DNA of 46,094 nt, taken from positions 1 to 46,094 of IMG/VR virus record IMGVR_UViG_3300047317_000079; one strand, written 5' to 3'. Positions within the stretch are counted from its first letter, which is position 1; every line of letters starts with the position of its first letter. Positions 1 to 46,094 of this stretch are shown here, in pieces. The notes below the pieces were generated by a model. The model made no database searches. It was not told where the DNA came from and saw only the letters and a program-made list of their open reading frames with translations. The translations under genes were made by a program, and so were the position numbers. This DNA is from a virus.

Positions 1-127
1 CTAACTTAAGTAAAAATATGTTGTAAACCCGCGCAGCACGCATATAATAGTGTCAACAAATCTAGCAAGGACACTGACACAACTAGCCGCACGGGGACAC
101 AAAATGAGCGCACGACTAGCCGCCGCT
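1..127. repeat. Terminal direct repeat, left copy
   Basis: These 127 bases are identical to the last 127 bases of the window (45,968-46,094). An exact overlap of 127 bases is a common k-mer length in short-read assemblers, so the simplest reading is a circular contig whose ends were not trimmed, giving 45,967 unique bases. A real short terminal repeat is possible but less likely, because the repeat cuts through the gene at 104-382. Confidence 0.95.
21..48 (+). promoter_or_regulatory. Sigma70-type promoter for the accessory genes
   Basis: TTGTAA (21-26) and a perfect TATAAT (43-48) are separated by 16 bases. Transcription would start near base 55, about 50 bases before the ATG at 104. It would drive the small ORF and the two lipoproteins, separately from the late block. 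The right end of the window carries the same sequence because of the terminal repeat. Confidence 0.6.
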
Positions 128-382
128 GCTCTCGTCACCTACGACGCAGACATAGCGGACGCAGTAAGAAAGATTCACGAGGAACAAGGAGGGAAGCGGG
201 CGACGTGGAGCGCTGCGGAAGCGTTCGCGGCGTACCTTAGGGGATGCTGGACGTTATCCCTTGCTGCCCACGCAGCGGGGACGACAGAGGAAAAGGTAGT
301 AGCAGCGCTGCTGCTGTATTTCGTCGGTGCGGGTACGTCCACGGTGTGCCGTGGGATAGCCCGTAGGGCATTCAAGTTGTAA
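104..382 (+). CDS. Hypothetical protein, 92 aa, alanine-rich
   Basis: I do not recognise a family. The protein is mostly helical in appearance and alanine-rich, with a short hydrophobic stretch near residues 65-75 (VVAALLLYFVGA). I chose the ATG at 104, preceded by GGGGA six bases upstream, over a GTG at 50, because the GTG sits on the -10 box of the promoter at 21-48. It is the first gene after that promoter, in the accessory segment that interrupts the minus-strand late genes. It may be a moron gene; function unknown. Confidence 0.6.
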   Translation: MSARLAAAALVTYDADIADAVRKIHEEQGGKRATWSAAEAFAAYLRGCWTLSLAAHAAGTTEEKVVAALLLYFVGAGTSTVCRGIARRAFKL

Positions 383-434
383 GATTCTCCGCCGTTAAAG
401 CGGATTGGTACGATAAAACTACTGAGGGCAAAAC

Positions 435-1202
435 ATGTTTAAGATTCTGGGCGCGTCGATCATTGCCGCTTCTTTGCTGGCCGGTTGTGGAGGTGGTGGA
501 GATACACCCGCCAAGCCTGCGGCTAAAACGCTGTCTCTCTCGTTCTACGGCTTGCCGCTCCAGGGTAGCCAAACCACCGCCCATGCTGCGGTTATGCGTG
601 CGGCTTCGAGTGACACCACGGCCTCCGCGCCTGTCGCCAGTTCCGATGCGTCCACAACTACTGTACAGAGCTTGCAGGACGCCTTAGCCGCCCAAGGTGT
701 TACCGCGAACGTCACGGCGCAAGTTATGGACGGGACCACGCTACACGCAATCGTCATGGGCGAGAATAATGGGCTACCGCCGACTCCGGACCAGTTCGGC
801 AAGGACCCTAGCGAATGGCTCATTGTCAATTTCCAGCTAGACGATATGGTTACGCCGTGGACGGATACGAGCCAGCAGGCCGCCGTTAGTCAGTTCGCCA
901 ACGATCTGGCTGTGTTCGTCAACCGCGCGCATGTTAGCGGTAAGCAGGTATTCGTAGTTGCTCCTATCGATCCGTGCGCGGGTTCGCCTACGAGCGACAT
1001 TGTGTACGGGTTAGACTCTGCGATTACCCAGGCGGGTAACTCCGCGCTTATGTACACGGTGGGCGGACTGTCCAATACGCTCGCTACACCCGACCACATG
1101 GGCGCGGATTGCCGTACTCCGGATACGTACTTGCTAAATCTCCGGACCAAGGCCGTAGCCGCTGATATCGCCTCTCGCTACAAAGGTGCTACGGGCCAAT
1201 AA
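435..1202 (+). CDS. Predicted secreted lipoprotein, 255 aa, possibly SGNH-hydrolase-like
   Basis: The N-terminus is a lipoprotein signal: a short charged start, a hydrophobic run and LAGC at residues 15-18, followed by glycines, so the mature protein would be lipidated. A Ser/Thr/Ala-rich linker spans roughly residues 45-75. The C-terminal half has blocks faintly like SGNH/GDSL hydrolases (a Phe-Gln-Leu-Asp-Asp stretch, a QVFVVAPID strand, and PDHMGADC near residue 217), but no clear Ser-Asp-His set can be assigned. The gene follows the small ORF by about 50 bases and precedes a second lipoprotein. Exported phage lipoproteins in such positions often alter the lysogen surface or exclude other phages; that role is inference. 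Confidence 0.6.
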   Translation: MFKILGASIIAASLLAGCGGGGDTPAKPAAKTLSLSFYGLPLQGSQTTAHAAVMRAASSDTTASAPVASSDASTTTVQSLQDALAAQGVTANVTAQVMDGTTLHAIVMGENNGLPPTPDQFGKDPSEWLIVNFQLDDMVTPWTDTSQQAAVSQFANDLAVFVNRAHVSGKQVFVVAPIDPCAGSPTSDIVYGLDSAITQAGNSALMYTVGGLSNTLATPDHMGADCRTPDTYLLNLRTKAVAADIASRYKGATGQ

Positions 1203-1237
1203 TCACGCTAGTATTACGGCTTCCTTCTGGAGGCCGA

Positions 1238-1561
1238 ATGTATAAATCCCTTCTGGCCTGCGCACTCGTCGCGGGCCTTTCTTCTTGTGCCCAGCCAACG
1301 CCGCGCGCACAAGCTCCCGCCGTGACAATAGATGCAGACGGATACGCCCACGCTGCGTGTCCTCCAGGCATGAAAGAGTATTGTCTGAGGCGGGAGTATC
1401 AAGCTCAGTCCTCCGCCGCCCGTGTTTCATATCTGCGGCAATCCCTAGCCATCGATCAAGAGTCGTACAACAAGCACCCGGACGCTCAGCACGCGGCCAC
1501 CCTCGAAGCGTCCAAGGCCCGTCTAGCGGCTGCTATCCAGCAGCAGGAAGCAGGGTACTAG
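1238..1561 (+). CDS. Predicted small lipoprotein, 107 aa
   Basis: A signal peptide of about 16 residues ends in the lipobox-like LSSC, followed by a Pro/Ala-rich linker and a helical, glutamine- and alanine-rich C-terminal half that could form a coiled coil. GGAGG precedes the ATG. An imperfect hairpin (GGCTTCC...GGAGGCC) covers the ribosome binding site and may temper translation. It probably shares a transcript with the preceding lipoprotein. Family not recognised; a moron surface protein is the likeliest role, by context only. Confidence 0.6.
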   Translation: MYKSLLACALVAGLSSCAQPTPRAQAPAVTIDADGYAHAACPPGMKEYCLRREYQAQSSAARVSYLRQSLAIDQESYNKHPDAQHAATLEASKARLAAAIQQQEAGY

Positions 1562-1574
1562 CCCAACAAAGTTG

Positions 1575-1603
1575 TTGACACATACAGTGGGCCAGAGTAC
1601 AGT
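1575..1603 (+). promoter_or_regulatory. Promoter P1 with operator-like word, upstream of the PrtN-family gene
   Basis: TTGACA (1575-1580), a 17-base spacer and TACAGT (1598-1603). The spacer contains AGTGGGCCAG. The block ACAAAGTTGTTGACACA (1566-1582) matches promoter P2 (26,036-26,052) in 16 of 17 bases and recurs on the minus strand at promoter P3. The promoter begins just after the stop of the 107-aa lipoprotein and serves the gene at 1633. Confidence 0.75.
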
Positions 1604-1632
1604 CACTCCATTAACCCAACGGAGTAACGTAA

Positions 1633-1899
1633 CTGAACACTGTTTTTCTTCTCATGGCCCAATTCGGTGCGCGGGCCGTGATACCACTTGAGGAAGTACG
1701 GCGCGAATACTTCTCTCATTTAGAGTTGGATAAGATGTCGGAGAAAATATCGCGTGGGGATATTCCGCTACCCGTAGTACGAGCGGAGAACAGCCGCAAA
1801 GCCGCTAGGGGAGTCTACGTGCAAGACCTTGCGGAGTACATAGACACCCAGAGGGCGGCGGCTGTGAAAGAACGTAATCAGCTTTGCGGCATCCGGTAA
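1633..1899 (+). CDS. PrtN-family DNA-binding protein (activator or excisionase), CTG start
   Basis: The 88-aa product resembles the PrtN pyocin-activator family, small winged-helix-like DNA-binding proteins, along its whole length: N-terminal NTVFLLMAQFGARAVIP, a central LPVVR, a lysine-alanine turn and the C-terminal DLAEYID. The usual family start matches a CTG at 1633, not the ATG at 1654. CTG has GGAG (1621-1624) eight bases upstream and an in-frame TAA directly before it, so the ATG start would lose the conserved NTxFLL segment and have no ribosome binding site. The gene is convergent with the integrase and overlaps its 3' end by 22 bases. Beside int and attP it may be the excisionase rather than a late activator. 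Promoter P1 shares its operator with the early promoter. Confidence 0.75.
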   Translation: MNTVFLLMAQFGARAVIPLEEVRREYFSHLELDKMSEKISRGDIPLPVVRAENSRKAARGVYVQDLAEYIDTQRAAAVKERNQLCGIR

Positions 1900-2987
1900 C
1901 CTAAGGGCGGCTGAGGGAGTGGGGCGACTATATCTAACCACTCCCAGCCCGCGTATTTATCGCCGTACTTCTGGATATGCGCGTACCGTTTAAGGTGCGT
2001 CCACGTCTTGTGTCCTGACATCATAGACACGGCGGGTATATCTTTACCCAGTTCAAATAGACGGCTTACGCCTTCATGCCGCATATCGTGGAAACGTAAG
2101 TCCTCAACCCCTACCGCCTCGCACGCTTTCTTAAACTCGTCGCTAACGGCAGAAGGCGAGTACGGGAAAACTAATACGTCATCTATCCTTGGGACTGCGC
2201 GAGCTATCCTAACGGCCTCCGGGGTTAAATCAACCCACACATTATTTCCTATCTTTTTCTTTGGGTCTTTCATGTCAAAGACCATTAGCCGGGACTCTGC
2301 CTGGTCAATATCAGACCAGCGCATGCGTAGTATCTCGCTGCGACGGCGTGTAGAGAAAATGGCGAACAGCACTATTAGATCGTACGCAAATACGTCTGGA
2401 TTCTCTATGCGCTTAGTTCTTAGGTGCGCTAATACCTTACCTAATTCGTCTAGCGTAGGACGGCGTTCGCGGTGATTAGACGTGCCTGTAATGCCCATTT
2501 CCGATAGAACGTCCAGAGCCTCTACAAATGCGGCTTTATCCAGAGGATAACCCCAAGCAGGTTTAGCTACCTTGAATACCCCTTTAAGGTGTGAGAAATA
2601 GCTGGACGTAGTAACGGGCTCAACATCAAGAGCCCTACCAAATTGTACAAGGACGTTACTGGTTATCTCGGAGCATTTGAGTTTTGCTAACTCCTGCTTC
2701 GCAAGGTATAACAGAGACGTTTTCTTATTATGCGTTAGATTCTTCTGAGACTCGTCTACGTATTGCTTGATTACCCGGCTTAGTGGCGGGTCGTCGGATT
2801 TGATTATCTCTAACGCACCCGGCTTAGCTAGCTCCGTCTCCCGCTTCTTGGTCCACGCCAGAGCGACCGTGCGCCGGTCAAACGTCTGGGTCTCCTGGTG
2901 TATGATTACCCCGCCTCGCCTAATGCGTACTTGGGCTTTGTACGTTGTCTTTCCTGCCGCGCTGGTGCGTGGTGTGATTGTTCCCAT
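1878..2987 (-). CDS. int: Tyrosine-family site-specific integrase
   Basis: A 369-aa tyrosine recombinase with an N-terminal arm-binding region (about 1-65), a core-binding domain (about 66-165) and a C-terminal catalytic domain. The full catalytic set is visible: R215 (STRRRSE), K240, H300 and R303 (HDMRH), H326 (SGH) and Y335 (KRYAH). I start at the ATG at 2987, with a GGGGGAA site upstream. A longer reading from 3029 would run through the putative promoter and arm-type sites. It should join attP with a host attB. The gene overlaps the PrtN-family gene tail to tail and is followed upstream by attP, as expected of a functional temperate-phage integrase. Confidence 0.9.
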   Translation of the reverse strand: MGTITPRTSAAGKTTYKAQVRIRRGGVIIHQETQTFDRRTVALAWTKKRETELAKPGALEIIKSDDPPLSRVIKQYVDESQKNLTHNKKTSLLYLAKQELAKLKCSEITSNVLVQFGRALDVEPVTTSSYFSHLKGVFKVAKPAWGYPLDKAAFVEALDVLSEMGITGTSNHRERRPTLDELGKVLAHLRTKRIENPDVFAYDLIVLFAIFSTRRRSEILRMRWSDIDQAESRLMVFDMKDPKKKIGNNVWVDLTPEAVRIARAVPRIDDVLVFPYSPSAVSDEFKKACEAVGVEDLRFHDMRHEGVSRLFELGKDIPAVSMMSGHKTWTHLKRYAHIQKYGDKYAGWEWLDIVAPLPQPPLGYRMPQS

Positions 2988-3011
2988 GTGTAGTGTTCCC
3001 CCGTTTGTCCG

Positions 3012-3290
3012 TGGCACACTTTTTAGCACACTGGCACACTGCGAACAAGGGATTGTGCGGGATAACGAGGGACTAAAAGGGGGGTCCCTGTATGCTTCTA
3101 GCCCAGTACCAGCAAGGGTTTCTGCCGGAAACGCCCGCTGGGCAAGGAACGGCGTGGAGCACTAGAACCAAGTATTATATGCAGTCGTTTCGTACATTCA
3201 AGTTCTGTAAGTACTTGATTGCAAAGGAAGTGTTCTAGTGTGCCAAAAGTCGTGGCACCCAAACGGCACACCGAGTGCTCCAGTGTGCCA
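3012..3290. other. attP: Candidate attP with flanking arm-type repeats
   Basis: On the integrase side lie TGGCACACT (3012-3020), TAGCACACT (3024-3032) and TGGCACACT (3032-3040). On the far side lie AGTGTGCCA (3237-3245), CGGCACACC (3264-3272) and AGTGTGCCA (3282-3290), mostly inverted relative to the first group, plus a partial copy near 3253. They frame about 195 bases without a gene. Within these, CAAGT (3199-3203) and ACTTG (3213-3217) are an inverted pair nine bases apart, a possible core. This is the arrangement of arm sites around a core expected for a tyrosine integrase. The right-hand GGCACAC/GTGTGCC pair could also form a hairpin ending late transcription. Confidence 0.65.
3020..3048 (-). 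promoter_or_regulatory. Putative integrase promoter overlapping arm-type sites
   Basis: On the minus strand, TTGTTC (3048-3043) and TAAAAA (3025-3020) are 17 bases apart. Two copies of the AGTGTGCCA-type repeat lie between them and a third adjoins the -10, so integrase bound to its arm sites would block its own promoter. The boxes are weak matches. Confidence 0.4.
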
Positions 3291-3295
3291 AACCG

Positions 3296-3616
3296 TTACC
3301 GCAATTTTAGCCGCTTTGCTCCAACCGCCGTGAGGTGGTCCACGAGGTACGCCAAGGGCTCCGCCTCGTTGGACTGTGGATCGATACCGCACGCCCTGAG
3401 AATGGCACTAGCCGCGTGTACCGCCTCATGTACTAGCGTGAGGAGCTTCCCGTCAAAGACACCCACCACACAATCAACCACCTTGCCAGAGTCGAAAGCC
3501 CCGTGTAGGTCCTTGGCGGAGTAATCCTTGTGGTGTCTAAGGGCGTGGAACTCCTTTACTGTGTCCGTGAACACTACCCGCATACCGTACGGCTGCACGG
3601 TGTAGGTGCTTCTCAC
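3296..3616 (-). CDS. Small HExxH putative metallopeptidase, 106 aa
   Basis: The protein carries HEAVH near residue 63, the zinc-binding HExxH of many metallopeptidases, and an acidic EAEPLAYL segment about 20 residues later that could supply the third ligand. It has no signal peptide. The GTG start overlaps the stop of the o-spanin gene, so it is translationally coupled and the last gene of the late operon. A role in lysis or virion processing is conceivable from position only. Confidence 0.6.
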   Translation of the reverse strand: MRSTYTVQPYGMRVVFTDTVKEFHALRHHKDYSAKDLHGAFDSGKVVDCVVGVFDGKLLTLVHEAVHAASAILRACGIDPQSNEAEPLAYLVDHLTAVGAKRLKLR

Positions 3617-3885
3617 TGCGTAGCCGCCTGGGTGTTCTTAGCCTTCCAGGCGCGGAGGGCTGCTTTGTCTGCCCAGTCGCACCCTTCAACCACCGCCCGC
3701 TCATTGGCGATACCTTGCATAGCCCCATTAACCGTATTATCGGCAGGCCGTGGCGCGTGCGCGCAGTCTTGTAGGTAGGCGTCCGGAGGAGACAGCACCT
3801 GGACGACCGTCCGGGGCTGTGTCGCGCAACCAGACATACAGGCAAGGGCGGCCAGCAGGGCTAGCATAATGAGGCTATTTCGCAT
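3613..3885 (-). CDS. o-spanin (Rz1-like outer-membrane lipoprotein)
   Basis: The product of 90 aa begins MRNSLIMLALLAALACMSGC, a lipoprotein signal with a cysteine at residue 20, followed by a proline-containing mature domain with two further cysteines. This fits an outer-membrane spanin subunit that pairs with an inner-membrane partner to fuse the two membranes at lysis. The start at 3885 lies inside the 3' end of the i-spanin gene in another frame, the usual Rz/Rz1 overlap. An in-frame ATG farther upstream would remove the signal peptide from the N-terminus. Confidence 0.75.
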   Translation of the reverse strand: MRNSLIMLALLAALACMSGCATQPRTVVQVLSPPDAYLQDCAHAPRPADNTVNGAMQGIANERAVVEGCDWADKAALRAWKAKNTQAATQ

Positions 3886-4234
3886 CAGGACTCCCGTAGA
3901 CGGCCTGCCAGTACGACTCTGGTACAACCACAGAGGCAGGGGCAGGCGAGGCCGCCACAGCAGAGGCTAGACGGCTGGTAGTGGCTGCTTGGTTCTTGAC
4001 CGCTGCGCTCTGCGCGGAGGCGTGGGCATCTAGGGCCGCACCCAAGGCACTTGCGGCGGTGAGGGCGGCGGCGGTGTTGGCGGCCTCCCTTTCGTTGTCT
4101 TGCTTTAGCTGGGCAATCTGGGCCGTCTGTGCGGCGTTGTGTTCGAAGCCCGCGTAGACTGCTAGGGCTGCACCCGCCAGAATCACTACTCCCAGCAAGG
4201 CGGACAAGACCTTTTCGGTCAAGGTGTCCAGCAT
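3875..4234 (-). CDS. i-spanin (Rz-like inner-membrane protein)
   Basis: The 119-aa protein has one N-terminal membrane segment (about residues 9-27) and then a long alanine- and glutamine-rich helical domain, likely a periplasmic coiled coil, as in Rz. The chosen ATG at 4234 follows GGAGG and overlaps the stop of the holin-like gene. The o-spanin gene begins within its last codons. With the holin candidate upstream it forms a lysis cassette; the endolysin is not here but at 45,464-45,958. Confidence 0.75.
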   Translation of the reverse strand: MLDTLTEKVLSALLGVVILAGAALAVYAGFEHNAAQTAQIAQLKQDNEREAANTAAALTAASALGAALDAHASAQSAAVKNQAATTSRLASAVAASPAPASVVVPESYWQAVYGSPDAK

Positions 4235-4497
4235 CAATCCTCCTTCATAGGCTTGTCTCCGAGCTTCCGCCACAGAGCCCAATCCTTATTAACCAAGCCT
4301 CGCTTGAGGGCAACCGCCGTGCGCGCTGCGCGGGGCAATGCGCCCCAGAAGTAGACCAGCGACAGCACGATAGAAATAGCCGCAGCGTATGAGCTAAGCG
4401 GTAGCTGGGTAAGGCTGTACACGGCGGGGACGGCGGTAGCGGCTACCTTTGCGCCGGATGCTGCTGCGGTGTCTGCCGCGTCTTTAAAAATGCTCAT
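4234..4497 (-). CDS. Holin-like membrane protein, 87 aa
   Basis: The product has a hydrophobic segment around residues 36-53, possibly two counting the weaker stretch before it, and a positively charged C-terminal tail, as in many small phage holins or antiholins. It lies directly upstream of the spanin pair, with overlapping start and stop codons. The sequence does not let me place it in a named holin class. Because the endolysin looks like a SAR type, the partner could be a pinholin; this is inference. Confidence 0.55.
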   Translation of the reverse strand: MSIFKDAADTAAASGAKVAATAVPAVYSLTQLPLSSYAAAISIVLSLVYFWGALPRAARTAVALKRGLVNKDWALWRKLGDKPMKED

Positions 4498-4510
4498 TTA
4501 ATCCTCTAAA

Positions 4511-4819
4511 TTAATCTACGAGCGCACCGCCCGCGAACGTGTAGCGAACCGGGAAGGGTTCCGCCGAGCCGTCCGTAGGTTTAAGCTCGACTAGCGCCGC
4601 CTCGTAGAACGCCCACGGGTCACCCGTAGGTAATTGCGTAATCTGGATTTGCTGCTGGTAAAGAGCCTGCTTACCTGAGTCCTTAGCATCCTTGGATACA
4701 TAAGAGGCGACGGTAACCAACCCGTAATCCCCGTCCTTACTGAGCGTTACTACGTTAGCTACGTGATAGCTAGCAGATGCCCCGGTAGACGGTACTGTGT
4801 AATCTAGTTGAATCGGCAT
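4511..4819 (-). CDS. Tail-associated hypothetical protein, 102 aa
   Basis: It starts MPIQLDYTVPS at 4819, where TAATG couples it to the preceding tail gene; a longer reading from 4924 would overlap that gene heavily. The composition is that of a compact beta-rich protein without membrane segments. It lies between the tail fibre-region genes and the lysis cassette, so a minor tail or chaperone role is likely, but no family is recognised. Confidence 0.6.
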   Translation of the reverse strand: MPIQLDYTVPSTGASASYHVANVVTLSKDGDYGLVTVASYVSKDAKDSGKQALYQQQIQITQLPTGDPWAFYEAALVELKPTDGSAEPFPVRYTFAGGALVD

Positions 4820-5559
4820 TAGATAATCCCTGTCATGTCCAAAACCATAAAGCGGTAATACGACGATTCGTGAAAGCCTACGTAATGGTCTCCAGAGGAG
4901 CCCGCAAACACATGGAACTCCCACGTAACTACACCGCCGCTTACTGCAATACCGGTCATAGAGGTTGGGTCACCGCTACCGCCGCCTGAAGTCAACATAT
5001 AATGCGCGGGGAAGCATCCAGCTATTGCAACGTTTCTACCGTAGGCCCTTTGCTGAGTCTGCACACCTGGATAAGTTGAACCCGTGGCGTCAAACCCGGA
5101 GGTCCCAACGCCGCCCATATACTGGCCTTCAATAACGTCAATAATCCGCGCGAACGGGCTAGCGGCATCTGCTATTAACGTACCCGCCGCGTTAAACACC
5201 TGGAGACCAAATCTGTTATTGGTTGGTGCGACGTTATCGAAAATATATAAAGTGACGTTACACGGGGACGCGCCGATAAACTCAGCCGTATACGTGTTAG
5301 AGGCCACCTGTGTAAATCGCCACGGGGTAACCATAACGTTACCGGAGCCTACAAACGCAAACAGAGGGCTGCTAGCTACAAAGCTAAACTTGGTGTACCA
5401 GTAGGTAACGCTAAACTGCGTCCCCACGTTGTTAAACGTTGTGGGGATGCTAGTCTGTGTCAGTGCCTGGGTTAATGCCTGGGTTAGCTGGTAATTAGCT
5501 GTGGTCCCGTCGATCTGATAAATACCACTTGTGTTAAACGCCTGAAATCCTGCTGTCAC
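4819..5559 (-). CDS. Tail-tip accessory protein with duplicated GLQxxN module, 246 aa
   Basis: Two related segments are visible: GFQAFNTSG at residues 4-12 and GLQVFNAAGT at 118-127. The same motif opens the upstream 100-aa protein (GLQIWNASGT). The gene therefore looks like a duplicated and enlarged member of a small family found downstream of gpJ in lambda-like tails. A short LTQA repeat lies at residues 25-35. The GTG start shares a base with the preceding stop. Likely a virion surface or receptor-binding accessory protein; its exact role is unknown. Confidence 0.65.
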   Translation of the reverse strand: MTAGFQAFNTSGIYQIDGTTANYQLTQALTQALTQTSIPTTFNNVGTQFSVTYWYTKFSFVASSPLFAFVGSGNVMVTPWRFTQVASNTYTAEFIGASPCNVTLYIFDNVAPTNNRFGLQVFNAAGTLIADAASPFARIIDVIEGQYMGGVGTSGFDATGSTYPGVQTQQRAYGRNVAIAGCFPAHYMLTSGGGSGDPTSMTGIAVSGGVVTWEFHVFAGSSGDHYVGFHESSYYRFMVLDMTGII

Positions 5560-5861
5560 TAAAAGACCCCGAAGAACACCCAGCCGGTAACCGGATACCT
5601 GTTAGTAGTACCGCCGTCCGTGTCGTACACCCACGTAATACCGCCCGCGTTAATGGTGAACATAGGAGGCGGCGTTATTTGGTTTACGTGCTTAAACAGA
5701 AAATCAGGCTGGAAGGAATAAAACGGCGTACCTTGGCTAAGGTCCGCTACTGCATTGCCGTTTGTACCTGTCACGCGGGCGCTACCTACGATGCGCCCTA
5801 ATCTATCTGACGAGTCCAGGATTAAAGTCCCGGACGCGTTCCAAATTTGCAACCCTTGCAT
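5559..5861 (-). CDS. Small tail-tip accessory protein, 100 aa
   Basis: It begins MQGLQIWNASGTLILD, the motif repeated twice in the 246-aa protein encoded next to it. It is beta-rich, with aromatic residues near the C-terminus (GWVFFGVF). Start and stop codons overlap with gpJ (TAATG). Small proteins of this kind commonly follow the host-specificity gene in lambda-like phages and are assumed to sit at the tail tip. Confidence 0.65.
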   Translation of the reverse strand: MQGLQIWNASGTLILDSSDRLGRIVGSARVTGTNGNAVADLSQGTPFYSFQPDFLFKHVNQITPPPMFTINAGGITWVYDTDGGTTNRYPVTGWVFFGVF

Positions 5862-8800
5862 TACCAGATACCCATACGCACGCGCAACGTGCCGTTACCG
5901 TCATAGACCATTACAGTGCTGTCGTTGATCGTTAGGTAGCCGCTTCCCGCATTCGCTCCGTTCATTGTTAGTACTCCGTTCTTATCGAGACTCCAGCGAG
6001 GTTGCCCGTTAGCGCCTACAGACGTGGACTGAATAACACCTCCAATCATTGCGTTGGTAATCCAGCCAGTACCGATAAAGGCCGAATTCATGAACACTTG
6101 CCCGCCCTGGATAACGAACGGGGACGACACAGCAGCACCGTTAGGGTCAAGCACCGCGAACCGACTGGCCGCCACCAGTACTTGAGATTCCACCGTGCCG
6201 CTTGTGTTATCCACGCCTACGCCGATACCTGCAATGTAGGTACGTCCGTTGGTCGTAATCTGCGTCTTGATTTGGTAAGAGGCTGACACTCGCCCGTTAA
6301 GGTCCGCGTAGGATTGCGCCACGGTTTGCACCGCCGCTGCGTTAGCATTGGCTTGCGCCTGTACCGTTGTGATTTGGGACGCCATAGCGCTATCTGCGTC
6401 CGTACGTGCCTTTGTCTCCGTTTGCACAGCCGCCAACAAGGTAGTAGCCGCGTTGCTGATTTGCGCGGTAACGGTGTCCACCTTCTGTGCTAGCGCTAGG
6501 TCCGCTTCTGCACGGGCCGAAGTTTCCGACCACACACCCGCGTAGACGGTGGTATCGCCTGCATAGCTCCCTGTGTCACCTGCCATTTCAGGGATAACAA
6601 CTTGCGCCGTGATTTGGTCGATACGGCTCGATAATGCCGAGTCCCCGGTAAGCCGCGCTTGCTGCTCTGTGGTGATATCCGCAGCGTTCTTAGTTACGTC
6701 CTGCTGCAAACCCGGAATAGCCTGAATAGGGGCTAGCAATCCTTGCGATAACTGAGTAGCCGTGATTTGGCCGGTAAGGTACTGGAGGATTGCCGTAGCG
6801 TCCGCCGAGGCCATACCGTGCACGCCCGCTCCCGTCTCGCTTGGATACCAAGGGCCAATGTTCCCGGTTGTGTCTACCAGTCGCGCCCAAAAGTACATAT
6901 CGTAGCCAGCCACCAAGCCCAGCAGGTTTGTTACAGTGGTCGGGTAGCTGTACCGCCCAAGTTGAGTTGAGGTATTAAAGTCGTTGGTATGGCTGTAGTA
7001 AATCTCCGTGTACGCCGTGTCTCCAGCACCAGGAGGGAACGCCCAATTAACCTGAATCGCAAATATCTTGTCTGAGCTAGCAGACAGAGAAGCAACCGTA
7101 GGAGGAGGCGTGTTCTTACCCGTTAGGTTTGTCGTGGTAGATACCGCATAGACCGACGACACACCCATAGCGTTAGTGGCTTTGACACGGGCCAAGTAAC
7201 TACCCGTGTAGATGTTATGCACGTCTACAGAGGTGCCACCGGTCGTGCCTGCATCTACCCACGTACCGTTATCCTTTTGAAACTGGACCGTATACGCTAC
7301 TGCGCTGGGCGCGGGATGCCATGCAACCGTCATGTTGGTTTTGGCTATGCCCTGGTCAATCACAACGTATTGCGACAGCGTTACACCACTAGGCGGGACC
7401 TGAGTAGTGAAGGAGTTCCCGGTAATCGGCTTAACGTCGATAGCCGCGCCGTTATCAATCGCACCGTACTTACCGGGCTCATGCTGAGAGGCGGTAATCT
7501 CAAAGGTGATACCTTCTTTCTCCGCAATAGAGACCACGCGGAACAATTGGGCGCTAACCTGCGAGCTTTCACTAACCCACACAGCACCCGATACAGGTAC
7601 AGCAGACAGGGGAGGGTTAAGGGATACAGTGTTGCCGTTGATGCCGCTAATTGAGGACTCGTATGTACCGCCCTGCGGCAACACCACACGCAACGTATCG
7701 CCTACCGCCATGGTCGGGTCAATCTTATCTAGCGTAAGGTGTGCGGTATCAGAGGCAGACTTGATACGTCCGCCGCGCCGCTGCGATGCGCGTGCAGGAT
7801 CGGCTACCGCGACAATCTGCCCAGGCTGGCACAATGTACCGTCCAGACCCACGCTAAAAGTAACCATATTGGTCTCATAGCGTGAAGTCAGAATAGACCA
7901 CTGGCCCACGCGCTGAGCCTGCGCACGCGACGTGCAACCAAACGCGGTAATCTGTGCGCGGTTAATACCGTAACGCGCGATACCGTCTCTGTCCTCAACG
8001 GACTCCGGCTCTGGCTTGTAGGCGTTATCCGGGTTGTTCCACTGCACCACGGCGCATGTGTAGCGGGTCTTTAGCGAGCTACCAACGTACTTGAACTGTC
8101 CGCCAATGACGTTAGCCGCCGTGTACAAATACACAGGGTCTCCCGGCATGTCCGCCGTAGCTACTACCGACCCCGCCGACCAGTACGCCATACCGCGAAA
8201 GATACTAGCGAGGTCTTGAAGCACCTTGTACGCGTCCGCACGGGCTTGGATATAACAGTTACAGGTAAAGCGCGGCTCTAGTCCTCCCTTCCCGTCGCTA
8301 ACCATTACATCGCAGTACTGAGCGATTTGGTACAAAGAATAACGGTCCAGCATGGAGGCATCTACGAACTGGCCTAACCCGTAGATAGGATTCAAGCAAA
8401 GGTCGTAGAAAATCCACGCCGGGTTGTCAGTCCACGCGGTTACAAAGGACCCGTCCCAGTTACCTGTATAGGTGCGGAGGTTCGGGTTATAGTTTGAGGG
8501 AACTTTGACTAACAGCCCCTTCATATCGTAGGAGCGGGTAGGCACTGCGGAGAACTGCACAGCGTCCACAGAAAGGGCCGCGATTGCGCTCAACGGATAC
8601 CGTAGCTTTGCGTCCACTACCAGTGAGTAGCTAACTACGGTTGTGGTGTCTTGGATGTAAACGCTAGTTGTGTCGTCTGTGATTCGAACCACACGTAGCG
8701 AGTACTGGGACGTAGCACCTGAAAGAGCGATACGGTGCGAACGATTGTATGAGCCGGAACACTTTCCGTTAAAGGACGTGTCTACGACGATGCTGTAAGC

Positions 8801-9259
8801 GCCACCGTCCACAGACAGTTGAACTTGGTAAGCCACCTCGTACCCATTAACGTCCCCGGTACTTGGATTAGTACTGCTGAGGGATTGAACGCCTAGCGTT
8901 ATGACAATTGCGTTTTTCGTAATATCAGTTACTACGACACTCCAGGGCGTAGCCTTCTTAAGCTCTACGCCTACGCTCGTTTCGTTAGCCGAAGTGTCAA
9001 AGCCAGATATGTACGTTTGGTCTACGTCCCCGAACCGGAACGCAAACGCGTCTACGTTGAAGTTGTAACTACCGTCCGCGTTCTTAATAGGTACGTCATT
9101 AAGATACGTGTCCCTTTGCGGGTCACCCGAGGGCGGGCCGTAGATAGGACCCATACTGATAAGGTCCATAATCTGCGCGTAGGTAATGCTCTGGAGGCTG
9201 TCATTAGCCTGTGTGGGCGTAGAACTGCCTCCGCCTTTAGCGCCCCTGAGTGCTTGCAT
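5861..9259 (-). CDS. J: Host-specificity / central tail-tip protein (lambda gpJ-like)
   Basis: At 1132 aa this matches the size and position of gpJ, the tail-tip protein that contacts the receptor. The N-terminal half holds the conserved tail-hub region; fibronectin-III-like segments follow at roughly residues 640-830; then comes a helical, Ala/Gln-rich region (about 870-990) and a variable C-terminal domain likely to bind the host. ATG at 9259 follows an AGGAGA site. It is the last of the M-L-K-I-J series, which supports the assignment. Confidence 0.9.
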   Translation of the reverse strand: MQALRGAKGGGSSTPTQANDSLQSITYAQIMDLISMGPIYGPPSGDPQRDTYLNDVPIKNADGSYNFNVDAFAFRFGDVDQTYISGFDTSANETSVGVELKKATPWSVVVTDITKNAIVITLGVQSLSSTNPSTGDVNGYEVAYQVQLSVDGGAYSIVVDTSFNGKCSGSYNRSHRIALSGATSQYSLRVVRITDDTTSVYIQDTTTVVSYSLVVDAKLRYPLSAIAALSVDAVQFSAVPTRSYDMKGLLVKVPSNYNPNLRTYTGNWDGSFVTAWTDNPAWIFYDLCLNPIYGLGQFVDASMLDRYSLYQIAQYCDVMVSDGKGGLEPRFTCNCYIQARADAYKVLQDLASIFRGMAYWSAGSVVATADMPGDPVYLYTAANVIGGQFKYVGSSLKTRYTCAVVQWNNPDNAYKPEPESVEDRDGIARYGINRAQITAFGCTSRAQAQRVGQWSILTSRYETNMVTFSVGLDGTLCQPGQIVAVADPARASQRRGGRIKSASDTAHLTLDKIDPTMAVGDTLRVVLPQGGTYESSISGINGNTVSLNPPLSAVPVSGAVWVSESSQVSAQLFRVVSIAEKEGITFEITASQHEPGKYGAIDNGAAIDVKPITGNSFTTQVPPSGVTLSQYVVIDQGIAKTNMTVAWHPAPSAVAYTVQFQKDNGTWVDAGTTGGTSVDVHNIYTGSYLARVKATNAMGVSSVYAVSTTTNLTGKNTPPPTVASLSASSDKIFAIQVNWAFPPGAGDTAYTEIYYSHTNDFNTSTQLGRYSYPTTVTNLLGLVAGYDMYFWARLVDTTGNIGPWYPSETGAGVHGMASADATAILQYLTGQITATQLSQGLLAPIQAIPGLQQDVTKNAADITTEQQARLTGDSALSSRIDQITAQVVIPEMAGDTGSYAGDTTVYAGVWSETSARAEADLALAQKVDTVTAQISNAATTLLAAVQTETKARTDADSAMASQITTVQAQANANAAAVQTVAQSYADLNGRVSASYQIKTQITTNGRTYIAGIGVGVDNTSGTVESQVLVAASRFAVLDPNGAAVSSPFVIQGGQVFMNSAFIGTGWITNAMIGGVIQSTSVGANGQPRWSLDKNGVLTMNGANAGSGYLTINDSTVMVYDGNGTLRVRMGIW

Positions 9260-9269
9260 ATGTTCTCCT

Positions 9270-9878
9270 TTACGAGGTTATTACGTAGTTGCCGCCTACT
9301 AGCTGTACCGTTCCGTCTTGGGCTAGCAAGCCCTCGCTAATGACCGTAGAGCCCACTCGCATACGCCCGTATAGGAGCGGGACCGGCCCGCCCTGATACG
9401 TTGTGTTTTGCGCCCCGCCGAAGTCGTAGGACGTTGTTTGAGTTGCGGAGTTAGGGGAGGAGTGAGGGGCTAGCATTTGTGCAATACCGCCTAGTGCCAT
9501 GCTTGCGCCCATAAGCATCATTTGGGTGCCGTATGGATTCCCGAAGTACGAGGACACGGCACCGACCACCACAAGAGCGATACCCGCGATTGTTTGAAAG
9601 AGCCCCGCCTTTTTGCTACCTGACATAATCGGCGCAATGCGTATATCATCCGAGCCGCTAGGGTGCGTGAGTTGGTTTTCTCCTATGTTCCGGCTACCGA
9701 CCAATACCGCGTACTCAATACCCCGCTCACGGCTAGTCATAAGCTCTCGCTCGAAACCGGGAACCATAGCGATAAGGGCGCGTAACGCGTCCCGTGGAGA
9801 CGAGAGAACGTACCTATGAGTGCGCCCGTACTTTGCCCCTAGCTTGCCGTAGAGGCGTACTGTTCTTACTTGTTCCAT
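9270..9878 (-). CDS. I: Tail assembly protein I (lambda gpI-like)
   Basis: The 202-aa protein has a ubiquitin-like N-terminal half (VRLYGKLGAKYGRTH onward) and a glycine-rich hydrophobic middle (about residues 92-135), the pattern of lambda tail assembly protein I. It lies between K and J, overlapping K by 13 bases. In lambda it is required for tip assembly but is not retained in the virion. Confidence 0.8.
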   Translation of the reverse strand: MEQVRTVRLYGKLGAKYGRTHRYVLSSPRDALRALIAMVPGFERELMTSRERGIEYAVLVGSRNIGENQLTHPSGSDDIRIAPIMSGSKKAGLFQTIAGIALVVVGAVSSYFGNPYGTQMMLMGASMALGGIAQMLAPHSSPNSATQTTSYDFGGAQNTTYQGGPVPLLYGRMRVGSTVISEGLLAQDGTVQLVGGNYVITS

Positions 9879-10615
9879 GTGTGCGCCTCCTTATGTCTGA
9901 GCGTGTGCGTTACGTATTCGGAGTACCTACCTAGCGAGTCGTGCCTGGATAGTTGCCCGTAGCAGTGGTGTAGTATTTGCCCATTGCCAACGTAGACGGC
10001 TGCGTGATTCGGGACGTTATTACGCGAGCGGATACGCATTAGGATTACGTCCCCTACCTCCGGCTCCGTATCGTTGGGCAGGGCAGTAAAGCCCGCCTTA
10101 GGAAAGCCCGCCGTGTACAAGTCGCTATGTCCGTCATCCCACCATTCCGGGGAGCGGAGAAAGTCCGGTAGGTCTATTCCGTGGGTTTGCCAATACCAGC
10201 GGCGGATAAGGCCGTAGCAATCGTTAGTACCGTGTGAGAACTCACAGCCAACGAGAGGGGCGGAGTACCCGCTAGGGCTAAACTCATGCCAGTCCTCAAT
10301 AGCGATAGAGCCGTCCGCCTGTGCGCCCAGAGAGGCAATTACCCACAATGGGATACCGGCCTCCTCGCATACGGTTAAGTCGTGCTGCGAGGGCTTAGCG
10401 CTAGCGCCTGGGTGTGAGTGGACGAGGGCGGTAATTGTCCCGAACGTTTCCGCCGCTACATAATCGTCCGGGTCGAGGTCGAAACCCTCCGCAGGCGTTG
10501 CGGAGGTGTTACGGCAAGGAAAATACTCACCGTTGACCACCAGCCCGCAACACTCGTTAGGATAGGACTCCAAAGCATGGCGGGCGATAGCCTCCCGGAG
10601 AGAGGCCGTTATCAC
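9866..10615 (-). CDS. K: Tail-tip protein K: JAMM plus NlpC/P60 peptidase
   Basis: Two domains are visible in the 249-aa product: an N-terminal JAMM/MPN+ metalloprotease-like part with HSHP followed by Ser and Asp (about residues 88-101), and a C-terminal NlpC/P60 peptidase with the cysteine in NDCYGLIRRW and the histidine in NHAAVYVG. It probably helps assemble the tip and opens peptidoglycan during DNA entry. I use the GTG at 10,615, which overlaps the TGA of gene L; an upstream ATG at 10,684 would lie deep within L. Confidence 0.85.
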   Translation of the reverse strand: MITASLREAIARHALESYPNECCGLVVNGEYFPCRNTSATPAEGFDLDPDDYVAAETFGTITALVHSHPGASAKPSQHDLTVCEEAGIPLWVIASLGAQADGSIAIEDWHEFSPSGYSAPLVGCEFSHGTNDCYGLIRRWYWQTHGIDLPDFLRSPEWWDDGHSDLYTAGFPKAGFTALPNDTEPEVGDVILMRIRSRNNVPNHAAVYVGNGQILHHCYGQLSRHDSLGRYSEYVTHTLRHKEAHTWNK

Positions 10616-11292
10616 AGCGTACCCGCCGTGCCTGCAGCCGGGAACCCACCGAACGGTAAAGGATTGCCCGCACCGAATCGGCACTTACAGCTAGACAGCC
10701 TACGTCCGCACACGTCTTGCGCCGGGTCGCTAACCGGATTATTGTTAGCGTCAAAATACGCCGTCCCTGTGTAACCACATATAGGGCCACGGTAAGCCCA
10801 CTCTTGCGGACATAGCGTAGCGACTACTTGGCGATTAGGGAGTTGACGCCCGGAGAAGTCCAGCACGGACGAGAGGGTAAATTCAACGTTAAGATTAGTC
10901 TCCGCTGTCTTTTGCTCGATAAGCCAAAGCTCTACCGGCATTTCCGCCGTAGGGTCCGCCGTGGGTTGCCCGTCTAGGTATTTCGCTAGTGTGCGGTGCC
11001 GCTTCACCTTTGCGCCTACGAGGTCACCGAGGAGAATACACAGAGCGGAAATAGAACCGTCCAGGTTAGCCACGGTGAGAGTGGGCGAGGGCTGAGACGC
11101 TCCACCAACTCGCTCAAAGCCTTGGGCCATGATCGGCCATGCCGCGTACTCTACACCTTGCCAAACGATAGGACCGGCCTGTAGGTGTGCGTGGAACCGC
11201 AACACGTCACCGCCCATTACTGAAGAGTCCAATTCGTAAAGCTCGACAAGCGCGCCGGGTTCTAACTGCTGTACGTCCGCTGTGATAGACAT
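10612..11292 (-). CDS. L: Minor tail protein L
   Basis: The 226-aa protein fits lambda gpL in size and order. Its C-terminal part has a cysteine cluster (a Cys near residue 161, CGYTG, CGRRLSSCKC) like that which binds an iron-sulfur cluster in lambda gpL. It overlaps K by four bases at its end and adjoins the inserted 373-aa gene at its start. It should form part of the tip between the tail tube and J. Confidence 0.85.
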   Translation of the reverse strand: MSITADVQQLEPGALVELYELDSSVMGGDVLRFHAHLQAGPIVWQGVEYAAWPIMAQGFERVGGASQPSPTLTVANLDGSISALCILLGDLVGAKVKRHRTLAKYLDGQPTADPTAEMPVELWLIEQKTAETNLNVEFTLSSVLDFSGRQLPNRQVVATLCPQEWAYRGPICGYTGTAYFDANNNPVSDPAQDVCGRRLSSCKCRFGAGNPLPFGGFPAAGTAGTL

Positions 11293-12413
11293 TAGCTATC
11301 CATCCCGTACAGCGACCAAACACCGTCGTTGAATCCGCCCGCTATCAGGATGCCATTTAGCGGAGCTATGCTAACTTGAAGCTCGCCAGCACCTGAAATA
11401 CGGTATAGGTTTCCATCTGACAAGACACAGGTAAGGTCCCAGGAAATCCCCTTTGCGCGAATGGAGCGCCCTAATCCGTAGAATCGAATTGAGCCACTCA
11501 TGAACATGCCCGTAGAGGAATTGCCTAGACTGGAGCACAGGTTAATTGCGGTCGCCTGTGCCGCTATAGTGGACGGACCGCTAGGTGCGCTGCCCGCGCT
11601 GTTGAGCACGTAACGGTACGCATTGGTGGTAGCCACCCACGTAGCGCCGTTATCCCCGCTAAGTTGCATGGACATGGCAGCGCTATTTGTCGCCGGTACA
11701 ACGTCAGTAAGTGTCAACTCATACACGTTGTAGCCTGCTACATTAACCATAGACAGCAGCGTGTTACCTTGAGTAGTCTTTGTTTGTAGCAGCGTGCGCC
11801 CGACCTTACGCGCGGCTATTTTTGCATCTACGTTAGCGGTAGTGGCGAGCGAGCCAGAGCTATCGGTAGTCGGGGGTGTGGTCGTAGTGGTAGGAGCTAG
11901 ACCACCGGAGAACGTTGCGACGCCTGTGACGGACAACGTACCTCCAACAGTCTCGTTACCGTTGACCGTGCAGTTACCAATAACAATTTCGTTATCCGAG
12001 TTTGAGCGGCCCCGTGTAAGCACATTCCACGCGTGCCCGCCGTCCGTGTCCATCAAAACGGCCTCGCCTGGATTCAGCTTTGATAATGCTACGGTGTCGC
12101 CTGACCCGGCAGTAATCGCCAGCGTTACCACGGTCGTACCGATGTTGCGAAGAAGGATTACGCTATCCGCCGCACAGGTAGACGCAGCAGGCAGATTGAT
12201 AACGCCCGCACTTGCGAGGCTGATATTTACGCGCTTACCAACATGCGCCACGGTGAGAGATTGGGCTGTGGTAATGCCGGTAGCGGAGGTGAGGGCCGCT
12301 TGAGTTTGGAGTACGGCTACGTTGGCGTTAACTTTCGTAAATGCGGAGCGGACTGTATCCCCGTCCGAGCCAGCCGGGGCCGTGCCTTGGTTAATCGTTA
12401 CTAATGCGGTCAC
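11292..12413 (-). CDS. Tail-fibre-like protein inserted between M and L, 373 aa
   Basis: The N-terminus (INQGTAPAGSDGDTVRSAF, then KVNANVAVL) matches a motif common at the start of phage fibre and spike proteins. A repetitive Gly/Ser/Thr-rich beta region follows, with a Thr/Pro linker near residues 175-190. Genes M and L are normally adjacent in lambda-like phages, so this is an insertion within a conserved pair, coupled to M by a four-base overlap. It may be a side fibre or decoration on the tail tip. The family is inferred from the N-terminal motif and composition only. Confidence 0.6.
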   Translation of the reverse strand: MTALVTINQGTAPAGSDGDTVRSAFTKVNANVAVLQTQAALTSATGITTAQSLTVAHVGKRVNISLASAGVINLPAASTCAADSVILLRNIGTTVVTLAITAGSGDTVALSKLNPGEAVLMDTDGGHAWNVLTRGRSNSDNEIVIGNCTVNGNETVGGTLSVTGVATFSGGLAPTTTTTPPTTDSSGSLATTANVDAKIAARKVGRTLLQTKTTQGNTLLSMVNVAGYNVYELTLTDVVPATNSAAMSMQLSGDNGATWVATTNAYRYVLNSAGSAPSGPSTIAAQATAINLCSSLGNSSTGMFMSGSIRFYGLGRSIRAKGISWDLTCVLSDGNLYRISGAGELQVSIAPLNGILIAGGFNDGVWSLYGMDS

Positions 12414-12748
12414 GGGCTAAACACCTCCTCAAAATTTGCGCTGAGCGTGTACATATCGCCGCCCATAGGCTTAAGCGAATAATCGGCACACCTGAATAAG
12501 CGTTGCGTGCTAAGCGGCGGAGTCCAGTAAAAGGACGTGGACCCGCGCAGAGCGTCTAGAAAATCGTTAATAGGCTGGACCTCCGCAGAGGAGCCCACAA
12601 AGGTTAGGGGCCATGTAGCCTTCTTGTTATTGAGGCCGTCCGGTACGGACTGGCTGTAACCGTCTCCGAATTGAGCAACCCGCGTAACAAACTTGGTTTG
12701 CCCCGTAGGCTCTACGAGCGGAGACCACGTAAATACTTGGGTTGTCAT
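12410..12748 (-). CDS. M: Minor tail protein M
   Basis: The 112-aa product has the hallmarks of lambda gpM: an N-terminal FTWSPLVEPTG segment, a central RVAQFGDGYSQ motif and a C-terminal YTLSANFEEVF strand. It lies directly after the tape measure gene, as in lambda. AGGAG precedes the ATG. It joins the tape measure and tail tip during assembly. Confidence 0.85.
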   Translation of the reverse strand: MTTQVFTWSPLVEPTGQTKFVTRVAQFGDGYSQSVPDGLNNKKATWPLTFVGSSAEVQPINDFLDALRGSTSFYWTPPLSTQRLFRCADYSLKPMGGDMYTLSANFEEVFSP

Positions 12749-12759
12749 TCGTACTCCTA

Positions 12760-15543
12760 TTAAATCAAGCCGTACTTTTGCTGGTAGGCGTAGCCGCCTT
12801 GTCCACGCATACGTTGGTCCATACGCTTATCTACAAACGCCTGGATCAATGCGTGCATGTCCTTAGCGTCTTGCTCTGTGAGCCCACCACCGCCTCCGTT
12901 GTTGTGTACGGTTACACTGATAGGACTACCGCCAGCGGACTCTCCGCCTGCACCACCACCCACGGGACCGCCTGTAGCGAAATGCGACATGCGCCCGTGA
13001 TTGATGCTGTCTAGGAGACTGCGGTACTTCTTAGTTGAGGCCGCATTGATTACGTACTCACCATTGGACAGCATGGCCGGTATAGAATCTGACGTACCCG
13101 TACCAGAGCCAGCAATGGCCCCACCGTCTGCGTAATGCCCAACCGGGCCGCCTGTGTTGAAGAAAGACGCGCCGTACTGGAACAGTTGCATTTCCGCCTG
13201 GTGTAGCGCGATTTTTGCGAGGTCCGAAAGAATGCCTGCGGTGAAGGTTTCGAAGTTACCCTTACCCGTGGTTAGGAATTCGTCTAGCGCATTTGAGGAG
13301 TCCTGCCACGCGGTGGTAAATGCCGTGGAGGCCATTTGCGCGTACGTCTGTCCATCCCCGCCCAGCTTAACTAGCGCTAAGTGCATTTGATCGGAATAGC
13401 TAGAGCGTACTTGCTGCTCTTTGGCTAGGCTGTCCTGCAATGCTGTTAGCCGTAGGTCAAAGTAGGAGTTAGCCAGAGCGAGCTTAGCCCGGTACTCTGC
13501 TTGGTCTGCGGTAGGGCTGTCGTACTGCTCTTTGAGGGCGGTTACCTGCTGGTTGTACTGCTCCACAATCTGCGCGCGGGCGTCGTACTCCGCCTTCATC
13601 AGGCTTGTAGAATATCGAGTGTTATCTACGTCCGCATAACCCGCAGTCTGCTTACCCAAAGAGAACGCTTGCTGCTGCCCGTACTTTTGGATACTAGCCG
13701 CGCGTTGCGCTTGGAGTTTGGTAAGGGAATCGGTTAGGTTTCTCTCCGTATCCTCCCTCTGGCCTTGCAGCTTCTTTAGGTCCTTAAGGGCTTCCTGGTA
13801 TGCAGCGGATTCCGGCTTGGCACGCGCTATGTCTACGCGCTTCTGGGCGTTAGAAATCTCTTGGTCTAGCGCCTTCTCTTGCAAGGCGGCCAGTTGTCGG
13901 AGGTACGTTTCCGAGTCGATTAGACCCGCGTCCCGTTGTGCCTTAAGCTGGGTCTCTCGTCGCTTTTCCTCTGCCTCTATAAGCTGGTTAGCTGCGGTCA
14001 TTTGCGCTAACTGGCCGTGGTATGCCTCTGAGTTACCATGTACCTTAGTTTTCTTCGCGTACTCGGAATTGATTTGCGCGATAGTGGCGTAGTGGTCTTT
14101 AAGGGCTTGCTGGTACTCTTTGCCGCCCTTGTCCACAACGCCCTTTAGCTTTGCGAACTTCTCATTTTCCGCCGCAATCTCCGCGTCCCTCTGCTTTGCT
14201 GGACCTGCGTGCGTAGTGTCTTTTAGGTAGTTGGTTAGTGCTACCTGGGCGTCTCCGCCTTTGGCGTCCTGTTCTCTCTGCCGCTGGGCTTTGTTAACTA
14301 CGCCTTGCTGCTCACGGAGGACGTTTAGCTTTTGTACCTCTACGTCCAACGCCTGCTTAGCCTGGTCTACGCTAAACTGCGAACCGCCTTTAGAACGATC
14401 GTAGTTTCGCTGGGCGGCCTCCACCTTGGCGTACTGGTCTCCTACCTGCTTATCGATGGTGTCAGGAACACCGATGTTCATTATCGCGTTCTTCACGCGG
14501 GTAACCGAGTACTCTAACTGGTGCCACCAATCGACCACCACGCCCATATGCGCGTTCGCGTCTGCCTCTACCGCAGCGTGCGATTTAGCGAGGTCCTGCA
14601 TAATCGCCTTGGTAGCGCCTGCGGTGTCGCCCAGCTTTACGAAGTTATCAATTTCTTCTACCTGGGCTGCGCTAAAAGTGTGGTGCGCCCGTTGGTAGTC
14701 GGTAACCCACTTAAGCACGTCCTCTTGAATCTTTGCCAACGACTCCGCCGCCTTGTCCGTGCCTATGCCAATATCCGACGACATAGCAATAGCGGCTTGT
14801 GTGGCTAGAGAGAGGTTATCGGCGGTGAAAGCCCCAGTAGCTGCGACCTCTGCCATAGCAGTACGGACGCTTTTGAGGTTTGCGGAGCCCGTCTGTAGAC
14901 CGTTGGACATTTCCGCCATTTGCGCGGCAGACAGTCCGACAAATCCGCTAGTTGCGGTAATGGCTTTGTTGAAAGCCTCAATTTCCGCGTAACCATCGTG
15001 CATTGTCTTAAGGAACGCGTACGCGGTTCCCGCTACTGCTGCGAAGGCCAGGCCCACAGGCGACAGCACGTAGCGTAGTACGTCCATCGTCTCACCCAAG
15101 ACCATCATAGAGCCAGCGAAGCGGGTATAGTTGCCTTGTGAAAGTTCGTGGCCTAATACCAGCAACTCCCGCCGCGTGGCAGAGGTCTTAATGCCGAATT
15201 CGTGCGTATGTTCGGAAGCCTTAGCAATCTCCGCCGCGTACCCTGTGGTAGCGCTACCGATGCCTAGCGCCTCCGCGCGAAGTTGGGCCAATTGCTCCTT
15301 AGTCTTGCCTGCCGTTGCAGCAAGGTAGGCCATAGAGTTGACCTGGTTGATAATCGCCTTCACGGATGCGCCAGAGCCGGAGGCGGCGGCCTCTGCAATA
15401 GCCTTATGCTTTGCAGCCACCGTATCCGCAGCAGACGCGATAGAGCGCATAAGCGCATCGTTTGATTTGCGCGCTTTATCGAGTTCTACGGTGTACCCGG
15501 AGGCGTCCGCAGTGAGCTTTACACTTGTAGCGTTACCTGCCAC
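12760..15543 (-). CDS. H: Tail tape measure protein
   Basis: The 927-aa protein is by far the longest helical protein of the late block: an N-terminal phage-tail-like domain, a hydrophobic segment around residues 160-185 (LSPVGLAFAAVAGTAYAFL), long charged coiled-coil stretches (about 340-720) and a glycine-rich C-terminus. It would set tail length and may reach the host membrane during DNA entry. GTG start at 15,543 with AGGAGG upstream. It overlaps the gp10-like gene by 11 bases. Confidence 0.9.
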   Translation of the reverse strand: MAGNATSVKLTADASGYTVELDKARKSNDALMRSIASAADTVAAKHKAIAEAAASGSGASVKAIINQVNSMAYLAATAGKTKEQLAQLRAEALGIGSATTGYAAEIAKASEHTHEFGIKTSATRRELLVLGHELSQGNYTRFAGSMMVLGETMDVLRYVLSPVGLAFAAVAGTAYAFLKTMHDGYAEIEAFNKAITATSGFVGLSAAQMAEMSNGLQTGSANLKSVRTAMAEVAATGAFTADNLSLATQAAIAMSSDIGIGTDKAAESLAKIQEDVLKWVTDYQRAHHTFSAAQVEEIDNFVKLGDTAGATKAIMQDLAKSHAAVEADANAHMGVVVDWWHQLEYSVTRVKNAIMNIGVPDTIDKQVGDQYAKVEAAQRNYDRSKGGSQFSVDQAKQALDVEVQKLNVLREQQGVVNKAQRQREQDAKGGDAQVALTNYLKDTTHAGPAKQRDAEIAAENEKFAKLKGVVDKGGKEYQQALKDHYATIAQINSEYAKKTKVHGNSEAYHGQLAQMTAANQLIEAEEKRRETQLKAQRDAGLIDSETYLRQLAALQEKALDQEISNAQKRVDIARAKPESAAYQEALKDLKKLQGQREDTERNLTDSLTKLQAQRAASIQKYGQQQAFSLGKQTAGYADVDNTRYSTSLMKAEYDARAQIVEQYNQQVTALKEQYDSPTADQAEYRAKLALANSYFDLRLTALQDSLAKEQQVRSSYSDQMHLALVKLGGDGQTYAQMASTAFTTAWQDSSNALDEFLTTGKGNFETFTAGILSDLAKIALHQAEMQLFQYGASFFNTGGPVGHYADGGAIAGSGTGTSDSIPAMLSNGEYVINAASTKKYRSLLDSINHGRMSHFATGGPVGGGAGGESAGGSPISVTVHNNGGGGGLTEQDAKDMHALIQAFVDKRMDQRMRGQGGYAYQQKYGLI

Positions 15544-15940
15544 TGTTGATTACCTCCTGTAGTTTGGCCGCAGCCGCATCCGTCGCTGCTTTCTTTTTTG
15601 CTTCGAATGCGGGACGTATGAACGGCTTAGGTGCTTGGTCTGATTTACCGTATTCAACTAGGCGGGCATACCAGGCGTTTTTGCTAAACGTAACCATGTA
15701 AGTTGCGGTTACTCCTGCCAGAGACTCCTCCGGCACATACGTAACCATGATCCCGTCCTCAAGCACGCCTGTACGGTAGTGCGGCATGGCCCGTACTTTG
15801 ATTTCTCGATACAAGACTGTGATACCCGCCGCCGCCGCCTGCCTAAGGCTCGATTCCGTAGCCGCCTTAGCGGCCTGGTCAATTACTGCTGTCAACGCGT
15901 CCGGGTTTTGGACGACGAATGACGATTTGCTTTGTGCCAT
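15533..15940 (-). CDS. HK97 gp10-like head-tail/tail component, 135 aa
   Basis: The sequence fits the HK97 gp10-type family: an N-terminal helix with many alanines, the RAMPHYRTGVLEDGI segment, then YARLVEYGKSDQAPKPFIRPAF near the C-terminus. Such proteins usually complete the head-tail joint, and their genes normally precede the tail terminator. Here the gene lies between the tail chaperones and the tape measure, an unusual place. It starts inside the end of the T frame. Confidence 0.75.
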   Translation of the reverse strand: MAQSKSSFVVQNPDALTAVIDQAAKAATESSLRQAAAAGITVLYREIKVRAMPHYRTGVLEDGIMVTYVPEESLAGVTATYMVTFSKNAWYARLVEYGKSDQAPKPFIRPAFEAKKKAATDAAAAKLQEVINSGR

Positions 15941-16247
15941 TCTTCTTTAGCTCCGCCAGGTTGATACCGAACACAGACGCCGCGACAGCCTCCGGAGGAG
16001 GGGCGTTAGCTGCTTCGGGAATATCCACCCACGGGATAAGGTCGAGCGGCTTAAAAGGAGGCGTGTCCTTTCCGCGATTAACGTTAGCAAAGGTACTTGC
16101 TATAACACCTGCGCGGAGGTCTGCCATACGATCCCCGAAAGGCTCCAGGGAGAAGAAGGCCACCCACTCACCGAACTCCGCACTAGATACCTCTGTCTGT
16201 GCGCGGGCAACGGACATACCTAACTCTTTAGCCAGCCGGAACCACAT
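15879..16247 (-). CDS. T: Tail assembly chaperone T part, made as a G-T frameshift fusion
   Basis: The frame contains the DUF4035-like tail chaperone pattern (ELGMSVARAQ, then FGEWVAFFSLEPFGD). It has no good independent start; the first ATG is at 16,247. Reading backwards, the frame stays open past the slippery heptamer at 16,271-16,277, so ribosomes that slip back one base at the end of G continue into it and give a fusion of about 241 aa. In lambda, gpGT recruits tail tube protein to the tape measure. Confidence 0.85.
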   Translation of the reverse strand: MWFRLAKELGMSVARAQTEVSSAEFGEWVAFFSLEPFGDRMADLRAGVIASTFANVNRGKDTPPFKPLDLIPWVDIPEAANAPPPEAVAASVFGINLAELKKNGTKQIVIRRPKPGRVDSSN

Positions 16248-16267
16248 GAAGCGTTCCGGACTGGCCT

Positions 16268-16603
16268 TTAGTTTTTTGCTGCTTCTTCCTCAGCTTGCAC
16301 ACCGATCTTATTAACCTGCATGGCGACTTTAGCCAGCGCAGCAAGAGCGGGTGCGCTGCTCGTGCGGAGTGCGTCAACGTCCTCTACCGTAAATACCGGC
16401 TGGTTGTCCGCGTCCACCACAGACGAGGCCACAATAGATGCTTCGAAGTGACTAGCGGATTTGTCACCAGCGGCAATTGCCGTGTGGAATGCGTCCCGCT
16501 CTACGCCCGACATGACCTTGAAGCGAACCAGAGTATTAAGCGCTTTCACTTCGATTTCTTTTACTTCTGCGGCCAGCGCTGCAAAGAGTTGTTCTTTATT
16601 CAT
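16268..16603 (-). CDS. G: Tail assembly chaperone G
   Basis: The 111-aa protein starts MNKEQLFAALAAE at 16,603 with AGGA five bases upstream; an earlier in-frame ATG lacks a site. It has the helical character of tail chaperones and ends at the A AAA AAC slippery site, after which the -1 frame continues into T. It lies between the tail tube and tape measure genes, as expected. The zero-frame G product should be the more abundant form. Confidence 0.85.
   Translation of the reverse strand: MNKEQLFAALAAEVKEIEVKALNTLVRFKVMSGVERDAFHTAIAAGDKSASHFEASIVASSVVDADNQPVFTVEDVDALRTSSAPALAALAKVAMQVNKIGVQAEEEAAKN
16271..16277 (-). other. Programmed -1 frameshift site A AAA AAC
   Basis: On the coding strand the last codons of G read gcA AAA AAC TAA. 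The heptamer A AAA AAC is in the correct zero frame for simultaneous slippage and sits directly before the stop of G. The -1 frame then reads CTA AAG GCC and on into T without a stop. Confidence 0.85.
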
Positions 16604-16610
16604 TGAGGTC

Positions 16611-16724
16611 CTATTGACAGGATTCGCAGCCTTCATCAAAGGTGCAGACAGGAGGGCGGCTGTCTTGAGCCGCCGCTATAAGGGATTTGATTACTGGTAC
16701 GGCGTTACGCTGGACTTCGGCCAT
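16611..16724 (-). CDS. Possible small protein between tail tube and G, 37 aa
   Basis: The 148 bases between the tail tube and G are open on the coding strand. An ATG at 16,724 with GAGGG four bases upstream would give 37 aa ending in a cysteine cluster (C27, C33, C36). The frame also stays open upstream to a TTG at 16,769 overlapping the tail tube stop, which would give 52 aa but has no ribosome binding site. Nothing is recognised; it may be untranslated. Confidence 0.35.
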   Translation of the reverse strand: MAEVQRNAVPVIKSLIAAAQDSRPPVCTFDEGCESCQ

Positions 16725-16758
16725 AGCGCCCTCTACGAGCGCTTCCAGCCAGTCCTCA

Positions 16759-17184
16759 TTAGCTACCAACGGTAACCGTAATATCACCGGTGATCGTAAG
16801 CGCGATGCTGCCCGTGTACACCGCATCCACCTTGGCGGAGAGCGGGAACGCTGCAACGAACGCTTGAAAGGCAATCTTGGAACCGTCCGAGAGCGTTACA
16901 TTGAAGGACTTGGGCGTGCCCGCTTTCTTTGCTGCGAGCAAAGCGGAGTGGCTAGGCTCTTTGAGGTTAATCTGGGTCGTGAGTGTCACCGTACCCCAGT
17001 CCTGCAAGCCAAGCACACGCTCTTTAGCGGTAGAGCTAAGCGTAGTGGTATCAATTTCCGTAGCCTTACCGTCAAAGCCGCTAACTTCTGAGACGTTGAC
17101 AATAGGGACCAGCGTAGGCGTACCGGTAGTGCCGGTATCAATTTCAATTACCGTACCCTGTGCCGATTGTGCGGTTGAAGTCAT
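16759..17184 (-). CDS. Major tail tube protein
   Basis: The 141-aa beta-rich protein (IDTGTTGTPTLVPIVNVSEVSG, broken here as IDTGTTGTP then VNVSEVSG) fits the siphovirus tail tube family. It lies between the tail terminator and the chaperones. It would polymerise around the tape measure and form most of the tail. An intrinsic terminator is not visible after it. The assignment rests on order and fold-like pattern. Confidence 0.8.
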   Translation of the reverse strand: MTSTAQSAQGTVIEIDTGTTGTPTLVPIVNVSEVSGFDGKATEIDTTTLSSTAKERVLGLQDWGTVTLTTQINLKEPSHSALLAAKKAGTPKSFNVTLSDGSKIAFQAFVAAFPLSAKVDAVYTGSIALTITGDITVTVGS

Positions 17185-17187
17185 TCG

Positions 17188-17541
17188 TTATCCTGAATAA
17201 TTGAGTGAAAAATCTAGGGACGAGCCGTATAGCAGCGTGTCCGCTTCGAAGGTGCTAACAGGCGCACCAATTGGCACGGCCTTAACTGCTGGGTTCACTA
17301 GCGCTTGGAACGCCTGTTCCATTAGGTCCGCCGCCTGGGCGCGGGTCTTAGCCCATACCGTTACCTGTACGCGTGCGTTGCGTAGGCCTGGCGTTGCGCC
17401 GTCCACGGTGGGATACGCCTCTCCGCCCACGGCCTGGTACGTAATCCAAGGCGCGGGAGTTTTGGCTGGGGCTACATCTGGGAATACTTGACCGGAGGCG
17501 AGGGCGGACAGAGCGGCATATACAATTGCCTCAACCGTCAT
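17188..17541 (-). CDS. Tail terminator / completion protein (DUF3168-like)
   Basis: From the ATG at 17,541 the product is 117 aa: MTVEAIVYAALSAL, then a PWITYQAVGGE segment, then RVQVTVWAKTRAQAADL, the usual DUF3168 pattern. These proteins cap the tail tube and join it to the head. The start overlaps the end of the head-tail adaptor by 11 bases. Confidence 0.75.
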   Translation of the reverse strand: MTVEAIVYAALSALASGQVFPDVAPAKTPAPWITYQAVGGEAYPTVDGATPGLRNARVQVTVWAKTRAQAADLMEQAFQALVNPAVKAVPIGAPVSTFEADTLLYGSSLDFSLNYSG

Positions 17542-17881
17542 TAGCGTTTTCCGTACATGCAAGGTCCGTGTATTCGCGGGAGGCGACGTTAGGCAACACA
17601 GACGCGATATTGAAAATGATTCCTTGAGCTACGGCGCGGTCCCCGTTATTTACGTCTGTCCTGTAGCGGACACGGATACTGGCCGTTCCTGTGTCTACCT
17701 GCGTACCGCCTGCTACCTTTTCGCGGCCCGTAAGCTGGAGGACGGAGCCCCACACCAACGCGTATTGCGTCCATACTTCGAGAGGCTGGCCCAAGGCGTC
17801 CTTGCCGGAGGTTTTCCGCTGGAGTGATACCCGAAGGTTCAGAGAGCCCGCTGGGAGCCCGCTGGAGCGTTCCTGACGCAT
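17531..17881 (-). CDS. Head-tail adaptor (HK97 gp9/joining-protein-like)
   Basis: The 116-aa product starts MRQERSSGLPAGSLNLRVSL at 17,881, sharing TGATG with the previous stop. A Gly-Lys-Asp-Ala-Leu-Gly turn, a TQYALVWGSV strand and a RVRYRTDV strand match the small beta-barrel head-tail joining proteins that follow the portal-proximal connector. It likely forms a ring below the connector. Confidence 0.75.
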   Translation of the reverse strand: MRQERSSGLPAGSLNLRVSLQRKTSGKDALGQPLEVWTQYALVWGSVLQLTGREKVAGGTQVDTGTASIRVRYRTDVNNGDRAVAQGIIFNIASVLPNVASREYTDLACTENANDG

Positions 17882-18174
17882 CAAGCTAGCGCGGGATCGC
17901 GGTCCCGCCACAGGATGGACTTAACGGCTACCCCGATAGGATCGGTTACGCCCTCACGGTCTTGGTAGAGCGTGGAGAGAACCATAAGAACCGCCGTTTG
18001 CACATAGGACGGTACGGTGTCGATAGTCCACGCGGCGGCGGTATCGGTCTTGAGGTAACCGACTACGATAGCGCTAGCCGCTGTAATCATTCCCTCCAGC
18101 TCCATGTCTGAGTAACTATCGTCCAAACGGAGTTGAGCCTTAGCCTGGTCGAGCGTAATTAGGTCATTGCTCAT
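17881..18174 (-). CDS. Head-tail connector (HK97 gp6-like)
   Basis: The 97-aa product begins MSNDLITLDQAKAQLRLDD, the helical N-terminus of gp6-type connectors (DNA-packaging protein family), and has the typical AASAIVVGYL and VLSTLYQDRE helices. The ATG at 18,174 overlaps the portal 3' end; a longer frame from 18,276 lies within the portal gene. It forms the ring between portal and tail. Confidence 0.8.
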   Translation of the reverse strand: MSNDLITLDQAKAQLRLDDSYSDMELEGMITAASAIVVGYLKTDTAAAWTIDTVPSYVQTAVLMVLSTLYQDREGVTDPIGVAVKSILWRDRDPALA

Positions 18175-19531
18175 TGTCGGAACCTCCCGTAGCGTCGTCG
18201 CCTTGTGGGCTATCTGGCGTGTCCGAACCGGAAGGCTGGATACTTTCGCCCGCTGGTGTGGTCGTCCCGCCTGCACCCGCTACTACACGGTCTTTAATCA
18301 TAGACAGCGGGACCCATTGGGCTTGCAGATACGGGGTGTCGCCTCCCTCAACCGGAGGTAGACCGACAGAAGCGCGGGCCTCGTTAGGCTTCATGTAACC
18401 CGCACCAACGGCCTGCGCGTTCGCTGCGTGGCGCGCTGTTTCATCCATACGCATAAGGCCGGTCGTGTCGAACTCAAAGCCCGCACCGTCCGGTACTCCA
18501 AAGGCGTCGTCTAGCAGGTTCTCGATTGACTCAAGGTAGCCTTGGAGACAGTCCGAGTAGTACATAGACTCATAGATTGCAGACGTGTTAGCAGTACGAC
18601 TACCGGAGTCCAAGCCGATCTTATGACCGGGGACATGGAAACAGCGGGCCACGTCTTGCGCCGTCCATTGCAATTGCTCAATGGTTTGGGCGTCCGAACC
18701 CGTCATAGTCATGGCAGAATACGTAAGACCGTCGCCACCTACCAGCGTCTTACCCGCCGCTCCACCTGAGTAACCTTGCTCGATTTGCTGCTTAAGCCGG
18801 TCTGCGGTGTCCTGGCTAATTGCGCCGGGAGCGCTGAGGAAACCAGAAGGCCGCGCAGCGTTAGAGAAGAATGCAGCGGAGTTAGTGGTAATGCTGTTCG
18901 CCAGCACAGCGGAGGCCGCACAAGCCGCGATAGGTGTCATGCCTACCAGAGGGTGCCAGGCGCAGATTCCGCGATCATGGATAACGTCGCGGGCTGGGAC
19001 TACCCAAGATTCTAAGGGAGTTACCTGAAGCGGGGACATGGTGATTTGATAAAACACCGAACCATCCGGAGCAACCAGCGGGACCACGTACTTAGGGTTA
19101 AGCACGTCCATAGACACGACAGCACCTGTGCTGTTACGGCCCAGTAATACGTAGGCGTTGCCCTGGGTTAGCTTGCTTGCCAACCACGCTTTAAAGAACT
19201 GGTCCCGTGTCTGGTAGGCGTTCGGCTTGCGCAATACACCCGTGTAACGAGGCGCGCTAGACTCAAGCCACACGCTATCCTGTAGCTTCACATACTTAAC
19301 GCGGAGCTTCGCAACGTCCGTGGAGATAAGGTCAACGCACGCGAACACAGCGGAGCTAGCCAGCATCCCGTCTCTGGTAGTAAGAGACTGGTTCTTTTGC
19401 CACGCGCCGGTAAAGGGCTCTTTGATAAATCCATTCGCGCCGGGTGCACCAATCGCGGAGGCACCCACAGACGCGGCGGGACGTTTCCAGGGCTTAAGCG
19501 CCTTACTTACGTCCCAGCCTAAGAACTTCAC
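18164..19531 (-). CDS. Portal protein (HK97 family)
   Basis: The 455-aa product has the size and blocks of HK97-family portals: a N-terminal region with ACVDLISTDVAKLRV, a central domain with NAYVLLGRN, HDRGICAWHP, then a helical region ending QAVGAGYMKPNEARASVGLPPVEGG split over residues 385-410. It forms the dodecameric ring through which DNA passes. GTG start at 19,531, overlapping the TGA of the small upstream gene. The C-terminus is Gly/Ser/Asp-rich. Confidence 0.9.
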   Translation of the reverse strand: MKFLGWDVSKALKPWKRPAASVGASAIGAPGANGFIKEPFTGAWQKNQSLTTRDGMLASSAVFACVDLISTDVAKLRVKYVKLQDSVWLESSAPRYTGVLRKPNAYQTRDQFFKAWLASKLTQGNAYVLLGRNSTGAVVSMDVLNPKYVVPLVAPDGSVFYQITMSPLQVTPLESWVVPARDVIHDRGICAWHPLVGMTPIAACAASAVLANSITTNSAAFFSNAARPSGFLSAPGAISQDTADRLKQQIEQGYSGGAAGKTLVGGDGLTYSAMTMTGSDAQTIEQLQWTAQDVARCFHVPGHKIGLDSGSRTANTSAIYESMYYSDCLQGYLESIENLLDDAFGVPDGAGFEFDTTGLMRMDETARHAANAQAVGAGYMKPNEARASVGLPPVEGGDTPYLQAQWVPLSMIKDRVVAGAGGTTTPAGESIQPSGSDTPDSPQGDDATGGSDNEQ

Positions 19532-19701
19532 TCGGTCTCCTTAGCGTCCGATTTGGGACGGCCAGGTTTCTTCACTTCCTTTGCCCAACCCATGCGTACA
19601 AGGGCTATGCCATACCTACCTGATACCTCTTTGCGTTCGCCCTTTTTAATGGGCGGGAATAACTGAATATCCCGCAAAGCCTCTACGGTGATTTTATTCA
19701 T
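19528..19701 (-). CDS. Small basic protein between capsid and portal, 57 aa
   Basis: An ATG at 19,701 opens a 57-aa frame beginning MNKITVEALRDIQLFPPI and ending in a lysine/proline-rich tail (KKPGRPKSDAKETE). Its stop overlaps the portal GTG, so it is translationally coupled. It is too short for a usual ORF cutoff and easy to miss. The tail resembles AT-hook-like GRP sequences. Small proteins of this type occur near the portal in other siphoviruses; function unknown. Confidence 0.65.
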   Translation of the reverse strand: MNKITVEALRDIQLFPPIKKGERKEVSGRYGIALVRMGWAKEVKKPGRPKSDAKETE

Positions 19702-19725
19702 GTGACTCTCCGGGATAGTCGGTTA

Positions 19726-19748
19726 GGAAAGCCCCGCTTGCGCGGGGC
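19726..19748 (-). terminator. Hairpin terminator just after the major capsid gene
   Basis: On the minus strand GCCCCGC, a GCAA tetraloop and GCGGGGC form a perfect 7-bp stem (19,748-19,731), followed by TTTCC. It lies eight bases after the capsid stop. The short T-run suggests partial termination, which would raise capsid mRNA relative to portal and tail messages. It could also act as a 3' stabiliser. Confidence 0.6.
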
Positions 19749-19755
19749 CATGTGC

Positions 19756-21084
19756 TTACGATGCCGAGTAGGCCGCGCCGCTGATATAACCAGCGCAGAG
19801 ACCCGGACGGCGGGCTTGCCAGTTGATGAACTGGCCGATTCGCAGGGCAACCATGTTGTTTTGGAACATGCTCACAGGCTGCGCAGCTTGGCCCGAAGTA
19901 CCCGCCGGAGCGCTGTCCATGATGATGCTTGCCTCAGTCGAAATATCGATCTGCGGACCTGCATCCTCCGACAGGTAGATTTCATCCGGAATAACCAGAA
20001 TGATCTTATCGCCTGCGATGTTGTTGGACGTGAGAACCGGGAAGTTCTCCAGAACGCCACCGTTCATGCTCATATCCGGGAAGAACTTGTTACCCAGAGC
20101 GTTGCGGATCGAGCCGATAGCCAGAGCGCGGGCCGGAGACATGAGCAGCTTGGCTTGCGTGAGGTCGATATTGGCAGCGATGAACGGAGCAACCAGCGTC
20201 TGAATGTCCGCAATAAGCGCCTCTGCCGTGTTAGCCGTAGCCGGGACAGCAGTAACGCCATTCAACATACCAGCCGGGGAGACGTTAGGCACTGCTGCAC
20301 CCGTACCGAGGAACGTCAAATCCAAACCCTTAGCCGTGGCCTTGAGCAAATCTGCTTGCACCAGCGCTTCAGCAGCCGGATTAGAGAAGCGGATAAGTTC
20401 ATCCGACATAACGCTAATGGCATACACCTTAGCCCACGTCAGGAAAATCTTATCGAAGCCAGCGGACGTAACCGGCGCGGGTTGAGCCTCACCGACCCAG
20501 CCAACCGTAGTACCGCTTGCTTGCGTCGAGACGCGGACGTTAAACGGAATCTTGCGGAGGTTGAGGCGGCCAAGGACCGTTTGCGGGTAAAGCAGTTCCA
20601 CGAAGTCACCGGCGTACTGTTCCGGGTAAATGAGGTTGCCTGCCCACTGTGCTACTTGCGTAGTGCCTGCGGAGACGGCGGCCTTAACGATGCCATTAAC
20701 TACCGCGTCGTCCTTGTAGTGGACTTCCGCAAGCTCACGGGCCAACGTCAGATTGCCCTTAGACTTTGCGATAACCATAGCCGTGCGCGTGAAGGCCGAA
20801 CCCTTAGGCGCGTTGGTCTTGGTCTCGATAACCGCACCGTCGCGGATTTCCACACCCTTATTCACGGCCACGGCGCGGGCGGCCATCGACTTCTCAGTAG
20901 CGACGAGGAAGCCAAGTTGCTTTTCGTCTGCGGCCAGCGCGTCGTTAATGCCGTTAATCTCCGTAATCTGCTCGTCGGTGAGGGCTACGCCTTCCGTTGC
21001 CGACTTAACGACGACCGCATCGCGCGCTTCTTGCGCTGCTGCCATCTTTGCTTGGAGTGCCTTGATTTGTTCTGCCAGAGTCAT
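19756..21084 (-). CDS. Major capsid protein (HK97 fold)
   Basis: The 442-aa protein has an N-terminal charged helical delta-like scaffolding region (about residues 1-110, beginning MTLAEQIKALQAKM) and a C-terminal capsid domain. The protease gene lies directly upstream, so the delta region is probably removed during maturation as in HK97. Domain blocks such as AGNLIYPEQYAGDFVELL and WVGEAQPAP followed by FDKIFLTWAK are typical. A stem-loop follows the gene. Confidence 0.9.
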   Translation of the reverse strand: MTLAEQIKALQAKMAAAQEARDAVVVKSATEGVALTDEQITEINGINDALAADEKQLGFLVATEKSMAARAVAVNKGVEIRDGAVIETKTNAPKGSAFTRTAMVIAKSKGNLTLARELAEVHYKDDAVVNGIVKAAVSAGTTQVAQWAGNLIYPEQYAGDFVELLYPQTVLGRLNLRKIPFNVRVSTQASGTTVGWVGEAQPAPVTSAGFDKIFLTWAKVYAISVMSDELIRFSNPAAEALVQADLLKATAKGLDLTFLGTGAAVPNVSPAGMLNGVTAVPATANTAEALIADIQTLVAPFIAANIDLTQAKLLMSPARALAIGSIRNALGNKFFPDMSMNGGVLENFPVLTSNNIAGDKIILVIPDEIYLSEDAGPQIDISTEASIIMDSAPAGTSGQAAQPVSMFQNNMVALRIGQFINWQARRPGLCAGYISGAAYSAS

Positions 21085-21093
21085 ACGGTATCC

Positions 21094-21726
21094 TTAGTAT
21101 TTAGGGTAAAAGAAAGGCTTTAGCGCGACCTTTTGCGCCGCTTTAGCTTCGGGAGTTGCAGTGAGTGGCGCGGACGGGTCCGCTACGCCTTCGGTGTTTG
21201 CCTCTGGCGTGTTTTCGGGTTTTTCGCCCGGTACTTCGGCTGCTGTTGCAGCCTCAGCGAGTTCCAGACTCTTGAATGCGGTAATGACCGCTTCGGGGTT
21301 GCACGGGATAGCGACCAGAGAAAGCTCATGCACGCTTGCTTTAGTGAAGCGGAGGCCCTTACCGTCGCCCATGGGCTCGTACTCCTCCGGGATAAACCCG
21401 ATGGAGACACCCTTGATTAGTTTGCTTTTGACGCTGTGCCACGCTTCGTCTGTGCGGTCCTTCACTACTCCCGGTTCGTCTACCTTGGCAATCTTTGCGA
21501 CGAACGGCAGGCCCTTAGAAGTGGGTGCGCCAAACTGGACGGTCCCTACGGGCTGGGCGTGGTCGTGGTTGAGGAGGAGAGGTGCATCTGGAGCGAACGT
21601 GAGGCCCATAGGCTCTACAATGTCTTTAACCCGGTCCAGAGCCGGAGTGCTGGCAATCCCCTCAATCTCTCGCTCATCCTCTCGGAGTGCTTTGATAGTG
21701 ATTGCCGAAAAGGCTTTTGTTTGCAT
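21094..21726 (-). CDS. Prohead maturation protease (HK97 family, U35/S78)
   Basis: The 210-aa product carries the expected pair of catalytic segments: a histidine in LLLNHDH (about residue 54) and a serine in KGVSIGF (about residue 108), with HELSLVAIPCNPEA downstream. It cleaves the capsid delta region and itself. The C-terminal 40 residues are Ala/Glu/Pro-rich and dispensable in appearance. It lies between terminase and capsid genes. Confidence 0.9.
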   Translation of the reverse strand: MQTKAFSAITIKALREDEREIEGIASTPALDRVKDIVEPMGLTFAPDAPLLLNHDHAQPVGTVQFGAPTSKGLPFVAKIAKVDEPGVVKDRTDEAWHSVKSKLIKGVSIGFIPEEYEPMGDGKGLRFTKASVHELSLVAIPCNPEAVITAFKSLELAEAATAAEVPGEKPENTPEANTEGVADPSAPLTATPEAKAAQKVALKPFFYPKY

Positions 21727-21739
21727 GTACTCCTAAGTG

Positions 21740-23326
21740 TTACAAGACAAAGAATTGATAGGTGCGCTCCGGCTCAACATCGCTAGCAGCCAGCACAGTT
21801 GCTCCAAACGCCATAGCCATAGCTACCAAGCCGTCGATACGACCGGTAGCCTTAGCTTTATCGAGCTTGCGATTACCGCTAGGGTCTTTTTGAACCACAG
21901 CGTTAGCCGCACACATAGTCAGGACGGGGTTACCGTCATGCACTACGCGCCCGTTGACGAGTTCCGATTCCAGCGCGTCAAGTGCCGGAGAGAAGTCCTT
22001 ATAGCCCTGGCCGTGCGCCACCAGCGGGAGCTTTCCACCTTCCTTGCAGGACGTATCCGCATCGATACCGATATCGCTAAACTCTTTCTTAAGAAGGTCG
22101 ATACGCCAGCGGTCGTACGCTATGCTGTGTACCCGGTAGTCCTCGCAAATCTCCGCAATGTCGCGGGCCACGTACTCATAGTCCACGGTGCGACCGGGAG
22201 TAGTGCGTAAGTACCCTTGGTCTACCCACACGTCATAGGGTGCGCGGTCCCGCTTTGCTCTATCCGTAAGACCTTCGGAAGGAGTCCAGAAGAATGAGAG
22301 CGCATGCCATTTGCCGTCCTTCTTGCCAATGAGGACGAACGCCGTAAGGTCGGTGCGGGCCGATAGGTCAAGGCCGCCGAATACCTGCGTACCGGTATCG
22401 AAGTAGGGCGTTCCCTCGTTAGACTTCCAAACGTCGCGGGAGACGAACGGGGATACCGTGGAGACCCGCTGATTTAGAATCAGGTTACGGAACGTGTTTT
22501 CCATGGAGGGCATACGAACTGCCTGCTTCGCTTGTTCCTCTACGTCCTTTAACGAGCGGAACACACCAAGAGCGGGATTAGCCTTTGCCCAGCCCGTGGC
22601 GTCCATTAGCTCCGCGTCTGGGTCTGCTGCATACAGCCTGCACACCATGTGCGGGTCGTTGCTCTTAATCGCGTCGTCAATCCAGACAGAGAGCAAATCC
22701 GCATCCGTTGCGGCCTGCGTGCTGATAGCGATTAGCAGAGGCTCTGCGTGCGCGCCTTGAGAGGTCGTAACCGCGTCTATAAAGTCGTCTTGCGGTCCGC
22801 GTATCTGTCCTATCTCGTCTAGAATGGCGAGGACAGGGGAGAGCCCGTGCGTAGTCTTGGCCTCTGCGGACAGGGCCTTGTATTCGACGTTGAGCGGGAG
22901 CCCTATGAGCTTCTTACCGGAAGGATTAATCCTAATTAGCGGGCTAATCTCTGGTGATAGCTGGACCATCTTGGCGGCCAGATTGAACACTAGCGCCGCC
23001 TGGTCCCGTGACATAGCACCGGAGACAATCTGAGAGTTAAGCCTAGCCTCTGGCCCAATCAAGTGCGCAAGGAGGATACAGGCTATAACTGCGGATTTAC
23101 CGTTTTTGCGGGCAATACTTAGAATCGCTCTACGCGTCCCGTGTGGGTTGTCGTAGATGGAGAGAATGAATTCCCGCTGGAACTCCTCAAACCGGATAGG
23201 CTGGCCGACCAGCGCACCCTCCGGGACGCGTAGGAACCGCTCACAGAAGGCGATAACCCGCTGTCCGCGTGTCTGGGGTATTGTCTGCTTGAGAGGACCG
23301 GGGCTTACTTGCTCCCGTACCTTCAT
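21740..23326 (-). CDS. terL: Terminase large subunit
   Basis: The 528-aa protein has a Walker A variant RKNGKS (residues 73-78), a Walker B LAILDE (D170-E171), and a nuclease domain with the aspartate in GGLDLSARTD (about residue 313) and a later AYDRWR. It is the packaging motor and cuts concatemers. It overlaps the small subunit by four bases. Together with a P27-type small subunit and a nearby HNH gene, the set resembles HK97-like cos packaging. Confidence 0.9.
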   Translation of the reverse strand: MKVREQVSPGPLKQTIPQTRGQRVIAFCERFLRVPEGALVGQPIRFEEFQREFILSIYDNPHGTRRAILSIARKNGKSAVIACILLAHLIGPEARLNSQIVSGAMSRDQAALVFNLAAKMVQLSPEISPLIRINPSGKKLIGLPLNVEYKALSAEAKTTHGLSPVLAILDEIGQIRGPQDDFIDAVTTSQGAHAEPLLIAISTQAATDADLLSVWIDDAIKSNDPHMVCRLYAADPDAELMDATGWAKANPALGVFRSLKDVEEQAKQAVRMPSMENTFRNLILNQRVSTVSPFVSRDVWKSNEGTPYFDTGTQVFGGLDLSARTDLTAFVLIGKKDGKWHALSFFWTPSEGLTDRAKRDRAPYDVWVDQGYLRTTPGRTVDYEYVARDIAEICEDYRVHSIAYDRWRIDLLKKEFSDIGIDADTSCKEGGKLPLVAHGQGYKDFSPALDALESELVNGRVVHDGNPVLTMCAANAVVQKDPSGNRKLDKAKATGRIDGLVAMAMAFGATVLAASDVEPERTYQFFVL

Positions 23327-23811
23327 TGAAGCGTTGCGCCCAGACCGGGAATCAAACTAGCATCGTCGGAGGCCGCAGCAGCCCCTACAGCGGCCCGCTG
23401 GCCCTTCTCAGTACCCAGCTTATTACCGGCATCGCGGGAGCGGCCCTGCGTGGCTTCTGCGTGGACGTGGATAGCGCGGGAGAGGGCCACAGCGCGGCGG
23501 CTGAATGTCTCCATGAGCGCATGCTTAGGATTAACGACCGGCGTACCTTTGGCGTTCTTGAGTACATCGCCTTCCGTGTCTATCTCACCCTGCAACCGGT
23601 CAATATCTGCTTGGCAGCGGGCCAGGTTAGCAGCTAGGGCTAAATCAGCCGGGTTCCAAGTATCAGCCGCACGGGCCAATACGATAGCCTCCCAGAAAGG
23701 CCAGTCTCTATCCCTGAGGTGGATATGGGCAGGAGGTTTAATAGGACCGGAGATAGCTGCTTGCGTCGCTGCTACTGCCTGCGTCGTGCTATCTGAACGC
23801 TTACGAGCCAT
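23323..23811 (-). CDS. terS: Terminase small subunit (P27 family)
   Basis: The 162-aa protein has the P27-like pattern: HIHLRDRDWPFWEAIVLARAAD in two blocks, then WNPADLALAANLARCQADIDRL, and VVNPKHALMETFSRRAVALSR. It should recognise the packaging site, probably in the non-coding DNA just upstream (23,830-24,360), and start packaging with TerL. AGGAGT precedes the ATG. Confidence 0.8.
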   Translation of the reverse strand: MARKRSDSTTQAVAATQAAISGPIKPPAHIHLRDRDWPFWEAIVLARAADTWNPADLALAANLARCQADIDRLQGEIDTEGDVLKNAKGTPVVNPKHALMETFSRRAVALSRAIHVHAEATQGRSRDAGNKLGTEKGQRAAVGAAAASDDASLIPGLGATLQ

Positions 23812-23865
23812 AGTTATTTTGTACTCCTAATATTGGGCTACGCGTGTGTATGCGTACGCGCACAA

Positions 23866-23961
23866 CAGAATTGCGGTTAGCTGCTACTCGTATCTGCCGG
23901 AGGATGCTTTTAAAGGCAAACGAACCCAGCTAGCGTTAGACAGCAGCTATTCGTAATTCTG
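23866..23961. repeat. 20-bp imperfect inverted repeat upstream of the terminase genes
   Basis: Bases 23,866-23,885 and 23,942-23,961 are inverted copies matching at 17 of 20 positions, 56 bases apart. The spacer has no gene. Lying just upstream of terS it could be a packaging-recognition element, a late-promoter control site, or an RNA structure in the terminase leader. I cannot decide between these. Confidence 0.6.
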
Positions 23962-24089
23962 TGAGCTATTGGCGAGGACTAGCCCTTATCGGGCCGAATC
24001 TTGAAGGAAGGGTGTTTCTTGGCTAAATATTTGGACTTAGCGTTATTTCAACTGGGACCAGTCGGTGTCTGCCGATTGATTGACCGAAT

Positions 24090-24129
24090 TTATGACCTAC
24101 CCCCGCCCCATAGTACAGGGTATACCCTG
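24090..24129. other. cos: Candidate cos/packaging locus with GC block and palindrome
   Basis: A run of CCCCCGCCCC (24,100-24,109) stands out in AT-rich non-coding DNA, and ten bases later comes the perfect 14-bp palindrome CAGGGTATACCCTG (24,116-24,129). The stretch lies between terS and the HNH gene, where cos sites of HK97-like phages are found. The whole 23,830-24,363 gap holds no credible gene. The exact cut cannot be read from sequence. Confidence 0.35.
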
Positions 24130-24313
24130 GATAAGCCATAATCGCACTGTTATTGTGCATTGGTACGGTATCGAGCTACGAATATGGTAGGTTATAGCTA
24201 TTGGCAATTAGCATGCCTGATTAGCTGCTTTCCTAGAACCCTTCTCGTATAAAATTTCTATACTTTATAATTCCTAAATTCAGGAATACTTGGGTATGAA
24301 GGAAATAAGACTA

Positions 24314-24351
24314 CTGTAGTTCTACAGAGGTCTACTAACCGAAGGTAGACC
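24314..24351 (-). terminator. Tandem stem-loops downstream of the HNH gene
   Basis: Two hairpins lie 13 bases after the HNH stop on the minus strand: GGTCTAC/GTAGACC with a nine-base loop (24,351-24,329) and CTGTAG/CTACAG with a two-base loop (24,327-24,314). A weak T-rich run follows (TCTTATTTCC). They may end HNH transcription or mark the left edge of an inserted HNH cassette. A further ATTCCT/AGGAAT inverted repeat sits near 24,270-24,287. Confidence 0.45.
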
Positions 24352-24363
24352 AAAGAAATAAAT

Positions 24364-24651
24364 CTATCTGTTCCAATGATGATGATTAGCTGTAGGAGTA
24401 CCATCCTCAGCAATAGCAGTCTTTAAGATATAACCTCTATCTTTAGCTGTTTTAACCTTATGGCATGGATTGCAGAGCAACCATAGGTTACTATCATCAT
24501 TAGTACCACCATGTTCTAATGGTGTCTTATGATCTACTTCTCCTACACGTACTGCACGTTTGCACATACAGCAAGTATAGTTATCTCTCTGTCTAATACG
24601 CTTACGCTGGGCTACGCCAGCACTACCAGTAATACGGGAGTTGTTAGACAT
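24364..24651 (-). CDS. HNH endonuclease next to the terminase genes, 95 aa
   Basis: The protein has two zinc CxxC-type knuckles (CCMC and CNPC) around the HNH core: VDHKTP, an asparagine in DDSNLW and a histidine in CNPCHKVK. HNH proteins next to terminase genes in HK97-like phages work with TerL in cos cleavage (established for several phages); this is the likeliest role. The gene and its flanks are visibly richer in A and T than neighbours, which suggests separate acquisition, so a homing-type enzyme is the alternative. Confidence 0.85.
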   Translation of the reverse strand: MSNNSRITGSAGVAQRKRIRQRDNYTCCMCKRAVRVGEVDHKTPLEHGGTNDDSNLWLLCNPCHKVKTAKDRGYILKTAIAEDGTPTANHHHWNR

Positions 24652-24928
24652 ATAAACTCCTATAATATTAAAGGTAGATTAAATCTCCTCGTCGCTTCGC
24701 TCCTCGGATAGAACTACCGTAGGAACCAATCATTAGAGGGATTGAGGGTAAACAAAAGGAATGTTTACAAAGAAATTAATAGGGCAAGCCTGGAACTTGC
24801 CGGGGCGTTCGTCGGGCAACGCTACCACGCGGGAAAGGTCTCGCCTCTCCTATACGGGGTAGTATTTTACATCGTGAAATGTGGTCCGTAACCTGTTGAT
24901 TTTAAAGGGTCGTGGAGGGCGTCCAATG
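24652..24928. other. Non-coding gap between HNH and the second recombinase
   Basis: No credible gene is seen in these 277 bases. On the minus strand GGCAAG/CTTGCC (24,783-24,801, seven-base loop) could end the recombinase transcript. GTAAAC/GTTTAC inverted copies lie nearby (about 24,749-24,769). The left part, next to the HNH gene, is AT-rich; the right part is GC-rich like the rest of the genome, so a composition border falls here. Confidence 0.4.
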
Positions 24929-25837
24929 TCAGGGTGCGGCGTTGCCGTAGTAGCGTTCCAGGGACCTATGACCTAGGCCAGAAATGCTTTTAACTTCCTC
25001 AAAAGTATGGCGGTTCTTCATGCGGAATATTGCCTCGTGTCTGAGGTCGTTAAAATGAAGGTCCGCAATGTTGGCACGTTCTACGGCACGAATAAAAGAG
25101 CGTTGCAAAGCCTGTGCAGTTACTCCGGGAAATACACGGCCTTTAACCTGAGTTCCACGCGAGACTAATACACTTTTAGCTTTGTCAGTTAATGGGATAA
25201 TCCTGTCGCCAGAACGTCCGCGTACTATCAATTCACTCCGGTCTAAATGAATGTTAGACCAGTCCAGATTAACCAATTCAGACTGAGATAATCCGGTTTC
25301 CAAGTCAAGGATAATGGAATCTGTGAGGTATCCACCACGAGTGCGGTTAGCTTCTTCTATTAACTGTGGTTCCTCGTAAGATGCTAGGCGACGAATCCGC
25401 ATTACTTGCGGTTTAGCATATGCAGCACGTACGGGATTATCAGGTAGGTTAATACCGAAGTCGGAGCGGGCTGTCTCCAGTACTTCCTCCAGCACGTCCA
25501 TTAGCTTTGTCCGCTCTGGTTGCCAGGCGGTAATGTCCTCTGCCGATAGCTCCGACACCATGAGGTCCGCAAAGGGGGCTAGCTTGAGGGCTACAAGCTC
25601 AGACTCGTTATCGTCGGTGGGTCCTACAGTGTCCCAATATATCTGGACCACTTCACGGATTGAGGTTAGGTCCGCTGCTTCACGCTCCAGCGGCTTACCG
25701 GACTCTATGTGAGCTTCAAGGTTAGCGGCCCATTGTTCGGCTTCTTCGCGCGTGTCGAATGATTTTGATTGTGGGGCTGCTCCGGCCTTACGTACCTTTG
25801 CTCTCCACTTGTCGCCGCGCTGGCTAATCGATGCCAT
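24929..25837 (-). CDS. Tyrosine-recombinase homologue with degraded catalytic site, 302 aa
   Basis: The fold is intact: an N-terminal arm-binding-like region (SQRGDKWRAKVRK), a core-binding domain and a catalytic-like domain. But the first catalytic arginine is S184 (TGLSQSE instead of TGLRxSE), the histidine of HxxR is N263 (NDLRH), and the hairpin lysine is not evident (R206/R208). R266, H290 and a tyrosine at Y296/Y297 remain. Strand exchange is doubtful. It lies next to divergent promoters and could act as a DNA-binding regulator; equally it may be a decaying relic. Its leader lacks a good ribosome binding site. It is unlike the complete integrase at 1878-2987. Confidence 0.8.
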   Translation of the reverse strand: MASISQRGDKWRAKVRKAGAAPQSKSFDTREEAEQWAANLEAHIESGKPLEREAADLTSIREVVQIYWDTVGPTDDNESELVALKLAPFADLMVSELSAEDITAWQPERTKLMDVLEEVLETARSDFGINLPDNPVRAAYAKPQVMRIRRLASYEEPQLIEEANRTRGGYLTDSIILDLETGLSQSELVNLDWSNIHLDRSELIVRGRSGDRIIPLTDKAKSVLVSRGTQVKGRVFPGVTAQALQRSFIRAVERANIADLHFNDLRHEAIFRMKNRHTFEEVKSISGLGHRSLERYYGNAAP

Positions 25838-25873
25838 GAGTATTTGTCTTTATAAGTAATGCGTGTGCGTGTG

Positions 25874-25902
25874 ATGGTATGGGGCCTGCGCTATTGTGTC
25901 AA
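25874..25902 (-). promoter_or_regulatory. Promoter P3, leftward, for the recombinase homologue
   Basis: On the minus strand TTGACA (25,902-25,897), 17 bases, then TACCAT (25,879-25,874). The surrounding ACAAAGTTCTTGACACA (25,911-25,895) is identical over 17 bases to promoter P2, which points the other way 125 bases to the right. The start would be near 25,867, about 30 bases before the gene. Confidence 0.6.
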
Positions 25903-26021
25903 GAACTTTGTCAGGCCCATGGCAAGAATAAGCGCTCTTTTAAACTCGTATTTGTAACATATTGCTTACATGTACTCGCTTAATATCTTTACTCCGGTAG
26001 AAATTTCCTGTGGTTGGTCCT

Positions 26022-26120
26022 AAGTGGGCCAGCGCACAAAGTTCTTGACACAGAAAGTGGGCCAGCGTACAGTTCAACCCATGGCAGCACAGAACGAAAC
26101 AGACGAAAGCGTAGCCCACT
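26022..26120. promoter_or_regulatory. Cluster of AGTGGGCYA operator-like words
   Basis: AAGTGGGCCAGCG occurs at 26,022-26,034 and again at 26,055-26,067, the second lying between the -35 and -10 of promoter P2. An inverted relative, TAGCCCACT, is at 26,112-26,120. The same word lies within promoter P1 (1586-1595). Copies in the spacers of two promoters are typical of repressor sites. No repressor gene of a known family is visible. Confidence 0.55.
26045..26073 (+). promoter_or_regulatory. Promoter P2, main rightward early promoter
   Basis: TTGACA (26,045-26,050), a 17-base spacer and TACAGT (26,068-26,073), almost the same as promoter P1. It is the only strong host-type promoter seen ahead of the 19-kb plus-strand operon. 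Transcription would start about 26,080, close to an ATG at 26,081, leaving about 390 bases before the first gene at 26,471. Confidence 0.75.
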
Positions 26121-26134
26121 GGGCAAGCAAGTAG
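26081..26134 (+). CDS. Possible leaderless 17-aa peptide at the early transcript start
   Basis: ATG at 26,081 is 8 bases after the -10 box of P2, so it would be at or next to the first base of the transcript. The frame runs 17 codons (MAAQNETDESVAHWASK) to a TAG. The third operator-like word overlaps it. It may be chance; leaderless translation would need experimental support. Confidence 0.25.
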   Translation: MAAQNETDESVAHWASK

Positions 26135-26422
26135 AAAAAGACGTTCTAGGTAGCCTAGGTAGTTGAGTTGGAAGCGAGATAGTTACGGCCTACTAGCCTG
26201 GCGTGTAAGTCCTTGGGAACAAGGCAAGAACAGGATAAAGAGTCGGAGTCGCGGAGAGCAGTCCCAAGGGGAGTATGCCGAGGGAAACCAAAGCGAGGCT
26301 GGGAAGCTAATTAGGACTTCTGATAGCCGTACTTAAACATGCAAACAACGTGCATGGAAGGGTGCGCCTGGACGAACGACGATGGCCCAGCACGAACTAC
26401 GGTTCGTCAAGGAGGATTCTTA

Positions 26423-26449
26423 GTGAGTCTCCTTGTTCAACCGCTGTAG
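26423..26449 (+). CDS. Possible 8-aa leader peptide
   Basis: A perfect AAGGAGG (26,409-26,415) lies seven bases before GTG at 26,423, which opens an eight-codon frame (MSLLVQPL) ending in TAG, 22 bases before the first gene. The ribosome binding site is inside the CAAGGAG/CTCCTTG hairpin. It could be a translated leader peptide or simply an unusually placed ribosome binding site. Confidence 0.3.
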   Translation: MSLLVQPL

Positions 26450-26470
26450 AACTAGAGAGACTGAGGAACA

Positions 26471-26731
26471 ATGATTCGGAGCATGTGCGTAAATCTGTCC
26501 CGTGAGGACGGGAGACCTGATAACACGCTGGTCCGTGTTATCTCAGTAGTGGCGGGGCAGGACTTCAAAATCAAAAGCGCACGTCTTTATGAGTGTGACT
26601 CGGTTGGAAGCGTTCGTATGGAAGTAGCCTACAAAGGTCGCACGATGGACGAGCCTAGTGCTCTGCAATCGGTAATGCGGCTGCTGGGGGTTAGTTCGCT
26701 CATGGAGGCTACTGCACCTGCTTTCGTCTGA
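26471..26731 (+). CDS. Hypothetical early protein, 86 aa
   Basis: First clear gene of the early operon, with GAGGA before the ATG. The product is small and mixed alpha/beta in appearance; no motif is recognised. An intrinsic terminator 64 bases downstream separates it from the rest of the operon, so it would be the most abundant early product. Such first genes often target host defence or host enzymes; that is inference from position. Confidence 0.65.
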   Translation: MIRSMCVNLSREDGRPDNTLVRVISVVAGQDFKIKSARLYECDSVGSVRMEVAYKGRTMDEPSALQSVMRLLGVSSLMEATAPAFV

Positions 26732-26794
26732 TTTATTAGGATAACTACGGATCAATCTACAAATCCGTCCGTAGGTTTTCGTGTAGGTAAGTTT

Positions 26795-26817
26795 GCCCGC
26801 CTTGTTGCGGGCTTTTT
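26795..26817 (+). terminator. Intrinsic terminator inside the early operon
   Basis: GCCCGC, the loop CTTGTT and GCGGGC form a perfect 6-bp stem (26,795-26,812), followed by TTTTT and GTTTT. It is a good rho-independent terminator, placed between the first early gene and all replication genes. Read-through or antitermination would be needed to express the latter from P2, as no other strong promoter is seen. Confidence 0.8.
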
Positions 26818-26843
26818 GTTTTGGCAACTGTTAAGGATAACGA

Positions 26844-27023
26844 ATGAACAAGCAATCACAACCGCAGCAAGAGAAGCGCGACTTTAACGAACACGGCCGC
26901 AATCACACCGTGGGCCAGTTTCTCAACGCTCACCCGGACGCAAAGCGCGTGTTTAACGCGGGCCTCCTGAAGCGCCAGCAGCAAGGCATGTTCTCCATCC
27001 AAGCACGAGCCCGCCTCGTCTAA
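26844..27023 (+). CDS. Hypothetical basic protein, 59 aa
   Basis: ATG at 26,844 has AAGGA six bases upstream. The product begins MNKQSQPQQEKRDFNEHG and is rich in Gln, Arg and Lys, suggesting nucleic-acid or protein binding. It is just below a common 60-codon cutoff. The gene lies between the terminator and the kinase gene. Family not recognised. The DNA coding for its VGQFL segment contains another GTGGGCCAG word, probably by chance. Confidence 0.6.
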   Translation: MNKQSQPQQEKRDFNEHGRNHTVGQFLNAHPDAKRVFNAGLLKRQQQGMFSIQARARLV

Positions 27024-27103
27024 CTCAATGCACGGACTCCAGGGCCGTGCGCATTGTTGACTGTCCGCAGCCGATAACGCACACGGCCTTAACCGGACAA
27101 TCT

Positions 27104-27307
27104 ATGAACCAACGACAAGTATTGATAGAGGCGCACCGCGCCCACGCAAAGGTTACCTACCATGAAGCAACGAGCACAATTCAAATTGACGGGCATCGCT
27201 GGGATCGCTGGCAAGCGCTACGAAGCGGAAAAGAACCGCCGCCAATTGTTACGTGGAATGGGCGTCAAACTCGCTGTTACTCCGACTCCGGAGCAGCGCT
27301 CCAATAA
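27104..27307 (+). CDS. Doubtful ORF overlapping the kinase start, 67 aa
   Basis: An ATG at 27,104 opens a 67-codon frame that overlaps the first 146 bases of the kinase gene in another frame. Its first half is protein-like (MNQRQVLIEAHRAHAKVTY), but the ribosome binding site is weak (GGAC). If it is real, the kinase probably starts farther downstream, for example at 27,258. Recorded as a low-confidence alternative. Confidence 0.25.
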   Translation: MNQRQVLIEAHRAHAKVTYHEATSTIQIDGHRWDRWQALRSGKEPPPIVTWNGRQTRCYSDSGAALQ

Positions 27308-28430
27308 GTTGGGCGGGTTCGACTTTGCCGCGTTAGAAAAGCGGGTTTTCGCTGGGTTCCAGAACCTCCCAAAGCTGGAGATTGGGCGTAGTTTTAAGTT
27401 GTTCGCAAACGAACTGCGTATCGACGGCGCGCGAGTGGGCCGCGTGGACAATCTCCGTATGGACTTGGAGCGGCCCGCGAAAGTTGACCCAGCAGCCGAA
27501 TACGATTCCTACCGTGCACAGTGGCGGCTACATAATCCATCCGGCGTACCGCTCATGGTGTGGGACAGGTACGGATGCGAAATGTATCCGCACGCTTGCC
27601 ACATCTGGGAAAGCCAGCCGTGGGTGTCCGAATGGAAACCAAGCTGTAGAGCCGCGCGTGGCCTCCACTATAACCGGCTTGCCGGAGACGCACGGGTACA
27701 CCGCAATGCAATCGCACGTTCCCGCGCTGTTCGTGTGGGCGAGGGCTTTGCACGGGTAATCCAGCAGTTTGGCTATGCCCGTGCGGAGCTTTACAACGCA
27801 CACCAGGACCACAAGGAGATTTTCGGAAAGTCAGACGTAGACGATAGGCTATTCGAGACGTGGAGATGCACGACCTCAAGCCGTGGCACCGATCCTATGT
27901 TCCTCACCGCAGAGGACGCCTACGACAAAGAGCTAGCCGCGCATCCGTATTACCTTGGGCATGCGTTCACCGAGGCCACCGGGTGGTATCTGCTTGGTGC
28001 GGGTGCGTACTCGTATGCATTCGCTAACGACAACTACCCCGGAATCGTCGTGAAGCTGGGAAAGAGTCGTACGGACGCATGCTTTAAGTACCTCGCATGG
28101 TCCCAACGCAACCAACATTTGCACGGCGTTCCGTCGGTGTACTTCCTGTCTGATTACCAGATGGATTACACGGGTAGCGGGTTCTACGTCGCTGTGCTTG
28201 ACGCTCTTACGGAGAATACAGGCAAAGCGCGGCGCTTGGACCTGCCCCAGCGCAGCCGCCCACGGGAATGGGAGCAGTCGATTCCGGACGATGCTACCGC
28301 AGAAATGAAGGCTCTGTACGAGACGTTAGAGCTAGTGTGGCAATCGACAGACGGTCACCCAGACCTCCACGCAGGAAATATCCTTTTCACCAAAGAGGGA
28401 TTCCCGGTAATCGCGGACCCTTGCTGTTAA
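27162..28430 (+). CDS. Protein kinase-like protein related to T7 gp0.7
   Basis: The C-terminal half has a kinase fold signature in T7 gp0.7 order: a Gly-rich loop GAGAYSYAF (279-287), VVKL with K298, a VPSVY/YVAVLDAL segment, the catalytic loop HPDLHAGN with D401, and IADP with D419 as the metal-binding aspartate. In T7, gp0.7 phosphorylates host proteins, including RNA polymerase, and helps shut off host transcription. Here the protein stops two residues after ADP, so the gp0.7 C-terminal shutoff extension is absent, while an unrecognised 250-residue N-terminal region is present. Start uncertain: ATG at 27,162 has AAGG upstream. Second or third gene of the early operon. Confidence 0.75.
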   Translation: MKQRAQFKLTGIAGIAGKRYEAEKNRRQLLRGMGVKLAVTPTPEQRSNKLGGFDFAALEKRVFAGFQNLPKLEIGRSFKLFANELRIDGARVGRVDNLRMDLERPAKVDPAAEYDSYRAQWRLHNPSGVPLMVWDRYGCEMYPHACHIWESQPWVSEWKPSCRAARGLHYNRLAGDARVHRNAIARSRAVRVGEGFARVIQQFGYARAELYNAHQDHKEIFGKSDVDDRLFETWRCTTSSRGTDPMFLTAEDAYDKELAAHPYYLGHAFTEATGWYLLGAGAYSYAFANDNYPGIVVKLGKSRTDACFKYLAWSQRNQHLHGVPSVYFLSDYQMDYTGSGFYVAVLDALTENTGKARRLDLPQRSRPREWEQSIPDDATAEMKALYETLELVWQSTDGHPDLHAGNILFTKEGFPVIADPCC

Positions 28431-28439
28431 GGAGCGAAC

Positions 28440-28610
28440 ATGCACACGGCAGTAATAGCGTTACTCGTCTGCGTTATCTTGCTCTACGCCATTAGTAGTG
28501 CGTACAAAGTGGGTAAGGGCGACGGGTACGAGGAAGGATTCAAAGCAGGATTGAAGTCTGAAAATCAACGTATCGAAATGTGGAGGAAGTATGAGCGAAG
28601 CAAAATTTAA
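28440..28610 (+). CDS. Small membrane protein, 56 aa
   Basis: ATG at 28,440 follows AGGAG five bases upstream, just after the kinase stop. Residues 4-20 (AVIALLVCVILLYAISS) form a membrane helix and the rest is a charged cytoplasmic tail with GDGYEEGFKAGL. Its last codons overlap the start of the next gene. Not in a standard 60-codon screen. Function unknown. Confidence 0.6.
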   Translation: MHTAVIALLVCVILLYAISSAYKVGKGDGYEEGFKAGLKSENQRIEMWRKYERSKI

Positions 28611-29148
28611 GGTTGGTGACAAGGTTCGTTGCGTAAACATTTTCCCGCCGCTTGTACTAGGTCTGGAGTACACCGTAGAAACAGCGACGGGTGCGGGAGG
28701 TGAGGAGGGTTACATTCAGGTTGCTGAGACGCCTGGTAGCTGGTATCCGTGGCGATTTGAGCTTGTACTCCCGTTCAAGGCTGGCGACCGCGTAACACCG
28801 GGAAGTGAGACAGACGGGTATTTCACGCGGGGAAACGTGTACGTGGTGACCGGTTGCAACATCGGCCCGGGCGGGAACGTACGTGTTTTACTGAACGACG
28901 ACGAAGGGGACGAGCGCATGCGCCAGGCTAGAGATTGGGGACTTGCGCCGGATGCCCTGCATGAGGTAGCAACGCCCGTGGGCAAGGTCCGCATGCTTGA
29001 GCGCGGCAAGCTCCTTGATACGGAATTCGACAGCCCTGTAGCGGCGGGTGATTGGTTGCGCGATAACGGCATTACGGGCGAGTTTGAGCTTATCCGTGTC
29101 GAGTCGCTGGGCAAGATCAAGGCAAGCGTTACTGTGGAGGCCGCGTGA
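28591..29148 (+). CDS. Hypothetical protein with two SH3-like repeats, 185 aa
   Basis: Two similar segments, KFKVGDKVRCVN (about residues 5-16) and PFKAGDRVTPGS (about 61-72), suggest duplicated small beta-barrels of the SH3/KOW type. The C-terminal 60 residues are different. AGGAAG precedes the ATG. It lies in the early operon between two small membrane or lipoprotein genes; no function can be assigned. Confidence 0.6.
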   Translation: MSEAKFKVGDKVRCVNIFPPLVLGLEYTVETATGAGGEEGYIQVAETPGSWYPWRFELVLPFKAGDRVTPGSETDGYFTRGNVYVVTGCNIGPGGNVRVLLNDDEGDERMRQARDWGLAPDALHEVATPVGKVRMLERGKLLDTEFDSPVAAGDWLRDNGITGEFELIRVESLGKIKASVTVEAA

Positions 29149-29366
29149 AGTTATTTTACGCGTTGTGTACTCTTGCTCTAATCGGTGGTTTCGCTAGTGG
29201 TTGTACGGATAGTGCGAAAGCAGATACGCCGCACTTCGGAGAGTACTTAGGCCGCACGCCTCATGTGGCGGCTACCATTGACCGGTTCCAAGACGGCCCA
29301 AACATTTGCTACGTAGCTGGCTACGAGAGGGCTAATCCTCTAGCCATATCCTGCGTACGGGAATGA
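29145..29366 (+). CDS. Small lipoprotein, 73 aa
   Basis: The GTG start overlaps the preceding TGA. The N-terminus is a lipoprotein signal ending FASGC at residue 20. The mature part of 54 residues has two more cysteines that could form a disulfide. An exported early lipoprotein could act in superinfection exclusion; this is inference. Family not recognised. Confidence 0.6.
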   Translation: MKLFYALCTLALIGGFASGCTDSAKADTPHFGEYLGRTPHVAATIDRFQDGPNICYVAGYERANPLAISCVRE

Positions 29367-29416
29367 CCGTAACAGCATCGATTTTCCTGCTTCTCGTCGT
29401 ACCTATACTTCTCTAG
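29363..29416 (+). CDS. Possible 17-aa hydrophobic peptide
   Basis: ATG overlaps the TGA of the lipoprotein gene (ATGA). The frame is MTVTASIFLLLVVPILL then TAG, almost entirely a membrane helix. Start/stop overlap and hydrophobicity resemble other coupled genes in this operon, but the length makes chance likely. Confidence 0.3.
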   Translation: MTVTASIFLLLVVPILL

Positions 29417-29446
29417 TTTTAAACCTCTATACCTTTAGGACTACAC

Positions 29447-29812
29447 ATGGCAAAGAGCCAGCAAGAACAAATCGCAGCACTCGAAACCCGCATCGCAGCC
29501 GACACCGCAAAACTCGCGGAACTTAAGGCCGCAGTTAAGGCCGCCGCACTCGTCGCTAACCTCGCAAAGGACGACATTGTTACGTACCCGTTCGGTCGTG
29601 GTGAAACCCGCAAGAGCTACACGGGCGTCGTCGCTGCTGTCTACGAGACGGATAAGGGCAAGAAAGTTAAGGTCTTGGTGGGTGAGGGTGCAGACCTTGA
29701 CGTACATGTAATCGACATTGGCGCGATTACCTCCGTGGGCGAGGCAGCACAGGAAGCAGACGCACCGAACGCCGAAGCAGCTAGCGCGGACCCGCTGGCA
29801 GCGATTCAGTAA
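29447..29812 (+). CDS. Early protein with coiled coil and SSB-like acidic tail, 121 aa
   Basis: Residues 1-45 form a predicted coiled coil (QEQIAALETRI, KLAELKAAVKA), residues 46-95 a beta-rich domain, and the C-terminus is acidic and ends SADPLAAIQ. The phage single-stranded DNA-binding protein ends AADPLASIG, so both share a tail of the DPLAxI type. SSB-type tails recruit partner proteins; the shared tip suggests both compete for one partner in the replisome. AGGACTACAC precedes the ATG. Confidence 0.65.
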   Translation: MAKSQQEQIAALETRIAADTAKLAELKAAVKAAALVANLAKDDIVTYPFGRGETRKSYTGVVAAVYETDKGKKVKVLVGEGADLDVHVIDIGAITSVGEAAQEADAPNAEAASADPLAAIQ

Positions 29813-29819
29813 CACGAGC

Positions 29820-30038
29820 CGCCGAACGGCGGTTAGTGTTGGTGTAGCTCGGATTGCGAATGAGGGTTGGCGACGGCTGGCCCTGTGTAGCGTGTTCGAT
29901 ACCAGTAAGCAGGACTGAGTAGCCTAGCGTAGCGCTGCGCGATGGCGAAAGAAACCGCCTCTGGATGGTAGAGGGCATAGAGAGCACCGTCCGTGGAGGG
30001 CGGAGGTCGCGCACTGCCACCAACACTAACCGCCGTTC
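29820..30038 (+). ncRNA. Candidate structured RNA enclosed by a perfect 21-bp inverted repeat
   Basis: Bases 29,824-29,844 and 30,018-30,038 are perfect 21-bp inverted copies enclosing 173 bases with no credible gene. Inside lie GGGTTGGC-GACG-GCTGGCCC (8 bp with G-U pairs, 29,864-29,883) and CCTCT/AGAGG around 29,957-29,975. The left arm can alternatively close a local CCGCC-GAAC-GGCGG hairpin (29,820-29,833), mutually exclusive with the long stem. It follows the 121-aa gene by eight bases. It could be an RNase III processing site, a regulatory RNA or a switch. No known RNA family is recognised. Confidence 0.6.
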
Positions 30039-30072
30039 TACTCACCGACCAATAAATCAATCAAGGATAACC

Positions 30073-30348
30073 ATGCACAAAATTACTGCTGCAATTCTCG
30101 CCGCGTTCGCGTCGCTTCGTGGTGTTGCTCTCAAGGTGCGCGCTAGTCTTATCGACGCCCATGTAGCTAACCTCTCGAAGCTGGAGGACAAGGCTAAGGC
30201 GGAGGTCTCGCTGGCCCAGGAAGCCAAGACGCGTGCACTGGACCTGTACACGTTCGCATGCAAGGAGATTGTAGAAGCGGACGCTAAGGTACGAGAGGTT
30301 CAATTGTTCGTGAAGGAGGAAGCAGCAAAGCACGGCGTAACGCTTTGA
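30073..30348 (+). CDS. Helical hypothetical protein, 91 aa
   Basis: ATG at 30,073 has AAGGA five bases upstream; a longer frame from 29,965 lies inside the structured RNA and is rejected. The product starts MHKITAAILAAFASLRGVAL, perhaps an amphipathic or membrane-associated helix, followed by a long charged helix (residues 30-85) that could form a coiled coil. Function unknown. Confidence 0.6.
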   Translation: MHKITAAILAAFASLRGVALKVRASLIDAHVANLSKLEDKAKAEVSLAQEAKTRALDLYTFACKEIVEADAKVREVQLFVKEEAAKHGVTL

Positions 30349-30575
30349 GCTTGCTCACTGTCGTATTCCTGATCCTGTTCGCCCTCAAGCTGGCAGGTAT
30401 CGGGGTAGTGGCTACGTGGTCGTGGTGGTTGGTAACTCTGCCGCTGTGGTTCGGGTTCGCTCTCGGTGTCGGTCTGCTGGTTATCGGGCTCGTCCTGGCG
30501 TTCCTGGGAGCGGGTGGCGTAGCTGCTACGGAATCGCTGGAGCGAGTTATCCGGAAGGCCATGAAACGTAAGTAA
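30345..30575 (+). CDS. Small membrane protein, 76 aa
   Basis: The TTG start overlaps the preceding stop (TTGA). Two membrane helices are visible (about residues 3-25 and 33-57), followed by a basic C-terminal tail ending KAMKRK. It is coupled to the helical protein upstream and to the HNH gene downstream. Function unknown. Confidence 0.6.
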   Translation: MSLLTVVFLILFALKLAGIGVVATWSWWLVTLPLWFGFALGVGLLVIGLVLAFLGAGGVAATESLERVIRKAMKRK

Positions 30576-31021
30576 TGCAGGAATTGGACGCGTGCGTAGA
30601 AGCACCTTTACCAACTGGCGGCCGATATCCGAGGGTTAGAGTCGGCGGGCGCACTGTCCAGCTAAGTAGGGTCGTCTACTGCGAGCATAACGGCAAGGTC
30701 CTAGACGAAATTCGGGGCCTTGTTGTTCGCCACAAGTGCGATAACACCGCATGCATTAATCCAAACCACCTAGTAATAGGGACTCAAAAGGACAACGCGA
30801 ACGACCGCGAATCCCGACACCGAGGAAAGAGACCCAATAACACAGGCGAACTAAACGGACAGGCGAAGCTAACCCAAGCCGATGTTGAGTATATCCGGAT
30901 GATGTACCGGAGAGGTTCAGCAGTGTTTGGGCGGTTTGCTCTGGCTGAGAAGTACGGCGTATCTCTAGGCACCATTACCAAGATAACGAAAGGAACCGCG
31001 TGGAGGACACCTACTGGTTAG
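30575..31021 (+). CDS. HNH homing-type endonuclease with HTH, 148 aa
   Basis: The central HNH core RHKCDNTACINPNHL is followed by a C-terminal helix-turn-helix (FALAEKYGVSLGTITKITKG, residues about 121-140). This is the free-standing homing endonuclease layout. A second gene of the same type lies at 36,060-36,449 and shares CDN..CINP.HLV.GTQ..N. Both sit in the replication operon next to conserved genes (primase and DNA polymerase). Start overlaps the preceding stop (TAATG). Confidence 0.8.
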   Translation: MQELDACVEAPLPTGGRYPRVRVGGRTVQLSRVVYCEHNGKVLDEIRGLVVRHKCDNTACINPNHLVIGTQKDNANDRESRHRGKRPNNTGELNGQAKLTQADVEYIRMMYRRGSAVFGRFALAEKYGVSLGTITKITKGTAWRTPTG

Positions 31022-31800
31022 AGCAGGCGCAAGCTCTACGCGAAGGGGGATCAAAAAAGGTCCCTCATTCCTGCGGAGAGGGCGACTGTCTCCACATCAA
31101 CCACAAGCGGGACGGATGGAGCGCCTACTGTCACCGATGCGGATACAAGCGCTTTATTCCACGACCAGCAGAAAGCCCAGCAGCAAAGATAGCCCGTCTG
31201 GGTCGCATGCGGGACGCAGAGCGGGTGGTAAGAGACGACCCCAGTCTACCTATGCCGGCGAACAAGGAGCCTAGTACGTGGCCTCTGGACGCGCGGGTGT
31301 GGTTGTACAAAGCGGGTATCTCTAACGCAGAGATAGCGGCTCTGGGGTTCTACTGGAATCCGAAGTTGCAGCGCGTGGTTATGCCCGTGTACGACAGTGC
31401 TACGGGAGTGCCCGTGTATTGGCAGGCGCGGACGCTCGATAAGTCCAATCCGCGTAAGTACCTTAACCCCAGCGTAGACAAAGCACGGTTGATTGTGCGG
31501 TACGGGGACGGCCCTATGGCCGTTCTCACTGAGGACATGCTTAGCGCCTACAAGGTGAGCCGTGCGGGCGTAGCCGGGTGGTCAATCCTGGGGACCGATC
31601 TTAACTACCACACCGCAGCGGAGGTAATCCGAGCAGGTAAGCCCGTATGCGTGTGGTTAGACCCGGATAAGGCGGGGCAGACAGCCGCGTTAGAGATTAT
31701 CAGGAAGCTACGGGCGTACGGTGTGAAGGCTCGCAGCATCTTATCAACGAAAGACCCCAAGCTATTAAGCAGGGAGGAAATAACATGCCTTTTGTCCTGA
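31000..31800 (+). CDS. DNA primase (T7 gp4 primase half-like)
   Basis: The 266-aa product has an N-terminal zinc motif (HSCGEGDC and CHRCGY, residues about 23-49) and a TOPRIM region with VLTEDMLSAYKV and VWLDPDKAGQ. It makes RNA primers for the lagging strand. In T7, primase and helicase are one protein; here the helicase is a separate gene, with a 120-aa gene between. GTG start with AAGGA five bases upstream, inside the end of the HNH gene. Confidence 0.8.
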   Translation: MEDTYWLEQAQALREGGSKKVPHSCGEGDCLHINHKRDGWSAYCHRCGYKRFIPRPAESPAAKIARLGRMRDAERVVRDDPSLPMPANKEPSTWPLDARVWLYKAGISNAEIAALGFYWNPKLQRVVMPVYDSATGVPVYWQARTLDKSNPRKYLNPSVDKARLIVRYGDGPMAVLTEDMLSAYKVSRAGVAGWSILGTDLNYHTAAEVIRAGKPVCVWLDPDKAGQTAALEIIRKLRAYGVKARSILSTKDPKLLSREEITCLLS

Positions 31801-32147
31801 AGAAATTGAAATGGTTCCGCTTTTCGCAGAACAATAGCGGCGGTAGCTTCGTCGTTAATGAGAACGTGTGCGAGGAAGTCTTTATCCAAGCCACCAGCGC
31901 GAGGGAAGCTATCAGTAAAGCGGAGGAGTTCTGCGATAACTCAGACTCCTGTAGCTGCTGTGGAGACCGTTGGGGCCTCTGGGTGGACGATTCGGACGGC
32001 CACGATTTGCCCACCGTATACGGAAAGACGATATACGAGGAAGCGCCCAGCATGTTCCGGGAGGAAGCCCGCCTGCACTACTACGATGGACGGGTCGAAT
32101 CTTATAAGTTTGGCAGCGGTGCGCCTCTGCATGCGCTAGGAGGCTGA
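31785..32147 (+). CDS. Conserved phage-type protein with CSCCGDRW motif, 120 aa
   Basis: A cysteine-rich segment DSCSCCGDRWGLW (about residues 53-65) follows a FVVNENVCEEVFIQA strand and a helix. Similar short proteins with this cysteine motif are common in phage genomes but have no known function that I can state. The four cysteines may bind metal. It lies between primase and helicase, overlapping the primase end by 16 bases. Confidence 0.6.
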   Translation: MPFVLKKLKWFRFSQNNSGGSFVVNENVCEEVFIQATSAREAISKAEEFCDNSDSCSCCGDRWGLWVDDSDGHDLPTVYGKTIYEEAPSMFREEARLHYYDGRVESYKFGSGAPLHALGG

Positions 32148-33452
32148 TTGAGCATAGAGGTAACTCTACTCCAGCTTCTTAAGTATCGAGACAAGTACGA
32201 GAAAGTCTACAAGGCCGTCCCCAAGGTTGCATTAGAGGACCTTTCCCGCATCTTTATAGACGACTTCGGCGCGTTCTATAAAGAGTTCCCAGAAGTGAAT
32301 AGGATCGAGTTTGAGCCGTTCATGTTCTGGTTCAAATCGTTCCAACACCCCACAGTCAAACCGGAAAAATTAGCACTCTTTGAGGAGTTGCTTAAGCCCG
32401 CGTTGCTTAACGACTGTGAGCCCTCGCTTGAGGCTGGGCTAATGGGGCGACTGGTGGAAGCGGAGGCGGCTAGTCGATTCACGGACGTACTTACACGCTG
32501 GCAGCAGGGCGAGGAGCAAGACCTATACGTATCCCTGCGAGCGGAGTTTGACCGCTTCACTCAGCAGACGACACGCAAGGTGCTGATTCCCGAAGTCATG
32601 GACGATATTGATTCGATCCTTGAGGACGACAAGGGTAACAAGGGGTTGCGGTTCCGCCTTGATTGTCTTAACCAGACGTGTCGCCCGCTTCGCGGTGGCG
32701 ATGCAATTATCTGGGCTGGACGACCGGGCAAGGGTAAGACTACTGGCCTCCTCTCCGAAGTTACTTTTATGGCCCCTCAATTTGAGGAGTACTACGGAGA
32801 TAACCACGGGCGGTACGTGCTGTGGATGAACAACGAGGGACCTGGTAAGCGCATTGTCAGACGTGCATACCAGAGCGCTCTATTTGCCACGGACGCGGAC
32901 CTAATCCGTAAGTCCATAGACGGGACGCTAAAGGACGAGTACTCCCGCGCAGTAGGCGGCGCAAATCGGCTTCGCGTTATGAATATCCACAACTTCTGGA
33001 GTTATGAGGTTGAGGAGATTCTACGGCGCATCCCTCCGGGTCTCGTCGTCTTTGACATGGTAGACAACATCAAGTTTAAGGGCGACACCACCAGCGTAGA
33101 CCGTCGCACGGACCAGACGCTAGAGGCTATGTATCAGTGGGCGCGGGAGTTGGGCGTTAAGTATGACTGCCCGATTATCTCCACCTCCCAGATATCAGCC
33201 GAGGGTGGCACTAAGGAGTACTGCCAGTTCCCGTTAGACCACATGCTTAAGGACAGCAAGACGGGTAAGCAGGGTGCATGCGATGCAATCATTTTTACGG
33301 GCTACAGCCAAGACCCGGCATACGTTAATAGCCGCTTTATCAGCGTAGCAAAAAGCAAGCTCAACTTGCCAGGCCAGCCAGAGTCCCCGCACGCAGAAGT
33401 AATTTTCGACGGTGAGCGCGGACGCCTACTAATGCCTTCGGAGATTCGTTAG
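32148..33452 (+). CDS. Replicative DNA helicase (DnaB/gp4-like)
   Basis: The 434-aa protein has a RecA-type motor: Walker A GRPGKGKTT (191-199), Walker B LVVFDMVD with D303, and a STSQIS motif III (about 346). The N-terminal 150 residues are helical, without a zinc or TOPRIM motif, so priming is left to the separate primase. TTG start with AGGAGG just upstream, immediately after the preceding stop. Confidence 0.85.
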   Translation: MSIEVTLLQLLKYRDKYEKVYKAVPKVALEDLSRIFIDDFGAFYKEFPEVNRIEFEPFMFWFKSFQHPTVKPEKLALFEELLKPALLNDCEPSLEAGLMGRLVEAEAASRFTDVLTRWQQGEEQDLYVSLRAEFDRFTQQTTRKVLIPEVMDDIDSILEDDKGNKGLRFRLDCLNQTCRPLRGGDAIIWAGRPGKGKTTGLLSEVTFMAPQFEEYYGDNHGRYVLWMNNEGPGKRIVRRAYQSALFATDADLIRKSIDGTLKDEYSRAVGGANRLRVMNIHNFWSYEVEEILRRIPPGLVVFDMVDNIKFKGDTTSVDRRTDQTLEAMYQWARELGVKYDCPIISTSQISAEGGTKEYCQFPLDHMLKDSKTGKQGACDAIIFTGYSQDPAYVNSRFISVAKSKLNLPGQPESPHAEVIFDGERGRLLMPSEIR

Positions 33453-33754
33453 TGCCTTACGGGATTATCAAGACTCAAAAGAAAGACGCAGACGGCGTAC
33501 GCGGTGGGCCTACGCATTGGCTCATGCGCGGGACGTTGGTCCGTGTCGTGAATAGTGGAGAAGGCTGGGCGGAAGTGGACACGCTTTATCCAGTGTTCGG
33601 TTATCCGATCCCTGGACAGCCCGCTACATACAAGGTCCGCACGCAGTACGTACACCCGTCCGACTACCTGGAAATTCCTTCAAGATTCGGCCCGATGCTG
33701 GAAGCCTGGGCGGAGTACTTCCGGCGCGTCCGTGAGTACCTGTGCCTTGCATAG
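33452..33754 (+). CDS. Hypothetical protein, 100 aa
   Basis: GTG start shares a base with the helicase stop. The product is beta-rich with a YVHPSDYLEI segment and an aromatic, charged C-terminal helix. No family recognised. Coupled expression with the helicase suggests a minor role in replication; this rests on position only. Confidence 0.55.
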   Translation: MPYGIIKTQKKDADGVRGGPTHWLMRGTLVRVVNSGEGWAEVDTLYPVFGYPIPGQPATYKVRTQYVHPSDYLEIPSRFGPMLEAWAEYFRRVREYLCLA

Positions 33755-33876
33755 TGCCAGCTTTCTGGGATGCGGTGCAGCTAGGGCTAATGGCTCTAGA
33801 ACTGCCGTTCATGGTCGGCGGTACGGGCTTCCTAATCTGGGAAATGCTAAACAAACTGAGGGACAAGGATGAATAA
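33754..33876 (+). CDS. Small membrane protein, 40 aa
   Basis: A GTG at 33,754 shares a base with the preceding TAG and opens 40 codons with a hydrophobic segment (LMALELPFMVGGTGFLIW) and a charged tail KLRDKDE. Its stop lies seven bases inside the next gene. Full start/stop coupling on both sides argues that it is translated, although it is short. Confidence 0.5.
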   Translation: MPAFWDAVQLGLMALELPFMVGGTGFLIWEMLNKLRDKDE

Positions 33877-34258
33877 AAAACTAGTCGTTATCGGGGCTGC
33901 AATCGGTGTAACGCTGGCGTTGCTCGTCGCGGCGTGTTCGGGTCCTGTGCAAACGGCTCCTGTGGCTTACGTACAGCCTCCACAGCCGCCCGTTATGAAC
34001 GCCGTACCCCAAGCCCCGGTAACGGTCGTACAGACCGCTCCTGCGTCTCACGATGGATTCTTTACTGGGATGCTCATGGGCCACCTCATGAGTGGCGGAG
34101 GCGGTGGTGGAGTCACGCGCAATACGACCGTGATTAACAAGAGCTACACCAACGTTACCCGCCCGCCGTACGTCGCACCCCGCACTACCTACAGCCGTCC
34201 GAGTTACAGCTATTCGCGTAGCTCGTCGTTTGGTTCGTTCCGTGGAGGCCGCCGCTAA
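33869..34258 (+). CDS. Predicted lipoprotein, Pro/Ser/Gly-rich, 129 aa
   Basis: A signal peptide of about 22 residues ends VAAC, followed by a Pro/Gln/Val-rich stretch, a glycine run (about residues 75-81) and a C-terminus of Ser, Arg and Tyr repeats (SRPSYSYSRSSSFGSF). The mature protein looks disordered. AAGGA precedes the ATG. An exported protein within a replication operon is unexpected. Function unknown. Confidence 0.6.
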   Translation: MNKKLVVIGAAIGVTLALLVAACSGPVQTAPVAYVQPPQPPVMNAVPQAPVTVVQTAPASHDGFFTGMLMGHLMSGGGGGGVTRNTTVINKSYTNVTRPPYVAPRTTYSRPSYSYSRSSSFGSFRGGRR

Positions 34259-34359
34259 TGTCTGCGGCTAAGACAGTGGCTGAGTGGGCGTTTAACCGTT
34301 TCCCAAACCAGCCAGTACGCTGCGCCCAACTCCTCCGTATCCTGGGTGTGGGCCGATGA
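34258..34359 (+). CDS. Small protein, 33 aa
   Basis: TAATG at 34,256-34,260 couples it to the lipoprotein, and its TGA overlaps the ligase ATG (ATGA). The product MSAAKTVAEWAFNRFPNQPV continues to a basic C-terminus. It may serve mainly to couple ligase translation. Family not recognised. Confidence 0.45.
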   Translation: MSAAKTVAEWAFNRFPNQPVRCAQLLRILGVGR

Positions 34360-35297
34360 TTCCGGCAGGCTTTAAACCCAATCTTGCCGCGACGCTCACC
34401 AAGCCGGAGCTTATCAAGTTTCCTGTGTGGGCCTCGCCAAAGATTGACGGTATCCGCTGCGTAGTGTTTGGCGGTGTCGCGTATAGCAGAAGCCTAAAGC
34501 CTATTCCTAACCCGTTTGTGCAAGAGTGGGCGCGCAGCAACGGGGAGGTACTGGAGGGTGTTGACGGGGAGCTTATCGTAGGCTCACAAACCGACCCCAA
34601 CGCAATGCAAAACAGTATGGCCGTCATGTCTAAGAAGGACGAGCCTGATTTTACGTTTCATGCATTCGATTTGATTGACGCGGACTCGGAGGGCATTCCG
34701 TTTGAGCAGCGCTCCGGGCGTTTGGAGGAGTGGGTAGGTCCGACTACCGGAGTGTTTCCCGTTGAGCGAACGAAGTTGGTTCCCCAGCACCTTGTCACCA
34801 ACGCAGAGGAGCTAGCGACGCTGGAGGCGCAATTCCTGGAGCAAGGATACGAGGGCTTAATGATTCGCAGCCCGCAAGGCATGTACAAGTACGGGCGCTC
34901 CACGGAACGCGAGGGCGGGCTAGTTAAGGTCAAGCGCTTTGTAGACGCTGAGGCGCGGGTAATTGATTGCGTTGAGGAGATGCACAACGCCAACGAGGCA
35001 AAACGGGACGCCCTGGGTAACACCGAACGATCCACGGCTAAGGATGGCTTGGTAGGCAAGGGTACGCTAGGCGCGTTAGTAGTCGAGCGAAACGGCGTTA
35101 CTTTCAACATCGGTACGGGCTTCACAGCCGCGCAGCGTGCCGAGCTTTGGCAAACCTATAAGGACGATTTGGATTCTCCCCGCGATCATTGGGAGTTGCT
35201 AGGCCGTCTCGTCACCTTCAAACACTTCGACCACGGCACGGTAGACGCGCCTCGTCATCCGGTCTTTAAATCGTTTCGCCACATTGAGGATACCTAA
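34356..35297 (+). CDS. ATP-dependent DNA ligase
   Basis: The 313-aa protein has the nucleotidyltransferase motifs: motif I SPKIDGIR with the lysine K29, motif III-like VDGELIVG, motif IV-like EGLMIRSP and motif V GLVKVKRF, then an OB-fold-like C-terminal part. It seals nicks in replicating phage DNA, like T7 gp1.3. Start overlaps the small upstream gene. Confidence 0.9.
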   Translation: MIPAGFKPNLAATLTKPELIKFPVWASPKIDGIRCVVFGGVAYSRSLKPIPNPFVQEWARSNGEVLEGVDGELIVGSQTDPNAMQNSMAVMSKKDEPDFTFHAFDLIDADSEGIPFEQRSGRLEEWVGPTTGVFPVERTKLVPQHLVTNAEELATLEAQFLEQGYEGLMIRSPQGMYKYGRSTEREGGLVKVKRFVDAEARVIDCVEEMHNANEAKRDALGNTERSTAKDGLVGKGTLGALVVERNGVTFNIGTGFTAAQRAELWQTYKDDLDSPRDHWELLGRLVTFKHFDHGTVDAPRHPVFKSFRHIEDT

Positions 35298-35521
35298 TGG
35301 ACACGTCACAGAAAATCGCACAGATTGAAAGCCAGATTAACTCTCTCCGTACTCAAATTTTAGGCACGTCTAACGCGGCAACCGCACGGGCTACGGAGAC
35401 GTATGAGCGCGGGGTACGCGAGCGGGTCTTTATGCATTTGGCCTCTATCCCGGACGCCTACTACACGCTGGCCGATATGGAGAAGGCCGTCCGCTATATC
35501 GTAGACGGTAAGGTTAGTTGA
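35297..35521 (+). CDS. Hypothetical protein, 74 aa
   Basis: The N-terminal third is a predicted short coiled coil (KIAQIESQINSLRTQI) and the C-terminal half a mixed helix with an AYYTLADMEKAVRYIV segment. Starts at the base where the ligase stop ends (TAATG). No family recognised. It is coupled to the HD hydrolase downstream by TTGA. Confidence 0.55.
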   Translation: MDTSQKIAQIESQINSLRTQILGTSNAATARATETYERGVRERVFMHLASIPDAYYTLADMEKAVRYIVDGKVS

Positions 35522-36063
35522 TCCCTCCGCAAATCCTAACCGCCACAGGCCGCTATTTCGATTTTAGCGCACCGACAGCGGACATGATTGATATTGAGGA
35601 CATAGCCCGCGCATTGTCCCGTATCTGTCGATTCACAGGCCACACCTCAGCAGCATATAGCGTGGCTCAGCACAGTGTGTACGTGTCGCACGTTGCGCCG
35701 GAAAAGTACGCCTTGCAAGGTCTGCTGCACGACGCGGCGGAAGCGTATCTGGGTGACGTGTCGAGCCCGCTTAAGCAACTTCTCCCGGACTACAAGGTTA
35801 TCGAGCAGCGCGTGGAGCAGGCTATTTGCGCACGCTTCGGTCTGCCGTTTCCGTTGCATCCGACCATCAAGAAAGCAGACCTCCGTATGTTGGTGACGGA
35901 GCGACGGGAGTTCATGCCCGCACCCTTGCCGCACCTTGTGGAGACAGATGCTATTGCGTGGTCGTCGTTTGACGGCGTTAAGGCGTTGCCGTGGAATTTG
36001 CAGGCGTGGGATTCAGACGCGGCCTACACGTCGTTCATGCTGCGATTTAAAGAGTTGAGTTGA
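35518..36063 (+). CDS. HD-domain nucleotide phosphohydrolase (YfbR/DatZ-like), 181 aa
   Basis: The HD metal site is visible: a histidine in CRFTGHTSAAYSVAQHS, the HD pair in LLHDAAEAYLGD, and a later aspartate. The family dephosphorylates deoxynucleotides. A related phage enzyme, DatZ, removes dATP in diaminopurine phages, but no PurZ homologue is present here, so a general role in dNTP pool control is more likely. TTG start overlaps the preceding stop. A MazG-like and a DUF5664-like gene downstream may act with it. Confidence 0.8.
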   Translation: MIPPQILTATGRYFDFSAPTADMIDIEDIARALSRICRFTGHTSAAYSVAQHSVYVSHVAPEKYALQGLLHDAAEAYLGDVSSPLKQLLPDYKVIEQRVEQAICARFGLPFPLHPTIKKADLRMLVTERREFMPAPLPHLVETDAIAWSSFDGVKALPWNLQAWDSDAAYTSFMLRFKELS

Positions 36064-36449
36064 CAGAGCCGTGTATCGACCACGGTTACGCAGGGAACCG
36101 GCGGGGCTATTCGTCCTGCTGGTTTCAAGGCCGCTACGTTAGTCGCCACGTTCGCGCACTAATCATAAAGACAGGTGAGCAGCCGAATGGGCGTGTTGCA
36201 CGGCATACCTGCGATAACTCACGTTGTATCAATCCGCAGCACCTCGTCTGGGGAACGCAAGCGGAGAACGTAAGAGACACAGCCGGCAAGCCTGGTAGCA
36301 AGGTGTCCACTCGCGTGCTTACCGATCAAGAAGTAACTCAAATCCGCTCCGAATTCACAGGCGAGTACGGCCAGCAGGCCGCGCTTGCGCTCGCGTACGG
36401 AGTTCCGAGAAACGTAATACACCAGATAGTGAGGAACAAACGTAGATGA
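36060..36449 (+). CDS. HNH homing-type endonuclease with HTH, 129 aa
   Basis: It has an HNH core HTCDNSRCINPQHLVWG and a C-terminal helix-turn-helix-like segment (AALALAYGVPRNVIHQIV). It is clearly related to the gene at 30,575. It lies directly before DNA polymerase, a usual target region for homing endonucleases. TTG start overlaps the HD gene stop; its own end overlaps the polymerase ATG. Confidence 0.8.
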   Translation: MTEPCIDHGYAGNRRGYSSCWFQGRYVSRHVRALIIKTGEQPNGRVARHTCDNSRCINPQHLVWGTQAENVRDTAGKPGSKVSTRVLTDQEVTQIRSEFTGEYGQQAALALAYGVPRNVIHQIVRNKRR

Positions 36450-38842
36450 CGTATTGCGTCTGGGACGTGGAAACAACGATTAAAGCCTACATGAAACGTA
36501 AGGCGTCTCCATTCCTCCCTGAGAATTTTGTAGTTTGCTCCGGCTGGAAGCGTAAAGACGGTGGCGTAATCGGTGAGTATTTTGGTCGCGGTACGCGTCC
36601 CTTCGATTGGTTCACGAAGCTCCTTAAAGATACGTCGCTTCTCGTCGGACAGAACATTAAATTTGACTTGCTGTATGCGTTACGCGAGCCCCAGAACCTT
36701 GAGGCTTGGATGGAGTTCGTAGCGCGTGGCGGGAATGTGTGGGACTGTCAGTTAGCAGAATACCTGCTGCGAGGCATGGAGCCAAACGCTCACATGCTCT
36801 CCATGGATGACATGGTGCCCGCCTACGGCGGTAACGTCAAAATTGACGAGGTTAAAGCGCTCTGGGAAGCGGGCGTAGACACTCCCGACATTGATAAAGA
36901 CCTACTCATGCGCTACCTGTGTGGCGACGAGAGCGGGCTAGGCGATATAGGGAACACGGAAAAGATTTTCCTGGGGCAGCTTGCCAAGGCGCGCAAGACA
37001 GGCCAGGTTAAATCAATCCTGCTCAACATGGGCAGTCTGCTGTGTACCGTTGAAATGGAACGCAACGGTATGTACGTAGACAAGGAGCTAGGGCTTAAGC
37101 TGGCCTCCGAACTTAAGGAGAAGCTGGAGCAGATTACTACCGAGCTTCGCGCCTATCTCCCGGACGATTTGCCGTTCGACTTCAACTGGTCGAATCGTTA
37201 CCACCTCTCCCCGCTAATCTTTGGCGGAAAGGTCAAGTACGAGAAGCGTACGCCGATCCTGGACGAACACGGGAAGCAGGCGTACACGAAGAAAGACGAA
37301 AAGCACCTGTACTTGAAGGGCAAGCCTACCACCGTTGACGGTAAGGCCACCTTCGAGACTATGGCCGTTGACGACTGGCTAAGGCTGGACCATCAACCGG
37401 AGCCCGTGCGTTATCTCAGCGGAAAGAACGCGGGCGAGTACAAGACGGTAACGAAGAAGGTAGACGACCTCAGTAAGCCCAAGTCTGCAATGCGGGATTA
37501 CTTCTACGAGTTCCCCGGATACACAGAGCCTAATGAGGAATGGGCCAGTAGTACCGAGGGCCTGTATTCGGTTGCCGAAGAAGTTATTACGCTGCTGGGC
37601 GTGCGCAACATTCCTTTCCTCAAGACGCTGGCTAGCGTTGCGAAGCTGTCTAAAGACCTTGGGACGTACTACATATCCCTTGACGAAAAGACGGGCGAGT
37701 ACAAAGGCATGCTTACGTTGGTGGGTATCGACAGCATTATCCACCACAGCATTAACCACACGTCCACTGTTACGGCGCGCTTCTCCTCGTCTAACCCGAA
37801 CTTACAGAACGTTCCTAAAGGCCAGATTGACGAGCTTACGGGAGAGCTTCTGTCTGGTAGCCAGGTTAAGACCGTGTTTATCTCCCGCTTCGGCGGTGAC
37901 GGCCAGATTGTGCAGTCCGACTTTACCGCGCTGGAAGTCTATGTACAGGCCATTCTAACGAACTGCAAACAGCTTATCGAGGACTTGAAAGCGGGCCTTG
38001 ATATGCACTGCGTACGTGTGTCCCAGAAGGAAGGGATTACCTACGAGGAAGCGTACCGGCTGTGCGTGGTTGAGAAGGTGCAAGGCTGGCCCAAGAAGCG
38101 GACGGAGGCTAAGGTGTTCTCATTCCAGCGGGCGTACGGTGCTGGAGCGCAGAAAATCGCAGACTCTACCGGCATGAACATTGAGGACGTTAAAGCCTTG
38201 ATTCGTGCTGAGGAGGAGCGCTATCCAGAACTGGCCGCGTACAACAAGGCGAAAGAGGAGCGCATTAAGAAGTCCCGCCGCCCTACGCAGAATATCCAGC
38301 CGCACCCGGACGTTAAGGGCCTTATGTGCCAGCTTGGCAAGGGCTTTAGCGTTACGCCGGATAACAAGGTGTACAGCTACCGGGAGTCTCCGGCCCCTGG
38401 CTGGTTGATTCGACAAGGCGGGATGCCGCAATCGTTCAGTCCCACGGAAATTGCCAACTACGAGGTACAGGGGACGGGCGGTGAGTGGGCTAAGGCCGCT
38501 ATGTGGCTCGCTATCCGCGCTTTCTATGCCCGTAAGAACTTTGGCGGGCTTGCTCTGCTGGTTAATCAGGTTCACGACGCCTTGTATAAGGACGCTCATA
38601 AATCTGTGTTGGTCGAATCGTCCGCGCTGCTGCATGCCTGCATGCTGGGTGCGTCCGAGTTCATGGAATGGTACTTCGGCTGGACTGTCCCCGTCCCCGT
38701 GCCAAGCGTTACGGTACACGGCAATAACATGATGGAGGAAAGCGGGTTCCCTGACGAGTTCAACACACTGTACGAAAAGTTCCGCATTGAGTTGCGACAG
38801 CAGTACATGGGCGGTTACACGCCTTCTTTTTCTATTCACTAA
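36446..38842 (+). CDS. DNA polymerase, family A
   Basis: The 798-aa protein has an N-terminal 3'-5' exonuclease (WDVET at residue 6 onward; GQNIKFD near 71) and a C-terminal polymerase: motif A SDFTALEV with D492, motif B RTEAKVFSFQRAYGAGA (about 552-568) and motif C QVHDALYKD with H710 and D711. It should be the replicative enzyme, as T7 gp5 is. Motif C has HDA where many family members have HDE. Preceded by an HNH gene, followed by SSB. Confidence 0.9.
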   Translation: MTYCVWDVETTIKAYMKRKASPFLPENFVVCSGWKRKDGGVIGEYFGRGTRPFDWFTKLLKDTSLLVGQNIKFDLLYALREPQNLEAWMEFVARGGNVWDCQLAEYLLRGMEPNAHMLSMDDMVPAYGGNVKIDEVKALWEAGVDTPDIDKDLLMRYLCGDESGLGDIGNTEKIFLGQLAKARKTGQVKSILLNMGSLLCTVEMERNGMYVDKELGLKLASELKEKLEQITTELRAYLPDDLPFDFNWSNRYHLSPLIFGGKVKYEKRTPILDEHGKQAYTKKDEKHLYLKGKPTTVDGKATFETMAVDDWLRLDHQPEPVRYLSGKNAGEYKTVTKKVDDLSKPKSAMRDYFYEFPGYTEPNEEWASSTEGLYSVAEEVITLLGVRNIPFLKTLASVAKLSKDLGTYYISLDEKTGEYKGMLTLVGIDSIIHHSINHTSTVTARFSSSNPNLQNVPKGQIDELTGELLSGSQVKTVFISRFGGDGQIVQSDFTALEVYVQAILTNCKQLIEDLKAGLDMHCVRVSQKEGITYEEAYRLCVVEKVQGWPKKRTEAKVFSFQRAYGAGAQKIADSTGMNIEDVKALIRAEEERYPELAAYNKAKEERIKKSRRPTQNIQPHPDVKGLMCQLGKGFSVTPDNKVYSYRESPAPGWLIRQGGMPQSFSPTEIANYEVQGTGGEWAKAAMWLAIRAFYARKNFGGLALLVNQVHDALYKDAHKSVLVESSALLHACMLGASEFMEWYFGWTVPVPVPSVTVHGNNMMEESGFPDEFNTLYEKFRIELRQQYMGGYTPSFSIH

Positions 38843-38854
38843 TAAGGACTACGA

Positions 38855-39712
38855 TTGAGCGTTAATAAACTGGCTGAAAAACTGGCAGCAAAGGTAGCAG
38901 CAGCGAAAGCAACCGGCCCGAACATGACCGAGGTTACGGCGGGTGGTGGTGACTATACGCCTCCGGAGAAAGGCCAGGCGTGGGCGCGGTTCGTGGGCTA
39001 CTTCGAAATTGGCAAGCACGAAAAAGAATACGAGGGTCGCAAGAGTACCCCGAACATGGCGCAACTGGTGTTTGAATTGTCGGGTCCTAACCATCCGCCG
39101 CTTGCGAACGGTACGCCGCAGCGCATTACCTTGGAGGAGTCTCTTTCTTTCACAGAGAAGGCTAACTTCCCTAAGATTTTCGCAATGATGAATTACGCGG
39201 GCGGTGCTACCCATATCGCGGAATTGCTGGGTGACGCGTTCATTCTGGATATTTTCCACAAGAAAAGCGCGGACGGTAAAAAGACGTTCGCAACGCTCAA
39301 GGGCGGTCCCAAGACTCAGCCCGTGGGGAACGGCTACAGCATCCGTGGCACGACCGTACAAGACACGCTTACGGGCAAGCCTGTAAATATCCCGGTCCCG
39401 GAGGCGGCTACCGAGATTAAGGCGTTTATGTGGGACGTTGCCGACATGGACGACTGGAACAGCATCTATATCGAGGGCAAGTACGACGACCGCAAGGACG
39501 AAAAGACGGGCGTGGTTACTCCGGGTAAGTCCAAGAACGTAATCCAAAACAAGATTATGTCCGCCGTCAACTGGAAGGACCACCCGCTGGCTGCTGCTGT
39601 GGCAGCTAATGGACAAGAGGCGGAGATTCCGGACGCAGAGGACCCGGAACGTGACGAGGACAGCACTCCGGAAAATGCGGCCGCAGCGGACCCGCTGGCG
39701 TCGATTGGTTGA
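38855..39712 (+). CDS. ssb: Single-stranded DNA-binding protein, 285 aa
   Basis: The protein lies between DNA polymerase and the 5'-3' exonuclease, has a beta-rich N-terminal and middle part and an acidic C-terminal tail ending DPLASIG. These are features of phage SSBs such as T7 gp2.5, although the sequence is diverged. The tail resembles that of the 121-aa protein at 29,447. TTG start with AAGGA six bases upstream. Confidence is from context, tail and length. Confidence 0.7.
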   Translation: MSVNKLAEKLAAKVAAAKATGPNMTEVTAGGGDYTPPEKGQAWARFVGYFEIGKHEKEYEGRKSTPNMAQLVFELSGPNHPPLANGTPQRITLEESLSFTEKANFPKIFAMMNYAGGATHIAELLGDAFILDIFHKKSADGKKTFATLKGGPKTQPVGNGYSIRGTTVQDTLTGKPVNIPVPEAATEIKAFMWDVADMDDWNSIYIEGKYDDRKDEKTGVVTPGKSKNVIQNKIMSAVNWKDHPLAAAVAANGQEAEIPDAEDPERDEDSTPENAAAADPLASIG

Positions 39713-40668
39713 GCCTTGACAGCCTTAAGGCAAAGATTGCGAGGGCGGCGGAGGCCGCTCCGCAGTTTGGGCCGGGGACGTTTCCCGCCACCGTACCGGG
39801 CCGCGTCCTCCACTACGATGGTGATTACCTAGCGTACTACGCAGCGGGTAACGACGAATGCGAGCCGGGACGCGCACGACAGAACGCAATGAACCGGATT
39901 GAGCAAACCCGACTACGCACGGGTAGTGAGTCCGTAATCCTTCACCTGTCCGCGCCGGGTTGCACCAAGGCTCACCGCTTCTTTATCGCTACCGTTAAGC
40001 CGTATCAGGGCCAACGCTCCGGACGCAAGCCTCGCAACTGGCAGTACCTCCGGGACGTGCTGGAGCATTACGAGGGTAACAAGTTCCGTCCAAAGGTCTG
40101 GGTAACGCGAGAGGCAGACGACGGTATGGCCTTCTGTGCGTACGACGCTGCACGTAAGCCGGGAGACTATCTGGCCGCTATCAGCACCCGCGATAAAGAC
40201 ATGCGTATGTTGCCGGGCCTCCATATCAACTGGACGACCTGGGAGCGCGTAGAGGTCCCTCTGGGTGCATATGACGTGCAGGGTTCGGACGGACTGCAAT
40301 ACGGCCTTAAGTGGTTCTACTTGCAACTACTCCAGGGCGACGGCGCGGACAACATCCCCGGCATTCCTCTTTTGTTCGGCAAGAAGTGTGCGGACAAGAC
40401 GGCGGAGAAATACCTAGCCGGGACTACCTGTGTGGAGGACGCATACGACCGCGTACAGACCGCATACGCCGACCACTACGGCACGGGCTGGGCTGATTCC
40501 TTGGTAGAGCAAGCAGGCCTGCTGTGGCTACGTACGGACGCCCAAGCGAGCATTCGGAATATCACCGAAGCATTCCCAAACTGTCCCCACGTATCCAAGG
40601 CCGTTGACCGGCTCGCGGAGCGGGTAACCATGGAGATTAATGAGCTTAGTAAAAATCAAGCAGTCTGA
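39709..40668 (+). CDS. 5'-3' exonuclease / flap endonuclease
   Basis: The 319-aa protein has the FEN-type metal site: an early aspartate in YDGDYLAYY (about residue 37), READDGMA, STRDKDMRML and LQGDGADNIPGIP. It removes RNA primers and may take part in recombination, like T7 gp6. TTG start overlaps the SSB stop (TTGA). Its end overlaps the endonuclease VII gene by 29 bases. Confidence 0.85.
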   Translation: MSLDSLKAKIARAAEAAPQFGPGTFPATVPGRVLHYDGDYLAYYAAGNDECEPGRARQNAMNRIEQTRLRTGSESVILHLSAPGCTKAHRFFIATVKPYQGQRSGRKPRNWQYLRDVLEHYEGNKFRPKVWVTREADDGMAFCAYDAARKPGDYLAAISTRDKDMRMLPGLHINWTTWERVEVPLGAYDVQGSDGLQYGLKWFYLQLLQGDGADNIPGIPLLFGKKCADKTAEKYLAGTTCVEDAYDRVQTAYADHYGTGWADSLVEQAGLLWLRTDAQASIRNITEAFPNCPHVSKAVDRLAERVTMEINELSKNQAV

Positions 40669-41035
40669 ACTTCCGGCCCTCCGGGAGCTACAGGCAGCAG
40701 AGCAGGGCGGTAGGTGTCCGATTACCGGGTATATCCTGGGCGACGACAAAGTAGCCGACCACTGCCACACCACAGGGATGCACCGAGGCACCCTACCAAG
40801 CTGGGTTAATTCCCGCTTGGGCAAGATCGAGAACGCGGCCCGCGCAATGGGTAAGCACCTTAGCGTACCTGAGACGCTGCGAAAGTGCGCCGCATATATC
40901 GAGAAGTACCAACGCGAGCCCACGTACCTACTGCACCACACGTACAAGACTCCAGACGAGAAGAAAGAGGCCGCACGGCTTAAACGTAATGCCGCCGCGC
41001 GTGCGAAGCGAGCCGCTAATAAGGCCGCTAAATGA
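40640..41035 (+). CDS. Recombination endonuclease VII-like protein, 131 aa
   Basis: RCPITGYILGDDKVADHCHTTG and a following RGTL segment form the endonuclease VII-type metal and catalytic core, split here over residues 19-45; the first zinc knuckle has one cysteine rather than two. Such enzymes resolve branched DNA before packaging, the job done in T7 by gp3. The C-terminal 40 residues are Lys/Arg/Ala-rich, likely DNA-binding. GGAG lies before the ATG. Confidence 0.8.
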   Translation: MSLVKIKQSELPALRELQAAEQGGRCPITGYILGDDKVADHCHTTGMHRGTLPSWVNSRLGKIENAARAMGKHLSVPETLRKCAAYIEKYQREPTYLLHHTYKTPDEKKEAARLKRNAAARAKRAANKAAK

Positions 41036-41817
41036 AGAAACCCCGCATCCTCTCTCTGGATATCGAGACAAGCCCGGTAATGGGCTACGTGTGGTCCCTG
41101 TGGAAGCAGAACGTAGGGCTTAATCAAATCGCTAAGGAGTGGTGCATCCTGTCATTCTGCGCGAAATGGTTAGGAGACGACCGGGTTATCTATCACGACA
41201 CCAGCGGCCAGCGTAACAAAGAGGACGACACACGGCTAGTTAAACGTCTGTGGCGTCTGCTGGACCGTGCGGACATTGTGGTAGCGCAAAACGGCGTGCG
41301 GTTCGACTGCAAGAAAATCAATGCACGCTTCATTCTGCTAGGCATGCCTCCGCCGTCTCCGTTCCGAGTTGTGGACACGATGCTGGAAGCGCGTAAGCAC
41401 TTCGGCTTTACGTCTAACAAACTCGAATGGATGACAGACAAGCTCTGCACCACGAAGAAACTTAAGCACGCGAAATTTCCGGGCTTCGAGTTGTGGCGGG
41501 AGTGCTTGAAGGGCAACCCGGAAGCATGGGCGGAAATGAAAGAGTACAACGTAGGCGACGTGGTTAGCCTGGAGGAGTTGTACTTGATTATGCGCCCATG
41601 GATGCAGGGACACCCGAACGTAGGTAACTACGACAGCAAGCCGGGGACTGGTCCTAAGTGTCCTCACTGCGGTAGCCACAGCGTGCGCCGTAAGGGTCTC
41701 CGCTTTACTCAAGTCGGGCAGTATCCGCGCTATCACTGCCAGTCCTGTGGTGCGTGGAGTCGTGGGCGGCTCACCGTTAATTCAAAAGCTCAGAAAGCTA
41801 ACCTACTGGTCTCGTAA
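41032..41817 (+). CDS. DnaQ-type exonuclease with C-terminal zinc ribbon
   Basis: The N-terminal part has RNase H-fold exonuclease motifs: LDIETSP (residue 8 onward), QNGVRFDCKKI and YNVGDVVSLEELY. The C-terminus carries a zinc ribbon, CPHCGS and CQSCGAW. It is distinct from the polymerase exonuclease domain and could process DNA ends during replication or host DNA breakdown. Four-base overlap with the upstream gene. Family assignment is from motifs. Confidence 0.75.
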   Translation: MKKPRILSLDIETSPVMGYVWSLWKQNVGLNQIAKEWCILSFCAKWLGDDRVIYHDTSGQRNKEDDTRLVKRLWRLLDRADIVVAQNGVRFDCKKINARFILLGMPPPSPFRVVDTMLEARKHFGFTSNKLEWMTDKLCTTKKLKHAKFPGFELWRECLKGNPEAWAEMKEYNVGDVVSLEELYLIMRPWMQGHPNVGNYDSKPGTGPKCPHCGSHSVRRKGLRFTQVGQYPRYHCQSCGAWSRGRLTVNSKAQKANLLVS

Positions 41818-42044
41818 TGCGAAAGCTCCTAATCCACGCGGCAGAGGAAGCCGGGGAATTTATCCAAGCTGCGATGAAGAAAGCCCGTGGTGACTGGGGC
41901 TTAAAGAACCTAACCGACGAGGCCGCAGACACAGCGGCCTTTATCGAAGTGTTGCAGGAAAAGGGCGCAATAGACCGCGAACGATTTGCAGCACGGAAGG
42001 CCATGAAAGTTAAAAAGTTTAGGAGAAAGTATGGCAACGCGTAA
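41817..42044 (+). CDS. MazG-like nucleotide pyrophosphohydrolase, 75 aa
   Basis: EEAGEFIQAAMK (about residues 10-21) and LTDEAADTAAFIEVL (about 32-46) match the paired acidic helices of the MazG family, which bind metal and hydrolyse NTPs. It is a single, short domain. Start shares a base with the preceding stop. It is followed by a DUF5664-like gene, so two pool-control enzymes are adjacent. Confidence 0.7.
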   Translation: MRKLLIHAAEEAGEFIQAAMKKARGDWGLKNLTDEAADTAAFIEVLQEKGAIDRERFAARKAMKVKKFRRKYGNA

Positions 42045-42438
42045 GACACAGGTTAGCAAAGTGACGGTTAGTGTGGATGCCTCAAAGGCAATCGCACAAA
42101 TCAAACAGTTCCGCGCGGGTCTTGACTCACCTGGAGGAATGAAATTCGACGGCGGTAAGTCTCGCTTCTCGCTGCTGCGCTTCGGCTGCGCACGGGCTAT
42201 GGCAGGTATCGCCAAGGTGCTTACGTTCGGAGCGGCTAAGTACGCTGCGCATAGCTGGCGGGAGGTGGATGAAGGTATCGATCGGTACTGGTCCGCGATG
42301 GAACGCCATATGAATGAGATTGCTATTCACGGCCTGGAGGCGCGGGACGAGGAATCTGGCCTGCTGCATATAGACCACGTTAATTGCAATGGTCTGTTCC
42401 TGTCGGAGCTTATCCGCAAGCAACACGGTATCGACTAA
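42031..42438 (+). CDS. dATP/dGTP diphosphohydrolase-like protein (DUF5664 type), 135 aa
   Basis: The pattern KFDGGKSRFSLLRFG, then VLTFGAAKYAAHSWREV, an AMERHMNEI helix and DEESGLLHIDHV with downstream NGLFLSEL is that of the DUF5664 family, described as deoxynucleotide diphosphohydrolases of the MazG superfamily. An additional N-terminal extension of about 35 residues is present. AGGAGA precedes the ATG. With the HD and MazG-like proteins it may shape dNTP pools during replication. Confidence 0.75.
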   Translation: MATRKTQVSKVTVSVDASKAIAQIKQFRAGLDSPGGMKFDGGKSRFSLLRFGCARAMAGIAKVLTFGAAKYAAHSWREVDEGIDRYWSAMERHMNEIAIHGLEARDEESGLLHIDHVNCNGLFLSELIRKQHGID

Positions 42439-42627
42439 TTGAGCAAGAAACAAGGAATCCGTTACCGGGATACTATCGCCGCGCCGGGTAGCGAGTTGTA
42501 TCAAGCAGTCGTAGACAGCACAGAAAGCGCTTCACCAGAGGGCCGCAAGCTCGCAGCAGAGAAGGCCAAACGCATCTATGACGAGTGCGAGCGCGAATAC
42601 CAGAAATATAACGGGATAGCTAAATGA
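42439..42627 (+). CDS. Hypothetical protein, 62 aa
   Basis: TTG start directly after the preceding stop. The product is helical and charged, with a C-terminal Lys/Glu-rich region (KRIYDECEREYQKYN). No family is recognised and no membrane segment is seen. It is coupled to the next gene by a four-base overlap (ATGA). Confidence 0.5.
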   Translation: MSKKQGIRYRDTIAAPGSELYQAVVDSTESASPEGRKLAAEKAKRIYDECEREYQKYNGIAK

Positions 42628-42857
42628 AAGAACTTATCTTTAAATCGTTCATGGTTTCGGCGATGGTGGATACGCTGGACTTGCATAAGAGTCCCGGTAG
42701 CCGCGCCATTCAGGAGTTTATGAACTCGCATCCGCAGCTTCAAAAGAAGTTTGAAACGATAATGGACACTGAACTTACAGAGGACGAGGTTACGGCGTTT
42801 GTTACCGGTAAGTGTACAGAGCTACTACAAGAACTTAAAGCGTTCGCTGGCGAATGA
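42624..42857 (+). CDS. Hypothetical protein, 77 aa
   Basis: An all-helical, mildly acidic protein without recognisable motif. ATGA overlaps couple it to the genes on both sides. Position directly ahead of the RNA polymerase gene could suggest a modulator of late transcription, but nothing in the sequence supports a particular role. Confidence 0.5.
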   Translation: MKELIFKSFMVSAMVDTLDLHKSPGSRAIQEFMNSHPQLQKKFETIMDTELTEDEVTAFVTGKCTELLQELKAFAGE

Positions 42858-43051
42858 CCGGAGCAGCGGACGTAATGCGCGTAGGTGCCCGCCGCGCCTT
42901 CTACGACCTTATCGCTATCGCGCTGATTACTGGGAACACCCGGAGAGCGCGTGAGCGCGTGTACGAGGCGGCGGAGTACCTGCCACAGATTGACTTACAC
43001 GACTTAGTTAGAGAGCTTGAGGCGGACTACTACGAGTTCGCTTACGCATAA
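42854..43051 (+). CDS. Hypothetical protein, 65 aa
   Basis: A short helical protein, with Arg/Ala-rich N-terminal half (MRVGARRAFYDLIAIALI) and an acidic C-terminus (LEADYYEFAYA). Four-base overlap with the gene upstream; 19 bases before the RNA polymerase start. Family not recognised. Confidence 0.5.
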   Translation: MTGAADVMRVGARRAFYDLIAIALITGNTRRARERVYEAAEYLPQIDLHDLVRELEADYYEFAYA

Positions 43052-43070
43052 ACGTAACGCATAAGGACTA

Positions 43071-45467
43071 ATGCAGACAATCGCGGAGTATCAATCAAAG
43101 CGTGAGCAAGAAGTAGCGACTACTATTGACGCTATCCCAGAGGTGCGACCATTCGCCCGCCGCCACGTTGAGCAATTGCAGGATGATGGTTACTCAGCAT
43201 TAGTCCTTAGGCAACTTTGCAGAGAGGCGGAGAGTAGCCGCCGAATTGATACAGAGCAAAAAATAGCCCAGCATGCAACGAACCTAAATATAGGCGCGCT
43301 ACAAACTGGGCTGGATTCTTTCCGTACGTCGCTGGAGACTGCAAAGCGCACAGCACGGAAGGTGTCTAAGATTGAACACAAGGGCGGTAAGTTTAATCCG
43401 ATTAACTCGGTCCCCGTAGAGGACCAGGCCAACGCAACGTGGGAATCTGTAGTAGCCGCCGCTGGTCGTATGGCGGACCCCGATAGGCCGTTTAGCGTTC
43501 AGGTCTTGGCGGGGTCTCTTGCTGGACGACTGCGTAACCTCACAGGCGGAGGCGGATTCAAAGAGGGAGAGCTAGGCTACGAGCGTGCGGCGTTACTGCT
43601 GCTGGATCATTTCGAGGCGGCTACGGGCTGGATTGAGGAGCGGCAAGGCGAGTTAAAGATAATGTCTAAGACTCGCAGACCCAACACGTACACACTGACG
43701 CGCAAGTTTCTGGACGAGGTGCTTGGCGGTGGGCTCGCTGCGGACTTCTCCGAACGCCGCCCTATGCTCGTACCTCCGGTCCCGTGGACGGCTACAGGGA
43801 CGCATGGCGGCTATCTGCATGCAGGTATCCAGGCGGTGCGAGGTACGAACCGTCCCATTGGTTCGGCGGTGATTGCCTCCGCGTTGAACGCGCTGCAAGG
43901 TACAGCCTTTCGCGTGAATAGCCGGGTGCTTTCGATTGCGCGTAACTTCACACGGAACGCAGAGGAGCTACGCGGCGGTATGGTGTTGGGTAGGTACGTA
44001 GAAGCACGACACGACCTCCCAGAGCGCGTACAGCGGTCTAAGACTATCCGCAGTGCACTTACCCTGGCGGCTATGTCGGAGCTGGAGGACGAGGAGGCGT
44101 TTTACTTCCCGTGGAATCTCGACTGGAGAGGCCGATTCTACCCAGCTACCAGCCTGATTAGCCCGCAAGGTGCCGACCTGTGTAAGGGCTGTCTGGAGTT
44201 CGCGGACGGTACGCCGCTGGGGCGGGACGGAGGGAGAGCGCTGGCTATCCATTTGTGCAACTTGGCAGGCGCAGAGAAGGCGATTGTAGAGGCTGGCGGA
44301 GGCTACGAGTACCAGACCCTTACCCCAGACGAACGAGCCGCCTGGACGCACGCTCATTGCGCGGAGATTATGGCGGTAGCGGCGGACCCTTTGACTAATC
44401 GAGCATGGCATCTTTCCGGAGGGTTCGGACTGCGTAAGATCAAAAAGGGAAAGGCCGTTCCTGTAGCCGTAGATAAGCCTTGGCAATTCCTGGCCGCGTG
44501 CTTTGAATGGGCCTCGTATCAAGAGGAGGGCGACGGGTTCCGCAGCCGCCTGGCGGGAGCCCTTGACGGTAGCTGTAGCGGCGTTCAAATGCTGGCCGGT
44601 ATGACGCGGGATAAATCTGCTGGCGTTATGGTTAATCTGGTCCCCGCACCGCGTGGCGACGATTACTATGGACGTATGGCGAGAGCGCTGGATCGCCGTC
44701 TATGGGCCTGCGTAGATACGGCAGACGGTAAGGAGATTGAACACCTTACGTACTGGTCCGAGCAGACGCTAGACCGGGACTTACTTAAAGCCCCCAGCAT
44801 GACCAAGGTCTATAGTGCGGGTGCGTACACGTTCGGAGAGCAAGTACAGGCTAAGACGGGTGCGCCGGAGCGTGAGTGTATGTGGCTCGCTAATCGAATC
44901 AATGAATGTTTCGAGGACGTAGCTCCGGGAATGCTCTGCGCTATGGGGTATCTACAGGCGGTGTCTGACGTGTTGACCGAGGAGGGTATCCCGCTTTGCT
45001 GGACGACTCCGGCAGGGCTCAAGGTGGAGCAAGCCCGCTACACTAAAAGGACCGTGGTTATAGAGACCCGTATGAACGTGCAGGCCGTCCGCAAGCGTAG
45101 AGACTTCCGTGTAGACGGAGACGCACTAGACAAGAAAGCGCAACGAGCCGGAGTATCGCCTAACTTTGTCCACGGTGTGGACGCTGCACACATGGCTATG
45201 ACCGTCAACGATTTGTACGCGAGAGGTGTCCGTAATTTCTGGATGATTCACGATAGCTTTGGCGCACCGTTCGCACAGTTCCGGGAGGTGTTCGACAGCA
45301 CGCGGGAGCAGTTCATAACGCTTATGTCCTCCGATCTATTACGGCAGTGGACAGAGGACGTTACGGCGTTGCTCTCCGAGGAAGGTAAGGCGAAGCTCCC
45401 ACCGTTGCCGGAATACGGAGACCTAGACCTAAGCGCCGTACGGGAGTCGGTGTACGCCTGGTTCTAA
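43071..45467 (+). CDS. Single-subunit DNA-directed RNA polymerase (T7-like)
   Basis: The 798-aa protein keeps the T7-type active site: FPWNLDWRGRFYPA near residue 350, LDGSCSGVQ with D499, the R569-K573-Y581 set (spaced as R627/K631/Y639 of T7), PNFVHGVDAAH and IHDSFG with H727-D728. It lacks the last part of the fingers signature in one place (Tyr-Ser-Ala instead of Tyr-Gly-Ser). It should transcribe the minus-strand late genes. It is the last gene of the plus-strand operon, 17 kb from P2, and overlaps the convergent endolysin gene by four bases. Confidence 0.95.
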   Translation: MQTIAEYQSKREQEVATTIDAIPEVRPFARRHVEQLQDDGYSALVLRQLCREAESSRRIDTEQKIAQHATNLNIGALQTGLDSFRTSLETAKRTARKVSKIEHKGGKFNPINSVPVEDQANATWESVVAAAGRMADPDRPFSVQVLAGSLAGRLRNLTGGGGFKEGELGYERAALLLLDHFEAATGWIEERQGELKIMSKTRRPNTYTLTRKFLDEVLGGGLAADFSERRPMLVPPVPWTATGTHGGYLHAGIQAVRGTNRPIGSAVIASALNALQGTAFRVNSRVLSIARNFTRNAEELRGGMVLGRYVEARHDLPERVQRSKTIRSALTLAAMSELEDEEAFYFPWNLDWRGRFYPATSLISPQGADLCKGCLEFADGTPLGRDGGRALAIHLCNLAGAEKAIVEAGGGYEYQTLTPDERAAWTHAHCAEIMAVAADPLTNRAWHLSGGFGLRKIKKGKAVPVAVDKPWQFLAACFEWASYQEEGDGFRSRLAGALDGSCSGVQMLAGMTRDKSAGVMVNLVPAPRGDDYYGRMARALDRRLWACVDTADGKEIEHLTYWSEQTLDRDLLKAPSMTKVYSAGAYTFGEQVQAKTGAPERECMWLANRINECFEDVAPGMLCAMGYLQAVSDVLTEEGIPLCWTTPAGLKVEQARYTKRTVVIETRMNVQAVRKRRDFRVDGDALDKKAQRAGVSPNFVHGVDAAHMAMTVNDLYARGVRNFWMIHDSFGAPFAQFREVFDSTREQFITLMSSDLLRQWTEDVTALLSEEGKAKLPPLPEYGDLDLSAVRESVYAWF

Positions 45468-45958
45468 CCCAAGCACACCTTTAGCTCCGCAGCGCGACGA
45501 GTCACGAGCCCAGGCAACACGACCGACTTACCATTAACCGTCCCCTTGTTCCATCGCGGGAGTTCTTTACATGCGCCGGTATGGTCTCCTGCGTTGAGCT
45601 TCCGCAGCAAGGTACTACCTGCGAACGCACCGCGACCCAGATTAAATACAAAGTCGGAGTACGCGATTGTCTCCCCTTCCGACAGAGGCACACGGACCAA
45701 TCCGGTTACGGCCTTCTGCGCTGCTGCTACGTCCTGTCCCAGCAGATAGCTACACACTTCGTCCGTGTAGTTCTCACCGAGCTTTAACGGTTTCCCGTCC
45801 GGTCCCGTGGAGTCATGGCCTACGCATACAGCGTTATGGCCTACCGGGTCTACGTAAACCTTGTTGGAATTCCCTTCGAAAGGGACGATGAAAAGCGCGG
45901 TAGCCAGTCCTACGGCCCCTGCCAGGCGGGCAACGGTGGCCTGGTTGATGGTAGGCAA
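45464..45958 (-). CDS. SAR-type endolysin, GH24 lysozyme
   Basis: Residues 11-26 form a weak Ala/Gly-rich membrane segment of the signal-arrest-release kind, followed by lysozyme sequence FEGNSNKVYVDPVG with E28 and D37 eight residues apart. The threonine expected five residues later in the E-8-D-5-T pattern is A43, and C45, C69, C130 and C162 may form regulating disulfides. TTG start at 45,958, preceded by AGGGAGA. It lies apart from the holin and spanins, across the accessory segment on the closed circle, and is convergent with the RNA polymerase gene. Confidence 0.85.
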   Translation of the reverse strand: MPTINQATVARLAGAVGLATALFIVPFEGNSNKVYVDPVGHNAVCVGHDSTGPDGKPLKLGENYTDEVCSYLLGQDVAAAQKAVTGLVRVPLSEGETIAYSDFVFNLGRGAFAGSTLLRKLNAGDHTGACKELPRWNKGTVNGKSVVLPGLVTRRAAELKVCLG

Positions 45959-45967
45959 ATTCTCTCC

Positions 45968-46094
45968 CTAACTTAAGTAAAAATATGTTGTAAACCCGCG
46001 CAGCACGCATATAATAGTGTCAACAAATCTAGCAAGGACACTGACACAACTAGCCGCACGGGGACACAAAATGAGCGCACGACTAGCCGCCGCT
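45968..46094. repeat. Terminal direct repeat, right copy
   Basis: Exact copy of bases 1-127. It contains the duplicated promoter and the truncated start of the 92-aa gene. See the left copy for interpretation. Confidence 0.95.

Follow-up and report, generated by a model that had tools for sequence, protein, structure and literature searches.

A previously undescribed phage RNA family with a tRNA-like core and self-complementary loops

T7-like and temperate phages carry, at different genomic sites, a previously undescribed family of structured RNAs of about 200-220 nt that has no entry in Rfam. That these sequences constitute an RNA family with a common fold is nearly certain. The RNA resembles the core of tRNA, although it is not a tRNA. 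At the level of sequence comparison, the family, its fold, its mobility between sites and its palindromic loops are established; we infer that the RNA may in addition oligomerise, undergo processing and act in trans, possibly as a decoy. The best explanation, to which we assign a probability of roughly 0.55, is that of a self-pairing, tRNA-like accessory RNA which is freed at its closing duplex or by a terminator, acts in trans and most probably binds or decoys a host or defence factor. No description of the family was found in the open-access literature, a scope that leaves aside subscription papers and most preprints.

The element in its source phage

The stretch of phage DNA analysed here (46,094 nt, referred to as the window) contains an exact inverted repeat, 21 bp out of 21, whose arms enclose 173 nt (Table 1). 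The preliminary description had singled it out, and it is indeed the longest exact inverted repeat with arms within 400 nt of each other in the whole window, ahead of repeats of 17 and 13 bp. The plus strand of the element folds at -106.6 kcal/mol, compared with -86.7 +/- 4.5 kcal/mol for dinucleotide shuffles (z = -4.39, 0/200), so that the folding check called for at the outset speaks clearly for a structured RNA. The minus strand is also strongly folded (z = -4.0), as one would expect for an inverted repeat; the plus strand was chosen as the RNA strand because synteny and orientation are conserved. The 8-bp stem first noted at 29,864-29,883 is real and corresponds to P2, which in fact has 9 bp (29863-29871/29876-29884), and the local hairpin noticed over the left arm exists as P0.

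The region is interrupted by stops in most frames. An open reading frame of 127 aa that enters from 29965 is merely a 5' extension of a 91-aa protein starting at 30073; this start is kept in the closest relative (L006), where the extension has no counterpart. Retention of a protein frame by related phages, which had been named as a finding that would tell against an RNA, is thus not seen: the frame is not kept as protein.

Table 1. Parts of the RNA in the source phage, in window coordinates
Feature	Position	Strand	Evidence or remark
Whole RNA element, about 215 nt	29824..30038	+	Covariance models R1/R2; homologues in other phages
P1 5' arm, 21-bp closing duplex, acceptor-like	29824..29844	+	18/20 aligned pairs changed on both sides
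P1 3' arm	30018..30038	+	Same covariation as P1 5' arm
P0, competing local hairpin CCGCC-GAAC-GGCGG, overlaps P1 5' arm	29819..29832	+	Shuffle test p 0.10
UA, tRNA positions 8-9; D-stem 5' strand GCTC (29847-29850); positions 14-15	29845..29852	+	
P2 hairpin, 9 bp, GACG loop	29863..29884	+	4/9 pairs covary, window vs L009
Conserved GUGUAGC	29885..29891	+	Can pair with GCGCAC (30009-30014), alternative/tertiary, group A
P4 arm	29892..29978	+	Helices 29892-29897/29973-29978 and 29900-29904/29966-29970
P4 exchangeable apical module	29905..29965	+	
Self-complementary hexamer AGCGCT	29931..29936	+	In apical loop UAGCGCUG (29930-29937) of alignment helix P8
A21; D-stem 3' strand GAGC (29982-29985); R26	29981..29986	+	D-stem covaries
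P5 hairpin, anticodon-arm position, CCGUCC-GUGGA-GGGCGG	29987..30003	+	
Variable loop AGGUC	30004..30008	+	C48 (30008) pairs with position 15 (29852)
P6, minimal T-arm analogue GCG-CAC-UGC, abutting P1	30009..30017	+	

Members of the family

A BLASTN search of phages with the window's own element returned chance-level matches only. The family surfaced through a sister genome and then through pattern scans and covariance models. A model built from only the window copy and that of a more distant relative, L009 (R1), found full-length matches in L028 (123 bits), L029 (111), L038 (110), L035 (78) and L036 (74). These five, together with the window and L009, form group A. R1 and pattern scans also yielded, as group B, L039 (identical to L046 and L054), L041, L042, L049, L051 and L055. 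BLASTN added 13 further GenBank records of P. aeruginosa phages, among them Tr60_Ab31, MPK9, PAE2 and BUCT566; the records of these four show either no annotation at the element or calls of 'hypothetical protein' over it. In BUCT566 (L063) the RNA is overlapped, on the other strand, by an annotated 'hypothetical protein' (1362-1742, minus strand), which is probably an annotation error.

The second covariance model, R2, had not been trained on the BUCT566 copy and gave it 139 bits (E = 6e-37). Over 36 sources, members among those listed scored 139-173 bits and non-member loci at most 15.7 bits, the best of the latter matching the P5 piece only. One of the pattern scans demanded the P5 loop, so its matches were selected for that loop; GUGGA is consequently over-represented and its conservation is partly one of ascertainment (the loop is GCAGAU in BUCT566). 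P1, the D-stem and the apical loops lay outside the scan pattern, and their covariation is therefore not a product of the scan.

The original reader's remark that no known RNA family could be recognised holds against Rfam 15: at the gathering threshold there were no matches for the window, L028, L029, L035, L036, L038, L039, L041, L042, L051, L055 or L060, and at E <= 10 the window and L009 gave chance-level matches only. R2 had no match in T7, lambda, phiKMV, D3, PAJU2, PMG1, phi297, F10 or F116, nor in the Caulobacter phages Lullwater and Percy, the Brevundimonas phage Babayka, the Sphingomonas phage Scott or the P. putida phage Ihaste. No copy was found in plasmids and E. coli genomes at the sensitivity of BLAST, and a strict pattern had no match in GTDB genomes. 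The first pattern matches, L001 and L002, were rejected as coding DNA. In Tr60_Ab31-type phages the RNA is immediately preceded by a long hairpin (GGGGATGACTCTAG...CTAGAGCCATCCCC; about 3795-3860 in L060).

Covariation and the tRNA-like core

An alignment of 14 distinct sequences with 33 base pairs has 96.3% of its pair cells paired, and 24 pairs have changed on both sides. Two-sided compensatory cells number 114, compared with 35.7 +/- 4.2 in shuffles, and when the alignment is slid by 1-3 columns pairing falls to 37-46%. RNAalifold, given only the group B sequences and no input structure, recovered P1, the D-stem, P2, P4, P5 and P6, with 30 of 68 pairs compensatory. Between the window and L009, which share blocks of 23 identical bases, 16 pairs of the closing stems differ on both sides (0/500 shuffles were as good), and 6 of the 11 pairs in the P4 helices covary. 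The earlier concern that the two arms might vary without compensation is answered by the opposite finding, compensating changes in both arms (18/20 aligned pairs of P1), and the proposal of a structured RNA is strongly supported. A nested helix, GUGU/GCRCAC, was demoted to a possible tertiary contact when the D-stem proved to covary instead; the contact between GUGUAGC and GCGCAC is weak, showing a single one-sided change.

The four-way junction has linkers of 2, 1, 5 and 0 nt, which is the spacing of tRNA. From its 5' end the core runs through P1, U8 and R9, a 4-bp D-stem, positions 14-15, an insert, A21 and the 3' strand of the D-stem; it continues through purine 26, P5 (5-6 bp), a 5-nt variable loop AGGUC and P6, which joins P1 with 0 nt between them. 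The D-stem covaries between GCUC-GAGC, GAGC-GCUC and GCGC-GCGC. Positions 14-15 are AG in 12 of 14 sequences and GG in the window, the only copy with G at position 14. The pair between positions 15 and 48 is G-C in 13 of 14 sequences and U-A in L060, a change of the kind seen at the Levitt pair of tRNA.

Set against tRNA (RF00005), the element thus shares the 2/1/5/0 junction, U8, A14, R15-Y48, A21, R26, the 4-bp D-stem and AGGUC; both the junction spacing and the core residues at 8, 14, 15, 21, 26 and 48 agree. It lacks, however, a 7-bp acceptor with CCA, a T-loop and a U33 anticodon loop, and ARAGORN found no tRNA gene in it. The place of the acceptor stem is taken by a duplex of 20-29 bp, and that of the D-loop by an insert of about 106-132 nt bearing two arms, P2 and P4. 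As T-loop, G18G19 and U33 are missing, many tRNA-binding proteins should not recognise the element.

Two other assignments were considered and dropped. A retron, with P1 as a1/a2 and a UAGC motif, found no reverse transcriptase among the proteins scanned near the element, and likeness to a CRISPR repeat amounted to only a 7-mer resemblance.

Genomic context

The two ends of the window record have 127 identical bases in common, as in a circular assembly. The minus strand carries terminase, portal and head genes, with an integrase-like gene at 24929-25837, and the plus strand carries genes for a kinase, primase, helicase, DNA polymerase and single-subunit RNA polymerase. This gene content marks a T7-like phage, one that is probably temperate. 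The RNA lies between genes for 121-aa and 91-aa proteins.

The closest relative (L006/L007) has the same gene order, and its helicase is 98% identical. In L006 both flanking genes are kept, the element is absent, and unrelated sequence with a short open frame lies between them. The element is therefore a cassette and not a fixed part of the locus. This sequence is at 4384-4560 of L006, at the site of the RNA, and one site thus appears to hold either an RNA gene or a possible small protein gene, exchanged as cassettes.

In every case the element lies between genes, and the gene downstream differs in nearly every phage. The L009 homologue (7411-7625) lies between primase and helicase; by our reading of the translated sequences, the copy in L028 is upstream of a primase-like gene and that in L029 upstream of a T7-type DNA-polymerase-like gene. 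The copies in L036 and L038 follow an endolysin gene, and those of group B lie near CI-like repressor genes. In Tr60_Ab31 the element is in an early operon, where the gene for a CI-type regulator precedes it and those for Bet and the exonuclease follow.

Occupation of different sites in related phages, and absence from the syntenic site in L006, would also be expected of a mobile element at the DNA level, a MITE-like non-autonomous transposon with the P1 arms as its terminal inverted repeats. This is very improbable. The arms change fully between copies while the interior is conserved, the reverse of what transposon ends do; their pairing covaries, and neither conserved terminal repeats nor a definable target-site duplication was found.

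Two further features of the window were observed. Between the early genes and the integrase-like gene, two sigma70-like promoters diverge, with TTGACA at 26045 (plus strand) and 25902 (minus strand); their -35 boxes are covered by a 17-bp inverted pair (TGTGTCAAGAACTTTGT; 25895-25911/26036-26052). The pair is kept in L006/L007 and has a similar counterpart at about 1566-1600 (89% over 35 nt); it looks like a repressor operator pair and not an RNA. Downstream of the early promoter, roughly 400 nt (26071-26470, core about 26174-26304) contain no listed open reading frame of at least 60 aa; they are 96.5% identical in L006/L007 and 75-83% identical over 83-136 nt in L010, L012, L013 and L020. This region has no Rfam match, has a fold z of -2.0 and is possibly a second conserved leader RNA.

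The closing duplex and neighbouring hairpins

P1 is a near-perfect duplex of 20-29 bp in most members, with 18-29 uninterrupted pairs in most and fewer in L009, L035, L039, L049, L051 and L060. A duplex of at least about 20 bp, as befits an RNase III site, is thus present in the window (21 bp), and cleavage of the closing duplex by RNase III could plausibly free the RNA. The same duplex could be the whole of the function: P1 would be an RNase III site parting the upstream from the downstream message, as happens in T7 early mRNA, and the interior a spacer. The duplex length is as this would require, the element stands between genes every time, and the phage encodes a 422-aa protein (27162-28430) whose C-terminal part matches T7-type kinase families; its best PHROG match is annotated as regulating (up-regulating) RNase III, and its gene is in the early region, as is the RNA. 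A purely cis-acting processing site is nevertheless distinctly unlikely, since the interior is conserved and covarying and a bare RNase III site needs neither a tRNA-like core nor palindromic loops. Moreover, T7 itself has no match, and an intrinsic-terminator-like hairpin directly follows the RNA in L036 (3038-3061) and L060 (4082-4098).

P0 competes with the 5' arm of P1. Against shuffled upstream sequence it is significant in L028 (0/400, p <0.0025) and modestly so (p 0.02-0.06) in L035, L036, L042, L049 and L051, and it is absent from L039 and L060. It could time folding or processing. The proposal that the element is a switch between genes is weakly supported: the competing 5' hairpin is there but is significant in only some members, and no constant gene lies downstream. 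A cis-acting regulator of downstream genes, whether riboswitch, attenuator or put-like antiterminator, would account for P0, for the terminator-like hairpins and for the early-operon position in Tr60_Ab31. It is unlikely all the same, given that the downstream gene is nearly always a different one, that L006 keeps the flanking genes without the element, that a small-molecule switch would need a less stable P1 and that P0 is missing from two members; neither a constant downstream gene nor an expression platform was found. Among the three roles first proposed (RNase III processing site, stand-alone RNA and switch), a stand-alone RNA fits best, with neighbours that change between phages and a terminator-like hairpin directly 3' in two of them.

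Self-complementary loops

The apical modules of P4 are exchangeable, and the palindromes in their terminal loops differ between branches. The loop contains UAGCUA in L029, L035 and L036, CUGCAG in L039, GUCGAC in L042 and GUGCAC in L041, L049, L051, L055, L060 and L063; L028 and L038 have a 4-nt palindrome only, GGCC. AGCGCU in the window and UCGCGA in L009 are conditional on P8, a covarying 3-bp helix which in both costs 4-5 kcal/mol relative to the most stable monomer fold of the isolated module, and these two are for that reason the weaker cases. With loop boundaries that were partly set by hand, 7 of 9 distinct P4 loop sequences have a 6-nt palindrome, and random loops of the same lengths gave at least five in 3 of 100,000 trials and at least six in none of 200,000. 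The P2 loop of group B, (U/A)UCGCGA, provides a second palindrome, which is lost in L060; in group A the P2 loop is GACG in five of seven members.

A palindromic hexamer in a loop is unable to pair with itself within one molecule, so its retained self-complementarity points to pairing between copies. Kissing-loop homo-oligomers are accordingly a likely prediction from the loop sequences. Covarying self-complementary loops of this type are a feature of the OLE, ROOL and GOLLD RNAs, and the family has them, conditionally on P8 in the window and L009. The alternative of a tRNA-like decoy or scaffold that stays monomeric, its palindromes incidental or dyads at the DNA level, is rather unlikely. 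In its favour, the core is the best conserved part, L028 and L038 have the weaker palindromes, and those of two further members are conditional; yet the hexamers change and stay self-complementary (UAGCUA, CUGCAG, GUCGAC and GUGCAC, at odds of about 1e-5), and group B has its second palindromic loop in P2.

Proposed role

The neighbouring genes differ between phages, L006 has no element and terminator-like hairpins lie downstream, all of which argues for an accessory, stand-alone RNA, and the changing neighbours further argue for action in trans. The self-pairing accessory RNA that we favour would be encoded in an early, replication or recombination region and co-transcribed with its neighbours. 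Excision at P1, most obviously by RNase III, or a terminator of its own would then release it. Copies would most likely pair through kissing loops at the tip of P4, and in one subgroup also at P2, to give a homodimer or higher oligomer, and such self-pairing would display the tRNA-like core in multivalent form. In trans, the RNA would most likely bind or decoy a host or defence factor that reads the tRNA core.

Accessory early phage genes are often counter-defence genes, and on this analogy our leading guess is that the RNA decoys a host or defence factor that binds tRNA. A more elaborate version is tentative: closed oligomers, formed through two loops (P4 together with P2, whose loop is UCGCGA in group B and GACG in group A), might constitute a multivalent tRNA mimic, an exchangeable anti-defence gene that neutralises a tRNA-sensing defence or hijacks a tRNA-binding enzyme.

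Comparison with known RNAs and significance

OLE, ROOL and GOLLD form homo-oligomers of RNA only, partly through symmetric kissing loops with covarying palindromes, and those of OLE and GOLLD are visible by cryo-EM (PMC12286853). The OLE palindromes are GGCC, GAUC and AGCU, and the argument from swapping palindromes has been used for L9.3 of OLE and L21a of GOLLD; ROOL and GOLLD are borne by phages and prophages and have no known function (PMC12286853). Like these RNAs, the element is non-coding and highly structured, with covarying palindromic loops. It differs in having about 215 nt where they have several hundred, in its secondary structure and in the absence of an Rfam match to these families, and its oligomer is a prediction only.

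The retroviral dimer initiation site drives homodimerisation through a palindromic hexamer in a hairpin loop, and GACG loops contribute to retroviral RNA dimer linkage (PMC516450, PMC4066764). As part of a genomic RNA leader with no tRNA-like core, that site is analogous to the element in mechanism only. The loop of the HIV site also carries GUGCAC. YrlA, a bacterial Y RNA with the Ro60 protein as partner, mimics the T-loop and elbow of tRNA and is reportedly borne by some phages. It is a lead on account of its long terminal stem and tRNA-like module; the element, however, has no T-loop, and no TROVE protein was found among the window proteins scanned. The pRNA of phi29 is a phage non-coding RNA that oligomerises by loop-loop pairing and is essential for packaging in that phage, whereas the element is absent from the closest relative, sits with early genes and has no Rfam match. 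The early RNase III R sites of T7 are likewise found in the early region of a T7-like phage and have a duplex of the size RNase III requires, but they are short single hairpins in place of a folded element, and R2 has no match in T7.

These findings would add a family to the RNAs absent from Rfam, one that is present in isolated P. aeruginosa phages, where several records leave it unannotated or overlay it with a 'hypothetical protein'. A core without elbow or anticodon, combined with palindromic loops, leads to precise predictions: an oligomer, its disruption and its rescue. With a length of about 215 nt, the RNA could offer a convenient system in which to ask why self-assembling RNAs such as ROOL and GOLLD are carried by phages.
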